Shown piece after piece: positions 1-64,000 of a stretch of DNA of 64,000 nt. Every line of letters starts with the position of its first letter. The first letter of the stretch is position 1. The notes below the pieces were generated by a model. That model saw only the letters and a list, made by a program, of their open reading frames with translations, ran no database searches and was not told the origin of the DNA. Origin of the DNA: Aeromicrobium stalagmiti (GTDB taxonomy: Bacteria > Actinomycetota > Actinomycetes > Propionibacteriales > Nocardioidaceae). The stretch lies in the NCBI RefSeq assembly GCF_013283745.1, contig NZ_JABSTZ010000002.1, positions 496,001 through 560,000 on the forward strand, written 5' to 3'. A program made the translations under genes and the position numbers.

Positions 1-162
1 GATCGTCGACGAGCCCAGGGTCGTCGCCACCGCCAGCACGCCGACGTTCACCCCGAGGAAGGCCACGACGAGGTCTCGTCGGTGGTGCCGGGGGAAGTAG
101 ACGGCGAAGGTCAGGATCGCGATGGCGATCAGGTCGGCGGCGATGACGGGCAGGTGGGTCAC
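1..162 (-). CDS. DUF4956-like membrane protein, N-terminal fragment
   Basis: The reverse strand carries an open frame that starts with GTG at 162 and runs off the left edge, giving 54 codons. It begins VTHLPVIAADLIAIAILTF and continues through a basic loop (YFPRHHRR) into a second hydrophobic segment. An AGGAG Shine-Dalgarno sequence lies six bases before the GTG. A first membrane segment, a basic YFPRHHRRD loop and a second segment are what I recall for the start of DUF4956 membrane proteins, whose role is poorly defined. The identification rests on 54 residues only, so it is moderate; the membrane topology is clear. Confidence 0.55.
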   Translation of the reverse strand, partial: MTHLPVIAADLIAIAILTFAVYFPRHHRRDLVVAFLGVNVGVLAVATTLGSSTI

Positions 163-309
163 GAGGAGCTCCTGGGCTTGGCTGGTCGGTGCTGGTCACG
201 GGGACGTTGTTCATCCATGAGACCGCGCGGGCTTGTACGTTTCCTGTGAAGGCACTGAGCGCCGCCGAGGAGTCGAGGCCGTGGACGTGCGGGTGCCGCG
301 TCCCGCCCG

Positions 310-315
310 TAGCGT
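310..315 (+). promoter_or_regulatory. leaderless-type -10 (TAGCGT)
   Basis: A TAGCGT hexamer ends six bases before the ATG at 322, which would put the transcription start on or next to the start codon. This is inferred from spacing only. Confidence 0.45.
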
Positions 316-321
316 CGAGGC

Positions 322-687
322 ATGAAGAAGCCGAGCTACAGCCTGATCATGTCCGCCGCGACCGCCGGCTACGCGGTGTTCGCGCTCGCCAAGCCCCGCC
401 ACCTCGGCGCCGCCCTGACGAAGAGCCCGTTGAAGCAGCCCGAGTACGACGTCGTGGCGCGGCTGTTCGGCCCCCGTGACCTCGCCGTCAGCGCGCTGGC
501 GATCCTGGCGCCGTCGGCCGCCGTGCGGGAGCAGGCGATGGTCGCTCGGGTCGTGCTCGATCTCTCCGACGCGGCCTTGCTGACGCCGGAGGCGACCACG
601 GTCGGCGCCAAGGCGAAGGTGCTCGGAGCGACCCTGACGTGGGCCGGTCTCAACGTCGCGGCGATCCTCGCGGACCGGAAGCGCTGA
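322..687 (+). CDS. small integral membrane protein, 121 aa
   Basis: This 121-residue protein starts MKKPSYSLIMSAATAGYAVF and contains about four hydrophobic stretches (roughly residues 8-24, 50-68, 78-90 and 98-116). A central FGPRDLAVSALAILAP segment resembles small DUF4267-like actinobacterial membrane proteins, but I cannot assign a function. There is no good Shine-Dalgarno; instead a TAGCGT hexamer sits six bases before the ATG, suggesting a leaderless transcript. It stands alone between the left-edge membrane gene, which is divergent, and the HNH gene downstream. Confidence 0.75.
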   Translation: MKKPSYSLIMSAATAGYAVFALAKPRHLGAALTKSPLKQPEYDVVARLFGPRDLAVSALAILAPSAAVREQAMVARVVLDLSDAALLTPEATTVGAKAKVLGATLTWAGLNVAAILADRKR

Positions 688-817
688 CGACGCCACGACC
701 CGTGTCAGAGGCATCGTCTAGGCTGGGAGTGACGACTATGTTGTTCGATTAATCGCTGAAATAGCAGGAGAAAAGCACGAGAAGGCTCTTGCGGCTGGCG
801 GCCTCTTCGGGGTAGGA

Positions 818-833
818 TCGAACATACGTTCTA
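818..833 (+). promoter_or_regulatory. SOS (LexA) box upstream of the DUF222/HNH gene
   Basis: The sequence TCGAACATACGTTCTA differs at one position from the actinobacterial LexA consensus TCGAAC-N4-GTTCGA. It ends 17 bp before the ATG at 850, where LexA binding would block transcription. 13E12/DUF222 genes are known members of the mycobacterial LexA regulon, which supports the call. Confidence 0.7.
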
Positions 834-849
834 GTCCTCCCGGAGTGCC

Positions 850-2145
850 ATGATCCTCGACCAGCTGTCGTCACTGACCGACGATGCCGCTGCGGTCGAG
901 CCGTGGTCACTGACGGCCGCAGAGCTGCGTGAGGTGGCGGTCGCCGTCCAGCGGGCGCGCACCGGGCTCGACGCGCTGGCGTCACGACTGGTCGGTGCCG
1001 CCGACTGCATGGGGCTTCCGTCCGAGGAGGGCGCAGCGTCGACATCGGCGTGGTTCGCCAACCTGACCGGGGTGTCGAAGGCTGAGGCCGGACGGCTGCT
1101 CGGGCTGTCGCGCGTGACGACCTCCAACACCGAGGCCACCCGCGCCGCTTGGGCCGCCGGCTCGATCTCCACCGACCAGGCCGGAGTCATCATGCGGGCC
1201 ATCGACGGCCTGCCCGACTGGTGCGGCGACGAAGAGCGCGGCGACGCCGAGGCCCATCTGATCCGGCTCGCGGGTGACTACAACCTCGACGACCTGCGGC
1301 GACTGGCCAACCGGGTGATCGAGGTGATCGATCCCGACGGCGCCGACGAGGTGGTCGGCAAGCAGCTCGAGGCGCAGGAGAAGCAGGCGTGGAACGCCAC
1401 GCGGCTCGTCATGCGTGGGCGCGGCGACGGCACCACCCGCGGCACGTTCGTGATCCCTGACCAGCATGCCGACACCCTGCGCGCCGCCGTCGAGGGCATC
1501 GCGGCCCCGCGGCGCAACGCCGCCAACGCTGCTCGCCACGACCTGAGCGTCGACTCCCTGAAGGCCCTGCCGCACGCGCAGAAGCTGGGGCTGGCCCTCC
1601 TCGAGCTCATCGAGCACCTGCCGCAGGACGCGCTGCCCCAGGCCGGCGGCCTCGCTGCGACCGTGACGGTCAACGTCGACCTCGACGCTCTGCGGACCGG
1701 TCGGGGCACGGCCACGACGTCGTCCGGCACCGAGGTCTCAGCGGCCACGGCCCAGCGGCTGGCCTGCAACGCCCATCTCGTGGCGCTCTACCTCGACTCC
1801 GACTCGCGCGTCGTCGACCTCGGCATGTCGAAGCGCCTCTACGACCGTTACCAGCGCTACGCGTTGGCCGCCCGCGACCAGGGATGCGTGTGGGCGGGTT
1901 GTGATCGGCCACCGGCGTGGTGCGAGGCGCATCACCTCACGTTCTGGTCCGAGCAGGGGCCGACCGACCTGGCCAATGCCGCACTGTTCTGCCACTTCCA
2001 CCACCACCTGCTGCACGAGGGGGAGTGGACCGCCCACATGGCGCCCGACGGAGTGGTCGAGGTGGTGCCGCCGAAGCGGGTCGACCCCGAGCAGGTGCCG
2101 CGGCGGCACGCGAGGTTCATCCCTCAAGAACCCCGGGCAGCGTAG
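850..2145 (+). CDS. DUF222 domain / HNH endonuclease (13E12-type) protein
   Basis: The 431-residue product has the usual two-part structure of the 13E12 family. An N-terminal alpha-helical DUF222 region (about residues 20-300) is followed by a C-terminal HNH nuclease motif. The HNH part shows CVWAGCDRPP with the zinc-binding cysteines, EAHHL with the catalytic histidine pair, then a conserved asparagine and FCHFHHHLLHEG near residue 385. The family is believed to cleave DNA, and several mycobacterial copies are DNA-damage inducible. GGAG at 842-845 serves the ATG at 850, and the SOS box lies just upstream. It is full length with no sign of decay. Many actinobacteria carry several copies; only one is seen here. 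Confidence 0.93.
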   Translation: MILDQLSSLTDDAAAVEPWSLTAAELREVAVAVQRARTGLDALASRLVGAADCMGLPSEEGAASTSAWFANLTGVSKAEAGRLLGLSRVTTSNTEATRAAWAAGSISTDQAGVIMRAIDGLPDWCGDEERGDAEAHLIRLAGDYNLDDLRRLANRVIEVIDPDGADEVVGKQLEAQEKQAWNATRLVMRGRGDGTTRGTFVIPDQHADTLRAAVEGIAAPRRNAANAARHDLSVDSLKALPHAQKLGLALLELIEHLPQDALPQAGGLAATVTVNVDLDALRTGRGTATTSSGTEVSAATAQRLACNAHLVALYLDSDSRVVDLGMSKRLYDRYQRYALAARDQGCVWAGCDRPPAWCEAHHLTFWSEQGPTDLANAALFCHFHHHLLHEGEWTAHMAPDGVVEVVPPKRVDPEQVPRRHARFIPQEPRAA

Positions 2146-2151
2146 GGGCTG

Positions 2152-3129
2152 TCAGCGCATCACGAACCACGTGACCACGGCGGTCGCGACGAACACCGCG
2201 GCCGCCAGGGGCACGACGATGCGCGCGCGCCAGCCTGTCGGCCCAGAATCGTTGGAGCCAGAATCGTTGGAGCCAGAGCCGTTGAAGCCAGAGCCGTCGG
2301 AGTCGGACCCGCCGGAGGCCACGTGGGCCAGGGCGTCGGCGAGCTCCTCGGCGGTTCGGGGGCGTCCCGCGGGGTCGAGCGCCATCGCCCGGGCGAGCAG
2401 CGAGTCCAGCGACGTCCGGTCGAGCGGCGGCGGCAGGTGCCGTGCTGCGACCAGCCTGGCGGGTCGGTCGGCCGCGGTGCGGGTCACCAGCGTCATCGGG
2501 TCGCTCACGTCGAACGGCAGCGACCCGGTCAGCAGCACGTACGACACGACGCCCAGCGCATAGACGTCGCACCGCTCGTCGATCGCCCGGCCGAGGGCCT
2601 GCTCCGGCGCCATGTACGACGGCGTGCCGGTCGTGACCGTGATGCCCGATGCCTCCGCGAGGCGCTTCGCGCTGCCCAGGTCGGCGACGAGCACGTGCTC
2701 GGTCCCGTCGGGGTCCACCGCGACCAGCAGGTTGCTCGGCTTGATGTCGCGGTGCACGACCCCGGCGCCGTGGAGCACGCCGACCGCGCGCGCCGACTGC
2801 TCGGCCAGCCTCAACGCGTACGCGGGGTCCAGCGAACCGTCGGCGCGCTCGGCGAGGGTCCCGCCCGAGATGAAGTCCATGACGAAGAACGGTCGATCCT
2901 CGTGGGTGCCGACGTCGTAGACGCGGACGACACGCTCGCTGGCGATGCGCCGCAGCAGCCGCGCCTCGGCGAGGAACCGCTCGCGCACGTCGGCGTTCTG
3001 CGACCAGTTGTCGGCGAGGATCTTGACCGCGACAGGGATCTCCAGCTCGGTGTCGAAGCCGCGCCACACGGTCGCGAACGCTCCCGACCCGTGGACGGCG
3101 TCGAGTCGATAGCGCCCGATCTGCCTCAT
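2152..3129 (-). CDS. membrane-anchored serine/threonine protein kinase
   Basis: The 325-residue protein opens with a kinase domain. It has a glycine-rich loop GSGAFATVWRG (about residues 14-24), VAVKIL with the ATP-binding lysine, HRDIKPSNLL near residue 125, a DLG in place of DFG (VADLGSAKRL), and APE. After the kinase domain comes a Ser/Gly/Asn-rich linker encoded by 15-bp tandem repeats, then one hydrophobic segment (RIVVPLAAAVFVATAVV) and a very short tail. The kinase is therefore cytoplasmic with essentially no extracellular sensor, unlike PknB. It is divergent from the sigma factor gene, sharing a 45-bp gap, so co-regulation is likely. Substrates are unknown. Confidence 0.93.
   Translation of the reverse strand: MRQIGRYRLDAVHGSGAFATVWRGFDTELEIPVAVKILADNWSQNADVRERFLAEARLLRRIASERVVRVYDVGTHEDRPFFVMDFISGGTLAERADGSLDPAYALRLAEQSARAVGVLHGAGVVHRDIKPSNLLVAVDPDGTEHVLVADLGSAKRLAEASGITVTTGTPSYMAPEQALGRAIDERCDVYALGVVSYVLLTGSLPFDVSDPMTLVTRTAADRPARLVAARHLPPPLDRTSLDSLLARAMALDPAGRPRTAEELADALAHVASGGSDSDGSGFNGSGSNDSGSNDSGPTGWRARIVVPLAAAVFVATAVVTWFVMR
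2243..2302 (-). repeat. four tandem 15-bp repeats in the kinase linker
   Basis: Four consecutive 15-bp units occur on the plus strand. The first two are the identical CCAGAATCGTTGGAG, and the last two are diverged copies. On the coding strand they encode repeated Ser-Asn-Asp/Gly-Ser-Gly units linking the kinase domain to the membrane segment. The exact in-frame repeat predicts length variation between strains. Confidence 0.85.
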
Positions 3130-3174
3130 GACGAGTCAGTATGTAGGGTCAGCGCACCGAGACCGTGGAGGGGC

Positions 3175-3747
3175 ATGGACACGACCGACTGGGACGACCT
3201 CGTCGCCCGCGCGCGCAACGGCGAGCCGCACGCGATGGAAGACCTGCTCGCCGCGGTGCGTCCGCTGGTGCTGCGCCGGTGCTCGAAGTTCCTGCCCTAC
3301 CGCCAGGACGCCGAGGAGGCCGCGCAGGAGACGCTGCTGACGATCGCGACGAAGCTCGACGACTTCAGCGGTCGCGGGTCCTTCGCCGGCTGGGTCACGG
3401 TCATCGCGTCCAACACGGCGCTGATGACGTACCGGTCGATGAAGAAGCGGTTCACCGACACCACGACCGACGCCATCGGCGAGACGCCCGACCCCCGCAC
3501 GACCAGCGTCATCGCCGGCACCCGGCTTGACCTCCTCGACGCCCTCGAGCAGCTCGAGCGGGACCACCCCGCTGCGGCCGCGGCGTTCGTGCTCCGCGAC
3601 CTCGGCTCGCTGCCGTACGACGAGATCGCCGAGCTCACCCAGACCCCGGTCAACACCGTCAAGACGCGCATCCACGCCGCTCGCGTGCACATGCGCGAGA
3701 AGCTGGGAGTTCCGGTGGAGAACTTTTCGGACGGTCCGCGCATCTAG
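3175..3747 (+). CDS. ECF-like RNA polymerase sigma factor
   Basis: The 190-residue protein starts MDTTDWDDLVARARNG. It has a sigma-70 region 2 (LRRCSKFLPYRQDAEEAAQE with the DAEE motif, about residues 35-55) and a C-terminal region 4 helix-turn-helix (LPYDEIAELTQTPVNTVKTRIHAAR, about residues 144-168). I chose the ATG at 3175, behind GTGGAGGGGC, because the open frame upstream overlaps the divergent kinase gene and shows no family similarity. No zinc-type anti-sigma gene follows. The immediate partners are the divergent kinase and two secreted proteins, so control by the kinase is possible but unproven. Confidence 0.92.
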   Translation: MDTTDWDDLVARARNGEPHAMEDLLAAVRPLVLRRCSKFLPYRQDAEEAAQETLLTIATKLDDFSGRGSFAGWVTVIASNTALMTYRSMKKRFTDTTTDAIGETPDPRTTSVIAGTRLDLLDALEQLERDHPAAAAAFVLRDLGSLPYDEIAELTQTPVNTVKTRIHAARVHMREKLGVPVENFSDGPRI

Positions 3748-3780
3748 GTCGTGAACGGACATCCAGAACGGAGCACGACC

Positions 3781-4464
3781 ATGATGAAGAAGCAGATCGC
3801 CGGCATCGTCTTCGCTGCCAGCGTCGTCGGCGGGGTGGGGGCGGGCGTGCTCGCCAACGCGCTGACGTCGGACAGCCCAGCGACGGCCAGCCCGGGCGCG
3901 ACCAGCGCCACCACCGGCGCGACCCCCGCGGCAGATGGCACGGGGGGCACCGGCACCGGGACGCCGCAGGAGTCGCCGGTGTCGACGCCGGGCGAGCCGT
4001 CCGACCTGAAGATCGCCCACGGCGCGATCGGCCCCGTCAGCGCCGGCATGAGCAAGAAGGACGCCCTCGCGACCGGGCTGTTCAACACCGACCTCGAGGC
4101 GCCCGTCGAGGGCTGCCCGGCCCCGCCACTGGAGTGGAAGGTGCCCTTCTCCGACGCCTTCGACGTGCTGACGGTCGGCAACGGCGAGATCATCAGCCTC
4201 GGCGTGCGGGAGAAGGGTCCCGTGACCCAGGACGGGATCGGCGTCGGCAGCTCGCTCGCAGACGTCGAGGCGACCATCGAGGAGCCCACCCCGGTTGAAG
4301 CGGGCTACGGGCAGACCGGCCTGTACGACTACGAGCAGCAGACGGGTCGCTGGATCGGCTACCTCTTCGACGCCGCACCCGACGCGGTGAAGGCGACCGA
4401 CCCCGTCACCTTCGTCGAGGTCACCAAGGGCGCGCAGCCCGGACTGATGCGAGACGGCTGCTGA
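3781..4464 (+). CDS. secreted or membrane-anchored protein of unknown function (paralogue 1)
   Basis: The 227-residue product begins MMKKQIAG and has a hydrophobic export segment (IAGIVFAASVVGGVGAGVLA), then a Thr/Ala/Gly/Pro-rich linker to about residue 75. The C-terminal domain contains a repeated phrase (KIAHGAIGPVSAGMSKKDALATG) and two cysteines (GCPAPP and the C-terminal DGC) that could form a disulfide. I chose 3781 over the GTG at 3751 because GGAG at 3770-3773 is correctly spaced. The N-terminus closely resembles that of the next gene, 1 bp downstream, suggesting the pair arose by duplication of the export segment. Function is unknown; position suggests expression with the sigma factor. 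Confidence 0.75.
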   Translation: MMKKQIAGIVFAASVVGGVGAGVLANALTSDSPATASPGATSATTGATPAADGTGGTGTGTPQESPVSTPGEPSDLKIAHGAIGPVSAGMSKKDALATGLFNTDLEAPVEGCPAPPLEWKVPFSDAFDVLTVGNGEIISLGVREKGPVTQDGIGVGSSLADVEATIEEPTPVEAGYGQTGLYDYEQQTGRWIGYLFDAAPDAVKATDPVTFVEVTKGAQPGLMRDGC

Positions 4465-4465
4465 C

Positions 4466-5389
4466 ATGAACAGGAGGATCGGGGGGATCGTCCTGGCTGC
4501 GAGCGTCGTGGGCGGGGTCGCGGTGGGCGTCGCAGCCGGCGCGATGACCGGGGAGAAGCCGTCGCGGCCGGAGGCGAAGGTCTCCGCCGCGTCGAGCCCG
4601 ACTCCGTCTGCCACGCCGTCCGCGCAGCCGGCCAAGAAGCCGACGGTCGAGGTCAAGGACCCGATGCTGGTGACGAACCGCGACGGGTCGGCCACGCTCT
4701 CGGCGACGCTGGTCAACCACACGGACCAGTCGGTCGACATCAACAACGCCTCCGTGAAGGACCACCGGGACGCCTCCCTGCTCGTCTACGGGCGCAACGC
4801 CGCTCTCGAGCCGGGCTCGTCGATGCGGATCGGTGGCGTCGACGACGACTACCGGATCCGTCTCCGCGACCCGTTCCCGTATGACAGCGCCAGGCTGGCC
4901 CTGGAGTTCATGGAGCACGACGGCATCGACGCGGGCCCCACGGTCACGTTCCGGTCGAAGGTCGTCGAGCGTTCCGCCGCACATGCGGACGTCGCGAACA
5001 ACGGCCCCAACACGGCGGTCACGGTGCACGACGCCAAGATCGTCGTGGTCCCGGGACAGTCGAAGGCGTACGTCGCCGGGTGGATCACGTCGACCATCGA
5101 GGACTATGCGTATGACCTCCCGACGGCGATCGACTCCTCCGGCGGACTGATTGCCTATCGGCACCAGACCGCGACCGGTGGGCCGTACGGCATCGGCGCC
5201 GTTCCCGGTCAGGAGATCCAGCTGGGCTCTCCGCCCTATCTCGACCGGGAGCCGCACGGCGACGCCGACTACTTCCGGGCGAAGGAGGTGACGGTGGGGG
5301 AGACGGTCATGGTCACGATGAAGTTCCCGTCCGGTGACCTGGTCACCCCGTTCGAGGTGGTCCGGGGCAACGCCGACGGGACGATCTAG
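4466..5389 (+). CDS. secreted or membrane-anchored protein of unknown function (paralogue 2)
   Basis: The 307-residue product starts MNRRIGGIVLAASVVGGVAV, nearly the same export segment as the gene before it. A Ser/Ala/Pro linker follows, and then a domain of alternating beta-like segments from about residue 60 (PMLVTNRDGSATLSATLVN...). That region resembles extracellular immunoglobulin-like domains that carry ligands or bind metals, but I see no catalytic motif. The gap to the preceding gene is 1 bp, so the two are surely cotranscribed. It ends convergent with, and 4 bp into, the membrane gene on the other strand. Confidence 0.72.
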   Translation: MNRRIGGIVLAASVVGGVAVGVAAGAMTGEKPSRPEAKVSAASSPTPSATPSAQPAKKPTVEVKDPMLVTNRDGSATLSATLVNHTDQSVDINNASVKDHRDASLLVYGRNAALEPGSSMRIGGVDDDYRIRLRDPFPYDSARLALEFMEHDGIDAGPTVTFRSKVVERSAAHADVANNGPNTAVTVHDAKIVVVPGQSKAYVAGWITSTIEDYAYDLPTAIDSSGGLIAYRHQTATGGPYGIGAVPGQEIQLGSPPYLDREPHGDADYFRAKEVTVGETVMVTMKFPSGDLVTPFEVVRGNADGTI

Positions 5390-5994
5390 GTGGTCGGGGC
5401 CCTGGGGCGGGTCGTCCGGTCGACGATCAGCGCGCCGACGAACGCCCCGAGCGTGCCGAGCAGCTCGTCGCTGAGCGTGTCCTCGTACGCACCGTCGAGC
5501 TCGGTGCCACGGCGGATGAACGTGTACCACTCGCCGAGCTCCCAGCCGACCGCGAGGATCGCGCCGAGTCCGGTGATGGCGACGACGAGCAGCCATCGAG
5601 GCTGCACGTCGGCGCGGGCGATCAGCAGCCCGCAGCCCCAGAGCAGGAGCAGCCAGTTGGCGAAGTGGTTGATGTTGTCCCACGGCTCGATGGAGTCGTA
5701 GAGGTCGAGGGTGTTGCCGGTGACGTCGATGAAGAACGGAGCCATGATCAGCGCGAACGCACCCCAGGGGAGCGCGTTGACGCTGGTCGTGGCCCCGTCC
5801 TTCGATCCGGAGCGGGTCCTCCACCACCAGATCGCCGGCACCAGGAGCATCAGGAACGGGTAGAACCCGAGGCGGTAGCCGAAGCCCTTGCCCTCGTACT
5901 GCTCGAGCCCGCCGAACGCGCCGACGGCGAGCTGGACGACGGTGAGCGCGAGGATGACGACAGCGGCCCAGAACGTGCGGGGGCGAGATGACAT
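5386..5994 (-). CDS. DUF2238-like (YjdF-type) integral membrane protein
   Basis: Starting at the ATG at 5994, the 202-residue protein has about six hydrophobic segments. Conserved polar residues lie within or next to them: DNINHFANWLLL in the middle and WELGEWYTFIRRG with DTLSDELLGTLGAF towards the end. This layout (Asp/His near a helix start and paired Glu residues later) is what I recall for the DUF2238/YjdF family of uncharacterised membrane proteins. A longer open frame extends to 6108 but its extra residues are Arg/Cys-rich and not membrane-like, so I rejected it. Convergent with the secreted protein gene, overlapping its last 4 bp. Confidence 0.7.
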   Translation of the reverse strand: MSSRPRTFWAAVVILALTVVQLAVGAFGGLEQYEGKGFGYRLGFYPFLMLLVPAIWWWRTRSGSKDGATTSVNALPWGAFALIMAPFFIDVTGNTLDLYDSIEPWDNINHFANWLLLLWGCGLLIARADVQPRWLLVVAITGLGAILAVGWELGEWYTFIRRGTELDGAYEDTLSDELLGTLGAFVGALIVDRTTRPRAPTT

Positions 5995-6093
5995 GCGCTC
6001 AGACTGGCACAGCCGCGTCGTCCACAGCCGGACGTCGGACGCCGCGCATCCACAGGCCCGTGCTGGGCGATGGGTTCGAGGTGCGCGCGGGCC

Positions 6094-6099
6094 TAGCGT
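6094..6099 (+). promoter_or_regulatory. leaderless-type -10 (TAGCGT)
   Basis: TAGCGT ends seven bases before the ATG at 6107. It is the same hexamer as at 310-315 and implies a leaderless mRNA. Confidence 0.45.
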
Positions 6100-6106
6100 C
6101 GACGAC

Positions 6107-6622
6107 ATGATCCATCCGTCCCGGCAGAGCCGCCACGACCAGGCCCTTCCCGCGCTCGCGCGCTTCTTCGACGAGCAGGCGCGCGGACGGTCCGAGCCGA
6201 CGCGGATGCGCTACGACCGCGTGCACCAGCGCTTGCTCAAGTTTCTCGCCGAGGGTGACATGAGCCGCTGCCTCGACCTGCGGGAGAACGCGTGCCTGGC
6301 AGAGGCCCGCCAGCGTGGACAGGGGTTCTTCGAGGTGTTCGGGCTCGAGGAGATGCTGGTCTGCCTGCTGCGGTTCGTCGACGACGACTGGCTGCTCGAC
6401 CCCGTCACCGACGCCCGTGCCCAGGTGATGCTCGCCGGGCGGTTGGCCACGTCGCTGCAACGGTCGGGGCTGCTCGACCGCGACCTGCTCGGCTGCTCGG
6501 TCTATGAGTCGGAGGCGGCGATCCGCGCTGCGCAGGAGCGGCTGCGTCCGCCGTCGCGCCGGGACGCGGCGGTGGGACCACCCGCCTTGCGGCTCATCCG
6601 TGGTGGGCTGGCCGATTCGTGA
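6107..6622 (+). CDS. conserved helical protein of unknown function, paralogue of 17735-18115
   Basis: The 171-residue product is soluble and mostly helical. I do not recognise a named domain. It shares an ordered set of residues with the protein at 17735: FF-x-GR, an E(P)T..RY.RV run, FL...DM, an L-x-CL segment and AR.QV....RLA..L. The two are therefore distant paralogues of roughly 30% identity by eye. The phrase GRSEPTRMRYDRVHQRLLKFL loosely recalls the SAM-like core-binding domain of tyrosine recombinases, but no catalytic domain follows. It is a single gene with a leaderless-type promoter. Confidence 0.7.
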   Translation: MIHPSRQSRHDQALPALARFFDEQARGRSEPTRMRYDRVHQRLLKFLAEGDMSRCLDLRENACLAEARQRGQGFFEVFGLEEMLVCLLRFVDDDWLLDPVTDARAQVMLAGRLATSLQRSGLLDRDLLGCSVYESEAAIRAAQERLRPPSRRDAAVGPPALRLIRGGLADS

Positions 6623-6658
6623 TGCCGATCCCGATGCCGTCCCCGGTGCCGAGGTCGA

Positions 6659-8116
6659 TCAGTCGCCGGCCGGACGGACGAGCGCGGCACGGTCCCACAC
6701 CAGCCCCCGGCCACGCAGCCGCGGCAGCACGGCGCGGAGATCGGACTGCGCCTGGTCTGCCGGGACGCCGAGCAACCGGGCGTACGCCACCGCCACCGAG
6801 GGCGTCCGCTGCTGCGCGGCGACGCAGTGGACGAAGACCGTCCTGCCCGCGTCGCGCAGGTCCTTGATCACGTGCGCGGCGTCGGCGAGCAGGAAGTCGA
6901 GGTGCGGGTTGTCGTCGGGGTCGTCGGAGTCGACGAGCCACACGGCCGCGTGATCGTCGACGTCGGCGAAGTCGTCGGCGCCGACCCGGCACAGCGAGAC
7001 GACGGCGTCGCAGCCGTGGGCGGGGGAGCGATAGGTCCCGAGCTTCACGCCGTCGTCGTGCGGGTGGGTCACGAGGTCATCCGGTGCCTCGACGTAGTCC
7101 CTGCTCGTCATGTGGGGCGCGACCGGCCATCCGGTCGAGGTGCCCCGGTCGGCCGTGCGAAGGGCGAGCGCGACGAGCCCGCGGGCGCGGTGCCCGCCAT
7201 AGCCGTGGACCCGCCGCGACCAGTCTGCCGGGATCGCCGACGCACCCCAGACGGCGCCGAGCAGTCCACCGGCGATCGCCGCGACGGTGTCGGTGTCGTC
7301 GCCCGCCCGTACGGCGTTCATCAGCGCGAGCGCGAAGTGCTGGGCGGGGACCGTGCCGGCGGCGGGGTCAGGCTTCGGCGTCGGGGTCCACGTGATCGCG
7401 GCCCACGCAGCCTGGAGTGCGTAGACGGTGAAGCCGTTGCGGGCGAACGTCCGCGGGTCGACGTCGGTCGCCTCGTCGATCCACTCGTGCCACTGGTCGC
7501 GGCGGGTCTCGGGGATGAGGTCGAGCCCGGCGAGCAGCTCGAGCCGGCCGGTCGTGACGGCCAGGCGGATCGCCTCGCTCCACAGCACGCACGACTCCAG
7601 GCCCAGCGGGTCGTTGTGCGTCAGGGAGGCGACGGCGCGGGCTGCGGCCGCGGTGGCGTCGCGGTCGTCGAGCCGCGAGAGGGCCACGACGGACGTCCGC
7701 ATGAGGGCCCCGTTGCCCACACGTCCGGGGAGGGCGAAGGCGTGCTCGGCCGACACGTCACGCATGGCCCGACCACGCGAGCCGCCGCGGACCCGGGTCT
7801 CGGCGAAGATCGCCCGGGTCTGGCTGCCCACGTCCTTGGCCGTCGCCGCCCAGGCGAGGAACCGCTCGGCGATCTCGTCGAGGGCCTCGTCCGACGTGAG
7901 GTCGGCGCCGGTCGCTGCCACCTCGGCGATGCAGACCGCCATCGAGGTGTCGTCGCTGTACTCGCCGGGGTCGAAGCCGAAGGGCCCGCCGCCGGTCATC
8001 TGCGGCACGAGCGGCTCGGGCAGGGCCGGTCCGAACTCGTACGGGACGCCCAGCGCGTCGCCGCACGCCTGTCCGAGCAGCACGCCGGCTGCCCGATCGT
8101 GTGACTGTCGTGCCAT
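6659..8116 (-). CDS. ADP-ribosylglycohydrolase fused to a dual-specificity phosphatase domain
   Basis: The 485-residue protein starts MARQSHDRAAGVLLGQACGD. Residues 1 to about 325 form a DraG/ARH-type ADP-ribosylglycohydrolase: SDDT at 54-57 and GDDTD at 272-276 match the binuclear-metal motifs, and GNGALMR is typical. The C-terminal 150 residues contain HCVAAQQRT (H430, C431, R437), the HC-x5-R signature of tyrosine/dual-specificity phosphatases. It should remove ADP-ribose from macromolecules, while the second domain could remove a phosphate or act on a related product. The start at 8116 was chosen because residues further upstream do not match the family. It is divergent from the macro-like gene and the Nudix regulator. 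Confidence 0.92.
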   Translation of the reverse strand: MARQSHDRAAGVLLGQACGDALGVPYEFGPALPEPLVPQMTGGGPFGFDPGEYSDDTSMAVCIAEVAATGADLTSDEALDEIAERFLAWAATAKDVGSQTRAIFAETRVRGGSRGRAMRDVSAEHAFALPGRVGNGALMRTSVVALSRLDDRDATAAAARAVASLTHNDPLGLESCVLWSEAIRLAVTTGRLELLAGLDLIPETRRDQWHEWIDEATDVDPRTFARNGFTVYALQAAWAAITWTPTPKPDPAAGTVPAQHFALALMNAVRAGDDTDTVAAIAGGLLGAVWGASAIPADWSRRVHGYGGHRARGLVALALRTADRGTSTGWPVAPHMTSRDYVEAPDDLVTHPHDDGVKLGTYRSPAHGCDAVVSLCRVGADDFADVDDHAAVWLVDSDDPDDNPHLDFLLADAAHVIKDLRDAGRTVFVHCVAAQQRTPSVAVAYARLLGVPADQAQSDLRAVLPRLRGRGLVWDRAALVRPAGD

Positions 8117-8156
8117 CGCGACCACCTCTTCCTGATGTGTCGACCGCCTGTCGACT

Positions 8157-8185
8157 ACATTAATACTCACTTCTACTAATAATGT
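8157..8185 (+). promoter_or_regulatory. AT-rich palindrome, candidate NrtR-type operator
   Basis: Two 11-bp arms, ACATTAATACT and ACTAATAATGT, are separated by seven bases and pair at 9 of 11 positions. The site is strikingly AT-rich for this genome. It lies between the divergent ADP-ribosylglycohydrolase and YbjN/A1S_2505-like genes, 41 and 76 bp from their start codons. The Nudix-HTH regulator encoded at 9050 is the obvious candidate to bind it. The assignment is inference. Confidence 0.55.
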
Positions 8186-8260
8186 CGGGCGGGTCTGACA
8201 GATTGGTGGGAGTCGACGAGTGGGACGAGACCGAGTGCGTCCACGGAGCAGGGGGCAGAC

Positions 8261-9037
8261 ATGAGCGACGACGACCTGACAGGCCTGGCCGAGCGGGCCG
8301 AGGCCGCACTCAAGGAGGCCTGCGGCGCCGACGACCTCGCGGTCGACGACGACGGCGACTGGCCGATCGACGTGCAGGGCACGCAGATGTACGTCAGCGT
8401 GGTCGACGAGCCACGACCGCACGTCCACGTCTTCGCGCGCATCGCGACCGATGTCTCGAGCGACGCCTGGGCCGAGATCAACCACCTCAACAACGCGATG
8501 CTGTGGGCCAAGGTGATCCTCGGCGACGACGGCGGGGTCTTCCTGAGCTCACGCCTGCACCCGTCCGCCGTGACGGCCGAGGTGCTCGACACGACGCTCG
8601 AGGCGATCGCCGAGTATGCCCGCGACTGCGGCTCGATGCTCGAGGCGGTCTATGGCACCGGGCCGATCGACCCCGCGCAGCAGCGCACGACACCCGATGC
8701 CGTGACCGCCCTGGAGCCCGGTGCTGTCTTCGTGTTCGGCAGCGGCGCGACGGGCGGGCACACCGGTGGTGCGGCGCGGCTCGCGGTGGAGCGGTTCGGC
8801 GCCGAGCGGGGAGTCAGCGAGGGCCTGCGCGGAGACAGCTATGCCATCCCGACGATGCAGGGCTTTGCGACGTTCGAGGATGCCGCCGGGCGCTTCGTCG
8901 TGTTCGCCGCCGAGCATCCAGAGCTCGAGTTCTGGCTGACGCGCGTCGGTTGCGGACACGCTGGTTTCGCCGAGTCCGCCGTCGCCGAGCTGTTCGCCGG
9001 CACGCCGGCCAACGTGATCAAGCCACCCGGCTGGTGA
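8261..9037 (+). CDS. YbjN-type chaperone domain fused to an A1S_2505-like (macro-like) domain
   Basis: The 258-residue protein starts MSDDDLTGLAERAEAALKEA behind GGGGGC. Residues 1 to about 130 look like a YbjN / T3SS-chaperone-like fold (WPIDVQGTQMYVSVVDEPRPHV, then NHLNNAMLWAKVIL). Residues from about 145 (EPGAVFVFGSGATGGHTGGAA, then ERFGAERGVSEGLRGDSYAIPT and TRVGCGHAGF) match the A1S_2505 phage-associated family. That family has a FVFGSN...G.H..GAA phrase reminiscent of macrodomain ADP-ribose loops. The partner genes (glycohydrolase and NrtR-type Nudix) support an ADP-ribose or NAD-derived ligand. The join of a chaperone-like and a ligand-binding domain is notable. It is probably cotranscribed with the Nudix gene, 12 bp downstream. 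Confidence 0.8.
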   Translation: MSDDDLTGLAERAEAALKEACGADDLAVDDDGDWPIDVQGTQMYVSVVDEPRPHVHVFARIATDVSSDAWAEINHLNNAMLWAKVILGDDGGVFLSSRLHPSAVTAEVLDTTLEAIAEYARDCGSMLEAVYGTGPIDPAQQRTTPDAVTALEPGAVFVFGSGATGGHTGGAARLAVERFGAERGVSEGLRGDSYAIPTMQGFATFEDAAGRFVVFAAEHPELEFWLTRVGCGHAGFAESAVAELFAGTPANVIKPPGW

Positions 9038-9049
9038 CGACGTGACGAC

Positions 9050-9739
9050 GTGGTGAGGGAGCAGGGCCCGCCGCAGCACCCGTGGGCGTACGTGGCGGTC
9101 GACGTCGTGGTGCTCACGATCCGCGACCGGCAGCTGCAGGTCATGACGATCCGGCGCGCGATCGCTCCCGGGCAGGGCGGTCCCGCGCTGCCCGGCGGGT
9201 TCGTCCGTCTCGACGAGGACCTGGAGGCGGCCGCGCGGCGTGAGCTGCGCGAGGAGACTGGCCTGGAGGTCGACTACCTCGAGCAGGTCAGGACGTACGG
9301 CGCACCCGGTCGCGACCCGCGGGCCCGGACGTTCGCCGTCCTCTACCTCGCCGTGATGGCGGACCTTCCCGACGGGGCGGCCGGCACCGATGCGTCCGCC
9401 GCGTCCTGGGTGCCGGTCGACGAGCTGCTCGCCGTCGACCTGCCGTTCGACCACCACGAGATGCTCGTCGACGCGGTCGAGCGGGCCCGCTCCAAGCTCG
9501 AGTACACCCCGATCGCTGCCTCGTTCTGCCGCACCGCGTTCACGATCGGCGACCTGCGCCGCGTCTACGAGATCGTCTGGGGCAAGCGGCTCAACCCCGC
9601 CAACTTCGCCCGCAAGGTGCAGTCGGTCGAGGGGTTCGTCGTCGAGACCGGTGACGTGGTCTCCGAAGGACGCGGCCGGCCCGCCAAGACGTTCACCCGG
9701 GGCGACGTCACCCGCCTGCATCCGCCGCTGCGACGCTGA
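9050..9739 (+). CDS. nrtR: NrtR-type transcriptional regulator (Nudix domain plus winged helix)
   Basis: The 229-residue protein has a Nudix domain at about residues 15-150 with an intact Nudix box (G-x5-E-x7-RELREETGL, around residues 46-68). The C-terminal winged helix (FTIGDLRRVYEIVWGKRLNP through GRGRPAKTF) is characteristic of NrtR regulators of NAD metabolism. NrtR proteins bind ADP-ribose or related ligands and release DNA; many have lost Nudix catalysis, but here the box is complete, so hydrolysis of ADP-ribose is possible. The GTG at 9050 was chosen, with another GTG three bases later. It follows the macro-like gene by 12 bp. It probably controls both sides of the palindrome at 8157-8185. 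Confidence 0.88.
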   Translation: MVREQGPPQHPWAYVAVDVVVLTIRDRQLQVMTIRRAIAPGQGGPALPGGFVRLDEDLEAAARRELREETGLEVDYLEQVRTYGAPGRDPRARTFAVLYLAVMADLPDGAAGTDASAASWVPVDELLAVDLPFDHHEMLVDAVERARSKLEYTPIAASFCRTAFTIGDLRRVYEIVWGKRLNPANFARKVQSVEGFVVETGDVVSEGRGRPAKTFTRGDVTRLHPPLRR

Positions 9740-9792
9740 GCGGCCGCTGACTTCGAGTGGCCGAGACGGCGTGCCGGCCAGATGATCGGTGC

Positions 9793-10707
9793 ATGCGCAC
9801 CGACGTCGACATCATCAGCCACGGCACCCGTCTCTCCGCGTGGCACTACACCGCGGAGTCCGAGGCGCTGGCGTCCGTCCGCGGCAGGCCGTGCGTGATC
9901 ATGGCGCACGGCTTCGGGGCGACGAAGGACGCCGGGCTCGAGCCGTTCGCCGAGAGGTTCGCCGAGGCAGGCGCTGACGTCCTCGTCTTCGACTACCGGG
10001 GGTTCGGGACGTCCGACGGTGACAACCGACAGGACGTCGACCACCGTCGGCACCGCCAGGACTATCGCGCCGTCGTCGCGCACGCGCGGGCGATGCCCGG
10101 CGTCGACCCCGACCGCATCGTGCTGTGGGGCAGCTCCTACTCCGGTGGGCACGTCATCGCTGTCGCGGCGGGCGACCCCCGGATCGCCGGGGTCATCTCG
10201 CAGGGAGCGGCGATGGACGGGCTGGCCGCGGTGCTGATGATCTGGGGCTACGCCGGGCCGCTGCAGCTCCTCAAGCTGACCGGACACGCGCTGAAGGACG
10301 TCGCCCGCGCCGTCACCGGACGGCGTCCGCACCTCATCCCGATCGTCGGACCGCCCCGGAGCATCGCCGCGATCTCGAGCCACGACGGCGAGGCGGGCTA
10401 CCGCACGATCATGGGCCCGACGTTCCGCAACGAGATGCGCGCCCGTGGCATCCTGCCGATCCTGGCCAACCGGCCGGTCACGCAGGCCAAGAAGCTGCGC
10501 ATGCCGGTGCTCCTCGTCGTCGCGGCCCAGGACACGATCGCTCCGGTCTCGGCGGTCGAGCGGGTGGGGCGCAAGGTCTCGGGCCCGGTGACGGTCAAGC
10601 GGTTCGACGTGGGCCACTTCGACATCTACGCCGGTGAACCCTTCGTGAACTCCGTCGCGGCGCAGGTCGAGTTCGTCCAGGAGCTCGCGGCGGTGCGCCT
10701 ACGCTGA
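9793..10707 (+). CDS. alpha/beta hydrolase
   Basis: From the ATG at 9793 the protein has 304 residues and a complete alpha/beta-hydrolase layout: HGFGATKDAG at the oxyanion region, the nucleophile elbow GSSYSGG near residue 117, the acid in AAQDTIAP and the histidine in VGHFDIY. A lid region lies between. It resembles the S15/DUF1100-like esterases and dipeptidyl-peptidase-type hydrolases; the substrate is unknown. No export signal is seen, so it is cytoplasmic. I preferred this ATG over a GTG at 9757 because GATGAT ends six bases upstream, fitting a leaderless start. Confidence 0.9.
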   Translation: MRTDVDIISHGTRLSAWHYTAESEALASVRGRPCVIMAHGFGATKDAGLEPFAERFAEAGADVLVFDYRGFGTSDGDNRQDVDHRRHRQDYRAVVAHARAMPGVDPDRIVLWGSSYSGGHVIAVAAGDPRIAGVISQGAAMDGLAAVLMIWGYAGPLQLLKLTGHALKDVARAVTGRRPHLIPIVGPPRSIAAISSHDGEAGYRTIMGPTFRNEMRARGILPILANRPVTQAKKLRMPVLLVVAAQDTIAPVSAVERVGRKVSGPVTVKRFDVGHFDIYAGEPFVNSVAAQVEFVQELAAVRLR

Positions 10708-10738
10708 GAGCGACCTGTCACGACCGGGACCCGAGGCC

Positions 10739-12016
10739 ATGTTCTCCAGCATCATCACCTTCCTGCTGACCGTCCTGTCGACGGTGGTCCCGCCGACGTC
10801 GGCGACCGGTGGGCCAGGCGCGGACAGCGCGGCGTACAACCAGCACTACTACGCCAACCAGACGCCGTACGGCGACGCCGCCACGGCGCCGGTGATGGAG
10901 GCGCCCGACGGCTATCGGCTCACCTTCGTCGAGACGGTCGGACGCCACGGCGCCCGCACGCTGACCAGCTCGGCCCGTGAGCGCCGATCGCTCGCAGTCT
11001 GGTCCGCGGCGAAGAAGCAGGGCGCACTGACCGACCTCGGTGCGCAGTACGCCGACGACGTCACCCGGTTCCAGAAGCCGGAGCAGCAGATCGGCTACGG
11101 CAACCTGAGCTCGATCGGTGCACAGGAGTGGCAGGGCATCGGACGCCGCACCGCCGACGCGTACGGCGACTTCCTGCGGCAGGCGACGAGGGCCGGGGAC
11201 CAGGTCGTGTTCAAGACGTCGCCGGTCCTGCGGACGATCGAGAGCGCTGACGCGATGCGCTCGAGCCTGCAGAAGGCGGTGCCGGGGCTCGAGGTCGCCG
11301 ACTACGTGACCGACCCGGCGACGCTGCTGATCGGCAACGGTGCGTCCATCAACGGCAACCGTGCCGTCGAGCAGGTGCTCGCGCGCCCGGAGGTCGTCGC
11401 CGCGGCCGAGCACCTGCTGGGCCGTCTGTACGACGCGTCGTTCGTCGACGCGCTGGCCGATCCGGTCGAGGCTGCGCTCGACGTCTACCTGCTCTACTGC
11501 ACCGCCCCGGGCATGGCGGCCGACACCGACGTGACCTTCGAGCCGTACGTGCCGCTCCGCGACGCCAAGGTGCTGGCCTATGCCGTCGATGCGAAGAACT
11601 TCTACCAGTACGGCCCCGGCGTGGCCGGTGAGGACAGCTCGTACCGGGCGGCGCGACTGTTGCTCGACGACTTCTTCGCAGCCCTCGACGACCGGCTCGC
11701 CGGTGGCGACACGGCCGCGGTGTTCCGCCTGGCCCACGGCGAGACGACCATGCCCTTCGCGGCGCTGATCGACCTGCCCGGCAGCCAGGAGCAGGCACCG
11801 GCAGGCAGCGTCTACACCTACGACGACAACGACTGGCGCGGATTCGTCGCGGGGCGGCTCGGCGGCAACATCGAGTGGGCGGCGTACGCGAGTCGCTCGG
11901 GCAAGGCGCTGGTGACGGTCCGCTACAACGAGCAGCCGGTCAAGCTCGCCTCCGGCTGTCGCGCCACGACGCCGTACTTCTACCGACCCGCCGAGCTGCG
12001 ACGCTGCCTCGACTGA
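10739..12016 (+). CDS. secreted histidine-phosphatase superfamily protein (copy 1)
   Basis: The 425-residue protein has an N-terminal hydrophobic export signal (MFSSIITFLLTVLSTVVPP). It then has the histidine acid phosphatase signature VGRHGARTL (RHG near residue 67) and a late HGETTMPFA, where HGE takes the place of the usual HAE/HD proton donor. The family, which includes phytases and multiple inositol-polyphosphate phosphatases, releases phosphate outside the cell. It ends 25 bp before a close paralogue, so the two arose by tandem duplication. Shared phrases include YANQTPYG, GYGNLSSIG/GYGHLSSIG, EWQGIGRRT and LDVYLLYC. Confidence 0.92.
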   Translation: MFSSIITFLLTVLSTVVPPTSATGGPGADSAAYNQHYYANQTPYGDAATAPVMEAPDGYRLTFVETVGRHGARTLTSSARERRSLAVWSAAKKQGALTDLGAQYADDVTRFQKPEQQIGYGNLSSIGAQEWQGIGRRTADAYGDFLRQATRAGDQVVFKTSPVLRTIESADAMRSSLQKAVPGLEVADYVTDPATLLIGNGASINGNRAVEQVLARPEVVAAAEHLLGRLYDASFVDALADPVEAALDVYLLYCTAPGMAADTDVTFEPYVPLRDAKVLAYAVDAKNFYQYGPGVAGEDSSYRAARLLLDDFFAALDDRLAGGDTAAVFRLAHGETTMPFAALIDLPGSQEQAPAGSVYTYDDNDWRGFVAGRLGGNIEWAAYASRSGKALVTVRYNEQPVKLASGCRATTPYFYRPAELRRCLD

Positions 12017-12029
12017 CCGTCGCCAGACC

Positions 12030-12035
12030 TACAGT
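12030..12035 (+). promoter_or_regulatory. leaderless-type -10 (TACAGT)
   Basis: TACAGT ends six bases before the ATG at 12042, so the second phosphatase gene may have its own promoter despite the short gap to copy 1. Confidence 0.45.
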
Positions 12036-12041
12036 GGACGG

Positions 12042-13310
12042 ATGCGAACCCGGCGCCGTCTGCTTGCCCTCACCGTCGCGATGACCGCGCTGGCGGTGCC
12101 GCTGTCGTCCGCCCGCGCCGACGTCAGCAATGCGAAGTTCTACGCCAACCAGACGCCGTACGGCAATCCTGCGAGCAGCCAGGTCAAGGCGGCACCGAGC
12201 GGGTACGACCTGTTCTTCCTCGAGACCGTCGGGCGTCACGGCTCACGGTCGATGACCAACACCGATGGCGAGAAGCGGGCGCTCGCGATCTGGACGACCG
12301 CATCCCGCCGGGGACTGCTCACGACCCGCGGCCGGCAGTTCGCCGCCGACCTGCGGTCGTTCCAGGCCGCGGAGAAGAAGCTCGGCTACGGCCATCTCAG
12401 CTCGATCGGCAAGGACGAGTGGCAGGGCATCGGCCGTCGCACCGCGACCGTCGCTGGCGACTTCTTCGCCGAGGTCGCGCGCTCCGGCGACAAGGTCGCG
12501 ATGACCACCTCGCCGATCTACCGCACCAAGCAGAGCGCCCACTACATGGAGGTCGGTCTCTCGCGGGCGGTGCCGGGGCTGCGCTACGCCGCCCGGACGA
12601 CGGACGACGACCTGTTGATCGAGGACGGCTCGTCCCGCAAGGGCAGGGCCGCGATCGCTGCTGTCGAGCGTCGCTCGAGCGTCCGCACGGCGGCCAAGGA
12701 CGTCCTGCTGCGGATGTACCGTCCGTCGTACGTCGCGTCGATCAAGGATCCGCTGCAGGCGGCGCTCGACGTCTACCTGCTCTACTGCATCGGCGCCGGC
12801 ATGAGGGACGACACCGACGTGACGTTCGCCGACTACGTGCCGCTGTCGGCCGCGGCCAAGCTCGCCGAGGTCAAGGACGCGCACAACTTCTACCGCTACG
12901 GCCCCGGCGTCTCGGGGGAGCGCAGCTCCTACAAGGCTGCCGACCCGATCCTCGACGACTTCTTCGCCCGGCTCGACCGCCGCACGCGCGGCGGGCACAC
13001 CGCAGCGGTGTTCCGGCACGCCCACGGCGAGGTGACGATGCCGTTCGCGGTGCTCAGCCGGATGCCCCGCAGCCAGAAGCAGGCGAGCAGCGGATCACCG
13101 TTCACCTACGGCAGCAACCCGTGGCGCGGCTACGTCGTCGGACGCATGGGCGGCAACACCGAGTGGGCCGCCTACAAGAACGCAGGCGGCTCGGTGCTGG
13201 TCACGTTCCGCTACAACGAGCAGCCGGTCACCCTCACGTCGTGCACCCCGTCGGGCGCCGGCGGCGGCTACTTCTACCGGGTCTCCCAGCTCAAGAAGTG
13301 CCTCGGCTGA
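12042..13310 (+). CDS. secreted histidine-phosphatase superfamily protein (copy 2)
   Basis: The 422-residue product has a classical signal peptide (MRTRRRLLALTVAMTALAVP with cleavage expected after ARA). VGRHGSRSM carries the catalytic RHG, and HAHGEVTMPFA is the distal acid motif. It is collinear with the gene before it over the whole length, and the two are paralogues. Two similar but diverged copies suggest different phosphate ester substrates or a dose benefit during phosphate limitation. A separate leaderless-type promoter can be proposed in the 25-bp gap. Downstream is a repeat-containing intergenic region, convergent with the helicase gene. Confidence 0.92.
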   Translation: MRTRRRLLALTVAMTALAVPLSSARADVSNAKFYANQTPYGNPASSQVKAAPSGYDLFFLETVGRHGSRSMTNTDGEKRALAIWTTASRRGLLTTRGRQFAADLRSFQAAEKKLGYGHLSSIGKDEWQGIGRRTATVAGDFFAEVARSGDKVAMTTSPIYRTKQSAHYMEVGLSRAVPGLRYAARTTDDDLLIEDGSSRKGRAAIAAVERRSSVRTAAKDVLLRMYRPSYVASIKDPLQAALDVYLLYCIGAGMRDDTDVTFADYVPLSAAAKLAEVKDAHNFYRYGPGVSGERSSYKAADPILDDFFARLDRRTRGGHTAAVFRHAHGEVTMPFAVLSRMPRSQKQASSGSPFTYGSNPWRGYVVGRMGGNTEWAAYKNAGGSVLVTFRYNEQPVTLTSCTPSGAGGGYFYRVSQLKKCLG

Positions 13311-13320
13311 CGTCGGTCCT

Positions 13321-13377
13321 GGACGGATCCCGAGACATTCGGACGGCTCAGCGACCTCAACGTCTCATGATCCGTCG
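13321..13377 (+). repeat. degenerate long hairpin next to a 37-nt palindromic unit
   Basis: The sequence from GGACGGATCCCGAGACATT to the reverse-complement-like AACGTCTCATGATCCGTCG forms an imperfect 19-bp stem. The inner GAGACAT/GTCTC part resembles the TGAGACAT...ATGTCTCA palindrome next to it, so this is probably a diverged relative that may also act as a terminator between two convergent genes. Confidence 0.6.
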
Positions 13378-13393
13378 CACCGGGGACCGACGA

Positions 13394-13430
13394 TGAGACA
13401 TCCGGGTCGCTCCGCGGGCGAGATGTCTCA
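13394..13430 (+). repeat. 37-nt palindromic repeat unit (TGAGACAT-N21-ATGTCTCA)
   Basis: An 8-bp perfect inverted repeat with a 21-nt centre containing GGGTCGC. The same arms, total length and part of the centre recur three times at 51383-51543, showing this is a dispersed family. Confidence 0.85.
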
Positions 13431-13444
13431 GGACAGGTGCCGCG

Positions 13445-16033
13445 CTAGCGCTTGAGGCGGACGAGGTCGGCCAGCGCAGCGTCGGACAGCTCGGTCAGGG
13501 CGCCCTCGCCGCCGTTGACGACCGCGTCGGCCAGCGAGCGCTTCGACCGGATGAGCTCGGCGATCGACTCCTCGATCGTGCCCTCGCTGATGAGGCGGTG
13601 GACCTGGACGTTCTTGGTCTGCCCGATGCGGTGCGCGCGGTCGGTGGCCTGGTCCTCGACGGCGGGGTTCCACCAGCGGTCGTAGTGGATGACGTGGTCG
13701 GCGCGCGTGAGGTTGAGGCCGACGCCGGCGGCCTTGAGCGACAGCACGAACACCGGCAGCTGACCGCTCTGGAAGGCGTGGACCATCTTCTCGCGGCCGC
13801 GCACCGTGGTGCCGCCGTGCAGGAACTGGTTGCCGATCTTCTTCTCGTCGAGGTGCCGCGTGAGCAGCCGGCCCATCTGGGCGTACTGCGTGAAGACGAG
13901 TGTCGCGCCCTCCTCGGCGACGATCTCCTCGACGAGCTCGTCGAAGACGCCGAGCTTGCCGGAGCGACCGGTCAGGCGGCCCTCGGGCTCACGGAGGAAC
14001 TGTGCGGGGTGGTTGCAGATCTGCTTGAGCTGCGTGAGCAGCTTGACCACCAGACCGCGGCGCTGGATGCCCTGCGCCTGCTCGATCTGCGCCATGGTGC
14101 TGCGCACGACCGCCTCGTAGAGGCCGACCTGCTCGCGGGTGAGGTTGATGCTGTGGTCGGTCTCGATCTTGGGCGGCAGCTCCGGTGCGATGCCGGGGTC
14201 GGACTTGCGGCGGCGCAGCACGAACGGCCGGATGAGCTGAGACAGGCCGGTGGCCTTCTCGGTGTCGCGACGTGACTCGATGTCGCGCGACCAGGTGCGC
14301 CGGAACTGCTCGTAGGTGCCGAGCAGGCCCGGTGTCGTCCAGTCGAGGATCGCCCAGAGCTCGGAGAGGTTGTTCTCGACGGGCGTGCCGGTGAGGGCCA
14401 GGCGGGCGACGGCGGGGATGTCGCGGATCGCGCGCGCCGTGCGGGCGTGCGGGTTCTTGATGTTCTGCGCCTCGTCGGCGACGACGAGGCCCCAGCCGGG
14501 CTCGTGCTCGGCCAGCAGGTCGGCGTCGGCGCGCATCGTGGCGTAGGTCGTGACGAGGAACCCGTCCTTGACGTCGACGAGGTTGCGACGCGCCCCGTGA
14601 TAGCGGTGGACGGGCACGCCGGGGGCGAATCGCTTGATCTCACGCTCCCAGTTGCCGAGCACCGAGGCAGGGCAGACGACGAGGGTCGGCGCGGTCGACT
14701 CGACCGCCCGCTGCAGGTGCAGCGCGATCAGCATGACGGTCTTGCCGAGGCCCATGTCGTCGGCGAGGATGCCGCCGAGCCCGAGGTCGACGAGCTGGGT
14801 CATCCACTGCAGGCCCTGCAGCTGGTAGTCGCGCAGGTGACCGTCGAGGTCGGACGGCTGGCGTCCGGGCTGGATGTCGCGGTCCTGCACCGCGAGCCGC
14901 TTGCGGACGTCCTCGAGCCACCCGACGGTGTCGACCTCGGTCGTGTGGCCGTCGACCTCGAGCTGGCCGGTGACGGCGGCCCGCAGCGCGTCGAGCGCGG
15001 AGATGTCGCGGGTGCGCTGCTCCAGCACCCGGTTGAGGCGTGACTTGTCGACGAAGACCCACTTGTCGCGCAGCCGCAGCAGCCCGCTCTGCGACTGCGC
15101 GAGCTGGTCGAGCTCGGCCGCCGAGAGGATGTCGGCGCCGAGGGCGACCTGCCAGTCGAACGAGAACAGCTGGCCCTGGGTGAACGCCGAGGGACGGTCG
15201 GATCCGGGCGTCTCGCGACGCTGGACGACCGCCGACGTCGACAGCTCGCGGACGAGCTCGGGCGGCCACCGCACCTCGACGCGGTTGGCCATGAGCGTCG
15301 GCGCCAGGCTGCGGTCTCCGAGACGGGCCAGGTCGTCGGGGCTCACGGTGACGGCGCCGCGGGCGTGCGCGTCGCGCAGGGTCGCCGCCGAGGCCCACCA
15401 CGGCTCGAGGCGGCGCAGCATCGCGGCCGTCGGCTCCTTGGCGTCCTGCGCCATGGGGTGGGACGAGCCGTTGAAGAGGTCGCCGGCGTCGAAGGCCGCG
15501 AACGAGCCGGAGCGGGGGTGGACCCGCAGCCGGACGACGGCCGCCTGGTCAGGGGTGGGTCGCTCGAGGAACGACACGATGAGCGACCACGAGAACGTCG
15601 TCTCGCGCGTCCGTTGCGGGGCGGCCTGCGGCGAGACGTACGGCTGGCGCTGCGGGGTCGAGGCGGCGGCGGGCGCGTCGACCGCGAGGGCCTTCATGAA
15701 GGCGTTGATCGACGCCTGGCCGGCTCCGGCGTTGGGGCCGATCGCGGCGCCCGAGTTCTGCAGCTGGTTGAGCTCGGCGGCGTCGGGGGAGCCGAGCGCG
15801 CCGCGCGCCATGATGCGCAGCGCGAGGATCGCCGGGGTCGCCCAGGCGCGCACCGACTTGTCGGCCGCCATGACCCGGATGCCCTGGCTGAGCGCGCCCA
15901 CGGCCTCGTTGGCGGTGGCGCTCTGGTCGCCGTCGGGGGCGTGGAAGACGAACCGCGAGTCGGCCGGATCCTCTGCCGCGACGAACTCGACCGGATAGCG
16001 CAGCAACAGGCGCAGATCCATCGCGGTGGGCAT
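13445..16033 (-). CDS. SNF2-family DEAD/DEAH-box helicase
   Basis: The 862-residue protein has a long N-terminal region ending in a SNF2-associated segment, then a RecA-like motor. The Walker A loop DDMGLGKT is near residue 428, DEAQNIKN (motif II) near 517, [18 protein letters not shown] in motif III, and motif VI is [11 protein letters not shown] near 800. It is of the bacterial Rad54/RapA-like type, a double-strand DNA translocase acting on DNA-protein complexes. I place the start at the ATG at 16033 behind AAAGGG; a second ATG at 16021 is possible, and the frame further upstream is not helicase-like. It stands alone, divergent from the DUF2256-DUF3253 gene. No adjacent nuclease or methylase suggests a defence cassette. 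Confidence 0.93.
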
Positions 16034-16086
16034 CCCTTTATTGTCGCCCACGCCTCCAAGCAGCGGGCAGCGAGGTGGGGTGGGAC

Positions 16087-16500
16087 ATGTCACGGTTGGC
16101 GCTGGTGCCCGCCACGGGGGAGGCTGTTCAGGTGCCTCCTGCCAGCAAGACCTGTGTCGCCTGCGGTCGAGCGATCAAGTGGCGCAAGAAGTGGGAGCGC
16201 GACTGGGACCAGGTCCGCTTCTGCAGCGCCGCCTGCCGCAAGCGGGGTGTCAGCGCCGTGGACGTCGACCTCGAGCGCCGGATCCTCACGATGCTTGGCT
16301 CGCGAGCCCGCTCGTCCACGATCTGTCCGTCCGACGTCGCCCGCGAGGCGGCGCCTGACGACTGGCGTCCGCTGATGGAGCCCGTACGCCGTGCTGCTCG
16401 CCGACTCGTCGACCGTGGCGAGGTCGAGATCACCCAGGCAGGGGCGGTCGTGGACCCGTCCACGGCCAAGGGGCCGATCCGCATCCGGCTGCCGCGCTGA
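16087..16500 (+). CDS. DUF2256 and DUF3253 domain protein
   Basis: The 137-residue product joins two small domains. The N-terminal part has [20 protein letters not shown] and FCSAACRKR, a four-cysteine zinc ribbon of the DUF2256 type. The C-terminal part ([27 protein letters not shown] through [12 protein letters not shown]) is a winged-helix-like DUF3253 domain. Such proteins are common but uncharacterised; a nucleic-acid-binding role is an inference from the two folds. The ATG at 16087 was chosen over a GTG at 16075. It is divergent from the helicase. Confidence 0.85.
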
Positions 16501-16536
16501 CGGCACCCATCCGCACCGTTCTGAGAGGGTGGGCAC

Positions 16537-17682
16537 ATGAGGTGGGGAGCGGGGGCGGCTGTCGCTGTGGTGCTGCTCGCCGCCGCGTGCTCAGGGACCG
16601 ACGGCCGTGGCACCTCGCCGCGAGCGTCGGCGACGACCACCACGACGTCCACCCCGACCGCCGAGCCCGCGCCGACCCCGACCTATCCGGGACGTGAGTG
16701 GGCCCGGGCCGAGCAGGGTGACTGGGAGGCGCTCGACGCCGAGCTCGCCGCCGACGGGTCGACGTGCGTGGCAGTGGTCAAGGACGGGCGGCTCGTCCAC
16801 GACGCCTACTGGAACGGCGGGGCGCCCGACGCCCGCTAGAAGGTCTACTCGATCACGAAGTCGCTGACGTCCCTGCTCGTCGGCATGCATGCCGACGACG
16901 GTTCCCTCGACCTCGACGACACCGCGTCGGAGTCGGTCGACGAGTGGCGGGGGAGCCCGGCCGAGGCGGTGACCGTCCGCGACCTGCTCGCGATGACGTC
17001 CGGGCGCCGGTGGGACGAGGTCAGCGACAGCCGCATGATCCGCAGCGAGCCCGACAAGACGGCCTTCTCGACCGGCCTCTCCCAGGTGCAGCGCCCAGGC
17101 GACGAGTGGGTCTACGACAACAGCGCCGTCCAGACGCTCGAGTCGGTGCTCGACGACCTCGACGAGTCCGACGACGTCGTGGCCAACGCCGAGCGGCGGC
17201 TGCTCGAGCCGCTCGGGATGCGCGACACGGAGTGGGGTCGTGACGCCGCTGGCAACGCCCTGACGTTCTCGGGCGTGGAGTCGACGTGCCTCGACCTGGC
17301 CCGGGTCGGGCACCTGATGCTCACCGACGGCACGTGGAAGGGCGAGCAGCTGATCTCGGCCGACTACGTGGCGCAGGCGACGAGCACGTCGTCACGCCTC
17401 AACGCGGCGTACGGGCTGCTCTGGTGGGTCAATGCCGAGGGGCGGGTCGTCGAGGTGCTGCGCCAGGCGGGCTTCCAGACCGACAAGGCTCCGTACGAGG
17501 GGCGGCTCGCGCCCAGCGTGCCGGACGACGCGTTCTGGGCGTTCGGCTACGGCAACCAGTACGTCGCGGTGGTCCCGAGCGAGGGCGTCGTCGCCGTGCG
17601 CCTGGGCGCCCGTCCGTCCTCGCCCGACCGGGTCACGTTCGACAGCTTCACCGCGGGCGTCCTCGCGTCGCTCGACCGGTAG
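16537..17682 (+). pseudogene. serine hydrolase (beta-lactamase family) interrupted by an in-frame TAG
   Basis: Codons 1-100 give a lipoprotein signal (AVVLLAAACSG) and the start of a beta-lactamase/esterase domain. A TAG at 16837-16839 follows DAR, and the same frame continues at once with KVYSITKSLTSLLVG. SITK is the catalytic SxxK, so it lies just after the stop. The rest is intact to 17682, with YDN as the second motif and GYGNQYVAVVPSEG near the end. A single CAG-to-TAG change would explain the break. Translation from the first downstream ATG (16885) would lack the nucleophile. The gene is either a recent pseudogene, an amber-suppressed or readthrough gene, or a sequencing error. Confidence 0.85.
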
Positions 17683-17734
17683 CGCGTCAGCAGCGCCGGC
17701 CCGGAGTGTCCGACCCTGCTGATTGAGTGCAGCC

Positions 17735-18115
17735 ATGGACCTCGACGAGCCGGGCTGGCCGCTGATCGACGACTTCTTCCACGACCTCGCCGAGGGCCGC
17801 AAGGCCGAGACGGTGCGACGCTATGCCCGGGTCCGCCTGCGGACGTACGACTTCCTCGACGTCGACGACATGACCACGTGGCTCGACCCCGACGACGCCG
17901 TGCTGCTGGCGGCCGAGCGAGAGTTCCTGCGCGAGGGTGCGGTCTGGACGCTCCTCGGCATCGACGGCGTGCTGCGCTGCCTGCCGGGACTGCTGACGCC
18001 GGAGCGCCTGCCCACGTCAGCGGCCGAGGCCCGCATGCAGGTCAGCGTCGTCAACCGGTTGGCCGACCACCTGCGCCGACACCTCGCGGTCCCGCAGCAG
18101 CCGGGCTCCTCGTGA
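17735..18115 (+). CDS. conserved helical protein of unknown function, paralogue of 6107-6622
   Basis: The 126-residue product is soluble and helical, without a recognised domain. It aligns along its length with the protein at 6107. The shared elements are FF...GR, ET..RYARV, FL...DM, LD, L-x-A, then a G-x-x-x-x-L segment, CL, AR-x-QV and RLADHL. It lacks the basic C-terminal tail of its paralogue. It lies 52 bp after the broken serine hydrolase and 62 bp before the dioxygenase gene. The two paralogues are not in the same neighbourhood, so they define a small dispersed family. Confidence 0.7.
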   Translation: MDLDEPGWPLIDDFFHDLAEGRKAETVRRYARVRLRTYDFLDVDDMTTWLDPDDAVLLAAEREFLREGAVWTLLGIDGVLRCLPGLLTPERLPTSAAEARMQVSVVNRLADHLRRHLAVPQQPGSS

Positions 18116-18143
18116 CGCTAGGAAGTCGGTGCGCCATGGGGTA

Positions 18144-18161
18144 TAGTTGAAGCATCAACTA
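18144..18161 (+). promoter_or_regulatory. perfect palindrome overlapping the -10 of the dioxygenase gene
   Basis: TAGTTGA and TCAACTA are perfect inverted 7-bp arms around AGCA. The left arm overlaps a TATAGT hexamer (18142-18147), so a bound repressor would block the promoter. The form fits a MarR- or DUF24-type operator, but no regulator is adjacent. Confidence 0.65.
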
Positions 18162-18177
18162 ATCCCGAAGGACTGTC

Positions 18178-18999
18178 ATGGCCACGTACTCGATCTCCGA
18201 TCTCGACAACCGGCTCACGCCGAGCGACCTGATGCCGGCGATGTTCGTCGGCCACGGCAACCCCATGCACGCGATCTCCGACAACGCCTACACGCGCAAG
18301 TGGACCGCGCTCGGGAAGCAGCTGCCCGAGCCGCAGGCGATCGTCGTCATCAGCGCGCACTGGCTCACGCCGGGCGCCACCCACATCACGGACGCTCCCA
18401 AGAACCCGATCATCTACGACTTCGGCGGCTTCCCCGACGAGCTCTTCCAGGTCACGTACGACACGTTCGGTGATGCCGACGTCGCGAAGCTGCTCGCGAA
18501 GCAGCTCGTCGAGTACGAGGCCGAGCTCGACAAGCAGTGGGGCCTCGACCACGGCACCTGGAGCGTCCTGAAGTTCCTCGCGCCGCACCCCGACGTGCCC
18601 GTCCTGCAGATCAGCATCGACTACTCCATGCCGCTGCCGAAGCTCTACGAGCTCTATGGCCGGCTGCGCGCGATGCGACGCCGCGGCGTGATCTTCATCG
18701 GCAGCGGCAACATCGTCCACGCGCTCGGTCGTGCACGGTGGGAGCCCGGCGCTCCCGCGTGGGACTGGGCGCAGCAGTTCGACGCCGACACCGCCGTCGC
18801 CCTGCGCGACCGCCAGATCGGCAAGCTGCTCGACCCCTACGGCACGTGGGCGGAGGCCCGCATCGCGGTGCCGACCGACGACCACTACCGCCCCATGGTC
18901 GCCGCGCTGAGCCTGCTCGAGGACGGCGAGGACATCAGCTTCTTCAACAGCTCGATCGACATGGGCTCGATCGGCATGAGGTCATTCGTCACGTCGTGA
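18178..18999 (+). CDS. ygiD: DODA-type (class III) extradiol dioxygenase, 4,5-DOPA dioxygenase family
   Basis: The 273-residue protein is a full-length YgiD/LigB-fold enzyme. Metal-site histidines are seen in FVGHGNPMH (about residue 25), VISAHWL, GLDHGTWSVL and DDHYRP. YgiD of E. coli cleaves DOPA and relatives to muconic-type products in vitro and uses zinc; its natural substrate is unsettled. AAGGA at 18167-18171 serves the ATG at 18178. A perfect palindrome overlaps the promoter, pointing to induction by a small aromatic or quinone-like effector, an inference from similar genes elsewhere. Confidence 0.9.
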   Translation: MATYSISDLDNRLTPSDLMPAMFVGHGNPMHAISDNAYTRKWTALGKQLPEPQAIVVISAHWLTPGATHITDAPKNPIIYDFGGFPDELFQVTYDTFGDADVAKLLAKQLVEYEAELDKQWGLDHGTWSVLKFLAPHPDVPVLQISIDYSMPLPKLYELYGRLRAMRRRGVIFIGSGNIVHALGRARWEPGAPAWDWAQQFDADTAVALRDRQIGKLLDPYGTWAEARIAVPTDDHYRPMVAALSLLEDGEDISFFNSSIDMGSIGMRSFVTS

Positions 19000-19036
19000 T
19001 CGTCCGTCATGGTCGACGCGGTGGCGTGGAGGGCAC

Positions 19037-19042
19037 TACGGT
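19037..19042 (+). promoter_or_regulatory. leaderless-type -10 (TACGGT)
   Basis: TACGGT ends six bases before the ATG at 19049. Confidence 0.4.
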
Positions 19043-19048
19043 CTCGGC

Positions 19049-19837
19049 ATGACTGACGCGACCATCACCCACATCGGCGGCCCGACGGCCCTCATCGAGG
19101 TGGGTGGTTGGCGCATCCTCACCGATCCGACGTTCGATCCTGCGGGACGTCGCTACTTCTTCGGCTGGGGCACGACGTCGCGCAAGCTGGCCGGTCCGGC
19201 GATCAGCCCGGCCGATCTCGGACCGATCGACGCCGTCCTGATCAGCCATCACCACCACGGCGACAACCTCGATCCCGCCGGCGTCGAGCTGCTGCCGCGC
19301 CTCGGCACGGTGCTGACGACCGTCAAGGGCGCTGCGAAGCTCGGTGGTGGAGCTGTCGGGCTCGCGGCGTGGGACACCTGGACGCTCCAGGCCCCGGGCA
19401 AGGAGACCATCACTGTCACGGCGACGCCGTGCCGCCACGGCCCGGTCGGCAGCGAGCCCATCACGGGGCCTGTCATCGGCTTCGCCCTGCAGTGGGCCGG
19501 TCAGGCCCACGGACAGCTCTGGATGACCGGCGACACCGTGCTGTACGCCGGCCTGCGCGACGTCGCCGAGCGGATCGACGTGGGCACCCTGCTGCTGCAC
19601 CTCGGCGCGGTGAAGTTCCGCTACCTCTCGGCGGGGCTGCGCTACACGATGGACGCCCGCGAGGCCGTCGAGCTGCTCGGGCTCGTCGACCCCACGACCG
19701 TCGTGCCCGTCCACTACGAGGGCTGGTCGCACTTCAGCCAGGGACGCGGGCCGGCCGAGGCTCGGCTGGCCGCGTCTCCGTACGCCGACCGGATCCGCTG
19801 GATCGACCCCGGGGAGTCGACGGACCTCGAGATCTGA
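19049..19837 (+). CDS. MBL-fold metallo-hydrolase
   Basis: The 262-residue protein has the UlaG/RomA-type metallo-beta-lactamase layout: HIGGPTALIEVGG, LTDPTFD, then the metal motif SHHHHGDN near residue 72 (Asp-Asn in place of Asp-His). Further metal ligands follow in PCRHGPVG, MTGDT and PVHYEGW. The fold and a HYEGW ending are common to cytoplasmic phosphodiesterase- or lactonase-like enzymes; the substrate is unknown. It is a single gene behind a leaderless-type promoter, convergent with the oxygenase gene. Confidence 0.88.
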   Translation: MTDATITHIGGPTALIEVGGWRILTDPTFDPAGRRYFFGWGTTSRKLAGPAISPADLGPIDAVLISHHHHGDNLDPAGVELLPRLGTVLTTVKGAAKLGGGAVGLAAWDTWTLQAPGKETITVTATPCRHGPVGSEPITGPVIGFALQWAGQAHGQLWMTGDTVLYAGLRDVAERIDVGTLLLHLGAVKFRYLSAGLRYTMDAREAVELLGLVDPTTVVPVHYEGWSHFSQGRGPAEARLAASPYADRIRWIDPGESTDLEI

Positions 19838-19871
19838 GGGCGGGAGGCGCCCGCGCCCCCGACGACTGCGC

Positions 19872-20909
19872 CTAGCGCTGCGACTGCAGCACCCGTTCGG
19901 CCTCGCGCACCGCATCGGTGTTGATGCGGCCGGCGCGCGACCCGGCGAGCTTCGCCGCGACGTGCTCGGCGACGGTCACCGGCGCATACAGGTCAGGGTG
20001 CTCGGCGTCGACGCACGACGGCAGGGTCGTGATGACCGCATCGGCGTTGCCGTCGTGGAAGAACGCCGCGGAGCGCCGCCGCTGGATCGTGCCGTCGACG
20101 ATCGGCGGCTTGACCCGGTGCAGGGTCGACATCCACTGCTCGTTGGTCCAGCGTGCCATCAGGTCGCCGATGTTGACGAGCAGCGCGCCCTCGGCTGGTG
20201 AGACGTCGTGCCAGCCGCCGTCGTCGCCCAGCACCTGCAGGCCGCGGACCTGGTCGGCCCACAGGATCGTCACGATGCCGAAGTCGGTGTGCTCGCCCAT
20301 GCCGGTGAGCTCGCCGTCGAGGGTCACGTCCGTGCCCGCCGGAAGCGCGTAGTTGTTCATCCGGAGCACGTTGATCGAGTGGTCGGTGAAGGCGTCGAAG
20401 TAGCCGGCCGGCAGTCCCAGGGCGTCGGCGAAGATGCCGACCATCGTCTCGGCGACCCGTTCGGCCTCGTCGAGATAGGTCTCGACCCGGCTCTCGAACC
20501 CGGTCAGCTCGGGCCAGGTGTTGTCGGCGTAGTGCTCCGGCATCGTGACACCGGGGTGGTCGTGGATCGTGCGCCCGACGTTGAAGGCCTCGAAGAAGTC
20601 GGCCATCCGGCCCGCCGACTCGACACCCAGGCTCAGCGAGAGCGACTCCGACTTCGGCGCCGAGTAGCCGCGGTTCTCGCCGGGAGGGCGCACGTAGGAG
20701 GTCTTCTCGTCCATGGTGCAGCCGAAGAAGCCGTCCATGGCCTCGCCGAGGCCGGCGACGACCTCGTCCGGCACGCCGTGCCCGACGACCTGGATGAATC
20801 CGACCTCTCGGCAGGCGCGGTCGACCTGGGCGGCGACCTCGCCCCGGTCGCGCGGGCTGCCGCCCTGCACGTAGGCGCTGATGTCGACGGTGGGAACGCT
20901 GAACGTCAT
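19872..20909 (-). CDS. isopenicillin N synthase-like 2OG-Fe(II) oxygenase
   Basis: The 345-residue product has an N-terminal DIOX_N-type region (TVDISAYVQGGSPRDRGEVA and FIQVVGHGVPDE). A C-terminal Fe(II) core follows, with HTDFGIVTILW (His-x-Asp) near residue 217, NIGDLMARWTNEQWMSTLHRV containing the distal histidine, and a following RRRSAAFFHDGN with the arginine for 2-oxoglutarate. AAGGAG lies correctly before the ATG at 20909. The family includes oxidases and hydroxylases of small molecules; the substrate is unknown. No biosynthetic cluster adjoins it. Confidence 0.88.
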   Translation of the reverse strand: MTFSVPTVDISAYVQGGSPRDRGEVAAQVDRACREVGFIQVVGHGVPDEVVAGLGEAMDGFFGCTMDEKTSYVRPPGENRGYSAPKSESLSLSLGVESAGRMADFFEAFNVGRTIHDHPGVTMPEHYADNTWPELTGFESRVETYLDEAERVAETMVGIFADALGLPAGYFDAFTDHSINVLRMNNYALPAGTDVTLDGELTGMGEHTDFGIVTILWADQVRGLQVLGDDGGWHDVSPAEGALLVNIGDLMARWTNEQWMSTLHRVKPPIVDGTIQRRRSAAFFHDGNADAVITTLPSCVDAEHPDLYAPVTVAEHVAAKLAGSRAGRINTDAVREAERVLQSQR

Positions 20910-21091
20910 GTCTTCTCCTTGAACGGGTGCGGTGGGCGGTGCGTGTCGTGAGGAGGTGTCCGCTGTCAGGTCCAAGGAGTTGGGCCGGCTGTCTGTTGAA
21001 CTCTCGCGACGAGCAGAGCGTAGCGGCGCGGTGTTTCGGCGATGTGAAACCTCACAGCGGCGCCGGCGGGCCGACGTGCGAGGGTGTCGGG

Positions 21092-21781
21092 GTGAACGAC
21101 CACGCCTTCGACGACGACGAGCGGGCAGCCGTCTACCGCGCCATCGCCGAGCGACGCGACATGCGGCACTTCAGCGGCGGCTCGGTGCCCGAGGCGGCGC
21201 TGGCGCGGATGCTCGAGGCGGCCAACTGCGCGCCCAGCGTCGGGCTCATGCAGCCGTGGCGGTTCATCCGCGTGACCGACGTCGGCCTCCGCTCCGCGAT
21301 CCACGCCCTGGTCGAGGACGAGCGGGTCAGGACCGCCGAGGCGCTGGGGGAGCGGTCGGACGAGTTCATGCGGCTCAAGGTCGAGGGGGTGCTGACCTGT
21401 GCGGAGCTGCTGGTCGTCGCCCTGACCGACGGCCGCGAGCGGCACGTCTTCGGACGACGCACGATGCCGCAGATGGATCTGGCGTCGGCGTCGTGCGCGA
21501 TCCAGAACCTCTGGCTGGCCGCGCGCGCCGAGGGCTTCGGTATGGGGTGGGTCTCGCTGTTCGACCCGCCCGACCTGGCCGACCTGCTCGGCATGCCCGA
21601 CGGCAGCGAGCCGATCGCGGTGCTGTGCCTGGGACCGGTCGACGCCTTCTACGCCCATCCGATGCTCGAGGAGGAGGGCTGGGCGAGGGTGCGGCCGCTG
21701 TCGGAGCTGCTCATCGAGAACAGCTGGGACGCGGGCGCATCGGCCACCGACTTGGGTCTGGCCCGGACACTGGACGGGTGA
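21092..21781 (+). CDS. bluB: 5,6-dimethylbenzimidazole synthase (BluB)
   Basis: The 229-residue protein starts VNDHAFDDDERAAVYRAIAE. It carries the nitroreductase-like BluB signature RRDMRHF near residue 22, the flavin-contact APSVGLMQPWRFI, and DLASASCAIQNLWLAARAEGFGMGWVS. BluB uses oxygen to cut up reduced FMN and makes the lower ligand of vitamin B12. No other cobalamin genes are in the window. The GTG at 21092 is the first start after the promoter region. Its stop codon overlaps the GTG of the transglycosylase gene (GTGA), so the pair is translationally coupled, an odd functional pairing. Confidence 0.92.
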   Translation: MNDHAFDDDERAAVYRAIAERRDMRHFSGGSVPEAALARMLEAANCAPSVGLMQPWRFIRVTDVGLRSAIHALVEDERVRTAEALGERSDEFMRLKVEGVLTCAELLVVALTDGRERHVFGRRTMPQMDLASASCAIQNLWLAARAEGFGMGWVSLFDPPDLADLLGMPDGSEPIAVLCLGPVDAFYAHPMLEEEGWARVRPLSELLIENSWDAGASATDLGLARTLDG

Positions 21782-22461
21782 ATCGCTCCACCCTCCTGCT
21801 CGTCGTCTCCGGTCTCGCCGCGGCCGCCCTCCTGCTGGTGGTGCTGCGCCCCGACACCGAGCGGTCGTCTCGGCTGCCTGTGGTGGAGCGTCCGACGGCG
21901 GCGGCCAGCCCGGGCGACGACGAGGTGGCTCGCGCCAGCCGTGACACCGGCATCCCGGCACGGGCCCTCACGGCCTATGTCGACGCGGCCGAGCGGCTCC
22001 GGGAGTCCGTCCCCGGGTGCGGGCTGGCGTGGAACACGCTGGCCGGCATCGGCTCGTCCGAGAGCAGTCACGGCGCCTTCGGCGGAGCGCGTCTGGACGA
22101 CTCGGGAGTGGCGTCTCCCCGGATCATCGGCGTCGCGCTCGACGGCACCGGAGGCAACCGGGCGATCCGCGACACCGACGGCGGATCGCTCGACGGCGAC
22201 ACGACGTGGGACCGCGCGGTCGGCCCCATGCAGTTCATCCCCACCACGTGGGAGCGGTGGGGCGAGTCCGCCGACGGTGGAGAGCCCGATCCGCACGACA
22301 TCGACGACGCCGCGCTGGCGGCGGGTCGTTATCTCTGCGACGCCGGGGGAGACCTCAGCACGTCGCAGGGCTGGTCGCGGGCCGTCCTGACCTACAACCA
22401 GAACAGGGCGTACGCCGAGAAGATCGCGCAGACCGCCTCGACGTACGCCGACCAGCTCTAG
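21778..22461 (+). CDS. lytic murein transglycosylase
   Basis: The 227-residue protein starts VNRSTLLLVVSGLAAAALLL, an export or anchor segment, followed by a Pro/Ala-rich stretch. The catalytic domain contains GIGSSESSHG, with the catalytic glutamate, about residue 86, and GPMQFIPTTWERWG about residue 152, typical of MltB-like SLT enzymes. AVLTYNQNRAYAEKI closes the domain. It would cleave the glycan of peptidoglycan. The GTG start at 21778 overlaps the BluB stop. The gene ends tail to tail with the monooxygenase gene, overlapping by 4 bp. Confidence 0.9.
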   Translation: MNRSTLLLVVSGLAAAALLLVVLRPDTERSSRLPVVERPTAAASPGDDEVARASRDTGIPARALTAYVDAAERLRESVPGCGLAWNTLAGIGSSESSHGAFGGARLDDSGVASPRIIGVALDGTGGNRAIRDTDGGSLDGDTTWDRAVGPMQFIPTTWERWGESADGGEPDPHDIDDAALAAGRYLCDAGGDLSTSQGWSRAVLTYNQNRAYAEKIAQTASTYADQL

Positions 22462-22778
22462 GAGACCGACAGCTCGCCCATCTCGCCCCAGCCGTCCTGG
22501 TCGACGGTCTGGCTGACGATCAGGGGAGTCTGCTGGAGCGCCTGCGGCATGGTCGCCATGGCCTCCTGGAAGTGCGCGCTGGTCACGTGCGCCTCGGCGG
22601 CGTCGTCGTCGAATGCCTCGACGAGGACGAACTCGTCGGGGTCGTCGACGCTGCGGGACCAGTCGAACCAGCGGTTGCCGGGCTCGGCCCGTGTCGCCTC
22701 GGTGAACGGGCGGACGTGCTCGAGCCAGCGATCGGTCCACTCGGGCTTGGTGCGGAACTTGACGACGATGAAGATCAT
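22458..22778 (-). CDS. putative quinol monooxygenase (ABM domain)
   Basis: The 106-residue protein is a single antibiotic-biosynthesis-monooxygenase (ABM) domain, a dimeric ferredoxin-like fold. Typical elements are FRTKPEWTDRWLEHVRPF, GNRWFDWSRSVDDPDEFVLVEAFDDDAAEAHVTSAHFQ and a terminal hydrophobic strand. Members include YgiN-type quinol monooxygenases and small heme-handling proteins; the latter have conserved His/Trp pairs not obvious here. TACCGT ends six bases before its ATG at 22778. Confidence 0.85.
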   Translation of the reverse strand: MIFIVVKFRTKPEWTDRWLEHVRPFTEATRAEPGNRWFDWSRSVDDPDEFVLVEAFDDDAAEAHVTSAHFQEAMATMPQALQQTPLIVSQTVDQDGWGEMGELSVS

Positions 22779-22784
22779 GTCGCC

Positions 22785-22790
22785 ACGGTA
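22785..22790 (-). promoter_or_regulatory. leaderless-type -10 (TACCGT)
   Basis: On the minus strand TACCGT ends six bases before the ATG at 22778. Confidence 0.4.
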
Positions 22791-22849
22791 TCCAGACTCG
22801 TCAGGCTCCGCCCGCTCCAGGACGGCCGCTCAGCTCAGGACGGCTCGCC

Positions 22850-23230
22850 TCAGGACTGGGCAGCCTCGGCTGCCTCCGCCTCGGCGACCTTGCGGCGGAC
22901 GTCGTCCATGTCGAGGTCGCGCACGGCCTGGATGACCTGCTCGAGTCCGGCAGCCGGCAGGGCGCCGGGCTGGGAGAACACCAGCACGCCGTCGCGGAAC
23001 GCCATCAGCGTGGGGATGGACGTGATCTGCGCGGCCGCGGCGAGCTCCTGCTGGTCCTCGGTGTCGATCTTGCCGAAGACGACGTCCTGGTGGGTCTCGC
23101 TGGCTGCCTCGAAGACGGGGGCGAACTGGCGGCACGGGCCGCACCACGACGCCCACCAGTCGACGAGCGTGATGCCCTCGGCGCCCAGCGTGTCGTCGAT
23201 CGTGTCCTTGGTCAGGGTGACGGTGCTCAT
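22850..23230 (-). CDS. trxA: thioredoxin
   Basis: The 126-residue protein starts MSTVTLTKDTIDD. The WCGPC active site (C30, C33) follows strand VDWWAS, and the cis-proline appears in TSIPTLMAFRDG. The C-terminal extension of about 15 residues is an Ala/Glu-rich helix (AEAEAAEAAQ) beyond the usual thioredoxin length. It is a single gene, divergent from the large GIY-YIG fusion with 222 bp between them. Role: general disulfide reduction in the cytoplasm. Confidence 0.93.
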   Translation of the reverse strand: MSTVTLTKDTIDDTLGAEGITLVDWWASWCGPCRQFAPVFEAASETHQDVVFGKIDTEDQQELAAAAQITSIPTLMAFRDGVLVFSQPGALPAAGLEQVIQAVRDLDMDDVRRKVAEAEAAEAAQS

Positions 23231-23452
23231 GATTGCCTCTCGTGGGATGACTCCGTACATCCCTCTCAACGGCCCAGCACCGGCGGTAATTCCCGCGTGA
23301 GTCCGCACGGACGCGCGCCGGCGAAGAGTGTCGATTTCAGTGGGAGAAACCTCGTCATACCGACACACGGACAGACTCTCTCCGTGTAGAAGCAGTGCGC
23401 GCGGGCCGTCCTGGACCCGTCGCGCAGGGAGTCTCGGAACGGGAGCTGGGTC

Positions 23453-25099
23453 GTGAAGTACGACAGACCGGTGTGGCAGATCATGCATCAGTGCGCCGAT
23501 GCGATGCATGAGGTCTTTCGTTACGAAGACGTGCGCAACTGGTTCGCCGACCACTATCCGGACGTCAACGAGGCGACGATCCGGGCCCACCTGATCGGCC
23601 TGACCGAGGGTGGGCGCGCCAAGCACGTCCAGTTCGCGCAGCGGTCTCCGGTCTTTCGCCGGGTCGCCCGCGGCGAGTACGAGCCGATCCCGATCGACGA
23701 GCGCGGCGAGGACCCCGACGGACCGCAGCCCTCGGCCAGCAGGATCAAGATGTCCGGCAACGGCGCGCACCGCCAGACGCTGCACGAGGGCCCGGCGCAC
23801 GAGCCCGTCGTCGGCCGGGAGGCGGCGACTCCCGCCGCCGACCATCCGGCGGGCCAGGAGTCGACCGCCGAGGCGCAGCGGTCGGAGCCGTCGTCCGAGC
23901 CGGACGAGGACCCCGAGCCTGCGGCGTCAGGTGAGTCCGACCAGGCGGACGAGCACGAGCAGGAGCAGCACATCCCCGACGTGATCCTGCTGGGCAGCGT
24001 GGGGGAGCGGGTCAACGTGCCGGCTCCCGCCAAGGAGGTCTTTCGCGAGGTCTCGTTCCAGCTCAGCCGCCTCGACGCCGAGCTCGCCGGCAGCGAGTGG
24101 TTCGTCCTGTCCGCCGAGCACGGTCTGCTCGCCCCCAACGAGTGGATGTCGCCCGATTCACGGACGCTGGCCGACATGGAGCCGGAGTACCGCCTCGTCT
24201 GGGCGAGCTGGGTCGTGACGCGGCTGCAGTCGTTGGTGGGCTGCCTCGAGGGGATGTTCGTCCGGGTCGACGCGCCGAATGCCTTCGTCGGGCCGCTCTT
24301 CGCCCACCTGCAGGAGGCAGGCGCCGTCGTGGCATCGGGCGACGTGGGCGCCACGATCGCACCCCGTCAGGCCGCGTACGTCAGGCCGGACGCCGCTGCC
24401 CAGCGGCGCGCGGCCGAGTCGCTCGCCGCTGAGCGGCTGTCGGTGCACGCGCAGGACGACGACCAGGGCGGCCACGAGCCGTACGACATTCGCGAGGAGA
24501 CCATGCCCGACCACGACGCAGCCGACCACGACGCACCGGACGAGGAGGAGCTCGCCGAGGTCGTCGAGATCGACGCGGGTGCGTCGATCGCCGCCCACCT
24601 GGCCGACGAGCGACACGCCGTTCCGGCGACCGACCTCTCGTCTCTGCCCGAGGCGCCCGGTGTCTACGGCTGGTTCGTCGACCAGTCCGGCGCGCGCGAG
24701 CTCAACAGGTGCCTGCGGCTGCCCGTGCGGGCAGGGCTCGTCTTCGTCGGCCAGGTCGGCGGCTCGAGCTGGCACTCGATGGCCGATCCGGTCCTCACGC
24801 TGCGTGGTCACGTCGAGCGCATCCAGCTCCACGGCCGCTCCCGCGCGTCGACGTTCCGGATGACGCTGGCGACCGTGCTCAGCGAGCACCTGCGCATGAC
24901 GTCGGTCGAGGACCCCAGGCTCACCGACTGGATGCTCGAGCACCTGTCGGTCTCGTACTGGGCGAGCGACGACTTCGGCGACCTGCGCGACCTCGAGCAG
25001 CGGCTCGTCACCGAGCTCGATTCTCCGCTCAACGTCGACCACCTGCCGGCGACCGAGTACCGCGCCCGCCTGACCCAGATGCGCAGCGCACTGGCCTGA
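23453..25099 (+). CDS. winged-helix / DUF6884-like / GIY-YIG nuclease-like fusion protein
   Basis: The 548-residue protein starts VKYDRPVWQIMHQCADAMHE (GTG behind GGGAG). Residues 1-80 look like a winged helix (DVRNWFADHYPDVNEATIRA). Residues 85-175 are an acidic, Pro/Ala/Glu-rich linker. Residues 178 to about 310 resemble DUF6884 (PAPAKEVFREVSF, EWFVLSAEHGLL, LADMEPEYRLVW), although the usual leading SC-x-K element reads LLGSVGERV. After a second acidic linker, residues from about 398 to 548 resemble a GIY-YIG nuclease (LPEAPGVYGWFVD, GLVFVGQVGG, LRGHVERIQLHGRSRASTFRMTL). DNA binding plus cleavage, and so a defence role, is an inference. It is a single gene without a methylase beside it. Confidence 0.82.
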   Translation: MKYDRPVWQIMHQCADAMHEVFRYEDVRNWFADHYPDVNEATIRAHLIGLTEGGRAKHVQFAQRSPVFRRVARGEYEPIPIDERGEDPDGPQPSASRIKMSGNGAHRQTLHEGPAHEPVVGREAATPAADHPAGQESTAEAQRSEPSSEPDEDPEPAASGESDQADEHEQEQHIPDVILLGSVGERVNVPAPAKEVFREVSFQLSRLDAELAGSEWFVLSAEHGLLAPNEWMSPDSRTLADMEPEYRLVWASWVVTRLQSLVGCLEGMFVRVDAPNAFVGPLFAHLQEAGAVVASGDVGATIAPRQAAYVRPDAAAQRRAAESLAAERLSVHAQDDDQGGHEPYDIREETMPDHDAADHDAPDEEELAEVVEIDAGASIAAHLADERHAVPATDLSSLPEAPGVYGWFVDQSGARELNRCLRLPVRAGLVFVGQVGGSSWHSMADPVLTLRGHVERIQLHGRSRASTFRMTLATVLSEHLRMTSVEDPRLTDWMLEHLSVSYWASDDFGDLRDLEQRLVTELDSPLNVDHLPATEYRARLTQMRSALA

Positions 25100-25379
25100 G
25101 CCGGAGCGGTGAAGGGTGCCGTCTGATCCCAACGGACTAGGACGTTGGACCCATCTTGTGGCGGAAGGGGCGATTCAGGTTCCGTAAGTCGACTTTGCTC
25201 GTCACACTCAAGGAGCACTGATCGCAGGGAGGGAGTCCCAGTCGCCTCGAGCGACGGGCGTTGAGTGCGAGGCGCCCCTCGGCGTCGCCCGGTACGAGGC
25301 GGGCAGGCGCCGAGGGCCCTTCCTCGTCCGGCCGGGTCGACGACGAGCCGGGCTTGCCGTCGGCGGGCATGATCGGTGC

Positions 25380-26489
25380 ATGGAACGTCGAACGCTGTTG
25401 ACCGGATTCGCCGCTGTCGGTGCCGTGACGCTGCTCGGCTGCAGCCGCGACCGGGACGACCCTGCACCCACGACGAGCGCGACGCCGTCCACACCCGAGC
25501 CGACCCAGTCCGCCTCACCCCGCGCCGGGACGCCCACGATCGCGGCCACGATCGCCACCGGGCTCAACGTGCCATGGGGGATCGCCTTCCTCGCCAGCGG
25601 CGATGCCCTGGTCTCCCAGCGCGACGACGGCAGCATCGTCCGCATCGCCACGGACGGCACCGTCACGACGCTCGGCTCCGTCGACGGGTCCAACGGCTCG
25701 CCCGGCGGTGAGGGGGGCCTGCTGGGCATCGCGGTGCCACCGGACGACGAGAGCGTCGTGTTCGCCTACGTGACCACGGCAGCCGACGACCGGATCGTCC
25801 GCATGAGCCTGGACGGCGACACCCTCGGCGCACCGAAGCCCGTCCTCACCGGCATACCGATCGGCTCGCGTCACCATGGTGGCCGTCTGCTGTTCGACGA
25901 CGACGGGTCGCTGTTCGTGTCGACCGGCGACTCCGGTGTCGGCGCTCTCGCCCAGGACCGTGACTCCCTCGCGGGCAAGGTGCTGCGCATCGGTCAGGAC
26001 GGCAAGGCCGTCGACGGCAACCCGTTCGACAACCGCACGTGGTCCTACGGCCACCGCAACATCGAGGGCCTCGCCTTCGACGAGGAGGGGCGTCTGTGGG
26101 CCGCGGAGTTCGGCGAGAAGAGCGCCGACGAGCTCAACCTCATCGAGCGCGGCGGCAACTACGGCTGGCCCGCGGTCGAGGGCACGGGCGACAACGACGA
26201 CTTCATCAACCCCAAGGTCACCTGGGGCACCGACGAGTGCTCACCGGCCGGCGTCGCCATCACGAAGTCGACCGCCTACGTCGGCGCGCTCCAGGGTGAG
26301 TGCCTGTTCGCCGTGCCGCTCAGCGGCGAGAGCGCCGGCAAGCCCGTCGCCCACTTCGGCGGCGACCACGGCCGCATCCGCAGCGTCGCCGTGGCGCCCG
26401 ACGGGGCGCTGTGGGTCACCACGTCCAACACCGACGGTCGAGGCGACCCTGCCAAGGGCGACGACCGGATCTTCCGCGTGACGGTCTGA
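25380..26489 (+). CDS. PQQ-type sugar dehydrogenase, lipoprotein
   Basis: The 369-residue product begins MERRTLLTGFAAVGAVTLLGC, combining a twin-arginine-like start with a lipobox (LLGC), so it is probably exported folded and lipidated. A Thr/Pro/Ser linker precedes a six-blade propeller of the glucose/sorbosone dehydrogenase family: NVPWGIAFLASGDALVSQRDDG, GGEGGLLGIAV, RHHGGRLLFDDDGSLFVSTGD (with the catalytic His), GHRNIEGLAF and GGNYGWP. It should oxidise an aldose with PQQ outside the membrane; the real substrate is unknown. The promoter resembles that of the hydrolase at 9793, sharing ATGATCGGTGCATG across the start. Confidence 0.9.
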   Translation: MERRTLLTGFAAVGAVTLLGCSRDRDDPAPTTSATPSTPEPTQSASPRAGTPTIAATIATGLNVPWGIAFLASGDALVSQRDDGSIVRIATDGTVTTLGSVDGSNGSPGGEGGLLGIAVPPDDESVVFAYVTTAADDRIVRMSLDGDTLGAPKPVLTGIPIGSRHHGGRLLFDDDGSLFVSTGDSGVGALAQDRDSLAGKVLRIGQDGKAVDGNPFDNRTWSYGHRNIEGLAFDEEGRLWAAEFGEKSADELNLIERGGNYGWPAVEGTGDNDDFINPKVTWGTDECSPAGVAITKSTAYVGALQGECLFAVPLSGESAGKPVAHFGGDHGRIRSVAVAPDGALWVTTSNTDGRGDPAKGDDRIFRVTV

Positions 26490-26523
26490 AAACTACCTGC
26501 GGGTAGGGCTGTCGGTGGGCAAA

Positions 26524-26543
26524 ACATGAGGATAACCTCATGT
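26524..26543 (+). promoter_or_regulatory. perfect 8-bp inverted repeat, candidate operator
   Basis: ACATGAGG and CCTCATGT flank ATAA. The site sits 28 bp before the ATG of the 58-aa gene and after the dehydrogenase gene. There is no T-run, so an operator fits better than a terminator. The binding protein is unknown. Confidence 0.5.
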
Positions 26544-26571
26544 CATCGCCGCCTATCGAAGGAGAGCCGTC

Positions 26572-26748
26572 ATGGACGAGTCATCGTTTGCCATCGACTC
26601 CACCCAGCTGGCCGAGGCCTCGCGTCTCTTCCCGGCCCACCGCCTCGCCCCGGCGAGCCCGCACCCGGTCAGTGACGTCAGCTACCTGGCGTCCACGCCG
26701 GGCGTCGAGTTCGCCCGCCACGCGTGGGACGAGGGCGGACACCTCTAG
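26572..26748 (+). CDS. small protein, 58 aa
   Basis: The frame runs MDESSFAIDSTQLAEASRLF and ends FARHAWDEGGHL before TAG. AAGGAG at 26559-26564 is ideally placed for the ATG, and a perfect palindrome lies upstream, so it is likely expressed and regulated. It has no hydrophobic segment and no recognised domain; His and Pro are common in the middle (PAHRLAPASPHPV). A strong hairpin terminator starts 17 bp after the stop. Its short length explains why it could be missed. Confidence 0.65.
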   Translation: MDESSFAIDSTQLAEASRLFPAHRLAPASPHPVSDVSYLASTPGVEFARHAWDEGGHL

Positions 26749-26764
26749 CCCGCAGCAGGCATGA

Positions 26765-26797
26765 AGAAACCCCCGGAGCACTGCTCCGGGGGTTTCT
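26765..26797. terminator. bidirectional hairpin terminator
   Basis: AGAAACCCCCGGAGCA pairs perfectly with TGCTCCGGGGGTTTCT around a one-base centre, with A and T tracts at the two ends. It lies between the convergent 58-aa gene and the cold-shock gene and can serve both. Confidence 0.85.
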
Positions 26798-26833
26798 CAC
26801 GAAGTCAGCAGCTGCTGATCCGGTCTCCGATGA

Positions 26834-27037
26834 TCAGAGAGGACGGATGTTCGCGGCCTGCAGGCCCTTCTGGCCCTGCTCGACGTCGAACTCGACCTTC
26901 TGGTTCTCGTTCAGCGAGCGGTAGCCGCTCGACTGGATGGCGGAGAAGTGCGCGAACACGTCCTCGCTGCCGTCGTCCGGAGCAATGAAGCCGAAGCCCT
27001 TGTCCGCGTTGAACCACTTCACGGTTCCTGTTGCCAT
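26834..27037 (-). CDS. cspA: cold-shock protein
   Basis: The 67-residue protein is a complete cold-shock domain: [20 protein letters not shown] with RNP-1 (KGFGFI), then [11 protein letters not shown] carrying RNP-2 (VFAHF). GAGGAG lies before the ATG at 27037. It binds single-stranded nucleic acid as an RNA chaperone. The long leader (to about 27180) with an A/T-rich stretch is typical of genes controlled through the 5' leader, but no structure is proven. Confidence 0.95.
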
Positions 27038-27250
27038 GTCCAACTCCTCTTGGCGAGATGCCACCCACGCCTTTCGCGAGTGGCTGTCGCGACGTACATC
27101 CAACCTTCGAGAAGAACTAGACACCCCGAGAGGCAAACCCATTCATTCGTACGGCCCAACGTCGTGCAACTGATTCAAGCCTAGGGCACGGATCGGGCGT
27201 TTGGGAAAGGCTTTCTGGCGCGAAATGCTAAATCTGGATGAACTCCTGAG

Positions 27251-27715
27251 CTACTTGCGGGTGCCGAACACCTGGGCGACCCACCACACGCCGTCGCTGT
27301 CCTTGACGGCTCCGACACCGACGTAGCGCATCTTCGTGGCAAGGATGTTGCGGCGATGACCGGACGAGTCCATCCAGGCGTTCACGGTCTTGTTGCCCGA
27401 GGAGAAGCCCATGGCGATGTTCTCCGAGACGCCCGTCAGGTTGCAGTCCTTGAGGATCTTCTCCATGCGTCCCTTGCGGTGCTCGAGCGTGCCGCGCGCC
27501 GCCATCCACCTCGCCTGGCCCTCGGCCCAGCGGTCGACGCACGAGTGCGCCTTGACCTTCACCTTGTCGTGGGCGACGCGATAGGTGTTGGTGCGGTCGA
27601 TGACCTGGGTCTCGTAGGTCGAGGACGACACGGCCGAGGCCGGCGTGATCGAGACGAGGAGCAGGAGCGCGGCGATCGCCACGACCCGCAGGGCGCGGTT
27701 CCGAGAGGCAGTCAT
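27251..27715 (-). CDS. secreted CAP-domain (SCP/PR1-like) protein
   Basis: The 154-residue protein has a signal peptide (VVAIAALLLLVSITPASA) then a CAP domain: INRTNTYRVAH-type helix (VIDRTNTYRVAHDKV), GTLEHRKG with the conserved histidine, VSENIAMGFSSGN, and the final GHRRNILATKMRYVGVGAV with WVAQVFG. Two cysteines (SC and DC) could pair. CAP proteins are secreted and often of unknown function. It is divergent from the M6 protease gene with a 209-bp gap. Confidence 0.92.
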   Translation of the reverse strand: MTASRNRALRVVAIAALLLLVSITPASAVSSSTYETQVIDRTNTYRVAHDKVKVKAHSCVDRWAEGQARWMAARGTLEHRKGRMEKILKDCNLTGVSENIAMGFSSGNKTVNAWMDSSGHRRNILATKMRYVGVGAVKDSDGVWWVAQVFGTRK

Positions 27716-27842
27716 GGGACGAGCGTAGAGGGTGCCGGGGTCACGCCACTAGTCACAAAGAACTAGGTCCGTATAGTCCTTCCGGACCAAAGTCAAGACT
27801 GCCGTTCTTCCTGAATGTTCCATAAGTTGGCCGGGTTGCGTC

Positions 27843-27892
27843 GGGCGCACCTCACGAGGGTGCGCCCAAAACGCGGTGGGGCGATCGCCCCA
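27843..27892 (+). repeat. two palindromes in the M6 protease leader
   Basis: GGGCGCACC (27843-27851) pairs with GGTGCGCCC (27859-27867), and TGGGGCGATCGCCCCA (27877-27892) is a perfect 16-bp palindrome. Both lie upstream of AAGGGGG and the GTG at 27925, probably in the mRNA leader. They could stabilise the message or bind a regulator. Confidence 0.6.
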
Positions 27893-27924
27893 ACGTCATT
27901 CGAAGGATCCACCAAGGGGGAACA

Positions 27925-30330
27925 GTGAAGCGTGTGACTTCAGGCCTCGTCGGCCTCACACTCGCAGCCTCGCTCGGTCTGGCGTACGCCTCACCGGGCA
28001 CTGCAGCACCAGCACCGCCGGTCAATGCCAGTGACAAGCCGGCCAAGGTCGGCAAGGACGACCTGCCCAACCCGCTCGAGTCGAAGCGTCGCGCGCTGCG
28101 CGAGGCGGGCATCACCTCGGTCCTCGACGGTGACGCCAAGGCCCAGCAGCGCTCTGGCAGCACCGTGGTCAAGGTCGGCAAGGGCTACAGCCCCGCCGAT
28201 GCTGCAGCGCTCGCCAACAAGAAGGCGACCGCGAAGCAGCTCAAGGCGATCAAGGGCAAGAAGAAGAAGGATCAGTACGTCGAGCTCGAGCAGGAGCGCG
28301 CCGACAAGATCTTCGTGATCCTCGCGGAGTTCGGCAACGAGCGTCACCCCGACTTCCCCGACCAGGACACCGACCCGTCGGTCCCCGGTCCGACGACCTT
28401 CGAGGGTCCGCTGCGCAACAAGATCCCCGAGCCCGACCGCGCCAAGGACAACTCGACCATCTGGCAGGCCGACTACGACCGCCAGCACTACCAGGACCTC
28501 TACTTCGGCACCGGCAAGGGCCAGGAGTCCGTCAAGACCTACTACGAGACGCAGTCGTCGGGTCGCTACACCGTCGACGGCCAGGTCCAGGACTGGGTCA
28601 AGGTCCCCTACAACGAGGCGCGCTACGGCCGCGACGAGTCCTACCGCACGGTCTGGAACCTCATTCAGGACTCGCTGACCGCCTGGGTCGCCGACCAGAA
28701 GGCCGCCGGCAAGACCGACGCCCAGATCAAGGAGACGATCGCGTCGTACGACAAGTACGACCGCTACGACTTCGACGGCGACGGCGACTTCAACGAGCCC
28801 GACGGCTACATCGATCACTTCCAGATCGTCCACGCCGGCGGTGACGAGGCCGACGGTGATCCGCAGCAGGGTGAGGACGCGATCTGGTCGCACCGCTGGT
28901 ACGCGTTCGGCACCGACGCCGGTCTGACCGGCCCCGCGCAGAACCCGCTTGGCGGCACCCAGGTCGGCAACACCGGCATCTGGGTCGGCGACTACACCGC
29001 CCAGCCCGAGAACGGTGGCCTGTCGGTCTTCGTCCACGAGTACGGACACGACCTCGGCCTGCCCGACGACTACGACACCAGCGGCGGCGGAGACAACAAC
29101 AGCGAGTACTGGACGCTGATGGCGCAGTCCCGCCTCAACGGCAAGGGCGAGGCCCTGGGCACCCGTCCCGGCGACCTCGGCGCGTGGAACAAGCTGCAGC
29201 TCGGCTGGCTCGACTACGAGGCGATCGCCACGAAGCAGAAGAAGACGCTCGACCTCGGCCCGCAGGAGTACAACTCCAAGAAGGCCCAGGCTGCGGTCGT
29301 GGTGCTCCCCGACAAGGAAGTGACCAAGGACAACGGTGCGCCTGCCTCGGGCACGAAGCAGTTCTTCTCCGGATCCGGTGACGACCTGGCCAGCTCGCAG
29401 ACGACGGACGTCGACCTGACCGGCAAGACCGGGGGAGAGCTCACCGCCAAGGTGCGCTACTCGATCGAGGCCGGCTACGACTACGCCTACGTCCAGGCGT
29501 CGACCGACGCCGGCAAGACGTGGACGTCGCTCGACGGCACCATCGGTGGCACGGCCATCCCCGACGACGCGTCGGGCTCGCCGGCGATCGACGGTGAACA
29601 GGCCACCTGGGCGGACCTCAAGGTCCCGCTCGGCGCCTATGACGGCCAGAAGATCAAGCTGCGCTTCTACTACAAGACCGACGGCGGAGTCGCCGAGGCC
29701 GGTCTGTTCGTGGACGACGTGGCGATCAAGGCCGGTGCCGAGACGTTGCTGGCTGACGGTGCGGAGGACGGCGGAGCCGCCTGGACCTTCGACGGGTTCT
29801 CCATCGCCGGTGCGACCTCGACGGAGCTGTTCGACAACTACTACATCGCCGGTCACCGGTCGTACGTCTCGTACGACAAGTACCTGCAGACGGGGCCGTA
29901 CAACTTCGGGTTCACCAACACCAAGCCCGACTTCGTCGAGCACTACAAGTACGGCCACGGCCTGCTGGTCTCCTACTGGGACACCTCCCAGCAGGACAAC
30001 AACACCAACGTGCACCCCGGCACGGGCCGCAACCTGATCATCGATGCCAACCCGACCCCCATCACGAACATCGTGACGGGTGCGCCGTGGCGTTCACGCG
30101 TGCAGATGTACGACGCACCGTTCTCGCTGCACAAGGCTGACTCGATGACGCTGCACACCAACGGCAAGCCGAGCTACATCCGCGGTCAGGATGCCAAGCC
30201 GGTGTTCGACGACACCAAGAAGTACTGGTTCGCCGAGCTGCCCAACCACGGTGTGAAGCTGCCGGCTGCCGGCGTCAAGGTCCGTGTCCTGCAGGAGAAG
30301 GGCACGGGTCTGAAGGTCAAGTTCAACTAG
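27925..30330 (+). CDS. secreted M6-family metalloprotease (immune inhibitor A type)
   Basis: The 801-residue product has a signal peptide (VKRVTSGLVGLTLAASLGLA) and a propeptide to about residue 125. The peptidase M6 domain (DKIFVILAEFGNERH onwards) carries the zinc motif HEYGHDLGLPDDYD (about residues 371-384) with the GLPD Met-turn-side phrase. C-terminal beta-rich domains follow, including a MAM-like stretch with SIEAGYDYAYVQASTDAGKTW. InhA-type proteases degrade host or environmental proteins. The GTG start is behind AAGGGGG. Two palindromes precede it and two hairpins follow the stop. Confidence 0.94.
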   Translation: MKRVTSGLVGLTLAASLGLAYASPGTAAPAPPVNASDKPAKVGKDDLPNPLESKRRALREAGITSVLDGDAKAQQRSGSTVVKVGKGYSPADAAALANKKATAKQLKAIKGKKKKDQYVELEQERADKIFVILAEFGNERHPDFPDQDTDPSVPGPTTFEGPLRNKIPEPDRAKDNSTIWQADYDRQHYQDLYFGTGKGQESVKTYYETQSSGRYTVDGQVQDWVKVPYNEARYGRDESYRTVWNLIQDSLTAWVADQKAAGKTDAQIKETIASYDKYDRYDFDGDGDFNEPDGYIDHFQIVHAGGDEADGDPQQGEDAIWSHRWYAFGTDAGLTGPAQNPLGGTQVGNTGIWVGDYTAQPENGGLSVFVHEYGHDLGLPDDYDTSGGGDNNSEYWTLMAQSRLNGKGEALGTRPGDLGAWNKLQLGWLDYEAIATKQKKTLDLGPQEYNSKKAQAAVVVLPDKEVTKDNGAPASGTKQFFSGSGDDLASSQTTDVDLTGKTGGELTAKVRYSIEAGYDYAYVQASTDAGKTWTSLDGTIGGTAIPDDASGSPAIDGEQATWADLKVPLGAYDGQKIKLRFYYKTDGGVAEAGLFVDDVAIKAGAETLLADGAEDGGAAWTFDGFSIAGATSTELFDNYYIAGHRSYVSYDKYLQTGPYNFGFTNTKPDFVEHYKYGHGLLVSYWDTSQQDNNTNVHPGTGRNLIIDANPTPITNIVTGAPWRSRVQMYDAPFSLHKADSMTLHTNGKPSYIRGQDAKPVFDDTKKYWFAELPNHGVKLPAAGVKVRVLQEKGTGLKVKFN

Positions 30331-30346
30331 ACCTTCCCACGATCGG

Positions 30347-30374
30347 GGGGCGCCCATCAGGGGGTGGGCGTCCC
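30347..30374 (+). terminator. first of two tandem hairpins after the M6 protease gene
   Basis: A 10-bp stem (30347-30356 with 30365-30374) encloses a loop ending in TCAGGGGG. It lies 16 bp after the stop codon. The loop is shared with the next hairpin. Confidence 0.6.
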
Positions 30375-30384
30375 TCCCACGTAC

Positions 30385-30414
30385 GGGGGCACGCATCAGG
30401 GGGTGCGTGCCCCC
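30385..30414 (+). terminator. second of two tandem hairpins, perfect 11-bp stem
   Basis: GGGGGCACGCA pairs perfectly with TGCGTGCCCCC around the 8-nt loop TCAGGGGG, the same loop as the hairpin before it. It is probably the main terminator; there is no T-run, as is common in actinobacteria. Confidence 0.75.
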
Positions 30415-30516
30415 TTCGGCGTTCCCGGAGACGCCGAGAGCGGTGCGCTGGCGTCCAGGACCTGACCTGGTGTGGACGCCGGCGCACCGCCCTGGGGTTG
30501 GGGGTGGTGTACGGGG

Positions 30517-31806
30517 CTACCGCGCGTTGACGACCTCGTCGATCGCGCCGGACGCTCCACCGAACTCGTCGGCGATCTCGCCCTCGACGTCGTCGACGTC
30601 CTCGGCCTGGTGACCGTCCTCGTCGAGGCCGGCGTCGGCGTTGGCCAGGAGGCGGTGACCCGTGGCCAGCACGGCGATCGCGGCCAGGACCGCCACCGCG
30701 GCGATCGCGAACGGCACGTGCACGTTGAGGTGCTCGACCAGCTTGCCGGCGGCGAACGGCGCGAGACCGCCGCCGATGAACCGGACGAAGCCGTAGGCCG
30801 CCGAGGCGACCGGACGCTCGACGGGCGAGACGATCATGACGGCCTGCGTCATCAGGGTGTTGTTGATGCCGATGAAGATGCCCGCAGCGATGACGGCGCC
30901 GATCATGAGTGTCTGGTTGGTGGGGCTGATCGCCATGACCGCGAGGTCGATCGCGAAGAGGCCGAGCGAGCCGTACAGCGAGGCGGCCGTGCCGAACCTG
31001 CGCTGCAGCCACGGTGCGCCGAGGACCGAGAAGAACGCGACCAGGATGCCCCAGCAGAAGAACACCCAGCCGAGGGCCGTGATCGACAGGTCCATCGGGA
31101 ACGGCGCGTAGCCGAGCATCGTGAAGAAGCCCCAGTTGTAGAGCAGCGCTGTGATGCTCATCGTGAGCAGGCCGCGGTGGGTCAGGGCCTTGAGCGGAGC
31201 ACCGAGGGACGTCGGGTGATCGGGCTTCGGGGTGGCCGGCAGCAGGAAGAACGTCGCGACCAGGGCGATCGCCATGAGCCCCGCCACGCCGAAGAACGGG
31301 CCGCGCCAGCTGATGTTGCCGAGCACGCTGCCGACGAGGGGGCCGGCGGCGATGCCCAGGCCGAGCGCTGCCTCGTAGAGGATGATCGCGCCGGCGAAGC
31401 CGCCGCGAGCGCTGGAGACGATGGCAGCCAGCGAGGTCGCGATGAACAGCGCGTTGCCGAGGCCCCAGCCGGCACGGAAGGCGACGATGCCGGAGATGGT
31501 GTCGGTCGACCCGGCGAGCGCGGCGAAGATGACGATGATCACCAGGCCCGTCAGCAGGGTGCGCTTGGCGCCGAGGCGGCTGGAGACCCAGTTGGTCGCG
31601 AGCATCGCGACGGCGGTGACGACCAGGTAGCTGGTGAACAGGAGCGTCACCTGGCTCTCGGTCGCGTCGAGCTGGCTCTTGAGGGCGGGCAGGATGGGAT
31701 CGACCAGGCCGATGCCCATGAACGAGATGACGCAGGCGAACGCGACCGCATAGACGGCCTTCGGCTGCTTGAACAGGCTGCTGGTGTGGCTGGTGTCAGA
31801 CGACAT
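30517..31806 (-). CDS. MFS transporter, drug-efflux type
   Basis: The 429-residue protein has twelve hydrophobic segments and begins SSLFKQPKAVYAVAFACVISFMGIGLVDPILPAL, with the D-P-I-L-P phrase of drug-proton antiporters. The loop between segments 2 and 3 reads ASRLGAKRTLL (D/G-R-x-G-R-R-like). A hydrophilic acidic tail (ADAGLDEDGHQAEDVDDVE) is unusual. The gene follows marR in the same direction, with the ATG 11 bp inside marR, so the two are cotranscribed and the regulator likely controls this exporter. Confidence 0.93.
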   Translation of the reverse strand: MSSDTSHTSSLFKQPKAVYAVAFACVISFMGIGLVDPILPALKSQLDATESQVTLLFTSYLVVTAVAMLATNWVSSRLGAKRTLLTGLVIIVIFAALAGSTDTISGIVAFRAGWGLGNALFIATSLAAIVSSARGGFAGAIILYEAALGLGIAAGPLVGSVLGNISWRGPFFGVAGLMAIALVATFFLLPATPKPDHPTSLGAPLKALTHRGLLTMSITALLYNWGFFTMLGYAPFPMDLSITALGWVFFCWGILVAFFSVLGAPWLQRRFGTAASLYGSLGLFAIDLAVMAISPTNQTLMIGAVIAAGIFIGINNTLMTQAVMIVSPVERPVASAAYGFVRFIGGGLAPFAAGKLVEHLNVHVPFAIAAVAVLAAIAVLATGHRLLANADAGLDEDGHQAEDVDDVEGEIADEFGGASGAIDEVVNAR

Positions 31807-32221
31807 GAGACTCCATGAGGTGGGTGATGGCGGGAGCGGCCGCGGCCAGGAGCGCGCGGTCGTAGCCGGAGAGGGTGGTCAGGCGGGCCGTGATGGCCTC
31901 GTCGTGGGCGAGTCGGCGGGCGGCGAGCTCCTTGCTCCCGATCTCGGTGATCGTGATCAAGGTGGCTCGGCCGTCGACGGGGTCGGCGCTCCGACGGACG
32001 AGTCCGGACGCCTCGAGGCGTTGGACCAGGCCGGTCATCGCCGGCTGGCTGACGGACTCGTGGTCGGCCAGCGTCGTGATGCGCTGGGGCCCGAGCCGCT
32101 CGAGCACCGAGAGCGTGGCGGCCGCGGTGCGGCTGAGCGAGCTCTGTGGCGCGTCGCGCACCAGCGAGAGGGCGAACTCCCGCAGCGACTGCGCGAGCTC
32201 TTCCAGATGAGGTTGCGTCAT
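31796..32221 (-). CDS. MarR-family transcriptional regulator
   Basis: The 141-residue protein has the MarR winged helix (ITTLADHESVSQPAMTGLVQRLEASGLVRRSADPVDGRAT, about residues 45-85) with dimerisation helices at both ends. It should sense a small aromatic or drug and repress the downstream exporter. A candidate operator lies just upstream at 32231-32249. Its stop lies inside the MFS coding start. Confidence 0.93.
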   Translation of the reverse strand: MTQPHLEELAQSLREFALSLVRDAPQSSLSRTAAATLSVLERLGPQRITTLADHESVSQPAMTGLVQRLEASGLVRRSADPVDGRATLITITEIGSKELAARRLAHDEAITARLTTLSGYDRALLAAAAPAITHLMESHVV

Positions 32222-32230
32222 GCAACCAAA

Positions 32231-32249
32231 TATATCAGGTCCTTATGTA
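32231..32249 (-). promoter_or_regulatory. candidate MarR operator upstream of marR
   Basis: TATATCAGG and CCTTATGTA flank a T and form an imperfect inverted repeat (6 of 8 inner pairs). The site is AT-rich and lies 10 bp before the marR start, overlapping the last codons of the APC permease gene. It may serve as autoregulatory operator; inferred from position and shape. Confidence 0.5.
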
Positions 32250-33481
32250 TGTGCGCTGTCTGGTCGATCACGTCGGGTGCGCAGGGCGTAGGACACGGCG
32301 CCGAGGGCGACGACGGCCGAGCCGGTGACGACCGTGCCCAGGGGCAGCGAGAAGGCCAGCGCGAAGCAGCCGACGAGGCCGACGACGGGGATCGCCCTGG
32401 TCAGGGGGGACGGCGGCAGGGTCAGGGCAGAGGCGTTGGCGATCGCGTAGTAGAGCAGCACGCAGAACGACGAGAACGCCACGCTGGTCGCCAGGTCGCC
32501 GAGGAGCACGAGCCCGGCGACGACGGCAGCGACGGCCAGCTCGGCGGGCCACGGCACGCGGCGCTCGGCACCGACGTGCGCGAGGACCCCCGGCAGGTGC
32601 CCGTCGCGGGCCATCGCGAGCGCGGTGCGTGAGACCCCGAGGGTCAGTGACAGGATCGCGCCACCCGCGGCGAGTGCGGCGGCGGCCACCACCACGGGGA
32701 CGAGGCCGTCGGCCCCTGCTGCCTCGAGACCGGCGACGAACGGTCGCGACGACGCGGCCAGCGTCGAGGTGCCCAGCACGTGCAGCAGCGCAGTGGCAGC
32801 CGCGGCATAGACCACGACGACCACCACGACGGCGATCGCGATGGCCCGGGGGATCGTGCGCTCGGGGCGGCGCACCTCCTCGCCCAGCGTCGCGAGGCGG
32901 GCGTAGCCGGCGAACGCGAAGAACAGCAGCCCGGCGGCCTGCAGCACGCCGCGGCCGTCGGTCGGCACGCTGGTCGTCGGGGCGCTGCGCGCCGACCACA
33001 TCGTGGCGACGGCGACGGCGACGACGCCCAGCACGACCACGGTGATGACGATGCCCACGCCGGCCGACTTCTGGACTCCCAGCAGGTTGACTCCGGTGAC
33101 GACGACGATCACGGCGACGGCGAGCAGCCGGTCGTGCTCGGGCGAGACGTAGGCGCCGAGGGCCAGCGCCATCGCGGCGCAGGACGACAGCTTGCCCGCG
33201 ATGAACGACCACCCGGCCAGGTGCCCCCAGAACGGTCCGAGACGCTCGCGGCCGAAGACGTACGTGCCGCCGGCGGCAGGGTAGCGGCTGGCCAGACGGG
33301 CGGACGACACCGCGTTGCACGCCGCGACCACCGCCGCGACGGCGAGCGCGACGATCAGGGCGTCGCCGGCGGCCCGCGTCGCCGGACCGAAGACCACGAA
33401 CAGCCCTGCGCCCACCATGGCGCTGACACCCACGGCCGTCGACCCGGCCAGCCCGAGGCGGCGGTCGAGGGTGCCGGTCAT
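32243..33481 (-). CDS. APC-family amino acid permease
   Basis: The 412-residue protein has about twelve membrane segments. It starts MTGTLDRRLGLAGSTAVGVS and AMVGAGLFVVFGPA, with the G-A-G-(I/L)-F substrate-site phrase in segment 1, and has a mid-protein FFAFAGYARLATLGEEVRRPERTIPRA characteristic of APC transporters. It is somewhat shorter than typical permeases. It starts 1 bp after the ExoIII gene ends and is 21 bp upstream of marR, so a single message from ExoIII to the MFS gene is possible. Confidence 0.9.
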   Translation of the reverse strand: MTGTLDRRLGLAGSTAVGVSAMVGAGLFVVFGPATRAAGDALIVALAVAAVVAACNAVSSARLASRYPAAGGTYVFGRERLGPFWGHLAGWSFIAGKLSSCAAMALALGAYVSPEHDRLLAVAVIVVVTGVNLLGVQKSAGVGIVITVVVLGVVAVAVATMWSARSAPTTSVPTDGRGVLQAAGLLFFAFAGYARLATLGEEVRRPERTIPRAIAIAVVVVVVVYAAAATALLHVLGTSTLAASSRPFVAGLEAAGADGLVPVVVAAAALAAGGAILSLTLGVSRTALAMARDGHLPGVLAHVGAERRVPWPAELAVAAVVAGLVLLGDLATSVAFSSFCVLLYYAIANASALTLPPSPLTRAIPVVGLVGCFALAFSLPLGTVVTGSAVVALGAVSYALRTRRDRPDSAHT

Positions 33482-33482
33482 G

Positions 33483-34298
33483 TCAGAGGTCGTAGTCGAC
33501 GACGAGCGGAGCGTGGTCGGACCAACGCTCGGCCCAGCTCTCGGCGCGGTCGACCGTGGCCTCGCGGGCGGTGGCAGCCAGCTCGGGTGTCGCGATCTGG
33601 TAGTCGATGCGCCATCCGGTGTCGGTGTCGAACGCCTGCCCGCGCATCGACCACCAGGTGTAGGGGCCGTCGACGTCGCCGGCCACGCTGCGGTGCACGT
33701 CGACCCAGCCGAGCTCGTCGAAGAACCGGTCGAAGTAGGCCCGCTCCTCGGGCAGGAAGCCCGCCTTCTTCTGGTTGGCCTTCCAGTTCTTGATGTCGCG
33801 CTCGGTGTGGCCGACGTTGAGGTCGCCGGTGACGACGGCGTGGGCGCCGGTGGCGCGGATCTCGGCCAGGCGGACCGTCATCTGCTCGAGGAAGCGGTAC
33901 TTCTCCTCCTGGCGCGGCGTTCCCGCCTCGCCGGAGTGGACGTAGGCCGAGACGGCGGTCAGGGTCGAGCCGTCGGCGAGGGTGATGTCGGACTCGATCC
34001 AGCGACCCGAGTCGTCGAAGAAGGTGTCGCCGTTGCCGACGCGGTGGGCGGTGGGCTCGGTGCGGCTCAGGACTGCGACACCCGCGCGTCCCTTGGCCGC
34101 GGCCTCGGTGTGGACGACGTGGTAGCCGCTGCCGTCGAGGATCTCGCGCACGATTGCATCGGGCGCACGGACCTCCTGCAGGGTGACGACGTCGGCCTCG
34201 CGCTCGGCGAGCCACTCGCTGAGGCCGGAGGACTGTCCGCGGGTCTTGTTGTGGGCGGCACGGATGCCATTGACGTTGACGGTCGCAATACGAAGCAC
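33483..34298 (-). CDS. xth: exodeoxyribonuclease III (AP endonuclease)
   Basis: The 271-residue enzyme has the full ExoIII pattern: LRIATVNVNGIRAA, LQEVRAPD with the metal-binding glutamate, AYVHSGE, TGDLNVGHTERDIKN, then RIDYQIATP and the catalytic SDHAPLVVDYDL end. It acts at abasic sites and on 3' damage. The start is GTG at 34298; TAGGGT ends six bases before it, so the transcript may be leaderless. It is followed by the permease gene after 1 bp. Confidence 0.94.
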   Translation of the reverse strand: MLRIATVNVNGIRAAHNKTRGQSSGLSEWLAEREADVVTLQEVRAPDAIVREILDGSGYHVVHTEAAAKGRAGVAVLSRTEPTAHRVGNGDTFFDDSGRWIESDITLADGSTLTAVSAYVHSGEAGTPRQEEKYRFLEQMTVRLAEIRATGAHAVVTGDLNVGHTERDIKNWKANQKKAGFLPEERAYFDRFFDELGWVDVHRSVAGDVDGPYTWWSMRGQAFDTDTGWRIDYQIATPELAATAREATVDRAESWAERWSDHAPLVVDYDL

Positions 34299-34304
34299 GG
34301 CCTC

Positions 34305-34310
34305 ACCCTA
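34305..34310 (-). promoter_or_regulatory. leaderless-type -10 (TAGGGT)
   Basis: On the minus strand TAGGGT ends six bases before the GTG at 34298. Confidence 0.4.
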
Positions 34311-34331
34311 ACGAGCGCCACCGACGCTCGC

Positions 34332-34724
34332 TCAGGTGGCGGCGACCAGGCTGGTGACGACCGCGAGGAGCGCCGGAACACCCTGGATCGCGGCGGCGCG
34401 GGCGTACGACACGCCGGTCGAGATGAGCACCAGAGCCGCCGCGAGCATGCTGCCGCACGCGAACACGATGAGCGTCCAGCCGATCGTGTCCTTCGTGTCA
34501 GACAGGGCGACGACGAGGATGCCCACGATCGTGCCGACCGCGAGGAACAGGTTGTAGAACCCCTGGTTGTAGGCCATGGGCGCCGTGGTGTCCGCATCCT
34601 CCTGCGATGCCAGGCCGAACGTCTTCCAGGTCTTGGGCTCACGCCAGCTGAGCGACTCCAGCTTGAAGAACAGGACGTGGAGCAGTGCGGCGACACCGGC
34701 GAGCACGAGTGAGACGACAGTCAT
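34332..34724 (-). CDS. DUF1304 membrane protein
   Basis: The 130-residue protein has four hydrophobic segments and the DUF1304 features HVLFFKLESLSW near the first helix, then QGFYNLFLAVG. The function of the family is unknown. TAGATT ends six bases before the ATG at 34724, which favours leaderless expression. It is divergent from the GGDEF-EAL gene. Confidence 0.92.
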   Translation of the reverse strand: MTVVSLVLAGVAALLHVLFFKLESLSWREPKTWKTFGLASQEDADTTAPMAYNQGFYNLFLAVGTIVGILVVALSDTKDTIGWTLIVFACGSMLAAALVLISTGVSYARAAAIQGVPALLAVVTSLVAAT

Positions 34725-34730
34725 GGTGGC

Positions 34731-34736
34731 AATCTA
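34731..34736 (-). promoter_or_regulatory. leaderless-type -10 (TAGATT)
   Basis: On the minus strand TAGATT ends six bases before the ATG at 34724. Confidence 0.45.
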
Positions 34737-34815
34737 GCCTTGCCGAGCCCCGGACCGGGCACAATGGCAGGCGAGCCCGAGCGGGCGAGCAGTCATGACC
34801 CCCAGGAGGCCGGGC

Positions 34816-36876
34816 GTGGAGCCTGAGATCTTCTCACGCACCGACGACGAGAGCACGATGCTCCGTCAGATCATCGAGGCGACGCCCAACGCGATGCTCA
34901 TGGTCGATCCACGGGGACGCATCACGCTCGTCAACACCCAGACCGAGGCGCTGTTCGGCTACTCCCGCGACGAGCTGCTGGCGATGGACGTCGAGCAGCT
35001 GATCCCCGAGCGGTTCCGCGAGCACCACACCTATCGCGACGGCTTCTTCGACCGACCGGACCGCCGTGAGATGGGCGCCGGACGCGAGCTGTTCGGACGT
35101 CGTAGGGACGGCACCGAGGTGCCGATCGAGATCGGCCTCAACCCCATCCAGATCGCCGACGAGCAGCACGTCCTGGCGTCGGTCATCGACATCACGGAGC
35201 GACTGTTCGTCCAGGCGATCGAGAGCGCGAAGCACGCTGACCGTATGCGGCGGTCGATCCTCGACAGCCTGCCGTTCAGCATCATCGCGTCGGACGCCGA
35301 CGGGACGATCGTCACGGCCAACCCGGCCGCGGAGCGGCTCCTCGGCTTCGATCGCGACGAGCTGGTCGGGTCGCCGATCGGGGCACTGCGCGACAGCGTC
35401 GACATGCCGCTGCTGGCGACGCGTCCCGACGCGGTCGACGAGCGTGAGGTCGACTACAGCCGCAAGGACGGCACGACGATCCCGGTCAACGAGGCGATCT
35501 CGCTGATCGCGAGCGACGACGCGGAGGTCACCGGTGTGCTGTCGGTCGCCTACGACATCACGCAGCGCCGTGAGGCCGAGGCGTTCATCCGGCACATGGC
35601 CCACTTCGACTTCCTGACCGACCTGCCCAATCGCACCCAGCTGTTCGAGCGGCTCGACCACGACCTGCGACTCGCCGTCCGCCACGGCCGGGGCGTCGCC
35701 GTCACGATGATCGACCTCGACCACTTCAAGCGCGTCAACGACTCGCTCGGTCACCACGTCGGGGACGAGCTGCTGGTCAAGATGGCCGCGCGCCTGCGTG
35801 CCCAGGTGCGTCCCGACGACATGGTGGCCCGGCTCGGCGGCGACGAGTTCGTGATGGTCTTCACGGGCTTCGACAGCTCCGAGCAGCTGCAGCGGCGGAT
35901 CGCCTCGGTGCTGAAGGCGATCCCCGAGCCGATGGTCTGCAGCGGCCACGAGATCATCGTGACCGCGAGCCTGGGCATCGCGACCTACCCGCTCGCGGGC
36001 AGCGACCCCACGACGCTCCTCAAGCACGCCGATGCCGCGATGTACCAGGCGAAGAAGGCCGCGCGGAACTCCTACCGGTGGTTCGAGCCGTCGATGCTCG
36101 ACGCCACCAACGACAAGCTCGCGATGGCTGCCGCCCTGCGGCACGCGCTCGACCGCGACGAGATCTCGGTGTCCTACCAGACGCAGGTGAGCCTCGAGAC
36201 GGGTCGCGTCGTGGGGGTGGAGGCGTTGGCGAGGTGGCACACCTCCGACGGTCGCGACATCGGCCCGGACCGGTTCATCCCCGTGGCAGAGGACAACGGG
36301 CTGATCATCCAGCTCGGCGAGTGGGTGCTGCGGCGGGCCTGCGCCGACACGATGACGATGTCGCAGGAGGTCGGCTTCCCGCTCACGCTCGCCGTGAACG
36401 TGTCGCCGCGCCAGTTCCACGACCGCTCGTGGCTGGACGTGCTGCAGCGGGCGCTCGACGAGTCGGGCCTCCCGGCGGACCGGCTCGAGCTCGAGATCAC
36501 CGAGGGCATCTTCATGGACGACCCGCTCGACACGATCGACGTCATCCAGACGGTGCGCTCGCTCGGCGTCTCGATCGTCGTCGACGACTTCGGCACGGGG
36601 TTCTCCAGCCTCGCCTACCTGACCCGCTTCCCGATCGACAAGATCAAGATCGACCGCTCGTTCATCTCCGACGTGGTCGTCGACGCCGCGGACGCGGCGA
36701 TCGTCAACACCATCATCGTCATGGCCCACACGCTCGGCATGACGGTCGTGGGCGAGGGCGTCGAGACGTCCGCGCAGGAGACCTACCTGCGCGACCGGGG
36801 CTGCGACGTCGCCCAGGGCTTCCGCTACAGCAGGGCGGTGCCGCCGGACGCCATCGCCGCCGCGATCGGCTCCTAG
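34816..36876 (+). CDS. PAS-PAS-GGDEF-EAL cyclic di-GMP protein
   Basis: The 686-residue protein has two PAS domains (about residues 10-130 and 135-255), a GGDEF domain with an intact GGDEF motif (near residue 341), and an EAL domain with VEALARWH (near 467), NVSPRQFHD, ELEITEG and DDFGTGFSSLAYL. Synthesis and breakdown of c-di-GMP are both possible, with PAS ligands setting the balance. No membrane segment is seen, so it is cytoplasmic. I chose the GTG at 34816 because AGGAGG ends six bases upstream; an in-frame ATG at 34795 would add seven residues. Confidence 0.93.
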   Translation: MEPEIFSRTDDESTMLRQIIEATPNAMLMVDPRGRITLVNTQTEALFGYSRDELLAMDVEQLIPERFREHHTYRDGFFDRPDRREMGAGRELFGRRRDGTEVPIEIGLNPIQIADEQHVLASVIDITERLFVQAIESAKHADRMRRSILDSLPFSIIASDADGTIVTANPAAERLLGFDRDELVGSPIGALRDSVDMPLLATRPDAVDEREVDYSRKDGTTIPVNEAISLIASDDAEVTGVLSVAYDITQRREAEAFIRHMAHFDFLTDLPNRTQLFERLDHDLRLAVRHGRGVAVTMIDLDHFKRVNDSLGHHVGDELLVKMAARLRAQVRPDDMVARLGGDEFVMVFTGFDSSEQLQRRIASVLKAIPEPMVCSGHEIIVTASLGIATYPLAGSDPTTLLKHADAAMYQAKKAARNSYRWFEPSMLDATNDKLAMAAALRHALDRDEISVSYQTQVSLETGRVVGVEALARWHTSDGRDIGPDRFIPVAEDNGLIIQLGEWVLRRACADTMTMSQEVGFPLTLAVNVSPRQFHDRSWLDVLQRALDESGLPADRLELEITEGIFMDDPLDTIDVIQTVRSLGVSIVVDDFGTGFSSLAYLTRFPIDKIKIDRSFISDVVVDAADAAIVNTIIVMAHTLGMTVVGEGVETSAQETYLRDRGCDVAQGFRYSRAVPPDAIAAAIGS

Positions 36877-36877
36877 G

Positions 36878-37702
36878 TCAGTACTCCTCGTGCGTGCGCG
36901 GGTCTCCGCCGATGCGCTGACCGGTCTCGAGGCCGGCGATGTGCTGCAGGTCGTCCTCGTCGAGGTCGATCTCGAAGATCTCGAGGTTGCTGCGGAACCG
37001 ATCGGGGGTCGCCGACTTGGGGATGGGCGCGGCACCGATCAGCGTGTGCCAGCGGAGCACGACCTGGGCGGGGGAGACGTCGTGCTTCGCGGCGATCTCG
37101 GCCAGCACCGGGTTCTGCAGCAGGTCGCTGCCGCGACCGATCGGCGTCCAGCTCTGGGTGATCGTGCCGAGCCGGTCGTCGGCCGCGCGCTGCTCGGCCT
37201 GGGGGAAGTAGGGGTGCAGCTCGACCTGGTTGACCGCCGGTGCGACCCCCGTCTCGGCGACGATCCGGTCGAGGTGCTCGGGCAGGAAGTTGGAGACGCC
37301 GATCGACGTCGTCAGGCCGGCGTCGCGCAGCTCGATGAAGGCCTTCCACGTCTCGACGAACAGGTCGGCGCTCGGGTTGGGCCAGTGGATGAGGTAGAGG
37401 TCGACGTGGTCGAGGCCGAGGCGCTCCAACGACGCCTCGAGCTCGCGGCGCGGCCCGTCGGTGCCGTGCGCGTTGCCGGGCAGCTTGGTCGTGACGAACA
37501 GCTCGTCGCGGGGGACCGGGGCGTCGGCGATGCCCTGACCGACCTGGGTCTCGTTGTCGTAGCGGGTCGCGGTGTCGAGCAGCCGGTAGCCGGCGGCGAC
37601 TGCCTCGACGAAGAGGGCGGGGTCGTTGATCGAGTAGGTGCCGAAGCCGAGGACGGGCATCTGACGTCCGTCGTTGAGCTCCACGAGGGGTGCGAGAGTC
37701 AT
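36878..37702 (-). CDS. aldo/keto reductase
   Basis: The 274-residue protein is a typical AKR barrel: GFGTYSI, YRLLDTATRYDNE with the catalytic aspartate and tyrosine, LFVTTKLPGNAHG with the lysine, VDLYLIHWPNPS with the histidine, and GVSNFLPEHL. The C-terminal IPKSATPDRFRSN is the NADPH-binding loop. The likely role is reduction of carbonyl compounds such as 2,5-diketogluconate or methylglyoxal; the substrate is not set by the sequence. TACGCT ends six bases before the ATG. Confidence 0.92.
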   Translation of the reverse strand: MTLAPLVELNDGRQMPVLGFGTYSINDPALFVEAVAAGYRLLDTATRYDNETQVGQGIADAPVPRDELFVTTKLPGNAHGTDGPRRELEASLERLGLDHVDLYLIHWPNPSADLFVETWKAFIELRDAGLTTSIGVSNFLPEHLDRIVAETGVAPAVNQVELHPYFPQAEQRAADDRLGTITQSWTPIGRGSDLLQNPVLAEIAAKHDVSPAQVVLRWHTLIGAAPIPKSATPDRFRSNLEIFEIDLDEDDLQHIAGLETGQRIGGDPRTHEEY

Positions 37703-37708
37703 GCTTCG

Positions 37709-37714
37709 AGCGTA
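37709..37714 (-). promoter_or_regulatory. leaderless-type -10 (TACGCT)
   Basis: On the minus strand TACGCT ends six bases before the ATG at 37702. Confidence 0.4.
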
Positions 37715-37722
37715 CGAGACAC

Positions 37723-39375
37723 CTAGTCGACCTGCTGGGCTGCAGCGCGTCCGGCGGCACGACCGCTGAACAGGCAGCCGCCCAGGAAGGTGCCCTCCAG
37801 GCTGTTGTAGCCGTGGACACCGCCGCCGCCGAACCCGGCGACCTCACCCGCGGCAAACAGTCCCTCGACCGGCTGCCCGTCGGTGCCGAGCACCTGCGAG
37901 TCCAGGTTGGTCTCGAGGCCGCCCAACGACTTGCGGGTCAGGACGTGCAGCCGCACGGCGATCAGCGGGCCCTTGCCCGGGTCGAGGATCTTGCGCGGCT
38001 TCGCGACGCGGATCAGCCGGTCGCCCCGGTAGGCCCGGGCCTGGCGCAGCGCCGCGATCTGCAGGTCCTTGGTGAAGTCGTTGTCGAGCTCGCGGTCACG
38101 GTCCTCGACCTGGCGGCGGACCAGCTCGAGGTCGACGGGGGAGTCGGGCGTGAGGGCGTTCATCCCGGCCACGAGCTGCTCGATCGTGTCGGCGACGACG
38201 AAGTCCTCGCCCTTGCTCTTGAAGGCCTCGACCGGGGTCGTCGCGCCCTTGGAGAGGCGCTCCTTGAGGAGCGTCCGGACGCTCCTGCCGGTCAGGTCGG
38301 GGTTCTGCTCCTGCCCGGAGAGGGCGAACTCCTTCTCGATGATGGCCTGGGTGAGGACGAACCACGAGTGGTCGTGGCCGCTCTGGCGCAGCAGCTTGAG
38401 CGTGCCGAGGGTGTCGAAGCCCGGCAGGCCCGGGACGGGCAGCCGGCGGCCGGCGCCGTCCAGCCACATCGACGAGGGGCCCGGCAGGATGCGGATGCCG
38501 TGCATCGGCCAGATGGGGTCCCAGTTCTTGATGCCCTCGACGTAGTGCCACATGCGGTCGCGGTTGATGTGGCTGGCGCCCGCCCGCTCGGCGATGGCGA
38601 GCATGCGGCCGTCGACGTGGGCCGGGACGCCGGAGATCATGTGCTCCGGCGGCGTGCCGAGCCGGTCGGGCCAGCTGGCGCGGACGAGGTCGTGGTTGCC
38701 GCCGATGCCGCCGGACGTGACGATGACGGCTTGCGCACTCAGGGTGAACTCGCCGATCGACGTCCGCGACGTGGGGGCCGCCCGTTCGGCGTCCGTGGGC
38801 TCGAGGACCTGCCCGCGCACGCCGGTCACGGCACCGCCGGTGACGACCAGCTCGTCGACCTGGTGCCGGAACGCGAGCTGGACCAGACCCTTCTCGTGTC
38901 CCTCGCGGACCATCTTCTCGAACGGCTCGACGATGCCCGGGCCCGTTCCCCACGTGATGTGGAAGCGGGGCACGGAGTTGCCGTGGCCGCCGGCGAGCCC
39001 GCCGCCACGCTCGGCCCACCCGACGACCGGGAAGACGCTGTGTCCCTTGGCCTTCAGCCACGACTGCTTCTCGCCGGCGGCGAAGTGGACGTAGGCCTCG
39101 GCCCACTGCCGGGGCCAGTGGTCCTCCTCGCGGTCGAACTGCGCACTGCCCATCCAGTCCTGCAGCGCGAGGTCGACGGAGTCCTTGATGCCCATCCGGC
39201 GCTGTTGCGGGGAGTCGACGAAGAAGAGCCCTCCGAACGACCAGAAGGCCTGGCCGCCGATGCCCTGCTCGCCCTCCTGGTCGACCAGGACGACCGAGCG
39301 TCCGGCCTGCACGAGCTCGGCGGTGGCGACGAGGCCGGCCAGACCGGCACCCACGACGATGACGTCTGCATCCAT
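37723..39375 (-). CDS. FAD-binding dehydrogenase (fumarate reductase / KstD-like)
   Basis: The 550-residue protein opens MDADVIVVGAGLAGLVATAE with the Rossmann FAD motif, then GGQAFWSFGGLFFVD. Late elements are FDTLGTLKLLRQSGHDHSWF and GLFAAGEVAGFGGGGVHGYNS, which binds the isoalloxazine end. It resembles the FAD-binding dehydrogenases of mycobacteria (Rv0785-like) related to ketosteroid dehydrogenase, with an unknown substrate. I chose 39375 (ATG with CACAAT six bases upstream); the frame further upstream is not conserved-looking. A 20-bp gap separates it from the aldo/keto reductase. Confidence 0.88.
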   Translation of the reverse strand: MDADVIVVGAGLAGLVATAELVQAGRSVVLVDQEGEQGIGGQAFWSFGGLFFVDSPQQRRMGIKDSVDLALQDWMGSAQFDREEDHWPRQWAEAYVHFAAGEKQSWLKAKGHSVFPVVGWAERGGGLAGGHGNSVPRFHITWGTGPGIVEPFEKMVREGHEKGLVQLAFRHQVDELVVTGGAVTGVRGQVLEPTDAERAAPTSRTSIGEFTLSAQAVIVTSGGIGGNHDLVRASWPDRLGTPPEHMISGVPAHVDGRMLAIAERAGASHINRDRMWHYVEGIKNWDPIWPMHGIRILPGPSSMWLDGAGRRLPVPGLPGFDTLGTLKLLRQSGHDHSWFVLTQAIIEKEFALSGQEQNPDLTGRSVRTLLKERLSKGATTPVEAFKSKGEDFVVADTIEQLVAGMNALTPDSPVDLELVRRQVEDRDRELDNDFTKDLQIAALRQARAYRGDRLIRVAKPRKILDPGKGPLIAVRLHVLTRKSLGGLETNLDSQVLGTDGQPVEGLFAAGEVAGFGGGGVHGYNSLEGTFLGGCLFSGRAAGRAAAQQVD

Positions 39376-39432
39376 GCCGCGATTGTGTCGCACGGCCTCG
39401 GCGAACCGGCCTCGCGGGGGCGTTCCGGGCGG

Positions 39433-39438
39433 TAGCCT
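39433..39438 (+). promoter_or_regulatory. leaderless-type -10 (TAGCCT)
   Basis: TAGCCT ends seven bases before the ATG at 39446. Confidence 0.4.
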
Positions 39439-39445
39439 GCCGGTC

Positions 39446-39973
39446 ATGCGGATCGTCAGCCTCTCCCTGCGCGCCGCAGCGTTGGTCATGACCGGGCTCG
39501 CGTTCCTGCTCGGATTCACCTCCGACTTCCTCGAGGCGACCGTCACGGCCGACCTCGGCGAGGGCAGCACGGAGTTCGCCGAGACGAGCACCCAGTCCGC
39601 GTGGCACCAGGTCGGCATCCTGGCCGAGCTGGGCATCGCCGCGGGTCTCGTCCTGCTCGCCGTCGGCACCTCGCTGTTCGCGGCACGTCACCCCAAGCGG
39701 CAGACCGTCGACCTGATGGCGGCCGGGGCGCTGGCCGGGTCGCTCGTGCTGCTCGGCATCTACGTGCTCACCGTGGGGCCGTCCACGCAGGGCAGCGCCA
39801 ACCTCGACGTGAGCGTGACGCCGGGCGGTCCGGGGGTCTTCGCGATCATCCTGCTGGTCACCTCGACCCTCGCCGCCGTGGCGGTCGGCGCGTTCCCGCG
39901 GGACGACGACGAGCTCGACAGATCGGTCGACCACCTCGGCGAACGGTCCGACAGCGTCCCGCCGACGCCCTGA
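39446..39973 (+). CDS. integral membrane protein, 175 aa
   Basis: The product has four hydrophobic stretches: an N-terminal one (VSLSLRAAALVMTGLAFLLGF), one near residues 55-75, one near 92-112, and one near 128-148, with an acidic C-terminal tail (DDDELDRSVDHLGERSDS). No domain is recognised. It is divergent from the FAD dehydrogenase and ends 139 bp before the next gene. Confidence 0.7.
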   Translation: MRIVSLSLRAAALVMTGLAFLLGFTSDFLEATVTADLGEGSTEFAETSTQSAWHQVGILAELGIAAGLVLLAVGTSLFAARHPKRQTVDLMAAGALAGSLVLLGIYVLTVGPSTQGSANLDVSVTPGGPGVFAIILLVTSTLAAVAVGAFPRDDDELDRSVDHLGERSDSVPPTP

Positions 39974-40112
39974 AGTCGACCTCGGGTCAGCCGCATTACC
40001 ACACTCCCGACCTGCGACTCGCCACGTAAATAGGGCGTGAAATGACTACTTGTGGGGGTCCATCGGGACTAGATTCGACCCGTAGACATTCATCGTTGGG
40101 AGAAGAAGAACC

Positions 40113-40724
40113 ATGGCCTTTGATTTCAAGACGGTCGGCAAGAACGACCAAGTAGCACTGGTGGCGGGTGCCATCACGGTGGTGCTGACGTTCTTCCCCG
40201 CCTATGCCAAGGCAAGTGTCAGCAGCGGGACGTTCAGCGTGTCCCAGACCGAGAACGCGTGGATCGAGTGGGCGACGCTGGGCACCCTGCTGCTCATCGC
40301 GGCCTTCGTGCTCGTCGTCCTGCGGGTGGTCGTCGGCAACGTCCTGCCCGACGGTCTGCCGTGGAACCTGATCACCGCGGCCGTCGCAGGCCTCGGAACC
40401 CTGATCCTGGTCCTCTACGTGTTCACGTTCGGTGGCGACATCCCCTCGGGCGTCGACGCCAGCACCGGTCCGGGCTGGTCCGGCTGGATCCTGATCGTGG
40501 CGGCCATCGTGTTCACGGTCTTCGCGTTCCTGGGCTTCAAGGACTCCGGCGAGAAGGTTCCCGAGTTCAACAAGCCGGGCACGGCCACCCCGCCCGCCGC
40601 GCAGACGCCGCCCCCGGCCACCCCGCCGGCCCCGCCTGCCGCTCCGGCTCCGCCCGCGCCGCCTGCCGCGCAGACGCCGCCTCCGACCGAGCCCCCGGCT
40701 CCGCCCGCACCGCCGGCGAGCTGA
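40113..40724 (+). CDS. membrane protein with Pro/Ala-rich cytoplasmic tail
   Basis: The 203-residue protein has four hydrophobic segments in its first 150 residues and a C-terminal tail of about 50 residues made almost only of Pro, Ala and Thr (TPPPATPPAPPAAPAPPAPP). The tail holds two copies of AAQTPPP. GGGAGAAGAAGAACC precedes the ATG, and a TAGATT hexamer at about 40070 may be the -10. Similar small membrane proteins with Pro-rich tails are common in actinobacteria, often of unknown function. A strong hairpin terminator lies 52 bp after the stop. Confidence 0.72.
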   Translation: MAFDFKTVGKNDQVALVAGAITVVLTFFPAYAKASVSSGTFSVSQTENAWIEWATLGTLLLIAAFVLVVLRVVVGNVLPDGLPWNLITAAVAGLGTLILVLYVFTFGGDIPSGVDASTGPGWSGWILIVAAIVFTVFAFLGFKDSGEKVPEFNKPGTATPPAAQTPPPATPPAPPAAPAPPAPPAAQTPPPTEPPAPPAPPAS

Positions 40725-40776
40725 CGCTCGCTGCACCACACTGCACGACATTGGCCGGCGTGATGCCGGCTGCACG

Positions 40777-40808
40777 ATGAAGGGCCCGGCCTCGGCCGGG
40801 CCCTTCAT
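40777..40808. terminator. perfect 15-bp stem terminator
   Basis: ATGAAGGGCCCGGCC pairs perfectly with GGCCGGGCCCTTCAT around a 2-base centre. It lies between two convergent genes and can serve both strands. Confidence 0.8.
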
Positions 40809-40813
40809 GCGTC

Positions 40814-40890
40814 GTCAGGCGATGCCTGCTGAAGGGGTCAGGACGAGATCGGCTTGTCAGGCGAGGCCTGCTGAAGGGGTCAGGACGAGA
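40814..40890. repeat. 42-bp tandem duplication overlapping a gene end
   Basis: A 35-bp segment beginning GTCAGGCGATGCCTGCTGAA occurs at 40814-40848 and again at 40856-40890 with one mismatch. The repeat period is 42 bp. The right copy contains the last codons and stop of the reductase gene, so the duplication copied the gene end into the intergenic space. Confidence 0.85.
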
Positions 40891-42133
40891 ACGGCGGGCG
40901 GTCGTCGAGCCGCACCGACTGGCGCCCGGCCCAGCGCCACAGGCGGGCGGTGAGGTCTCGGTCCTCGTCGGTGACCAGGTTGCCCATGACCCGCAGGGCG
41001 AACGTCATCAGCGTGTGCGAGCGCATGCCGAACGGTCCGGCGGTCGGCAGCAGACGGGGAATCGTGATGAGGCCCGCGAGGCGTCGTGCGATCGAGAACG
41101 CCTCGCCGTACTGGCTGGTGAGCAGGGCGGGCCACGCCCTGGCGAGGTCGGCGCGTGCATGCAGGAGGTCGGCGATCTCGCGCCCGGTCTCCATGCCGTA
41201 GTCGATTCCCTCGCCGTTGAGCGGGTTGACGCACCCGGCGGCGTCGCCGATCAGGGCCCAGTTGGGGCCGGCGACGCCGGAGACGGCGCCTCCCATGGGC
41301 AGCAGGGCACTGGTCGGGATGCGCAGCTCGCCGCTGAGGTCCCACTCCTCGCGCCGCAGTGACGCGTAGTACTCCATCAGCGGCCGGATCTGCAGGTCGG
41401 CGGGACGCTTGGCGGTCGCGAGGGCTCCGACGCCCAGGTTGACCTCGCCGTCGCTCAACGGGAAGATCCAGCCGTAGCCGGGCAGCAGCTCGCCGTCCTC
41501 GCCGCGCAGCTCGAGGTGGGACGAGATCCACGGATCGTCGCTGCGGCCGGACTTGACGTACGAGCGACCGGCGACGCCGTAGGCGGTGTCGCGGTGCCAC
41601 TCGCGTCCCAGCACACGACCCAGCGGCGAGCGGACGCCGTCGGCGACGACGAGGCGCTCGCACAGCACGGTGTGGGGCGTGCGGTCCTTGCCGACGTTGA
41701 ACACGACTCCGGTGACCCTGCCGTCGCCGTCGCGCACGGCGTCGACGGCGCGGGCGCCCTCGAACGGCGTCGCGCCGGACTCGACCGCGACGCGGAAGAT
41801 CTTGTCGTCGAGCGTGGTGCGGGGGACGGCCGAGCCGTAGTCGGGCAGCGAGCCGCCGGGCCAGGGGAGCAGGAGCTCCTGGCCGAAGCCGGCCGCCCGG
41901 AGCCCGCGGTTGGTGCCGTGGCTGCGGACCCAGTCGCCGAGTCCGAGCCGCTCGAGCTCGAAGATCGCCCGCGGCGTGAGGCCGTCGCCGCACGTCTTGT
42001 CGCGCGGGAACGTCGCGGCGTCGGCGAGCACGGTGTCGAGCCCGGCCCGAGCCGTCCACGCGGCGGCGGCGGAGCCTGCGGGACCGGCGCCCACGACCAG
42101 GACGTCGGTGCGGGTCGGCCACTGGTCGCTCAT
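40880..42133 (-). CDS. geranylgeranyl reductase family flavoprotein
   Basis: From the ATG at 42133 the protein has 417 residues. It starts TDVLVVGAGPAGSAAAAWTA with the FAD dinucleotide fold, followed by DKTCGDGLTPRA, the CGDG phrase of this family. GWIFPLSDGEVNLGVG and the second FAD motif GPNWALIGDAAGCVNPLNGEGIDYGMETG follow. Such enzymes reduce isoprenoid chains, for instance those of menaquinone. GAGAAT ends six bases before the ATG. It is divergent from yhhQ with only 45 bp between the starts. Confidence 0.92.
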   Translation of the reverse strand: MSDQWPTRTDVLVVGAGPAGSAAAAWTARAGLDTVLADAATFPRDKTCGDGLTPRAIFELERLGLGDWVRSHGTNRGLRAAGFGQELLLPWPGGSLPDYGSAVPRTTLDDKIFRVAVESGATPFEGARAVDAVRDGDGRVTGVVFNVGKDRTPHTVLCERLVVADGVRSPLGRVLGREWHRDTAYGVAGRSYVKSGRSDDPWISSHLELRGEDGELLPGYGWIFPLSDGEVNLGVGALATAKRPADLQIRPLMEYYASLRREEWDLSGELRIPTSALLPMGGAVSGVAGPNWALIGDAAGCVNPLNGEGIDYGMETGREIADLLHARADLARAWPALLTSQYGEAFSIARRLAGLITIPRLLPTAGPFGMRSHTLMTFALRVMGNLVTDEDRDLTARLWRWAGRQSVRLDDRPPFSS

Positions 42134-42178
42134 GGATCGATTCTCCCAGAGGGGTGGGCGACTGGCAGGATGGGGCGC

Positions 42179-42904
42179 ATGAGCTCTGCGGCCACATCGG
42201 CACAGCCCGACCACGAGGTCCACTTCGCGTCGCGCGGATCGTCCTACTACGACGTCCTGCTCGCGGTGTTCTGCGTCGTCCTCGTCGTCTCCAACATCGC
42301 GGCGACCAAGGGCACCCAGTTCTTCTCCGGCGACGTCTCGCTCGGCCCGGTGCAGATCATTCCGGTGTTCTCCGACGGCGGGGCGGTGCTGTTTCCGCTC
42401 GCCTACATCATCGGCGACGTGATCTCCGAGGTCTACGGTCTGCGGGCCGCGCGGCGGGCCATCCTCGTCGGCTTCGGCACCGCGATCATGACGTTCCTGA
42501 CCTTCCTGGTGGTCATCGAGCTGCCGAGCGCGGAGTTCTACGAGAACCAGGCTGCGTTCGAGAGCGTCGTCTGGTCGGGCCTGCAGATCGTCGCGGCGTC
42601 ACTCATCGCCTACGTCGTGGGCCAGTTCCTCAACTCCTACGTGCTGGTGCGCATGAAGGCCCGTTCGGCCGAGCCCGGTCTCTGGCGTCGTCTCGCCGGG
42701 TCGACCGGTGTCGGCGAGGCAGCGGACACGTTGATCTTCTGCGCGATCGCAGCCTCGGCGATCGGCATCTCGACCGGCGGTGACTTCCTCAACTACTTCG
42801 TCGTCGGGTTCTTGTTCAAGTGCGCGGTCGAGCTGCTCGTCATGCCGCTGACGATGGTCGTCATCCGCGTCCTCAAGCAGCGCGAACCCACCTACTTCGC
42901 CTGA
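42179..42904 (+). CDS. yhhQ: queuosine precursor transporter (YhhQ family)
   Basis: The 241-residue protein has six membrane segments with the YhhQ features NIAATKGTQFF in the first helix, VLFPLAYIIGDVISEVYGLRAARRAI, and IAYVVGQFLNSYVLVRMK. Late is STGVGEAADTLIFCAIAA (the family's D-T). YhhQ imports preQ0/preQ1 or queuine. The tgt gene, convergent across a large inverted repeat, would insert the base, so the pair forms a queuosine salvage route. CAGGAT ends seven bases before the ATG. Confidence 0.92.
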   Translation: MSSAATSAQPDHEVHFASRGSSYYDVLLAVFCVVLVVSNIAATKGTQFFSGDVSLGPVQIIPVFSDGGAVLFPLAYIIGDVISEVYGLRAARRAILVGFGTAIMTFLTFLVVIELPSAEFYENQAAFESVVWSGLQIVAASLIAYVVGQFLNSYVLVRMKARSAEPGLWRRLAGSTGVGEAADTLIFCAIAASAIGISTGGDFLNYFVVGFLFKCAVELLVMPLTMVVIRVLKQREPTYFA

Positions 42905-42941
42905 CCCTAAGGTTTCGCCTGACCCCACGTACTTCGCCTGA

Positions 42942-43139
42942 CCCCACCTTTTCGGTTTACCACGGTCCCTACGCAGTTTGCGTCGGGCGGACGGTCCTCC
43001 CGGGGCAAACCTCGTCCTCCCGAGGACAATCTGCCGCGGGCGGACGATGACTGCCCCGGGCGGAGAGCATCTCCCCCGGGCGGACGCCTCCGCCCTACGC
43101 AGTTGTCGTAGGGACCGTGGTAAACCGAAAAGGGTGGGG
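42942..43139. repeat. large inverted-repeat element between yhhQ and tgt
   Basis: The arms at 42942-42973 and 43107-43139 are reverse complements with a single one-base insertion; 27 bp (42947-42973 with 43107-43133) are perfect. Just inside, each arm carries a short hairpin of the form CCCTACG...CG(T)AGGG or CCCTACGCA...TGCGTCGGG, followed by GGGCGGA. The centre holds several more GGGCGGA(C) units. No open frame or transposase is present. It may be a bidirectional terminator or a MITE-like element. Confidence 0.85.
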
Positions 43140-43153
43140 CGGACCAGGCGGGG

Positions 43154-44359
43154 TCAGGCGTAGAACCGGGCGAGGAAGTCGTCGCGGAAGTCGGTGAACG
43201 TGCCGGCGTCGATGTGGTCTCGCATGTCGTCGACGAGGCGCACCGTGAACCGCTCGTTGTGGATCGTGCAGAGCGTCGCCGCGACGTACTCCTTGGTCTT
43301 GAACAGGTGGTGGAGATAGGCCTTGGAGTAGTGCGCACAGGTGTAGCAGTCGCACTCCGGGTCGATCGGGCCGAAGTCACGGCGCGACGCCGCGACCATG
43401 ACGTTGTAGCGACCCGTCATCGCATAGACGCGCGACGATCGGGCCACTCGTGACGGCGAGACGCAGTCGAACGTGTCGCAGCCGTTCTCGACCGCGGTGA
43501 ACAGGTCGTCGGGCTCGCTGATGCCGAGCAGGTGACGCGGCTTGTCGTCGGGGAGCTCCTCGTTGACCCAGCGCACGATCGTTCCGAGGTTCTCCTTCTC
43601 GATCGCCCCACCGACACCGAATCCGTCGAAGCCTCCGCCGTCACGGTCGAGGCCGACGAGGCCGCGCGCGGCCTGACGGCGCAGGTCCTCGTGCTGGGCG
43701 CCCTGGACCACGCCGAAGAGGGCCTGTCGCGGCTTGTGCGACCGCTCCTCGTCGAGCCGCCGGTGCTCGACGAGGCAGCGCTCGGCCCACGCCTGGGTAC
43801 GAGCCAGCGACTGCACCTGGTAGTCCTTGGTGTTCATCAGCGTCGTCAGCTCGTCGAACGCGAACATGATGTCGGCGCCGAGCTGGTGCTGGATCTGCAT
43901 CGAGACCTCGGGCGTGAACCGGTGCATCGAGCCGTCGAGGTGCGACTTGAACGTCACGCCGTCGTCGTCCACCGTGGCCAGGCGGTCCTTGCCCTCGGCG
44001 ATGACGTCGTCGGCCTCGACCCCCTTGGAGTCCATCGACAGGGTCTTCTGGAAGCCCGCTCCGAGCGACAGCACCTGGAAGCCACCGGAGTCGGTGAACG
44101 TCGGGCCCTGCCAGTTCATGAACGTGCCCAGCCCGCCGGCCTCGTCGACGATGTCGGCGCCGGGCTGCAGGTAGAGGTGGTACGCGTTGGACAGCAGCGC
44201 CTGCGCGCCGAGGTCGGCCATCGCCTCGGGCAGCACGGCCTTGACCGTGGCACGGGTGCCGACCGGGATGAACGCCGGCGTGCGGATCTGCCCGTGCGGG
44301 GTGGAGATGGTGCCCGTACGCCCGAGGGCACCTTCGAGCTCGGTGCCGACGGAGAACAT
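43154..44359 (-). CDS. tgt: queuine tRNA-ribosyltransferase
   Basis: The 401-residue protein starts MFSVGTELEGALGRTGTIST. It has the substrate-base pocket DSGGFQVLSLG (about residues 90-100) and the conserved GISEPDDLFTAV and VSPSRVARS. The zinc site is DPECDCYTCAHY. It exchanges guanine 34 of GUN-anticodon tRNAs for a queuosine base. I chose ATG at 44359, four bases after the upstream M50 gene ends, rather than an in-frame TTG. With yhhQ it likely forms a salvage pathway; no queC, queD, queE or queA is seen here. Confidence 0.94.
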   Translation of the reverse strand: MFSVGTELEGALGRTGTISTPHGQIRTPAFIPVGTRATVKAVLPEAMADLGAQALLSNAYHLYLQPGADIVDEAGGLGTFMNWQGPTFTDSGGFQVLSLGAGFQKTLSMDSKGVEADDVIAEGKDRLATVDDDGVTFKSHLDGSMHRFTPEVSMQIQHQLGADIMFAFDELTTLMNTKDYQVQSLARTQAWAERCLVEHRRLDEERSHKPRQALFGVVQGAQHEDLRRQAARGLVGLDRDGGGFDGFGVGGAIEKENLGTIVRWVNEELPDDKPRHLLGISEPDDLFTAVENGCDTFDCVSPSRVARSSRVYAMTGRYNVMVAASRRDFGPIDPECDCYTCAHYSKAYLHHLFKTKEYVAATLCTIHNERFTVRLVDDMRDHIDAGTFTDFRDDFLARFYA

Positions 44360-44363
44360 GCCC

Positions 44364-45035
44364 CTATCCAACCAGCCAGACCGCGCCGGCCAGCGCCCCG
44401 CCGGTCAGGACGATGAACAGCCCGTTCCACACCGCTGCCGGCAGGACCGTCAGCCGCGCCAGCACGTCGGCGTCGGTGGTGCGCGTACGAGCCCGCCGCC
44501 GGTGGCCCCACAGGTCGAAGGCGGTGCGCGGTGCGGCGACGAGCAGGAACCAGGCGAAGGTGAGCGCGGCGAAGTCCTGCACGCGGTCGGGGGCGCGCCA
44601 CACGAGCAGCGAGACCGCGGCGCCGCTCAGCAGCACGACGAGCAGGCCGAACCAGTTGCGGATGAAGACGAGCATCAGGGCGAGCGTCGCGATGCCGGCG
44701 TAGAGCGCCCACGCGGTGCGGTCGTGCTCGACCAGCACGACGGAGACGAGGCCGAGCGCGGCCGGCGCGAGGTAGCCCGCCGCGGCGGTCGCGATCATGC
44801 CGGCACCCCGGGGCTTGCCGCTGGAGACGGTGAGCCCCGAGGTGTCGGTGTGCAGCCGGATGCCGTTGAGCCGCCGCCCGGTGAGCAGAGCCACCAGGGC
44901 GTGCCCCGCCTCGTGCACGAGGGTCACGACATGGCGGGTGACGGCCCACGCGGGCGGCACGACGATCAGCAGGACTGCTGCCGCCGCTGCCGCCCACGTG
45001 GGGTCGAGGCCGTCCAGTGCGTCCAGGACCGTCAG
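44364..45035 (-). CDS. M50-family metallopeptidase, membrane
   Basis: The protease has the zinc motif HEAGH in VTRHVVTLVHEAGHALVALL near the N-terminus and five or six further hydrophobic segments, as in small actinobacterial M50 proteins. The usual start would be GTG at 44960, but that removes an N-terminal hydrophobic helix (AAAAAAVLLIVVPPAWAV). The frame extends without any ATG, GTG or TTG to a CTG at 45035, which overlaps the TGA stop of the TPR gene (CTGA). I therefore propose CTG as the start, giving 223 residues. The gene is followed four bases later by tgt. Confidence 0.75.
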   Translation of the reverse strand: MTVLDALDGLDPTWAAAAAAVLLIVVPPAWAVTRHVVTLVHEAGHALVALLTGRRLNGIRLHTDTSGLTVSSGKPRGAGMIATAAAGYLAPAALGLVSVVLVEHDRTAWALYAGIATLALMLVFIRNWFGLLVVLLSGAAVSLLVWRAPDRVQDFAALTFAWFLLVAAPRTAFDLWGHRRRARTRTTDADVLARLTVLPAAVWNGLFIVLTGGALAGAVWLVG

Positions 45036-45436
45036 CCCGTCTGACGATCGACGAGCTCGACGCGGGTCGCGTCGCGCGGGGAGGCGCCCATCGCCGCGGC
45101 CATGCGGTGGTGGACGGCACCGTCACGGTGACGGCTCTGCCGGTCGAGCGACAGGCCGAGCGCGGTCCGTGCCCAGGCGCTGGTCGGCTCGAGGTCGACG
45201 AGACGCTGGAACGCCTGCTCGGCGGGGGCGAGCTGCGCCGCGGCGAAGTGCGCCCGGCCGAGCAGCTCCCACGCGCCGGCGTGGGCCGGCTCGGCGTCGA
45301 CGACCTTGCGGAGCACCCGTGCAGCGTCACGCGGGAACCGCGAGTCGAGCAGCTCCTCACCGAGGCGGAAGGCGTCGAAGATCTCCATCTCGGCGATCTT
45401 CTCGTCGGAGATGTTGGGGGTCATGTAGATGGTCAT
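45032..45436 (-). CDS. tetratricopeptide repeat protein
   Basis: The 134-residue protein starts MTIYMTPNISDEKIAEMEIF behind AGGAG and contains two or three TPR helices pairs: LGEELLDSRFPRDAARVLRKVVDAEPAHAGAW, ELLGRAHFAAAQLAPAEQAFQRLVDLEPTSAWA. It is a probable adaptor with no enzymatic motif. It ends with a TGA that overlaps the proposed CTG start of the M50 gene, suggesting translational coupling; the two may work together, as TPR and membrane-protease genes sometimes do. Confidence 0.85.
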   Translation of the reverse strand: MTIYMTPNISDEKIAEMEIFDAFRLGEELLDSRFPRDAARVLRKVVDAEPAHAGAWELLGRAHFAAAQLAPAEQAFQRLVDLEPTSAWARTALGLSLDRQSRHRDGAVHHRMAAAMGASPRDATRVELVDRQTG

Positions 45437-45486
45437 GGTGCGCTCCTCTCAGTGAGTTGCTGGCGTCAACGTCGCAGGTCAGGCGT

Positions 45487-46149
45487 TCATTCCGCGGGGG
45501 TCGCCGTCGACTCCGTGGGGGTCGGCGTGCTGGCGGTCGGCGTGGGTGTCGGCGTCGAGGCGGTCGGTGTGGGAGTGGCGGTCGACGACGTCGGATCGGG
45601 GGTCGGGGTCGACGTGGTCGCGGTCGGCGTGGGCGTCGGGTCGGGGTCGGCCGGCTCGTCCTTGTCACCCCTGGTGCCGCCGAACGTGTCGCCGATCGTC
45701 GTGCCCCCGGAGCCGTCGAGGGTCTTGCCTGACACGAGCTCGATCGCCGAGATGGTGCCCAGGGCGAGGGCCACGACGGCGACCGTCGTCACGATGATCG
45801 TCTTCCAGTGCAGCCGCGGCTTCTCGTCGGTGACGACCTCGGCCCGCTCCACGGGGGAGTGCTCGGCCTCGGCGACCTCCTCGAAGGCCTCGGCGATGTC
45901 GCCGTCCTGCACGGCCTTCTGCACGATCGTCCCGCTGGCGGTCTGGACGATGAGCGTGCGGCTCTTCTCGAGCGTCCGGCCGTAGAGCGCCGATCCGATG
46001 GTCGAGACGAAGCTGGCGACCGCCACGCCGATGAGGGTGCCCGCGACACCGAGGCGGGACGCGAGCCACGCGGCGGTCACCGCCGCGAGGGCGCTGGCGA
46101 TCACCTGGAACCAGGACACCTCTCCGAGGAGGCTGCGACGTTCGGACAT
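45487..46149 (-). CDS. membrane protein with Thr/Pro/Ser-rich extracellular tail
   Basis: The 220-residue protein has two hydrophobic segments at the start (about residues 12-50) and one near residue 115-138. A long tail of about 65 residues is built from TPTPTAST-type units (TPTPTATTSTPTPDPTSS, then TPTPTASTPTPTPTASTPTP). The central segment (SGTIVQKAVQDGDIAEAFEEVAEAEHSP) is helical and charged. The tail is typical of surface-exposed, possibly glycosylated linkers. Function is unknown. TAGTCT ends seven bases before the ATG. Confidence 0.72.
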   Translation of the reverse strand: MSERRSLLGEVSWFQVIASALAAVTAAWLASRLGVAGTLIGVAVASFVSTIGSALYGRTLEKSRTLIVQTASGTIVQKAVQDGDIAEAFEEVAEAEHSPVERAEVVTDEKPRLHWKTIIVTTVAVVALALGTISAIELVSGKTLDGSGGTTIGDTFGGTRGDKDEPADPDPTPTPTATTSTPTPDPTSSTATPTPTASTPTPTPTASTPTPTESTATPAE

Positions 46150-46156
46150 GCCGACC

Positions 46157-46162
46157 AGACTA
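46157..46162 (-). promoter_or_regulatory. leaderless-type -10 (TAGTCT)
   Basis: On the minus strand TAGTCT ends seven bases before the ATG at 46149. Confidence 0.4.
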
Positions 46163-46780
46163 GGAGACGGCCCCGAACGTGTCGGCGGCGAGCGTGCCGA
46201 CCTCGTCGATCCACGCGGCCCGCTGCTCGTCGGAGGAGTCGGTGACGGGGCGCAGCACCCGCCGGGTCACCCGCGGTCCGCCCAGGTAGGGCGCCACGCA
46301 GCGTCCCCAGATCGAGGCCAACGGATCCTTGTAGAGGGTCTCCTCGCGCTCGTCGGTGGTGTCGGAGGTGTTGACGACCAGCAGGTCCTGGATCGGGGCG
46401 AGCGGCTCCGGATAGCCGGTGGCGTCCTCGAGCCGGTAGGCGACGCCGGGCACGACGATCCGGTTGATCCATCCGGTGAGGATCGCCGGCGGCATGCCCC
46501 ACCAGTTGGGGTGCACGACGGCCAGACCCTCCGCCTGGCGGAGCTCTTCACGGTGCAGGGCGATGGTCGGGTCCTCCTCGCGGGCCAGCACCGACTCGAT
46601 CTCCTCGCCGCTGGTGTGCGACTCGTACGTCGTGAGGATCGGGTCGAACCGCTCGGCGTACAGGTCGTGCGACCGCACCTCGTGGCCGAGACCGATCAGC
46701 TGCTCACCGATCCGCTCGGCGAGGGCGTGGCAGTAGCTGGTCGGCCGAGGATGGGCCAGCAGCAGCATCACGAGACTCAT
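46160..46780 (-). CDS. NAD(P)H-dependent oxidoreductase, flavodoxin fold
   Basis: The 206-residue product starts MSLVMLLLAHPRPTSYCHAL and has HPNWWGMPPAILTGWINRIVVPGVAYR, matching the NQO1/KefF/MdaB family of quinone reductases. Flavin contacts are in the HPRPTSYCHAL loop and WWGMPP. The role is two-electron reduction of quinones or similar. It is a single gene; CAGAAT ends six bases before its ATG. Confidence 0.88.
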   Translation of the reverse strand: MSLVMLLLAHPRPTSYCHALAERIGEQLIGLGHEVRSHDLYAERFDPILTTYESHTSGEEIESVLAREEDPTIALHREELRQAEGLAVVHPNWWGMPPAILTGWINRIVVPGVAYRLEDATGYPEPLAPIQDLLVVNTSDTTDEREETLYKDPLASIWGRCVAPYLGGPRVTRRVLRPVTDSSDEQRAAWIDEVGTLAADTFGAVS

Positions 46781-46819
46781 GACCAGATTCTGGCAGCACC
46801 GGGTGTCGTCCGCCGAGGA

Positions 46820-47482
46820 TCACGCGCCGTCGAAGACGGTCTGTCGTCGTCCGGGCGGCGACGGTGGGTCGCCCCGGCGCGGGAAGACCGCCAGCGCGAT
46901 CACCGCGACCCAGAGGTAGCCGGGCCACAGGGCGAGCCGCTCGAACGCGCCGACGTACGCGGTGCCGTCGGCCAGCAGCACCGCGGCGAATCCCACGACG
47001 CCCGCCGCCGAGAGGGCGGCGACCCCCATCGTGCTCCGTGACCGCAGGCTGAGGCCCATCAGCAGCAGGGCGAGCGGCTGCGCCACGAAGATCGGCACCG
47101 CGACCAGAGAGTGCAGGGCGCCGTCCTCGTTGACCGGCACCAGCCCGACCCCGATCGAACCGAGGCCCGAGACGCACCAGAGCGCGACCGCGAGTCGTCC
47201 GGTCAGTCCCGACATGGCCTGGCGCCCGAGCAGCAGCGCGCCGAGCAGCAGGGTCAGGCCGAACCACATGAACCCGAGGTTCATGCCGGCGTGCCAGTCA
47301 GAGCACAGCACGTCACCGCGGATCGTGCGGCACGCGGTGTTGCCGAGGTCGCTGATCGTGCTGTCGGCCAGCGAGTAGTCCGACGACGTGCGGGTCGAGA
47401 CGACCAGCTCGGTGACGACGTACAGGGGCTGGAGGGTCCAGAGCGTCGCCCCGAGCAGGGCCGCGCGGCGTGCGGTGATCAG
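46820..47482 (-). CDS. DUF998 membrane protein, probable CTG start
   Basis: The 220-residue protein has about seven membrane segments. TLWTLQPLYVVTELVVS is the first, followed by TISDLGNTAC and a central GMNLGFMWFGLTLLLGALLLG with the histidine just before it (SDWHAGMN), as in DUF998. No ATG, GTG or TTG precedes the first helix within the frame; the nearest candidate is CTG at 47482, overlapping the TGA stop of the metB-like gene (CTGA). The first ordinary start further in, a GTG at GDVLC, would remove the first helix. So I propose CTG. Function unknown. Confidence 0.72.
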   Translation of the reverse strand: MITARRAALLGATLWTLQPLYVVTELVVSTRTSSDYSLADSTISDLGNTACRTIRGDVLCSDWHAGMNLGFMWFGLTLLLGALLLGRQAMSGLTGRLAVALWCVSGLGSIGVGLVPVNEDGALHSLVAVPIFVAQPLALLLMGLSLRSRSTMGVAALSAAGVVGFAAVLLADGTAYVGAFERLALWPGYLWVAVIALAVFPRRGDPPSPPGRRQTVFDGA

Positions 47483-48648
47483 CTCAGTGCCTGCTCGAGG
47501 TCGCCGATCAGGTCGGTGACGTCCTCGATGCCGACCGACAGGCGTACGAGGTCGTCGGGCACCTCGAGCAGCGAGCCGGCCGTCGAGGCGTGCGTCATGG
47601 CGCCGGGGTGCTCGATCAGCGACTCGATGCCACCCAGGCTCTCGGCCAGCGTGAACAGCTCGGTGCGCGCACAGAAGTCGAGCGCCGCCTGCTGGTCCTT
47701 GAGGCGCACCGAGACCATGCCGCCGAAGCGCTTCATCTGGCGCGCTGCGACCTCGTGGCCCGGGTGCTCGGGGAGCCCCGGATAGAGGATCGACGAGATC
47801 GCCGGGTGGCCCTGCAGGAAGTCGACGACGGCCTCGGCATTGCTGCAGTGCTGCTCCATGCGGACCGCGAGGGTCTTGGCGCCGCGCATCGTGAGGAACG
47901 CGTCGAACGGTCCGGGCACGCCGCCCGATCCGTTCTGCAAGAACGCGAACGCGGTGTCGAGCTCTTCGTCGTCGGTGACGAGCGCGCCGCCGACGACGTC
48001 GGAGTGACCGCCGAGATACTTCGTCGTCGAGTGCAGGACGACGTCGGCGCCGAGGTCGAGCGGCTGCTGCAGGTAGGGCGACGCGAAGGTGTTGTCGACC
48101 ACGAACGTCGCGCCGGCCGCGCCTGCGATCTCGGCGATCGCCGGGATGTCGCCGACGTTGAGCAGCGGGTTGGTCGGCGTCTCGATCCAGATCGCCTTGG
48201 TGGTGTCGCGGACGGCGGCGCGGATCGCGTCGAGGTCGTTGACGGCCGCCACGGTGTAGGTGATGCCCCACTGGCTGAAGACCTTGTCGATCAGCCGGAA
48301 CGTGCCGCCGTAGGCGTCGTCGGGGATCACCAGGTGGTCACCGGGGCGCAGCAACGACCGCAGGGCGCAGTCGGTCGCCGCCATGCCCGAGCTGAACGCC
48401 CGGCCGTACGTGCCGCCCTCGAGCGCCGCGAGGTTGCCCTCGAGCGCCGTGCGGGTCGGGTTGCCGGTGCGGGCGTACTCGTAGCCGCCACGCATGCCGC
48501 CGACGCCGTCCTGCTGGAACGTCGAGCTGGCGTAGATCGGCACGTTGACCGCGCCGTTCTCGGCGTTGGGGGCATATCCGGCGTGGATGGCGCGGGTGGC
48601 GAAGCCCTGCGTCGTGCCCTCGTCGGCGGTGCTCTTGCGGGTGCTCAT
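47479..48648 (-). CDS. metB: cystathionine gamma-synthase / gamma-lyase
   Basis: The 389-residue PLP enzyme has YASSTFQQDGVGGMRGGYEYARTGNPTR, SGMAATDCALRSLL and the PLP lysine in LHSTTKYLGGHSDVVGG. IETPTNPLLN and DNTFASPYLQQPL complete the active site. Its start overlaps the stop of the CBS gene by 4 bp (ATGA), so the two are coupled. Position next to cystathionine beta-synthase suggests action as cystathionine gamma-lyase in reverse transsulfuration, although gamma-synthase activity cannot be excluded by sequence. Confidence 0.93.
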   Translation of the reverse strand: MSTRKSTADEGTTQGFATRAIHAGYAPNAENGAVNVPIYASSTFQQDGVGGMRGGYEYARTGNPTRTALEGNLAALEGGTYGRAFSSGMAATDCALRSLLRPGDHLVIPDDAYGGTFRLIDKVFSQWGITYTVAAVNDLDAIRAAVRDTTKAIWIETPTNPLLNVGDIPAIAEIAGAAGATFVVDNTFASPYLQQPLDLGADVVLHSTTKYLGGHSDVVGGALVTDDEELDTAFAFLQNGSGGVPGPFDAFLTMRGAKTLAVRMEQHCSNAEAVVDFLQGHPAISSILYPGLPEHPGHEVAARQMKRFGGMVSVRLKDQQAALDFCARTELFTLAESLGGIESLIEHPGAMTHASTAGSLLEVPDDLVRLSVGIEDVTDLIGDLEQALS

Positions 48649-50018
48649 ACGTGGACTCCGAGCAGGTCGTGGCGGGTGAGGACACCGAGCGGCTTGCCGT
48701 CCTCGACGACCATGACGGCGTCGCTCTCGCTGAGCGCCTTGAGGGCGTCGTCGAGGCTCTCGCCCGAGCCGAGCAGGGGGAGCGGTGGCTCCATGTGCTG
48801 GGACACGGGGTCGGTCAGCTGGGCGCGTCCCTCGAACACGGCGCTGATCAGTGCGCGCTCGTTGACGCTGCCCGCGACCTCGCCGATGACGACCGGCGGC
48901 TCGGGACCGACGACCGGCATCTGGGAGACGTTGTACTCGCGGAGGATCTCGATCGCGTCGCGGATCGTCTCCGACGGGTGCGTGTGGACCAGCGCCGGCA
49001 TGCCGCCGGACTTGCTGAGCAGCAGGTCGCCGACCGTCATGGCGTGCGGCTTGCCGTCGAGCGGCTCGCGCAGGAACCCGTACGACGACATCCAGTCGTC
49101 GTTGAAGATCTTGGACAGGTAGCCGCGGCCGCCGTCGGGCAGCAGCACGACCACGAGGGCGTCGGGCCCGGCCTCGGCCGCGACCTGCAGCGCCGCGACC
49201 GTCGCCATGCCGCAGGACCCGCCGACGAGCAGACCCTCCTCGCGGGCGAGGCGGCGTGTCATGTCGAACGAGTCGGCGTCGGAGACGGCGATGATCTGGT
49301 CGGGGATGCTCGGGTCGTACGCGCTGGGCCAGAAGTCCTCGCCCACGCCCTCGACGAGGTAGGGGCGCCCCGTGCCCCCGGAGTAGACCGAGCCCTCGGG
49401 GTCGGCGCCGATCACCTTGACGTCGGGGTTCTGCTCCTTGAGGTAGCGCCCGACGCCGGTGATGGTGCCGCCCGTGCCGACGCCGGCGACGAAGTGCGTC
49501 ACCTTGCCGTCGGTGGCTTCCCAGATCTCGGGGCCCGTGGTCTCGTAGTGGCTCTCGGGGCCGGCAGGGTTGGAGTACTGGTCGGGCTTCCAGGCACCCT
49601 CGGTCTCGCGGACGAGCCGGTCGGACACGTTGTAGTAGCTGTCGGGGTGCTCGGGCGGGACGGCCGTGGGGCACACGACGACCTCGGCGCCGTAGGCGCG
49701 CATGGTGTTGCGCTTGTCCTCGCTGACCTTGTCGGGGCACACGAAGATGCACTTGTAGCCGCGCTGCTGGGCGACGAGCGCGAGGCCGACACCGGTGTTG
49801 CCGGACGTCGGCTCGACGATCGTGCCGCCGGGCTTCAGGGCTCCGGATGCTTCGGCGGCGTCGACCATCTTGACCGCGATGCGGTCCTTGGCGCTGCCAC
49901 CGGGGTTGAGGTACTCGATCTTGGCGGCCACCGTTGCCGATCCGGCGGTGGTGACGGAGTTGAGTCTGACCAGCGGGGTGTTGCCGATCAGCTCGACGAT
50001 GTGGTCTGCAATGGGCAT
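48645..50018 (-). CDS. cbs: cystathionine beta-synthase
   Basis: The 457-residue protein has an N-terminal PLP domain with NTPLVRLN, the lysine in GGSAKDRIAVK (K44), EPTSGNTGVGLAL and VAGVGTGGTITGVGRYL. A C-terminal pair of CBS domains (about residues 335-457: MTVGDLLLSKSGGMPALVHTH, then LGSGESLDDALKALSE) follows, a regulatory Bateman module. It condenses serine or O-acetylserine with homocysteine. It starts the two-gene transsulfuration operon; AAGAAT ends six bases before the ATG at 50018. Confidence 0.93.
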   Translation of the reverse strand: MPIADHIVELIGNTPLVRLNSVTTAGSATVAAKIEYLNPGGSAKDRIAVKMVDAAEASGALKPGGTIVEPTSGNTGVGLALVAQQRGYKCIFVCPDKVSEDKRNTMRAYGAEVVVCPTAVPPEHPDSYYNVSDRLVRETEGAWKPDQYSNPAGPESHYETTGPEIWEATDGKVTHFVAGVGTGGTITGVGRYLKEQNPDVKVIGADPEGSVYSGGTGRPYLVEGVGEDFWPSAYDPSIPDQIIAVSDADSFDMTRRLAREEGLLVGGSCGMATVAALQVAAEAGPDALVVVLLPDGGRGYLSKIFNDDWMSSYGFLREPLDGKPHAMTVGDLLLSKSGGMPALVHTHPSETIRDAIEILREYNVSQMPVVGPEPPVVIGEVAGSVNERALISAVFEGRAQLTDPVSQHMEPPLPLLGSGESLDDALKALSESDAVMVVEDGKPLGVLTRHDLLGVHV

Positions 50019-50034
50019 GCGGCCATTCTTGCAC

Positions 50035-50775
50035 TCACGGCTTGGTGAGGACGGGCGCCGCTTCCTTGACGTCCAGCTCGGCGACCGGACCGGACGCGAC
50101 GAGGGTCTGGCCGAGGCCCTGCCACGCCCCGCCGTCGACGCGATAACGGACGCGGTAGGTCACGTCGACCCGCGCGCGGACGCCGTCGGCGGCCTGGCGA
50201 TAGCGGTGCGTCACGTCCATCGCCGGGTAGGGCCTGCCCGGCCGCGACGTCGACCGGGTCGTGCCGTCGCCGTGCACCCAGCGGTAGCGGACAGGTGTGG
50301 CGTCGAGGTCGACGTCGAACCCCAGCAGGTCGATGCTGCGCTGGAACGGCTGCGGCTGGGTGTAGAAGATCGTCGCCACGTTGACGAGGGTCTCCTCGCC
50401 CGGCTGGATCTTGACCTCGAGGCTCGGGAGCCCGATCTCCCGGGCAGCTCGCAGGATGTCGCCCTCGGTGAGCTCCGGACCCTCGGGGTCGGTGGGATCG
50501 GTGGGTCGGGCGGTGCGGCAGCCGTAGATCGAGTTCTCGGGGTCGACCCGGCAACGGGTGAAGGTGGGTGTCGGGCGGTTTCGGGACTTGGGGTTGCTGG
50601 TGACGGGGGAGGTGGTGCGGTCGATTGACGGAGCCTGACGCACGACTCTGACGCCTTCGAGTCTCAGCGATGGCTTGCGCTTGGACGGGTTCACATCGAC
50701 GTCGGCTTGAGCAGACATTGGCGCGAGTGAAAGCGCTAGGGACAGAGACACGACCTGTACCCAGAGCGACTTCAT
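50035..50775 (-). CDS. secreted beta-rich (PKD-like) protein, unknown function
   Basis: The 246-residue protein has a signal peptide (VSLSLALSLAPMSAQA) and a Lys/Pro-rich region. A domain from about residue 125 follows, with YRWVHGDGTTRSTSRPG, a PKD-like phrase. Two cysteines (RCRVDPENSIYGC) probably form a loop. It is downstream of and overlapping the lipoprotein gene by 4 bp (ATGA), so the pair is a small operon. Similar pairs of a DUF6318-type lipoprotein with a PKD-like protein occur in actinobacteria, but the role is unknown. Confidence 0.78.
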   Translation of the reverse strand: MKSLWVQVVSLSLALSLAPMSAQADVDVNPSKRKPSLRLEGVRVVRQAPSIDRTTSPVTSNPKSRNRPTPTFTRCRVDPENSIYGCRTARPTDPTDPEGPELTEGDILRAAREIGLPSLEVKIQPGEETLVNVATIFYTQPQPFQRSIDLLGFDVDLDATPVRYRWVHGDGTTRSTSRPGRPYPAMDVTHRYRQAADGVRARVDVTYRVRYRVDGGAWQGLGQTLVASGPVAELDVKEAAPVLTKP

Positions 50776-51302
50776 TTCACGTCACCTAGTCCCAGTTGCT
50801 GAACGCGCCAACCCTCGGAATCACGAGCCGCGGCGAAGCTGACTCTTGTGGTTTCGCCAGATTCAGCTGTCTCAGTCGAATCCGCGCTTGATCGGCCGCG
50901 GCCGTCGGCGACATCGACTCTGGTGGTCAGGAAGGTCTGTTCTGATTCGATCTCCAGGCTCAGATCGCCGATGGTCCAGTCGCCGCCCTTGAAGTAGCCG
51001 CCCGCCTGGTAAGTGTCGCGGTAGAGGTCGATATAGCTCTGACACCCCTCGCAGGCAGGGGAGGACAGCCTGCTCAGCTCTTCCACGTCTCCGGTGCTGG
51101 CGGCGTAGTTGAAGACGTCGACGTAGTGCTTGACGAAGGCTGCTGCGCCCTCGGGGGTGTCCTCGCGGGCCTGGTCGGGCATCGCCGGCGGAGTGACGGT
51201 CGGCGTGGGCGGCGACGAACGAGTGGGCTCGACCGGCTCTGGATCAGACGAGCAGGCACCGAGCAATAACGCCGTGACGAGAACAATTCCCCCGAATCGC
51301 AT
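50772..51302 (-). CDS. DUF6318-like lipoprotein
   Basis: From the ATG at 51302 the product has 176 residues, starting MRFGGIVLVTALLLGACSSD with a lipobox (LGAC). A Pro/Thr linker follows and then the DUF6318-type domain: TPEGAAAFVKHYVDVFNYAASTGDVEELSRLSSPACEGCQSYIDLY, with a CEGC pair. The fold resembles nuclear transport factor 2-like domains. It is the first gene of the two-gene operon with the PKD-like protein. Upstream lie the 37-nt palindromic repeats. Confidence 0.85.
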   Translation of the reverse strand: MRFGGIVLVTALLLGACSSDPEPVEPTRSSPPTPTVTPPAMPDQAREDTPEGAAAFVKHYVDVFNYAASTGDVEELSRLSSPACEGCQSYIDLYRDTYQAGGYFKGGDWTIGDLSLEIESEQTFLTTRVDVADGRGRSSADSTETAESGETTRVSFAAARDSEGWRVQQLGLGDVK

Positions 51303-51382
51303 GGCCAAAAACTACCGAAGCACCGGCGTTTCGGTAAGTCCCGGCGCCAGATCTGTGGACAACTACGTCGATCGACTGATCT

Positions 51383-51543
51383 TGAGACATTGGGGTCGCC
51401 AGAAGGGCCGAATGTCTCAGGGTCGGTCGGGGGGTCACGGATCCTGAGACATCGGGGTCGCCAGGAGGGTCGAATGTCTCAAGATCAGTCGGGGCGTGGC
51501 GGACCCTGAGACATCGAGGTCGCCGGAAGGGCGCAATGTCTCA
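51383..51543. repeat. three tandem 37-nt palindromic units, 62-bp period
   Basis: Units at 51383-51419, 51445-51481 and 51507-51543 each read TGAGACAT-N21-ATGTCTCA. The centres are similar (starting with GG(G/A)GTCGCC). Unit length and the 62-bp spacing are exact. Unit 13394-13430 has the same arms and length, so the family is dispersed. Between units the sequence keeps a GATC...GTCGG phrase. It lies downstream of secDF and upstream of the DUF6318-like gene, in a gene-free stretch of 283 bp. Confidence 0.9.
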
Positions 51544-51585
51544 GGATCCGTCCGCCGGGCGGAGACCCGGGTGGGGCCGGTCAGG

Positions 51586-53883
51586 TCAGATGACGGCCCC
51601 GGTGGACTTGCCGTCGTCGACCGCCGCATACGGATCGATGACCTTCTTGGGCGCAGCCGTCGGGTCGTAGGGCCAGCGCTCCTCCAGGACGACCGCCAGC
51701 GCCGAGGCGGTGAAGATCGTCGAGAGGATGCCGACCGAGAGCCCGATGAGCAGCGCGATGGCGAAGTCCGTCAAGGAGTCCCCGCCCAGCACCGCGAGCG
51801 CGGCGAGGATGAACATCGCGCCGAGACCGGTGTTGATCGTGCGGGGGATGGTCTGCAGGATCGCCTCGTTGACGACCGCGCGGAGCGGTCGCTTGCGGTT
51901 GTCGCCGGTGTGCTCGCGGATGCGGTCGAACACCACGATCGTGTCGTTGACCGCCAGACCGATGATCGAGAGCACCGCGGCGAGGAACACGCCGTCGATC
52001 GGCTTGCCCCACCAGGCGAACACACCGACCACGGTCAGCACGACCGACGACATCGACAGGACGGCCGCGGCCGCGTACGTCCACCGGAACCGCCACGCGA
52101 GGTAGAGCATCTGCGCGGCGACCGCGATCGCGAAGGCGATGAGGGCCTTGTCGCGCAGCTCCTTGCCCAGGCTCGGGCCGATCAGCTCGTCGCGCTCCTT
52201 CTCGACGTTGCCGGCGACGGTGGCGAGTGCCTCCTCGACCTCGACGGCCTCGTCGTTGGTGATCTCGTCGAGCCGCACGCTGATGTTCTCGCGACCCTCC
52301 TCACCGGACGACGACTGCACGACGGCCTGGGTGAAGCCGGCGTCGCTGATGGCCACGCGGGCCTGCTCGGCGTCGACCTGCTGCGACGTGGAGTACTCGA
52401 GCAGGCGTCCGCCCGTGAACTCGACACCCAGGTTGAGCCCGCGCAGCGCGATGCCACCGATCGAGACCACCGCGACGACCAGCGTCACGACGATCCAGGT
52501 GCCGCTGCGCTTCATCAGGTCGGGGCCGCTCTCGGTGAGCCACTGGCGGATGCGGCCGGTGCCGGCGATGCCGCTGATCGCAGGACGACCGCGGACGTAC
52601 GACCGCTTCATGGCCCACTCGCACAGCACGCGGGCGATCACGAGCGCCGACACCATCGAGGCGATGACGCCGATCGAGAGGGTGACGCCGAAGCCCTTGA
52701 CCGGGCCGGACGCGAAGAAGAACAGCAGCGCCGCGGCGAGGATCGTCGTCACGTTGGAGTCGATGATCGCCGACCATGCCTTGTTGAAGCCGGTCGTCAG
52801 GGCCGGTGGCAGCCCGGCCGCCGTGCGTTCGGCGTACTCCTCCCTCGCTCGCTCGAAGACGAGCACGTTCGCGTCGATCGCCAGACCGATCGCGAGGACG
52901 AAGCCGGCGAGACCGGGCAGCGTCAGCGTGGCGCCGAGCCAGACCAGCAGGCCGTAGGAGATCAGGGCGTACGTGCCGAGCGCGATCGTGGCGAGGAAGC
53001 CGACGAGGCGGTAGACGAACATGATGAACAGGCCGGTGAGGATGATGCCGATGATGGCGGCCTCGATCGAGGCGTCGATGGCGACCTTGCCGAGCGTCGG
53101 GCCGACGGTCCTCTGCTCGATCGTCTCGACCTTGACCGGCAGGGCGCCGCCCTTGATCAGCGCGGCGAGGTCCTTGGACGACTCGCTGGTGAAGTCGCCC
53201 GTGATCTGCGTCGTGCTGCCGCCACCGGACGCGCACAGGTCGGGCTGCACCGCCGGCGACGAGATGGTCTCGTCGTCCAGCAGGATCGCGACGCGCTGAC
53301 CGGCGGACGGGTTGGCGCAGGCGTCCGACACGAGCTGCTTCCAGCCGCCGCTGCCCTCGCCGTTGAAGTCGATGTTGACGAGCCACTGGCCCAGCGACTG
53401 CTCGCTCTGGCCGTTGCTGGCGTCCTTGACGCCATTGCCGTCGAGCAGCTGCTCGCCGATGAGGATCGGGTTGCCGTCCTCGTCGTCGACGATCTTCTCG
53501 CCGTCACCGGGCTTTGCGTCGGCCTCGGGGATGGAGAGCACCTCGTGGAACGAGAGCTGGGCGGTCTGGCCGATGACGGCCGCCGCCTCGCGCGGGTCCT
53601 GGATGCCCGGGAGCTCGATGATGATGCGCTTCTCGCCGGACCTGGCGAGGGTGGGCTCGGAGACGCCGAGGGCGTCGACGCGTCCACGCAGGACGTTGAG
53701 GGCGCGGTCGGTCGACTCGGCGTCGGCCTTGACGCGGCCGGTGTCCTGGGTCTCCAGGACGATCTGGGTGCCGCCCTTGAGGTCCAGGCCGAGCTTGGCG
53801 GGACTGGTCAGGGCGAGCAGGAGCGACACGGCAACGACGGCGAAGGCACCGACGGCGCGCCACAGGGGAGCACGGGATGTCAT
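51586..53883 (-). CDS. secDF: fused SecDF protein translocase subunit
   Basis: The 765-residue protein unites SecD and SecF. The SecD half begins with a membrane segment then LGLDLKGGTQIVLE, includes the P1 domain, and has FVLAIGLAIDANVLVFERAREE. The SecF half starts near residue 460 (RGLNLGVEFTGGRLLEYS) and ends with VNDTIVVFDRIREHTGDN and GLGAMFILAALAVLGGDSL. It uses the proton gradient to pull exported proteins. Single-chain SecDF is standard in Firmicutes, but in many actinobacteria secD and secF are separate next to yajC; none of that context is present here, so this may be an extra copy. Confidence 0.9.
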   Translation of the reverse strand: MTSRAPLWRAVGAFAVVAVSLLLALTSPAKLGLDLKGGTQIVLETQDTGRVKADAESTDRALNVLRGRVDALGVSEPTLARSGEKRIIIELPGIQDPREAAAVIGQTAQLSFHEVLSIPEADAKPGDGEKIVDDEDGNPILIGEQLLDGNGVKDASNGQSEQSLGQWLVNIDFNGEGSGGWKQLVSDACANPSAGQRVAILLDDETISSPAVQPDLCASGGGSTTQITGDFTSESSKDLAALIKGGALPVKVETIEQRTVGPTLGKVAIDASIEAAIIGIILTGLFIMFVYRLVGFLATIALGTYALISYGLLVWLGATLTLPGLAGFVLAIGLAIDANVLVFERAREEYAERTAAGLPPALTTGFNKAWSAIIDSNVTTILAAALLFFFASGPVKGFGVTLSIGVIASMVSALVIARVLCEWAMKRSYVRGRPAISGIAGTGRIRQWLTESGPDLMKRSGTWIVVTLVVAVVSIGGIALRGLNLGVEFTGGRLLEYSTSQQVDAEQARVAISDAGFTQAVVQSSSGEEGRENISVRLDEITNDEAVEVEEALATVAGNVEKERDELIGPSLGKELRDKALIAFAIAVAAQMLYLAWRFRWTYAAAAVLSMSSVVLTVVGVFAWWGKPIDGVFLAAVLSIIGLAVNDTIVVFDRIREHTGDNRKRPLRAVVNEAILQTIPRTINTGLGAMFILAALAVLGGDSLTDFAIALLIGLSVGILSTIFTASALAVVLEERWPYDPTAAPKKVIDPYAAVDDGKSTGAVI

Positions 53884-53939
53884 GGAAGGTCTTTTCAGGG
53901 TGGCGCCGAGGGGCGCGGGACGGACTGGTGGGCGCGGGC

Positions 53940-54281
53940 TCAGGGAGCCGGCGGCGCCCGTCCGGTCGGCGTCACGGGCGAGGCGTCGACGTACGGCGTC
54001 TGGCCGTCGGCGCTCGAGGTCCCGACGGTCACCAGGGGTGCTGCGTCAGGCGACGGCGGTGTCGAGGCAAGGTCCAGCAGGTGGGACGGCTGATCGTGCT
54101 GCACGGGCGCGGGGACGTCCACCTGACGCCCGGTCTGGGGCGCGGCGGCCGCCGCGCCGTTGCCGGCGCTGACCCGGTGCTGCGTGCCGCGAGCCGGTCC
54201 GCCCGTGGCGACGAGCAGCATCGCGACGAGGGCGATCATGAGCACGGCGGCGGTCCTGCGACCCGCTGACCTCATGAGCAT
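53940..54281 (-). CDS. small secreted or anchored protein, unknown function
   Basis: The 113-residue product has an N-terminal hydrophobic segment (TAAVLMIALVAMLLVATGG) after MLMRSAGRR and a Pro/Thr/Ala-rich remainder with no recognised domain. An alternative ATG lies six bases further on. It ends 56 bp before secDF begins in the same direction, so a link is possible but not shown. Its divergent neighbour is an aldo/keto reductase, across a gap containing a strong hairpin. Confidence 0.55.
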   Translation of the reverse strand: MLMRSAGRRTAAVLMIALVAMLLVATGGPARGTQHRVSAGNGAAAAAPQTGRQVDVPAPVQHDQPSHLLDLASTPPSPDAAPLVTVGTSSADGQTPYVDASPVTPTGRAPPAP

Positions 54282-54325
54282 TCGGCGAGTCTACGGGAGG
54301 TCGACCCGCCGGAGTGAAATCCCGC

Positions 54326-54364
54326 GTCGTCCCACCACCCCCCTGGAACCGGTGGTGGGACGAC
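54326..54364. repeat. perfect 14-bp hairpin upstream of the aldo/keto reductase
   Basis: GTCGTCCCACCACC pairs with GGTGGTGGGACGAC around an 11-base centre (CCCCTGGAACC). The centre and part of the arms reappear in the structure after the same gene at 55436-55522. It lies between two divergent genes and so is not an ordinary terminator. Confidence 0.75.
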
Positions 54365-54438
54365 TGCAGGAGTGACGGTGCGACGTGCGTCACGTGACGC
54401 GGTCACGGATGTGAAGCAGGTCACACTCGGGCCGTGCC

Positions 54439-54444
54439 TAGGCT
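54439..54444 (+). promoter_or_regulatory. leaderless-type -10 (TAGGCT)
   Basis: TAGGCT ends six bases before the ATG at 54451. Confidence 0.45.
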
Positions 54445-54450
54445 GGACGT

Positions 54451-55428
54451 ATGAGCACCTCACCTCGCACCCTCGGATCCAGCGACATCGCCGTCTCGAC
54501 CGTCGGCATCGGCTGCAACGCCTTCGGGTCGCGCATCGACCAGGCCCAGACGACGGCCGTCGTCGACGCGGCGTTCGAGCACGGCGTCACGTTCTTCGAC
54601 ACGGCCGACAGCTATGGCCACGGCCAGAGCGAGGAGCTGCTCGGCGCGGCGCTCGCCGGACGCCGCGACGAGGTCGTCATCGCCACGAAGTTCGGCATGG
54701 ACATGGGCGGAGTCAATGGGGACGACGGTGGCCGTCGCGGCACTGCGTCGTACGTCCGCACGGCCGTCGAGGCGAGCCTGCGCCGCCTCGGCACCGATCA
54801 CATCGACCTCTACCAGTTCCACACCCCCGACCCCACGACACCGCTGGAGGAGACGCTGGGCGCCATGGACGCGCTCGTCACCGAGGGCAAGGTGCGGGCG
54901 ATCGGGTCCTCCAACCTCCAGGCCTGGCAGGTCGTCGACGCGGCGTGGATCGCGCGCACCCACGGCTTCGCGTCCTACGTGACGGCCCAGAACGAGTACT
55001 CCCTCTACAACCGCACGGCCGAGGTCGAGCTCACGCCGGCGTGCCTCGAGCTGGGCGTCGGGATCCTGCCCTACTTCCCGCTCGCGTACGGGTTGCTGAC
55101 GGGCAAGTACCGCCGCGACCAGGCGCCGCCGGCCGGCTCGCGTCTCGACCTCGCCTCGCAGGCCGAACGGCTGAGGACCGCCGACTGGGACCGCATCGAG
55201 CAGCTCGAGACGTTTGCCGAGGCGCGGGGCATCAGCATCCTCGAGCTGGCGATCGGTGGCCTGGCCGCTCAACCGGCCGTGACGAGCGTGATCGCGGGAG
55301 CGACCCGTCCCGAGCAGGTGGCCGCCAACGCTGCCGCCGCCGACTGGATGCCGTCCGCCGCTGACATCGACGAGCTGGCGCAGATCGGCGCGCCGCAGCA
55401 CTCGTACACGACCTTCGCGCCCAGATGA
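54451..55428 (+). CDS. aldo/keto reductase (AKR)
   Basis: The 325-residue protein has the barrel signatures GIGCNAFGSRI, TFFDTADSYGHGQSEELLG with the catalytic aspartate and tyrosine, VVIATKFG with the lysine, HIDLYQFHTPD with the histidine, and GSSNLQAWQV. The C-terminal VIAGATRPEQVAAN is a cofactor loop. The family is of the Tas/YajO type. It is a single gene flanked by two related hairpins. TAGGCT ends six bases before the ATG. Confidence 0.92.
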   Translation: MSTSPRTLGSSDIAVSTVGIGCNAFGSRIDQAQTTAVVDAAFEHGVTFFDTADSYGHGQSEELLGAALAGRRDEVVIATKFGMDMGGVNGDDGGRRGTASYVRTAVEASLRRLGTDHIDLYQFHTPDPTTPLEETLGAMDALVTEGKVRAIGSSNLQAWQVVDAAWIARTHGFASYVTAQNEYSLYNRTAEVELTPACLELGVGILPYFPLAYGLLTGKYRRDQAPPAGSRLDLASQAERLRTADWDRIEQLETFAEARGISILELAIGGLAAQPAVTSVIAGATRPEQVAANAAAADWMPSAADIDELAQIGAPQHSYTTFAPR

Positions 55429-55753
55429 CGTCGGCGGGACGAGGGGTCCAGGCCGACCGGTGGTCGCCCCCGGAACCGATCACCGGCCGGCGATCGTGGG
55501 CCCCTCGACCCCCGAACGTCCCACGCTAGGCGATGAGAGACAGGCCGTCCTCGAATTAGCGGAAGATGACCCGGATCTGGTCCTGGCGGGCCATCCGAGA
55601 TGGCGAGGAGGAGGGGTCGCGCCGGGCTGGGAAGCGCCTCACGGCGCATGGCCGCTCGTAGCGGCTAATTGTGGGACCCGGGGCTACCGCAGCCCGACGC
55701 GTCGACAAGCCTAACCGCTGACGGGTGCCACACAAGCCCGTTGCGTGTGACCT
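55429..55753. other. gene-free stretch with a long structured segment
   Basis: This 325-bp stretch holds no convincing gene. At 55436-55522 a nested structure is visible: GGGACGAGGGG (55436-55446) can pair in part with CCCCTCG (55501-55507) and CGTCCC (55517-55522), and inside CCGGTGGTCG (55457-55466) pairs with CGATCACCGG (55477-55486). The loop CCCCCGGAAC resembles that of the hairpin at 54326-54364. The rest is featureless apart from a small GCCGCT/AGCGGC hairpin near 55655. It may be a terminator, a small RNA or a mobile repeat; I see no tRNA or known RNA motif. Confidence 0.45.
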
Positions 55754-56344
55754 TCAGTGGAGCTCGCCGGAACGCTCCAGCTCGGCGGCCCGACGCAGGT
55801 GCATCGCGGTGTCGACGAGCTTGGCACCGCTGTGCGGATCGCCGCTGTCGAGCTGGGCCCGACCGACGCCGACGATGTGCGCGAACGCGGCGGCGCGGTC
55901 GAGCGTGACGTCGAAGTCGCTGCCGACGATGCCGCGCACGACCGTGTCGACCAGGGCGATGACCTCGCCGGGCCCGGGCGGGTCGACCACGCCCGCCAGG
56001 ACCTCGTTGACCGGTGCGTACGCCTTGCCGGCCGCGTACTCGCGGGCTGCCTGGTCGGGCTGGCGGTGCACCCACGTGCGGAGCAGGTAGAGCCGCCAGA
56101 GCGCTCCGGCGAGGCTGTCGGCCGCTGCGTGCGACCACAGCTCGGCGATCGCGCCCAGGCCCTCCTCGTCGGCGAGGTGGAGCACCCGATCGACCAGCCC
56201 CTGGTCGTCGTCGCTGCGCGGGCCCCGGACCAGCAGGTTCGCGATCCGGTGGCCGGCGGCCGTCGCCTCGGCCGGGTCGCGGCCGTCGGTCTGCGCCTCG
56301 AAGAGCGCAGGACCGGGCAGCGAAGGCTTCTTGAACTCGCTCAT
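55754..56344 (-). CDS. conserved actinobacterial protein, unknown function
   Basis: The 196-residue protein is soluble and helical, starting MSEFKKPSLPGPALFEAQTD. Phrases such as LWSHAAADSLAGALWRLYLLRTWVHRQPDQAAREYA and VDTVVRGIVGSDFDVTLDRAAAFAHIVGVGRAQLD look conserved, but I cannot name the family with certainty. It lies near RNase D, DUF3000 and heme genes, as similar proteins do in other actinobacteria. No export signal or metal motif is visible. Confidence 0.75.
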   Translation of the reverse strand: MSEFKKPSLPGPALFEAQTDGRDPAEATAAGHRIANLLVRGPRSDDDQGLVDRVLHLADEEGLGAIAELWSHAAADSLAGALWRLYLLRTWVHRQPDQAAREYAAGKAYAPVNEVLAGVVDPPGPGEVIALVDTVVRGIVGSDFDVTLDRAAAFAHIVGVGRAQLDSGDPHSGAKLVDTAMHLRRAAELERSGELH

Positions 56345-56396
56345 CGAGCTCCGTCGGGGGCCGAAGTCATGGGGACACGGTAGCCCCGACGATCAA

Positions 56397-57269
56397 CTAC
56401 TGGCGGGCGTCGACGGGGGTCTGGGGCGCAGGTGCAGGGGCCTTGGCCGCGGGCTTGCGGGAGTAGAGCCACAGCACCGGGACGAGGTAGAGCGCCCAGC
56501 CGATGACCTGGAGCCACGACGGGTTGGGCTGGAAGTTGACGGTGCCCTTGAGCAGCGTCCCGTACCAGCTGTCGGGCGGGATCGCCGACGAGATGTCGAA
56601 GATCGCGTTGCCGAGGTTGGAGATGCCACCGACCTCGAACGTCAGGCGGGGGAGGAAGCCGGCCTCCTGCAGGTCGTAGATGCCGTAGGCGAGGACGCCG
56701 GCGGCCACGACGATCAGGAGGTAGCCCGTCACGGTGAAGAACTTGCCCAGGTTGACCGAGATGGCTCCCCGATAGATGAGGTAGCCGAGCACGACGGCGA
56801 CGAGCAGGCCACCGGCCGCACCGAGGAACGGCTGGGGCGTGTAGGCGTCGGCCACGGTGCCGTACATGATCGCGGCGGTCTCGAGACCCTCGCGACCGAC
56901 GGTGAGGAAGGCGACGACGGCGACGGCGAGCGGGCCGAGGGCCACGGCGTCGGCCAGCTCGCTCTCGAGCTCCTTCTTGAGCCCGCGCGCCGTGCGACGC
57001 ATCCAGAAGATCATCCAGGTCACCAGTCCGGCAGCGAGGATCGACAGCGTGCCACCGACGAGCTCCTGGGTCCGGAAGGGCAGCGACCCGATGGCGATGT
57101 TGACCACCGTGAACACGCCGACGACCAGCGCGACGGCGGTGCCGACGCCGTACCAGATGTAGCGGACGTCGTGGCGCCGGTTGGTCTTGACCAGGTAGGC
57201 GATGAGGATGCTCACGACGAGGCTTGCTTCGAGGCCTTCACGCAGACCGATCAGGAAGTTGGCTAGCAC
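56397..57269 (-). CDS. efeU: FTR1-family iron permease
   Basis: The 290-residue protein has seven hydrophobic segments and two RExxE iron motifs: GLREGLEASLVV in the first helix and VGREGLETAAIMYG in the middle. It transports Fe3+ or Fe2+ depending on its partners. EfeO and EfeB are not adjacent, so it may act alone or with genes elsewhere. The GTG start at 57269 is behind CAAGGG. A possible iron-regulator box lies over the promoter. A C-terminal Pro/Ala-rich tail is cytoplasmic. Confidence 0.92.
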   Translation of the reverse strand: MLANFLIGLREGLEASLVVSILIAYLVKTNRRHDVRYIWYGVGTAVALVVGVFTVVNIAIGSLPFRTQELVGGTLSILAAGLVTWMIFWMRRTARGLKKELESELADAVALGPLAVAVVAFLTVGREGLETAAIMYGTVADAYTPQPFLGAAGGLLVAVVLGYLIYRGAISVNLGKFFTVTGYLLIVVAAGVLAYGIYDLQEAGFLPRLTFEVGGISNLGNAIFDISSAIPPDSWYGTLLKGTVNFQPNPSWLQVIGWALYLVPVLWLYSRKPAAKAPAPAPQTPVDARQ

Positions 57270-57279
57270 CCCTTGAGTG

Positions 57280-57298
57280 TAAGGCTAGGCAACACTCA
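57280..57298 (-). promoter_or_regulatory. possible IdeR/DtxR iron box at efeU
   Basis: The 19-mer TAAGGCTAGGCAACACTCA (plus strand) matches TTAGGTTAGGCTAACCTAA at 13 of 19 positions and overlaps a TAGCCT hexamer read on the minus strand. It is a weak but well-placed candidate for iron repression of the permease. Confidence 0.4.
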
Positions 57299-57323
57299 CT
57301 TGCAGGGCCAGTGGGGTGTGATC

Positions 57324-58583
57324 TCAGCCAGAAGCAGGTGAGAGGGCGTCGCTCAGGGCATCGGCCACGAGTCCGATCTGCCACTCCCGTGCGCCCTGGT
57401 CACGCAGGATCGCGCTCACCGACTCCAGCGTCACCTCGGCGGGCGGCTCCCACGCCAGGTTGCGCACGAGCTGGGGGGAGATGAGGTTCTCCGGCGGCAG
57501 GTCGTTGGCCTCGGCGATCGCCGTGACGGCCTCGCGACTGCGCCCCAGACGGTCGGCAGCCTCGGGGTTCTTGTCGGCCCACGCACGCGGCGGCGGGGGG
57601 CCGTCGGTGCGCTGGTTGGTGGTCGGCAGCTTGATCTCGTCGAGGGCGAGCCCGCGCTCGATCGCGTCGAACCACTCGCTGACGAAGCGGCGCGGCCCGC
57701 GGTTGCGCATGATGCGCATGCTCTTGAGGGCCGAGACGTCCTGCGGCGGCGACGTCGCCAGCTCGAGGATCGATGCGTCGGGCAGGACGCGACCCGGGGT
57801 CGTGTCGCGCGACTCGGCGATGCGGTCGCGCGTCTCCCAGATCTCGCGGACGATGCCGAGTGCTCGGCGCCCGCGGGCCTTGTGGATGCCCGACGTGCGA
57901 CGCCACGGCTCCTTGCGCTCCGGCGGTCCCTGGAACAGCAGGAGGGACTCGAACTCCTCGGCGGCCCACTCGCGCTTGCCGGCCTTCTGCAGGTCGGCGT
58001 CGATGAGGTCGCGCAGCTCGACGAGCACCTCGACGTCGAGCGCGGCGTAGACCAGCCACGGCTCGGGCAGCGGACGCGTCGACCAGTCGGCGGCCGAGAA
58101 CTCCTTGGCCAGGCTCAGGCCGAGGTAGTGCTCGACGAGGGCGGCGAGGCCGACTCGCGGGAGGTTGAGCAGGCGACCGGCGAGCTCGGTGTCGAACAGC
58201 TTCTCGGGGTAGAGACCGACCTCGGCCAGGCACATGAGGTCCTGCGTGGCGGCGTGCAGGATCCACTCGTTGCCGTCGAATGCCGTGTCGAGCGGCACGA
58301 GGCTGTCGAACGCGATCGGGTCGACGAGGTGCGTGCCCGATCCCTCCCGGCGGATCTGGATCAGGTAGGCGCGCTGGGAGTAGCGGTAGCCGGAGGCGCG
58401 CTCGGCGTCGAGCGCGATGGGCCCGGTGCCGGCCGCGATGCGCTCGCACGTGTCCTGCAGCTGCTCGGGGGTGTCGACCACCGGCGGCAACGGGTCGCGG
58501 AGCTCGAGGCGGGGTGCTTCGGGCTCGACCGGCTCAGGCGCCTCGTTAGTCGCCTCGATGTGGTCGTCGTGTGGTGCCGTCAA
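57324..58583 (-). CDS. rnd: ribonuclease D with HRDC domain
   Basis: The 419-residue protein has a DEDD 3'-5' exonuclease domain: PIALDAERASGYRYSQRAYLIQI, HAATQDLMCLA, FDTELAGRLL and VYAALDVEVLVEL, carrying the four acidic residues. HRDC-like helices follow (about residues 235-310: LGIVREIWETRDRIAESRDTTPGRVLPD). It trims tRNA and other RNA 3' ends. The TTG start at 58583 overlaps the DUF3000 stop (TTGA). The pair DUF3000-rnd is commonly linked in actinobacteria. Confidence 0.9.
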   Translation of the reverse strand: MTAPHDDHIEATNEAPEPVEPEAPRLELRDPLPPVVDTPEQLQDTCERIAAGTGPIALDAERASGYRYSQRAYLIQIRREGSGTHLVDPIAFDSLVPLDTAFDGNEWILHAATQDLMCLAEVGLYPEKLFDTELAGRLLNLPRVGLAALVEHYLGLSLAKEFSAADWSTRPLPEPWLVYAALDVEVLVELRDLIDADLQKAGKREWAAEEFESLLLFQGPPERKEPWRRTSGIHKARGRRALGIVREIWETRDRIAESRDTTPGRVLPDASILELATSPPQDVSALKSMRIMRNRGPRRFVSEWFDAIERGLALDEIKLPTTNQRTDGPPPPRAWADKNPEAADRLGRSREAVTAIAEANDLPPENLISPQLVRNLAWEPPAEVTLESVSAILRDQGAREWQIGLVADALSDALSPASG

Positions 58584-59173
58584 CGGACACCACGCCTGCG
58601 CTGCAGGGGGATGACGCCGGGCGACAGCGGTGGCAGGCCGGCGATGGCGCACAGCAGGTTGGACCACGCCGCGGCGTGACCGCCCATGTCGGCGGTGGGG
58701 GAGTCGGTCTGGGGTGTCCACGAGGCACGGACCTCGATCTGCGCGTCGGCTCCCTCGGCCTCCATCCCGCCGAACGCCTCGGACCGGACGACGGTCACGC
58801 TGCCGCTGGCCGCGTCGTAGGCGCTGCCGTACGCGTCGAGCGCCTCGGTGAGCCAGCTCCAGCCGACGCTCGGCAGCACGGGGTCGGCGGCCATGTCGGC
58901 CTCGATGTCGGCGCGCGCGAACGTCACGCAGCGGAACGTGCCGCCCCAGGCGTCGTTGCCGGCCGGATCGTGCAGGAGGATGAACCGCCCGGTGGCCAGC
59001 TCGTCGTCGCCGACGAGGACGTCGCCGCTCGACGCGAAGGCGTAGGGGGCGATGCGTTGGGGCGCAGGCATCTCGTCCACCACGACCTCGGGTCGAAGGA
59101 CGGCGTGCCGCACCTGCTCGACCGCGGCCGTGAACTGGGCGGGTGTGCGGTCGATCTCGCTTCTGACTGCCAC
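58580..59173 (-). CDS. DUF3000 protein
   Basis: The 197-residue protein starts VAVRSEIDRTPAQFTAAVEQ and contains GRFILLHDPAGNDAWGGTFRCVTFARADIEADMAAD and VGWSWLTEALDAYG, typical of DUF3000. It is found only in actinobacteria and has no known function. It is translationally coupled to rnd. TACCAT ends six bases before the GTG at 59173. Confidence 0.92.
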   Translation of the reverse strand: MAVRSEIDRTPAQFTAAVEQVRHAVLRPEVVVDEMPAPQRIAPYAFASSGDVLVGDDELATGRFILLHDPAGNDAWGGTFRCVTFARADIEADMAADPVLPSVGWSWLTEALDAYGSAYDAASGSVTVVRSEAFGGMEAEGADAQIEVRASWTPQTDSPTADMGGHAAAWSNLLCAIAGLPPLSPGVIPLQRRRGVR

Positions 59174-59179
59174 CCTGCG

Positions 59180-59185
59180 ATGGTA
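59180..59185 (-). promoter_or_regulatory. leaderless-type -10 (TACCAT)
   Basis: On the minus strand TACCAT ends six bases before the GTG at 59173. Confidence 0.4.
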
Positions 59186-59243
59186 GGCGTGTCGGGGTCA
59201 GGCCTCGGCCACGACACTCCGCACGACCTGAGAGACTGAGGGC

Positions 59244-60281
59244 GTGACCTCCACCCTGACCGACAGCGCGTTCCTGCAGGCCTGCCGTGGCGAACGCCCG
59301 GCTCACACCCCGGTCTGGTTCATGCGCCAGGCCGGCCGCTCCCTTCCGGAGTACCTCGCGATCCGCGAGGGCACCGCGATGCTGGAGTCGTGCTTCCGCA
59401 CCGACATGGTCGTCGAGATCACGATGCAGCCGGTGCGCCGCTACGGCGTAGACGCCGCGATCTTCTTCTCCGACATCGTCGTGCCGCTCAAGGCGATCGG
59501 CGTCGACCTCGACATCGTGCCCGGCACGGGCCCCGTCGTCGCCGAGCCGATCCGCTCGGCCGCGCAGCTCGAGCAGTTCCGCGACATCGAGCCCGACGAC
59601 ATCTCGTCGATCACCGACGCCGTCACGGCCCTGGTGGGCGAGCTGGGCTCGACGCCGCTGATCGGCTTCGCCGGCGCACCGTTCACCCTCGCGTCCTACC
59701 TCGTCGAGGGCGGCCCGTCCCGCGACCACCGCCTGACCAAGCAGCTGATGTACTCCGATCCCGAGCTCTGGCACGCGCTGCTGGGCCGCATGGCGGTCAT
59801 CGCCGGGCAGTTCCTGCGGGCCCAGGTCGAGGCGGGGGCGTCCGCGATCCAGCTGTTCGACTCGTGGGCCGGGGCGTTGTCGCTCGCCGACTACGAGACG
59901 TACGTCAAGCCGCACTCGGCGGCCGTGCTCGCCTCGGTCGCCGACCTGGGCGTGCCCCGCATCCACTTCGGTGTCGGCACCGGTGAGCTGCTGCACTCGA
60001 TGGGCGACGCGGGAGCCGACGTCGTCGGCGTCGACTGGCGGGTGCCGCTCGACGAGGCCGTGCGCCGCATCGGGCCGGGCAAGGCCGTGCAGGGCAACCT
60101 CGACCCGACCGTCGTGTTCGCGCCGACCGAGTTCATGCAGGCTCGCGCCGCCGAGGTGCTCGACGCCGGTCGTGCGGCCGAGGGCCACATCTTCAACCTG
60201 GGCCACGGCGTCCTGCCGGCGACCGACCCCGACGCGCTCGCGCGGTTGGTCGACTTCGTCCACGGCTACGAGTCCGCGTAG
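59244..60281 (+). CDS. hemE: uroporphyrinogen decarboxylase
   Basis: The 345-residue enzyme starts [17 protein letters not shown] and has [15 protein letters not shown] with the substrate arginines, [16 protein letters not shown] with the catalytic aspartate, and [17 protein letters not shown]. The late [17 protein letters not shown] has the conserved histidine. It converts uroporphyrinogen III to coproporphyrinogen III. The three-gene run hemE-hemY-hemQ follows in tight spacing, 4 bp to hemY. Confidence 0.94.
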
Positions 60282-60285
60282 CGCC

Positions 60286-61617
60286 GTGAGGGTCGCTGTC
60301 GTCGGAGGGGGCATGGCCGGACTGGCCGCCGCGTACGAGCTGGCGACCTCGGGCGCCGAGGTCGTGGTGCTCGAAGGGTCGGACCGCATCGGCGGCAAGC
60401 TGCGACTCGGCGAGGTCGGCGGGCTGACGCTCGACCTCGGGGCCGAGTCGATCCTCGCGCGCCGGCCCGAGGGGCTCGACCTCGTGCACGGGGTCGGGCT
60501 CGACGACCGCGTCGTGCATCCCGAGACGATCACGGCGTCCATCTGGACGCACGGAACCCTGCGTGCCATGCCGCCGACGGTCATGGGCATCCCGGCCGAC
60601 GCCGCTGCACTGGCCGCGTCGGGCATCGCAGAGATGCCGTCACCGCGCATCCTCCCGGTGCCCGACGAGGACGTCTCCGTCGCCGACTTCGTCACCGAGC
60701 GCCTCGGGCGCGACGTGCTCGACCGCCTCGTCGAGCCGCTGCTCGGCGGTGTCTACGCCGGGCACACCGACCAGCTGTCGCTGCGCGCCACGACGCCCCA
60801 GATCGCCGCGCTCGGCGAGGACCTCATCACCGCAGCCGCCGAGCACCGCGCCGCGGCGACCGCCACGGGGCCCGTCTTCGCCGGGCTCGTCGGGGGAGTG
60901 GCGCAGCTGCCCGCAGTCGTCGCCGCGACGCCGGGCATCGAGGCGCGGGTCGACGCGACCGTGCGTGCGGTGACCCGCACGGCAGACGGCTGGCGACTCT
61001 CCGTCGGCCCGACGACCGACGTCGAGCAGCTCGACGTCGACGCCGTCGTGGTGGCCGCCCCGGCCCCGGCTGCGGCGCGACTGCTCGCCCAGGAGGCACC
61101 CGAGGCGGCGTTTGCCCTCGCCGCGATCGACTACGCCAGCATGGCGATCATCACCTACGTCTTCGACGACGCCGAGGTGCCGGAGGGATCGGGCTTCCTG
61201 GTGCCACCCGTCGACGGCACGTTCATCAAGGCGGCGACCGTGTCCTCCAACAAGTGGGCGTGGGTCGCCGCGACGGGTCGCACGGTCATCCGCACGTCGG
61301 TGGGCCGGGCGGGGGAGACCACGCTGCTGCAGCACGACGACGGGCACCTCGCCACCCGCGCGCTCGCCGACCTGCGCGACGCGTTCGGCGGGCTGCCGGA
61401 GCCGACCGACTGGGTCGTGCAGCGCTGGGGCGGAGGCCTGCCGCAGTACGACGTCGGTCACCTCGACCGGGTCGAGACGGTCGAGCGCTCCGTCGCCGGG
61501 GTGCAGGGTCTCGAGGTGTGCGGAGCGGCCTATCGGGGCGTCGGCATCCCCGCCGTGATCGCGTCGGGTCGGGCGGCTGCGCGCCGGTTGCTCGACGCTG
61601 GGACACTGGACTCATGA
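60286..61617 (+). CDS. hemY: coproporphyrinogen III / protoporphyrinogen oxidase
   Basis: The 443-residue flavoprotein starts [20 protein letters not shown] with the FAD motif, then [16 protein letters not shown] and [15 protein letters not shown]. The C-terminal [21 protein letters not shown] is the second FAD segment. With hemQ next to it, the pathway must be the coproporphyrin-dependent route, in which this enzyme makes coproporphyrin III. The GTG start at 60286 follows the hemE stop by 4 bp. Its stop overlaps the hemQ start (ATGA). Confidence 0.92.
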
Positions 61618-62339
61618 GCGACCACATCCCCGCAGAGCGCATTCCTAACGTGGGCAAGCTGGCCAAGGAGATCAACGAGACCATCCGCTACACGATGTGG
61701 TCGGTCTTCCGCCTCGACCGGGTGCTCGGCGACGCCGACCGTCAGGCCGAGGCCGCCGAGGTCGAGGCGCTCTTCGCCAAGCTGGCGGCCGACGACGTCG
61801 TGGTCCGTGGCACCTACGACGTGAGCGGTCTGCGCGCCGACGCCGACCTCATGGTCTGGTGGCACGCGCCGACGAGCGACGCGCTGCAGGCCGCCTACAA
61901 CGCGTTCCGCCGCACCGCGCTGGGCTCGCGCATGGCACCGGTCTGGTCGCAGATGGCCCTGCACCGTCCCGCGGAGTTCAACCGCTCGCACATCCCCGCC
62001 TTCATGGCCGACGAGGAGGTGCAGGCCTATGTCTGCGTCTACCCGTTCGTGCGCTCGTACGAGTGGTACCTCCTGCCGGAGGAGGAGCGTCGGGCGATGC
62101 TCAAGGAGCACGGCATGCAGGCGCGCCCCTACCCCGACGTGCGGGCCAACACCGTCGCGTCGTTCGCGCTGGGCGACTACGAGTGGATCCTGGCCTTCGA
62201 GGCCGCCGAGCTGCACCGCATCGTCGATCTCATGCGCGACCTGCGGGCCAGCCAGGCGCGCCGCCACGTGCGCGAAGAGGTGCCGTTCTACACCGGCAAG
62301 GTGCACACCGTCAGCGAGCTCACCAGCCTCTGGCCCTGA
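61614..62339 (+). CDS. hemQ: coproheme decarboxylase HemQ
   Basis: The 241-residue chlorite-dismutase-fold protein has [42 protein letters not shown], then [36 protein letters not shown]. The catalytic tyrosine and lysine sit in the RSYEWYLL region and the histidine in KEHG. It decarboxylates coproheme to heme b using peroxide. It ends the hemE-hemY-hemQ operon; hemH (ferrochelatase) is not in the window. Confidence 0.94.
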
Positions 62340-62373
62340 GGCTGAGCCGGCGAGGGTGCCGAGACTGTCAGGG

Positions 62374-62802
62374 CTACTTCGGGTCGGCCTGCAGCTTGAG
62401 GCTGACGCCGTTGATGCAGTAGCGCTGGTCGGTGGGGGTGCCGAAGCCCTCGCCCTCGAAGACGTGCCCGAGGTGCGAGCCGCAGGTGGCGCAGCGCACC
62501 TCGGTGCGGACGCCGCCGAACAGCGAGCGGTCCTCGATGTACTCGACCCGGTCCTCGGCCAACGGCTGGTAGAACGCCGGCCAGCCGCAGTGCGCGTCGA
62601 ACTTGGTCTCGCTGCGGAACAGCTCGGCACCGCAGGCGCGGCACGCATAGACGCCGACGGTGGGGTCGGTCTCGTAGGACGAGCTGAACGGACGCTCGGT
62701 GCCGGCCTTGCGGAGCACCTGGTACTCGGCGGGGCTCAGCTCGGCCTTCCACTGCTCGTCGGTCTTGTCGACGGCGTACGTCTTGTCGCTCTGCTTGCTC
62801 AT
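62374..62802 (-). CDS. msrB: peptide-methionine (R)-S-oxide reductase
   Basis: The 142-residue protein has the MsrB zinc pairs CRACG and CATCGSHLGH, the active-site RYCINGVSL and GWPAFYQP. The catalytic residue is in RYCIN; the usual second recycling cysteine is not obvious, so recycling may use thioredoxin directly. TAGGCT ends six bases before the ATG at 62802. It is convergent with hemQ across 34 bp. Confidence 0.93.
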   Translation of the reverse strand: MSKQSDKTYAVDKTDEQWKAELSPAEYQVLRKAGTERPFSSSYETDPTVGVYACRACGAELFRSETKFDAHCGWPAFYQPLAEDRVEYIEDRSLFGGVRTEVRCATCGSHLGHVFEGEGFGTPTDQRYCINGVSLKLQADPK

Positions 62803-62808
62803 GCCTCA

Positions 62809-62814
62809 AGCCTA
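62809..62814 (-). promoter_or_regulatory. leaderless-type -10 (TAGGCT)
   Basis: On the minus strand TAGGCT ends six bases before the ATG at 62802. Confidence 0.4.
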
Positions 62815-62853
62815 CGTCGGCACACCAGCGCCGACCCGCTCAGCGACGACGAC

Positions 62854-63342
62854 TCAGCGCTGGGCGTCGAACGGGACGTGCTCGAGCAGGTGGACGCTCG
62901 GGACGTCTAGCTTGCGCTGGGCGCGTGAGGTCCAGTCGATCTGGAGGAACTCCTTCACCAGGTGCGGCTCGGTGAGGATGATGACCTCGGACGAGGCAGT
63001 CTCCTTGACGAGAGCGAGGAGCGCGTCGATCGGGTCGTCCTCGGTGAGGGTCGCCGAGACCTGCTGGCCCCGGGCGGTCAGCAGCGCGGCGCTGGCCTCG
63101 AGCTCGGACTGTCCGGCGCGCACGACCTCGTCCTGCACCTCGTCGAGGAGGGCCGGCTCGGTCATCGGGACGACCTGACCACCCAGGGCGCCCATCGACG
63201 ACGCGAGGACAGCCGAGTCGCTCTCGACCGGCAGTAGCAGGTGGTAGCGGACGGTGTCGTCGAGTCCCTCGTGAAGGGCGACGATCTGGTCGGCGTCGAG
63301 ATCCTTGAGCTCGCGCTCGATGAGCAGTGCCACGTCAAACAT
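62854..63342 (-). CDS. conserved actinobacterial protein, UspA-like fold possible
   Basis: The 162-residue protein starts MFDVALLIERELKDLDADQI and has alternating strands and helices: VRYHLLLPVESDSAVLASSMGALGG, then SEVIILTEPHLVKEFLQIDWTSRAQRKLDVPSVHLLEHVPFD. The end recalls universal-stress proteins (a strand HLLEH), but no ATP loop is plain. AAGGGA lies before the ATG. It is next to the RibD-like gene, as in many actinobacteria. Confidence 0.72.
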   Translation of the reverse strand: MFDVALLIERELKDLDADQIVALHEGLDDTVRYHLLLPVESDSAVLASSMGALGGQVVPMTEPALLDEVQDEVVRAGQSELEASAALLTARGQQVSATLTEDDPIDALLALVKETASSEVIILTEPHLVKEFLQIDWTSRAQRKLDVPSVHLLEHVPFDAQR

Positions 63343-63369
63343 GTGCGGTGTCCCTTCGTTGGTTCAAGC

Positions 63370-64000
63370 CTACGTGCGGTCGCGCACCCATCGGGTCAGC
63401 AGCACCCCGTCGACGTCGAGCGCGTGTCCGAGCGTCATGGGGCGGTCGACCGCGGTGGGGCTGTGGGCGATGCGGGGTGCCTCGCCGGCGGCGAGGACGG
63501 GGGCGACGGTCAGGCAGATCTCGTCGACGAGGTCGAGGGCGACCAGGTCGCCGTGCAGGGACGGACCGCCCTCGCAGAGCACTCGGGTCAGGCCGCGGGC
63601 GGCGAGCTGCTCGAGCACCTGCGTCCAGTCGATGGAGCCGGTGCCGGCCGCGATGACGTCGACGACGTCGCGCAGACGCGCGAGGGCTTCAGCAGGGGCG
63701 TCGGCCGTCGTGATGACGATCTGGCCCGGCACGAGCAGGGCGTCTGGAACGTCGAGCCTGCGGCTGACGATGGCGATCGGGACGCTCGACGGCCCGTAGC
63801 CCTCGTCGCGAGCGGTGCCCGCACCCACGACGACGACGTCGGCCAGCGAGCGCAGGATCGAGAAGACGTGTGTGTCGATGTCGCCGCCGAGCGATCCGGA
63901 GCGGCCGTCGGACGCGTGCGCCGCGCCGTCGAGCGTCGCGACGAAGTTGCTGCGCACCCACGGACGGTCCGAGGCCGGGTACGCGTAGAGGCGCTCGATC
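63370..64000 (-). CDS. RibD-like pyrimidine reductase family protein, partial
   Basis: The frame enters from the right edge (RLYAYPASDRPWVRSNF) and ends at 63370, giving 210 codons. It contains the dihydrofolate-reductase-like RibD C-terminal fold: NFVATLDGAAHASDGRSGSLGG, ADVVVVGAGTARDEGYGPS, VLCEGGPSLHGDLVALDLVDEI with the GGP phrase. It likely acts as a 5-amino-6-(5-phosphoribosylamino)uracil reductase-like enzyme or related protein; actinobacteria often carry such stand-alone copies. The N-terminus lies outside the window. Confidence 0.88.
   Translation of the reverse strand, partial: IERLYAYPASDRPWVRSNFVATLDGAAHASDGRSGSLGGDIDTHVFSILRSLADVVVVGAGTARDEGYGPSSVPIAIVSRRLDVPDALLVPGQIVITTADAPAEALARLRDVVDVIAAGTGSIDWTQVLEQLAARGLTRVLCEGGPSLHGDLVALDLVDEICLTVAPVLAAGEAPRIAHSPTAVDRPMTLGHALDVDGVLLTRWVRDRT

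Follow-up and report, generated by a model that had tools for sequence, protein, structure and literature searches.

What does a compact set of ADP-ribose-related genes do in a bacterial genome when no enzyme that attaches ADP-ribose is found beside it? The question is raised by three genes in the window, by which we mean the whole 64,000-nucleotide stretch of Aeromicrobium stalagmiti DNA that was analysed (genome size 3.68 Mb). A gene for an ADP-ribosylglycohydrolase (ARG) with a C-terminal tail of the DSP/rhodanese-phosphatase superfamily (6659..8116, minus strand, 485 aa) diverges, across a 144-base intergenic region, from two plus-strand genes; these encode a fusion of a TY-Chap1/YbjN chaperone domain to an A1S_2505 macro-like domain (8261..9037, 258 aa) and an NrtR-type regulator with a Nudix domain and a winged helix (9050..9739, 229 aa). 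The start of the first gene was taken as 8116; the ORF list extends its frame to 8485 (608 aa). As argued below, the three genes probably form a module that strips ADP-ribose from the host's own proteins.

Domain assignments

The original prediction, made from the DNA letters alone, named domains for all three genes, and profile searches bore these assignments out. For ARG metal motifs, the phosphatase loop and the Nudix box, the generally known motif definitions were applied. The ADP_ribosyl_GH domain of the first protein (PF03747, aa 11–298, 7223..8086, minus strand) scored 172.3 bits against a Pfam cut-off of 26.2, is the sole PF03747 match in a genome-wide profile search, and has both metal motifs (SDDT and GDDTDT) intact. 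The tail, predicted to be a dual-specificity phosphatase, matched DSPc at aa 409–445 with 22.1 bits, under the Pfam cut-off of 33.5 that two relatives pass (42.3 and 34.1 bits). Its C-X5-R signature, read directly from the sequence as HCVAAQQRT (6806..6826, minus strand), is intact and is kept in all seven relatives with a complete tail.

The chaperone half of the fusion protein (aa 9–132, 8285..8656, plus strand) matched TY-Chap1 (PF22551) at 62.3 bits (cut-off 27) and YbjN at 28.9 bits (cut-off 22). Its top Foldseek matches, type III secretion chaperones, agree with TY-Chap1, and this is the only half for which a full-length single-sequence model of the protein was good. With A1S_2505_Nterm matching the other half at 116 bits, the predicted fusion of a YbjN-type to an A1S_2505-like domain holds. 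The best named match of the whole protein, among the matches listed, is from Aeromicrobium (76% identity).

The regulator passed both Pfam cut-offs (NUDIX, 73.6 bits versus 21.1; NrtR_WHD, 46 versus 27) and has the predicted intact Nudix box, GFVRLDEDLEAAARRELREETGL (9197..9265, plus strand), which fits GX5EX7REUXEEXGU. Its score for NF050029, the equivalog of ADPR-responsive repressors, was 141 bits, far under the cut-off of 400. It resembles NrtR and MsNrtR in joining a Nudix domain to the NrtR winged helix, with ADP-ribose as the expected ligand; its intact box distinguishes it from MsNrtR as described in PMC6800001 and from a second NrtR, encoded directly before nadA elsewhere in the genome, whose box is degenerate. 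Because this separate paralogue adjoins nadA, the regulator in the window is not the genome's nadA-linked NrtR. Intact boxes are common to the ARG-linked regulators of four other genomes (G030, G012, G026 and G037), one glycine of the box differs in G071, and degenerate boxes are found in the NrtRs of G362, G318 and G378; hydrolysis by the Nudix domain is therefore not essential. Judging from these motifs, this lineage may have a regulator that breaks down the very molecule inducing it, but such a regulator would not be general.

A macro-like domain with methionine aligned to the catalytic lysine

The second half of the fusion protein (aa 142–258, 8684..9034, plus strand) matched A1S_2505_Nterm (NF049995) over aa 156–258 at 116 bits against a cut-off of 45, and phrog_2072 at 88.8 bits. 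An AF2 model of the domain (pLDDT 89.3) and fold searches identify a macro fold; together with local alignments they confirm the earlier view that residues 145–258 are macro-like. The fold is shared over nearly the whole domain with the TARG1/DarG/SCO6735 (ALC1-like) macrodomains, and the PT-x and GCG loops align locally. Unlike these, the domain is compact (117 aa) and the catalytic lysine (K84 of TARG1, K80 of DarG) is absent: in local alignments Met199 (8855..8857, plus strand) stands at the lysine of the DarG-type motif NFPTK, followed one position later by Gln. A global hhalign (probability 8.5, P 0.001) took a different gapped register in which Met is not placed on Lys. Shallow hhalign aligned the GCG loop alone with DarG-type macrodomains and nothing sensible with the MacroD type.

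General profiles and structure databases gave little else. Pfam Macro (PF01661) had no match in the fusion protein at E up to 0.1 and none in the genome. A PDB sequence search with the whole fusion protein returned nothing at E up to 1, and the profile of the A1S_2505 domain had just two matches, an endoglucanase (E 0.18) and 5e3b, a 'Macrodomain protein' (E 0.57). Readable A1S_2505 proteins fused to TY-Chap1 (all but P0008, P0009, P0014 and P0015) have Met, Thr or Gly at the lysine site, never Lys. SCO6735, with Gln in place of that lysine, is described as an active hydrolase (PMC9411070).

Fusions and phage members of the A1S_2505 family

Among 120 listed homologues (of 166, with lengths limited to 0.55–1.75 of the query), the domain is fused to TY-Chap1 (15), ARG (14), Sigma70_r4_2 (8), DUF1810 (7), VWA (4), VWA_2 (3, which may overlap with VWA), PARG (1) and DSPc, a DSP-type phosphatase (1). 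The best 80 of 531 ORFs, which bear Bacteroidales-type titles and are mostly from kin of Prevotella apart from one Lachnospiraceae locus (L097), include 22 with Sigma70_r4_2 (sigma-70 region 4), one with ARG and one with DUF1810; these counts are not independent, since nearly all the ORFs come from this one group. No ARG relatives were found by tblastn in these 80 loci, and NrtR-like tblastn matches occurred in 6 of them. The recurrence of the domain beside hydrolases, chaperones and DNA-binding parts would fit a reader or sensor role.

Matches to A1S_2505 were also present in 309 of 50,697 phage records. Phage N4 gp14 belongs to this family (NF049995; PHROG phrog_2072) as a single-domain protein with Lys at the site, unlike the window's protein, a fusion with Met; it is listed as unknown in PMC2784036, and a search of PMC4193335 gave no mention of gp14. 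A few phage records are already titled 'macrodomain protein', 'O-acetyl-ADP-ribose deacetylase' or 'ADP-ribosylglycohydrolase', so the macro kinship of the family is not wholly new. Lys stands at the site in 20 of 73 readable viral loci. In the 69 of 73 rows compared, 18/21 Lys-bearing members were single-domain versus 23/48 of the others (Fisher p 0.0035). An association of Lys with single-domain architecture was nevertheless set aside, as the phylogenetically independent pairs, six in total including two on starred branches, cannot support it. Parsimony on a tree built from few columns requires at least 8 changes involving Lys, 2 of them forced by starred branches, and their direction is unsure because the tree is rooted on a long outgroup branch.

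Genome context and conservation of the gene set

As to the claim that no toxin or transferase adjoins the locus, a Pfam scan of the five flanking ORFs found no ADP-ribosyltransferase. Genome-wide, neither DarT nor a KptA-type protein (PF01885) was matched, and the one sirtuin gene lies on a contig other than that of the locus; by these searches no ADP-ribosyltransferase or sirtuin is coupled to it. PADLOC profiles gave no family for the ARG or fusion protein at E up to 0.01, and for the regulator only PDC-S07 (25.7 bits, same threshold).

We next consider whether the genes travel together, a check set for the original prediction; their co-conservation is supported. The fusion query was run on 58 genomes, the one that contains the window plus 57 relatives, and matched eight: full-length in G000, G030 and G012, through the A1S_2505 part in G013, G020 and G004, and through the TY part in G026 and G037. 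The full divergent set is kept in G030 and G012 (76–83% identity, syntenic flanks). Partial sets recur as well: in G026, ARG occurs with a TY-Chap1-type gene and NrtR, but there is no A1S_2505 match; G013 combines ARG with a lone A1S_2505 gene before its contig ends; and in G071, from another genus of the family, ARG is divergent from a 103-aa gene without a Pfam match, a lone A1S_2505 gene and NrtR.

The ARG query alone matched 24/58 genomes. The strong matches were examined, leaving out those with E above 1e-30 (G032, G050, G001, G049, G051, G010, G057, G056, G052, G043, G038 and G048). Ten loci have ARG plus the tail, two of them in G035; the G026 locus runs into a contig end, and that of G047 has a stop and a tail that is split. 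Five of the ten contain both TY-Chap1 and NrtR (G000, G012, G030, G026 and G037). The other five are without TY-Chap1, NrtR or both in the examined stretch (G013 with its contig end, G020, G035 twice and G047). No partner genes were visible by tblastn at either G035 locus or G047; in G020, A1S_2505 lies about 9 kb from ARG, with a vWA protein nearby. No partner was found for the tail-less ARGs of G005, G009 and G023, and the stretches fetched around the lone A1S_2505 genes of G004, G165, G470, G487 and G653 contain no ARG and no NrtR.

Across the family, A1S_2505 is rare (8/294 genomes). A class-wide search gave at least 20/394, a lower bound since at most 6 candidates were scored per genome. 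In 14 genomes outside the genus, chosen by the TY half (G512 and G620 covered with 1.5 kb flanks only), ARG was present in six (G037, G355, G362, G378, G393 and G416), with no ARG gene in the examined stretch of the other eight, and NrtR in four (G037, G362, G378 and G318); G318 has TY and NrtR with no ARG in its contig. ARG-tail genes also occur in the more distant actinobacteria G355, G362, G378 and G393.

The intergenic region

An AT-rich palindrome between the divergent genes had been put forward as a possible binding site of the regulator. The repeat is present as written (8157..8185; an imperfect inverted repeat with 8 of 9 pairs and an 11-base spacer, a candidate operator or overlapping promoter elements), but an equally good one arose in 120/300 dinucleotide shuffles of the 144-base region, which is chance level. 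Its left part is kept in two congeners; G030 and G012 preserve the arms in part only, and in the intergenic DNA of G013 and G026 the arms could not be recognised. It also differs in form from the MsNrtR site, given in PMC6800001 as GTTTTCGA-N7-TCGAAAAC and bound by a repressor that is released by ADP-ribose and is without hydrolase activity.

The word TCA[CT]TTCTACT is common to the promoters of the locus and of the nadA-linked NrtR, and a 16-base pattern around it, built from both sites, finds only those two sites in the genome with one mismatch allowed. The best word shared by the two promoters is another, 10 bases long with a score of 10, which 3/60 shuffles reached; TCA[CT]TTCTACT scored 8 by hand under the same scheme, which 37/60 shuffles reached. 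With the repeat at chance level and the shared word so often reached by shuffles, both candidates were dropped and we make no operator claim.

Discussion

Iyer et al. (2022; PMC9503650, section 3.8) described ARG-centred host systems with a rhodanese-superfamily phosphatase, Nudix or WYL regulators, TY-Chap1-3 and no transferase, and Iyer, Burroughs, Anantharaman and Aravind proposed, as a prediction, that these systems counter viral ADP-ribosylation. Phage T4 encodes transferases itself, for which PMC9503650 names Alt and ModA/ModB. The locus resembles them in its metal-motif ARG domain with a fused tail of the rhodanese-phosphatase superfamily, its Nudix-HTH regulator, its predicted chaperone (of TY-Chap, SseB or vWA, here TY-Chap1 with a type III secretion chaperone fold) and the lack of a coupled transferase. 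By gene content, its core belongs to this already predicted kind, and the general theme of the original prediction, reversal or sensing of ADP-ribosylation, is likely correct and was already proposed for this gene set (PMC9503650). The text of Iyer et al. treats Macro as an occasional accessory gene only, whereas in the window the chaperone and a macro-like domain form one protein; 'A1S' and 'DUF1810' are absent from its main text, and the fusion may be drawn in its figures or supplements. The fusion looks like a new accessory fusion, and a reader role of its A1S_2505 domain would be new. We found no experiments on the predicted ARG systems in the one paper library searched.

We put roughly even confidence in the reading that the locus is an inducible, ARG-centred module for de-ADP-ribosylation with a chaperone-linked macro-like reader. 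Its gene content, motifs, fold classes and conservation are observed, and its steps are drawn from family knowledge. The NrtR-type repressor would sit at the shared promoter and leave it as the level of free ADP-ribose goes up. ARG would remove ADP-ribose from modified host proteins, and the phosphatase tail would process a phosphate on the released product. The chaperone part would act as a peptide-binding domain, docked on ADP-ribosylated clients by the macro part, a reader without the catalytic lysine, and the clients would be passed to the hydrolase. The regulator's Nudix domain may hydrolyse ADP-ribose too, resetting the switch. As no transferase is coupled to the locus, the trigger would probably be an outside one, from a phage or a rival.

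It is possible, though we consider it doubtful, that the A1S_2505 domain acts as an ADP-ribosylhydrolase in its own right, working without lysine like SCO6735 and with a linkage specificity complementary to ARG, while the chaperone presents the substrate. The TARG1/DarG-type fold, the precedent for lysine-free hydrolysis (SCO6735; PMC9411070), the Gln after Met199 and the existence of Lys-bearing viral members are in its favour, against the invariable Met, Thr or Gly in readable TY-fused proteins and the frequent use of the domain as a fused module. The reader assignment depends on the loss of one residue; SCO6735 is reported as active with Gln at that very position, and the Gln of A1S_2505 is one further on.

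Returning to the module as a whole, handling of small molecules (free ADP-ribose, O-acetyl-ADP-ribose or ADP-ribose-1''-phosphate) in NAD housekeeping, with the Nudix regulator and ARG serving salvage, seems unlikely. It would suit the NrtR family and Nudix chemistry, and the sirtuin gene on another contig could yield O-acetyl-ADP-ribose, but a gene of its own encodes the nadA-linked NrtR, the locus includes a domain like type III secretion chaperones, and the spread is patchy (fusion query in 8/58 genomes, A1S_2505 in 8/294 of the family). The lack of any KptA-type PF01885 match in the genome also counts against it, and leaves the ADP-ribose-1''-phosphate pathway of the original prediction unsupported. 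It is very improbable that the three genes are unrelated neighbours, as the set recurs in several families and the same parts are found fused, even with ARGs lacking tail or partner in three genomes (G005, G009 and G023) and A1S_2505 without ARG in five (G004, G165, G470, G487 and G653).

For the family, we tentatively suggest that A1S_2505 forms a compact branch within the TARG1/DarG macrodomains whose ancestor was a hydrolase with the lysine, a state that some phage members still seem to show. Replacement of Lys by Met or Leu would have given a reader of ADP-ribose that became part of chaperones, hydrolases and DNA-binding proteins, in the window a chaperone that would recognise ADP-ribosylated clients. 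If true, this would be a bacterial parallel to macro-domain readers. Fold and fusions tie a phage family without a function in NCBIfam or PHROGs, N4 gp14 included, to ADP-ribose biology, and the split between Lys and Met members allows single proteins to be tested as reader or eraser. The locus itself would let the predicted ARG systems be tested in a compact, native setting.

Gene arrangements around the ADP-ribosylglycohydrolase and A1S_2505 genes

In genome G071, from another genus, a 103-aa protein (locus L168:1876-2184), for which Pfam gave no match, occupies the position of the TY-Chap1 half, between the ADP-ribosylglycohydrolase (ARG) gene and a lone gene for the macro-like A1S_2505 domain. 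In G355, the TY and ARG-phosphatase matches share a single 663-codon open frame (L154:2-1990); Pfam matches to this frame were limited to the ARG and phosphatase families. In the window, the gene at 5957-6619 ends adjoining the ARG gene, and this synteny is kept in two congeners (G030 and G012). Judged by eye, its product resembles the proteins encoded at window 17723-18115 and at L013:8819-9454, the latter gene being close to the lone A1S_2505 gene of G004. A Pfam scan returned no match for the two window proteins. The window also contains tandem genes (10739-12016 and 12042-13310) for proteins of ~420 aa each that match branch 2 of the histidine phosphatases (His_Phos_2), although the match of the second protein scores below the Pfam cut-off.

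NrtR-like regulators and phage proteins

Considering the best 80 of 531 A1S_2505 loci, an NrtR-like Nudix protein was found at most ~6 kb away at 6 (L033, L065, L089, L090, L092 and L105). The source genome encodes a second NrtR, with a degenerate Nudix box (L016:1024-1713), which is immediately followed by nadA (L016:1713-2966). The A1S_2505 domain is also present in three phage proteins, namely N4 gp14 (L171:2992-3369), RcZahn gp101 (L170:2983-3369) and BPP-1 Bbp37 (L172:2971-3399). RcZahn gp101 is annotated as an ADP-ribosyltransferase. Among these three, N4 gp14 and RcZahn gp101 retain the DarG-type PTK motif, which carries the catalytic lysine.
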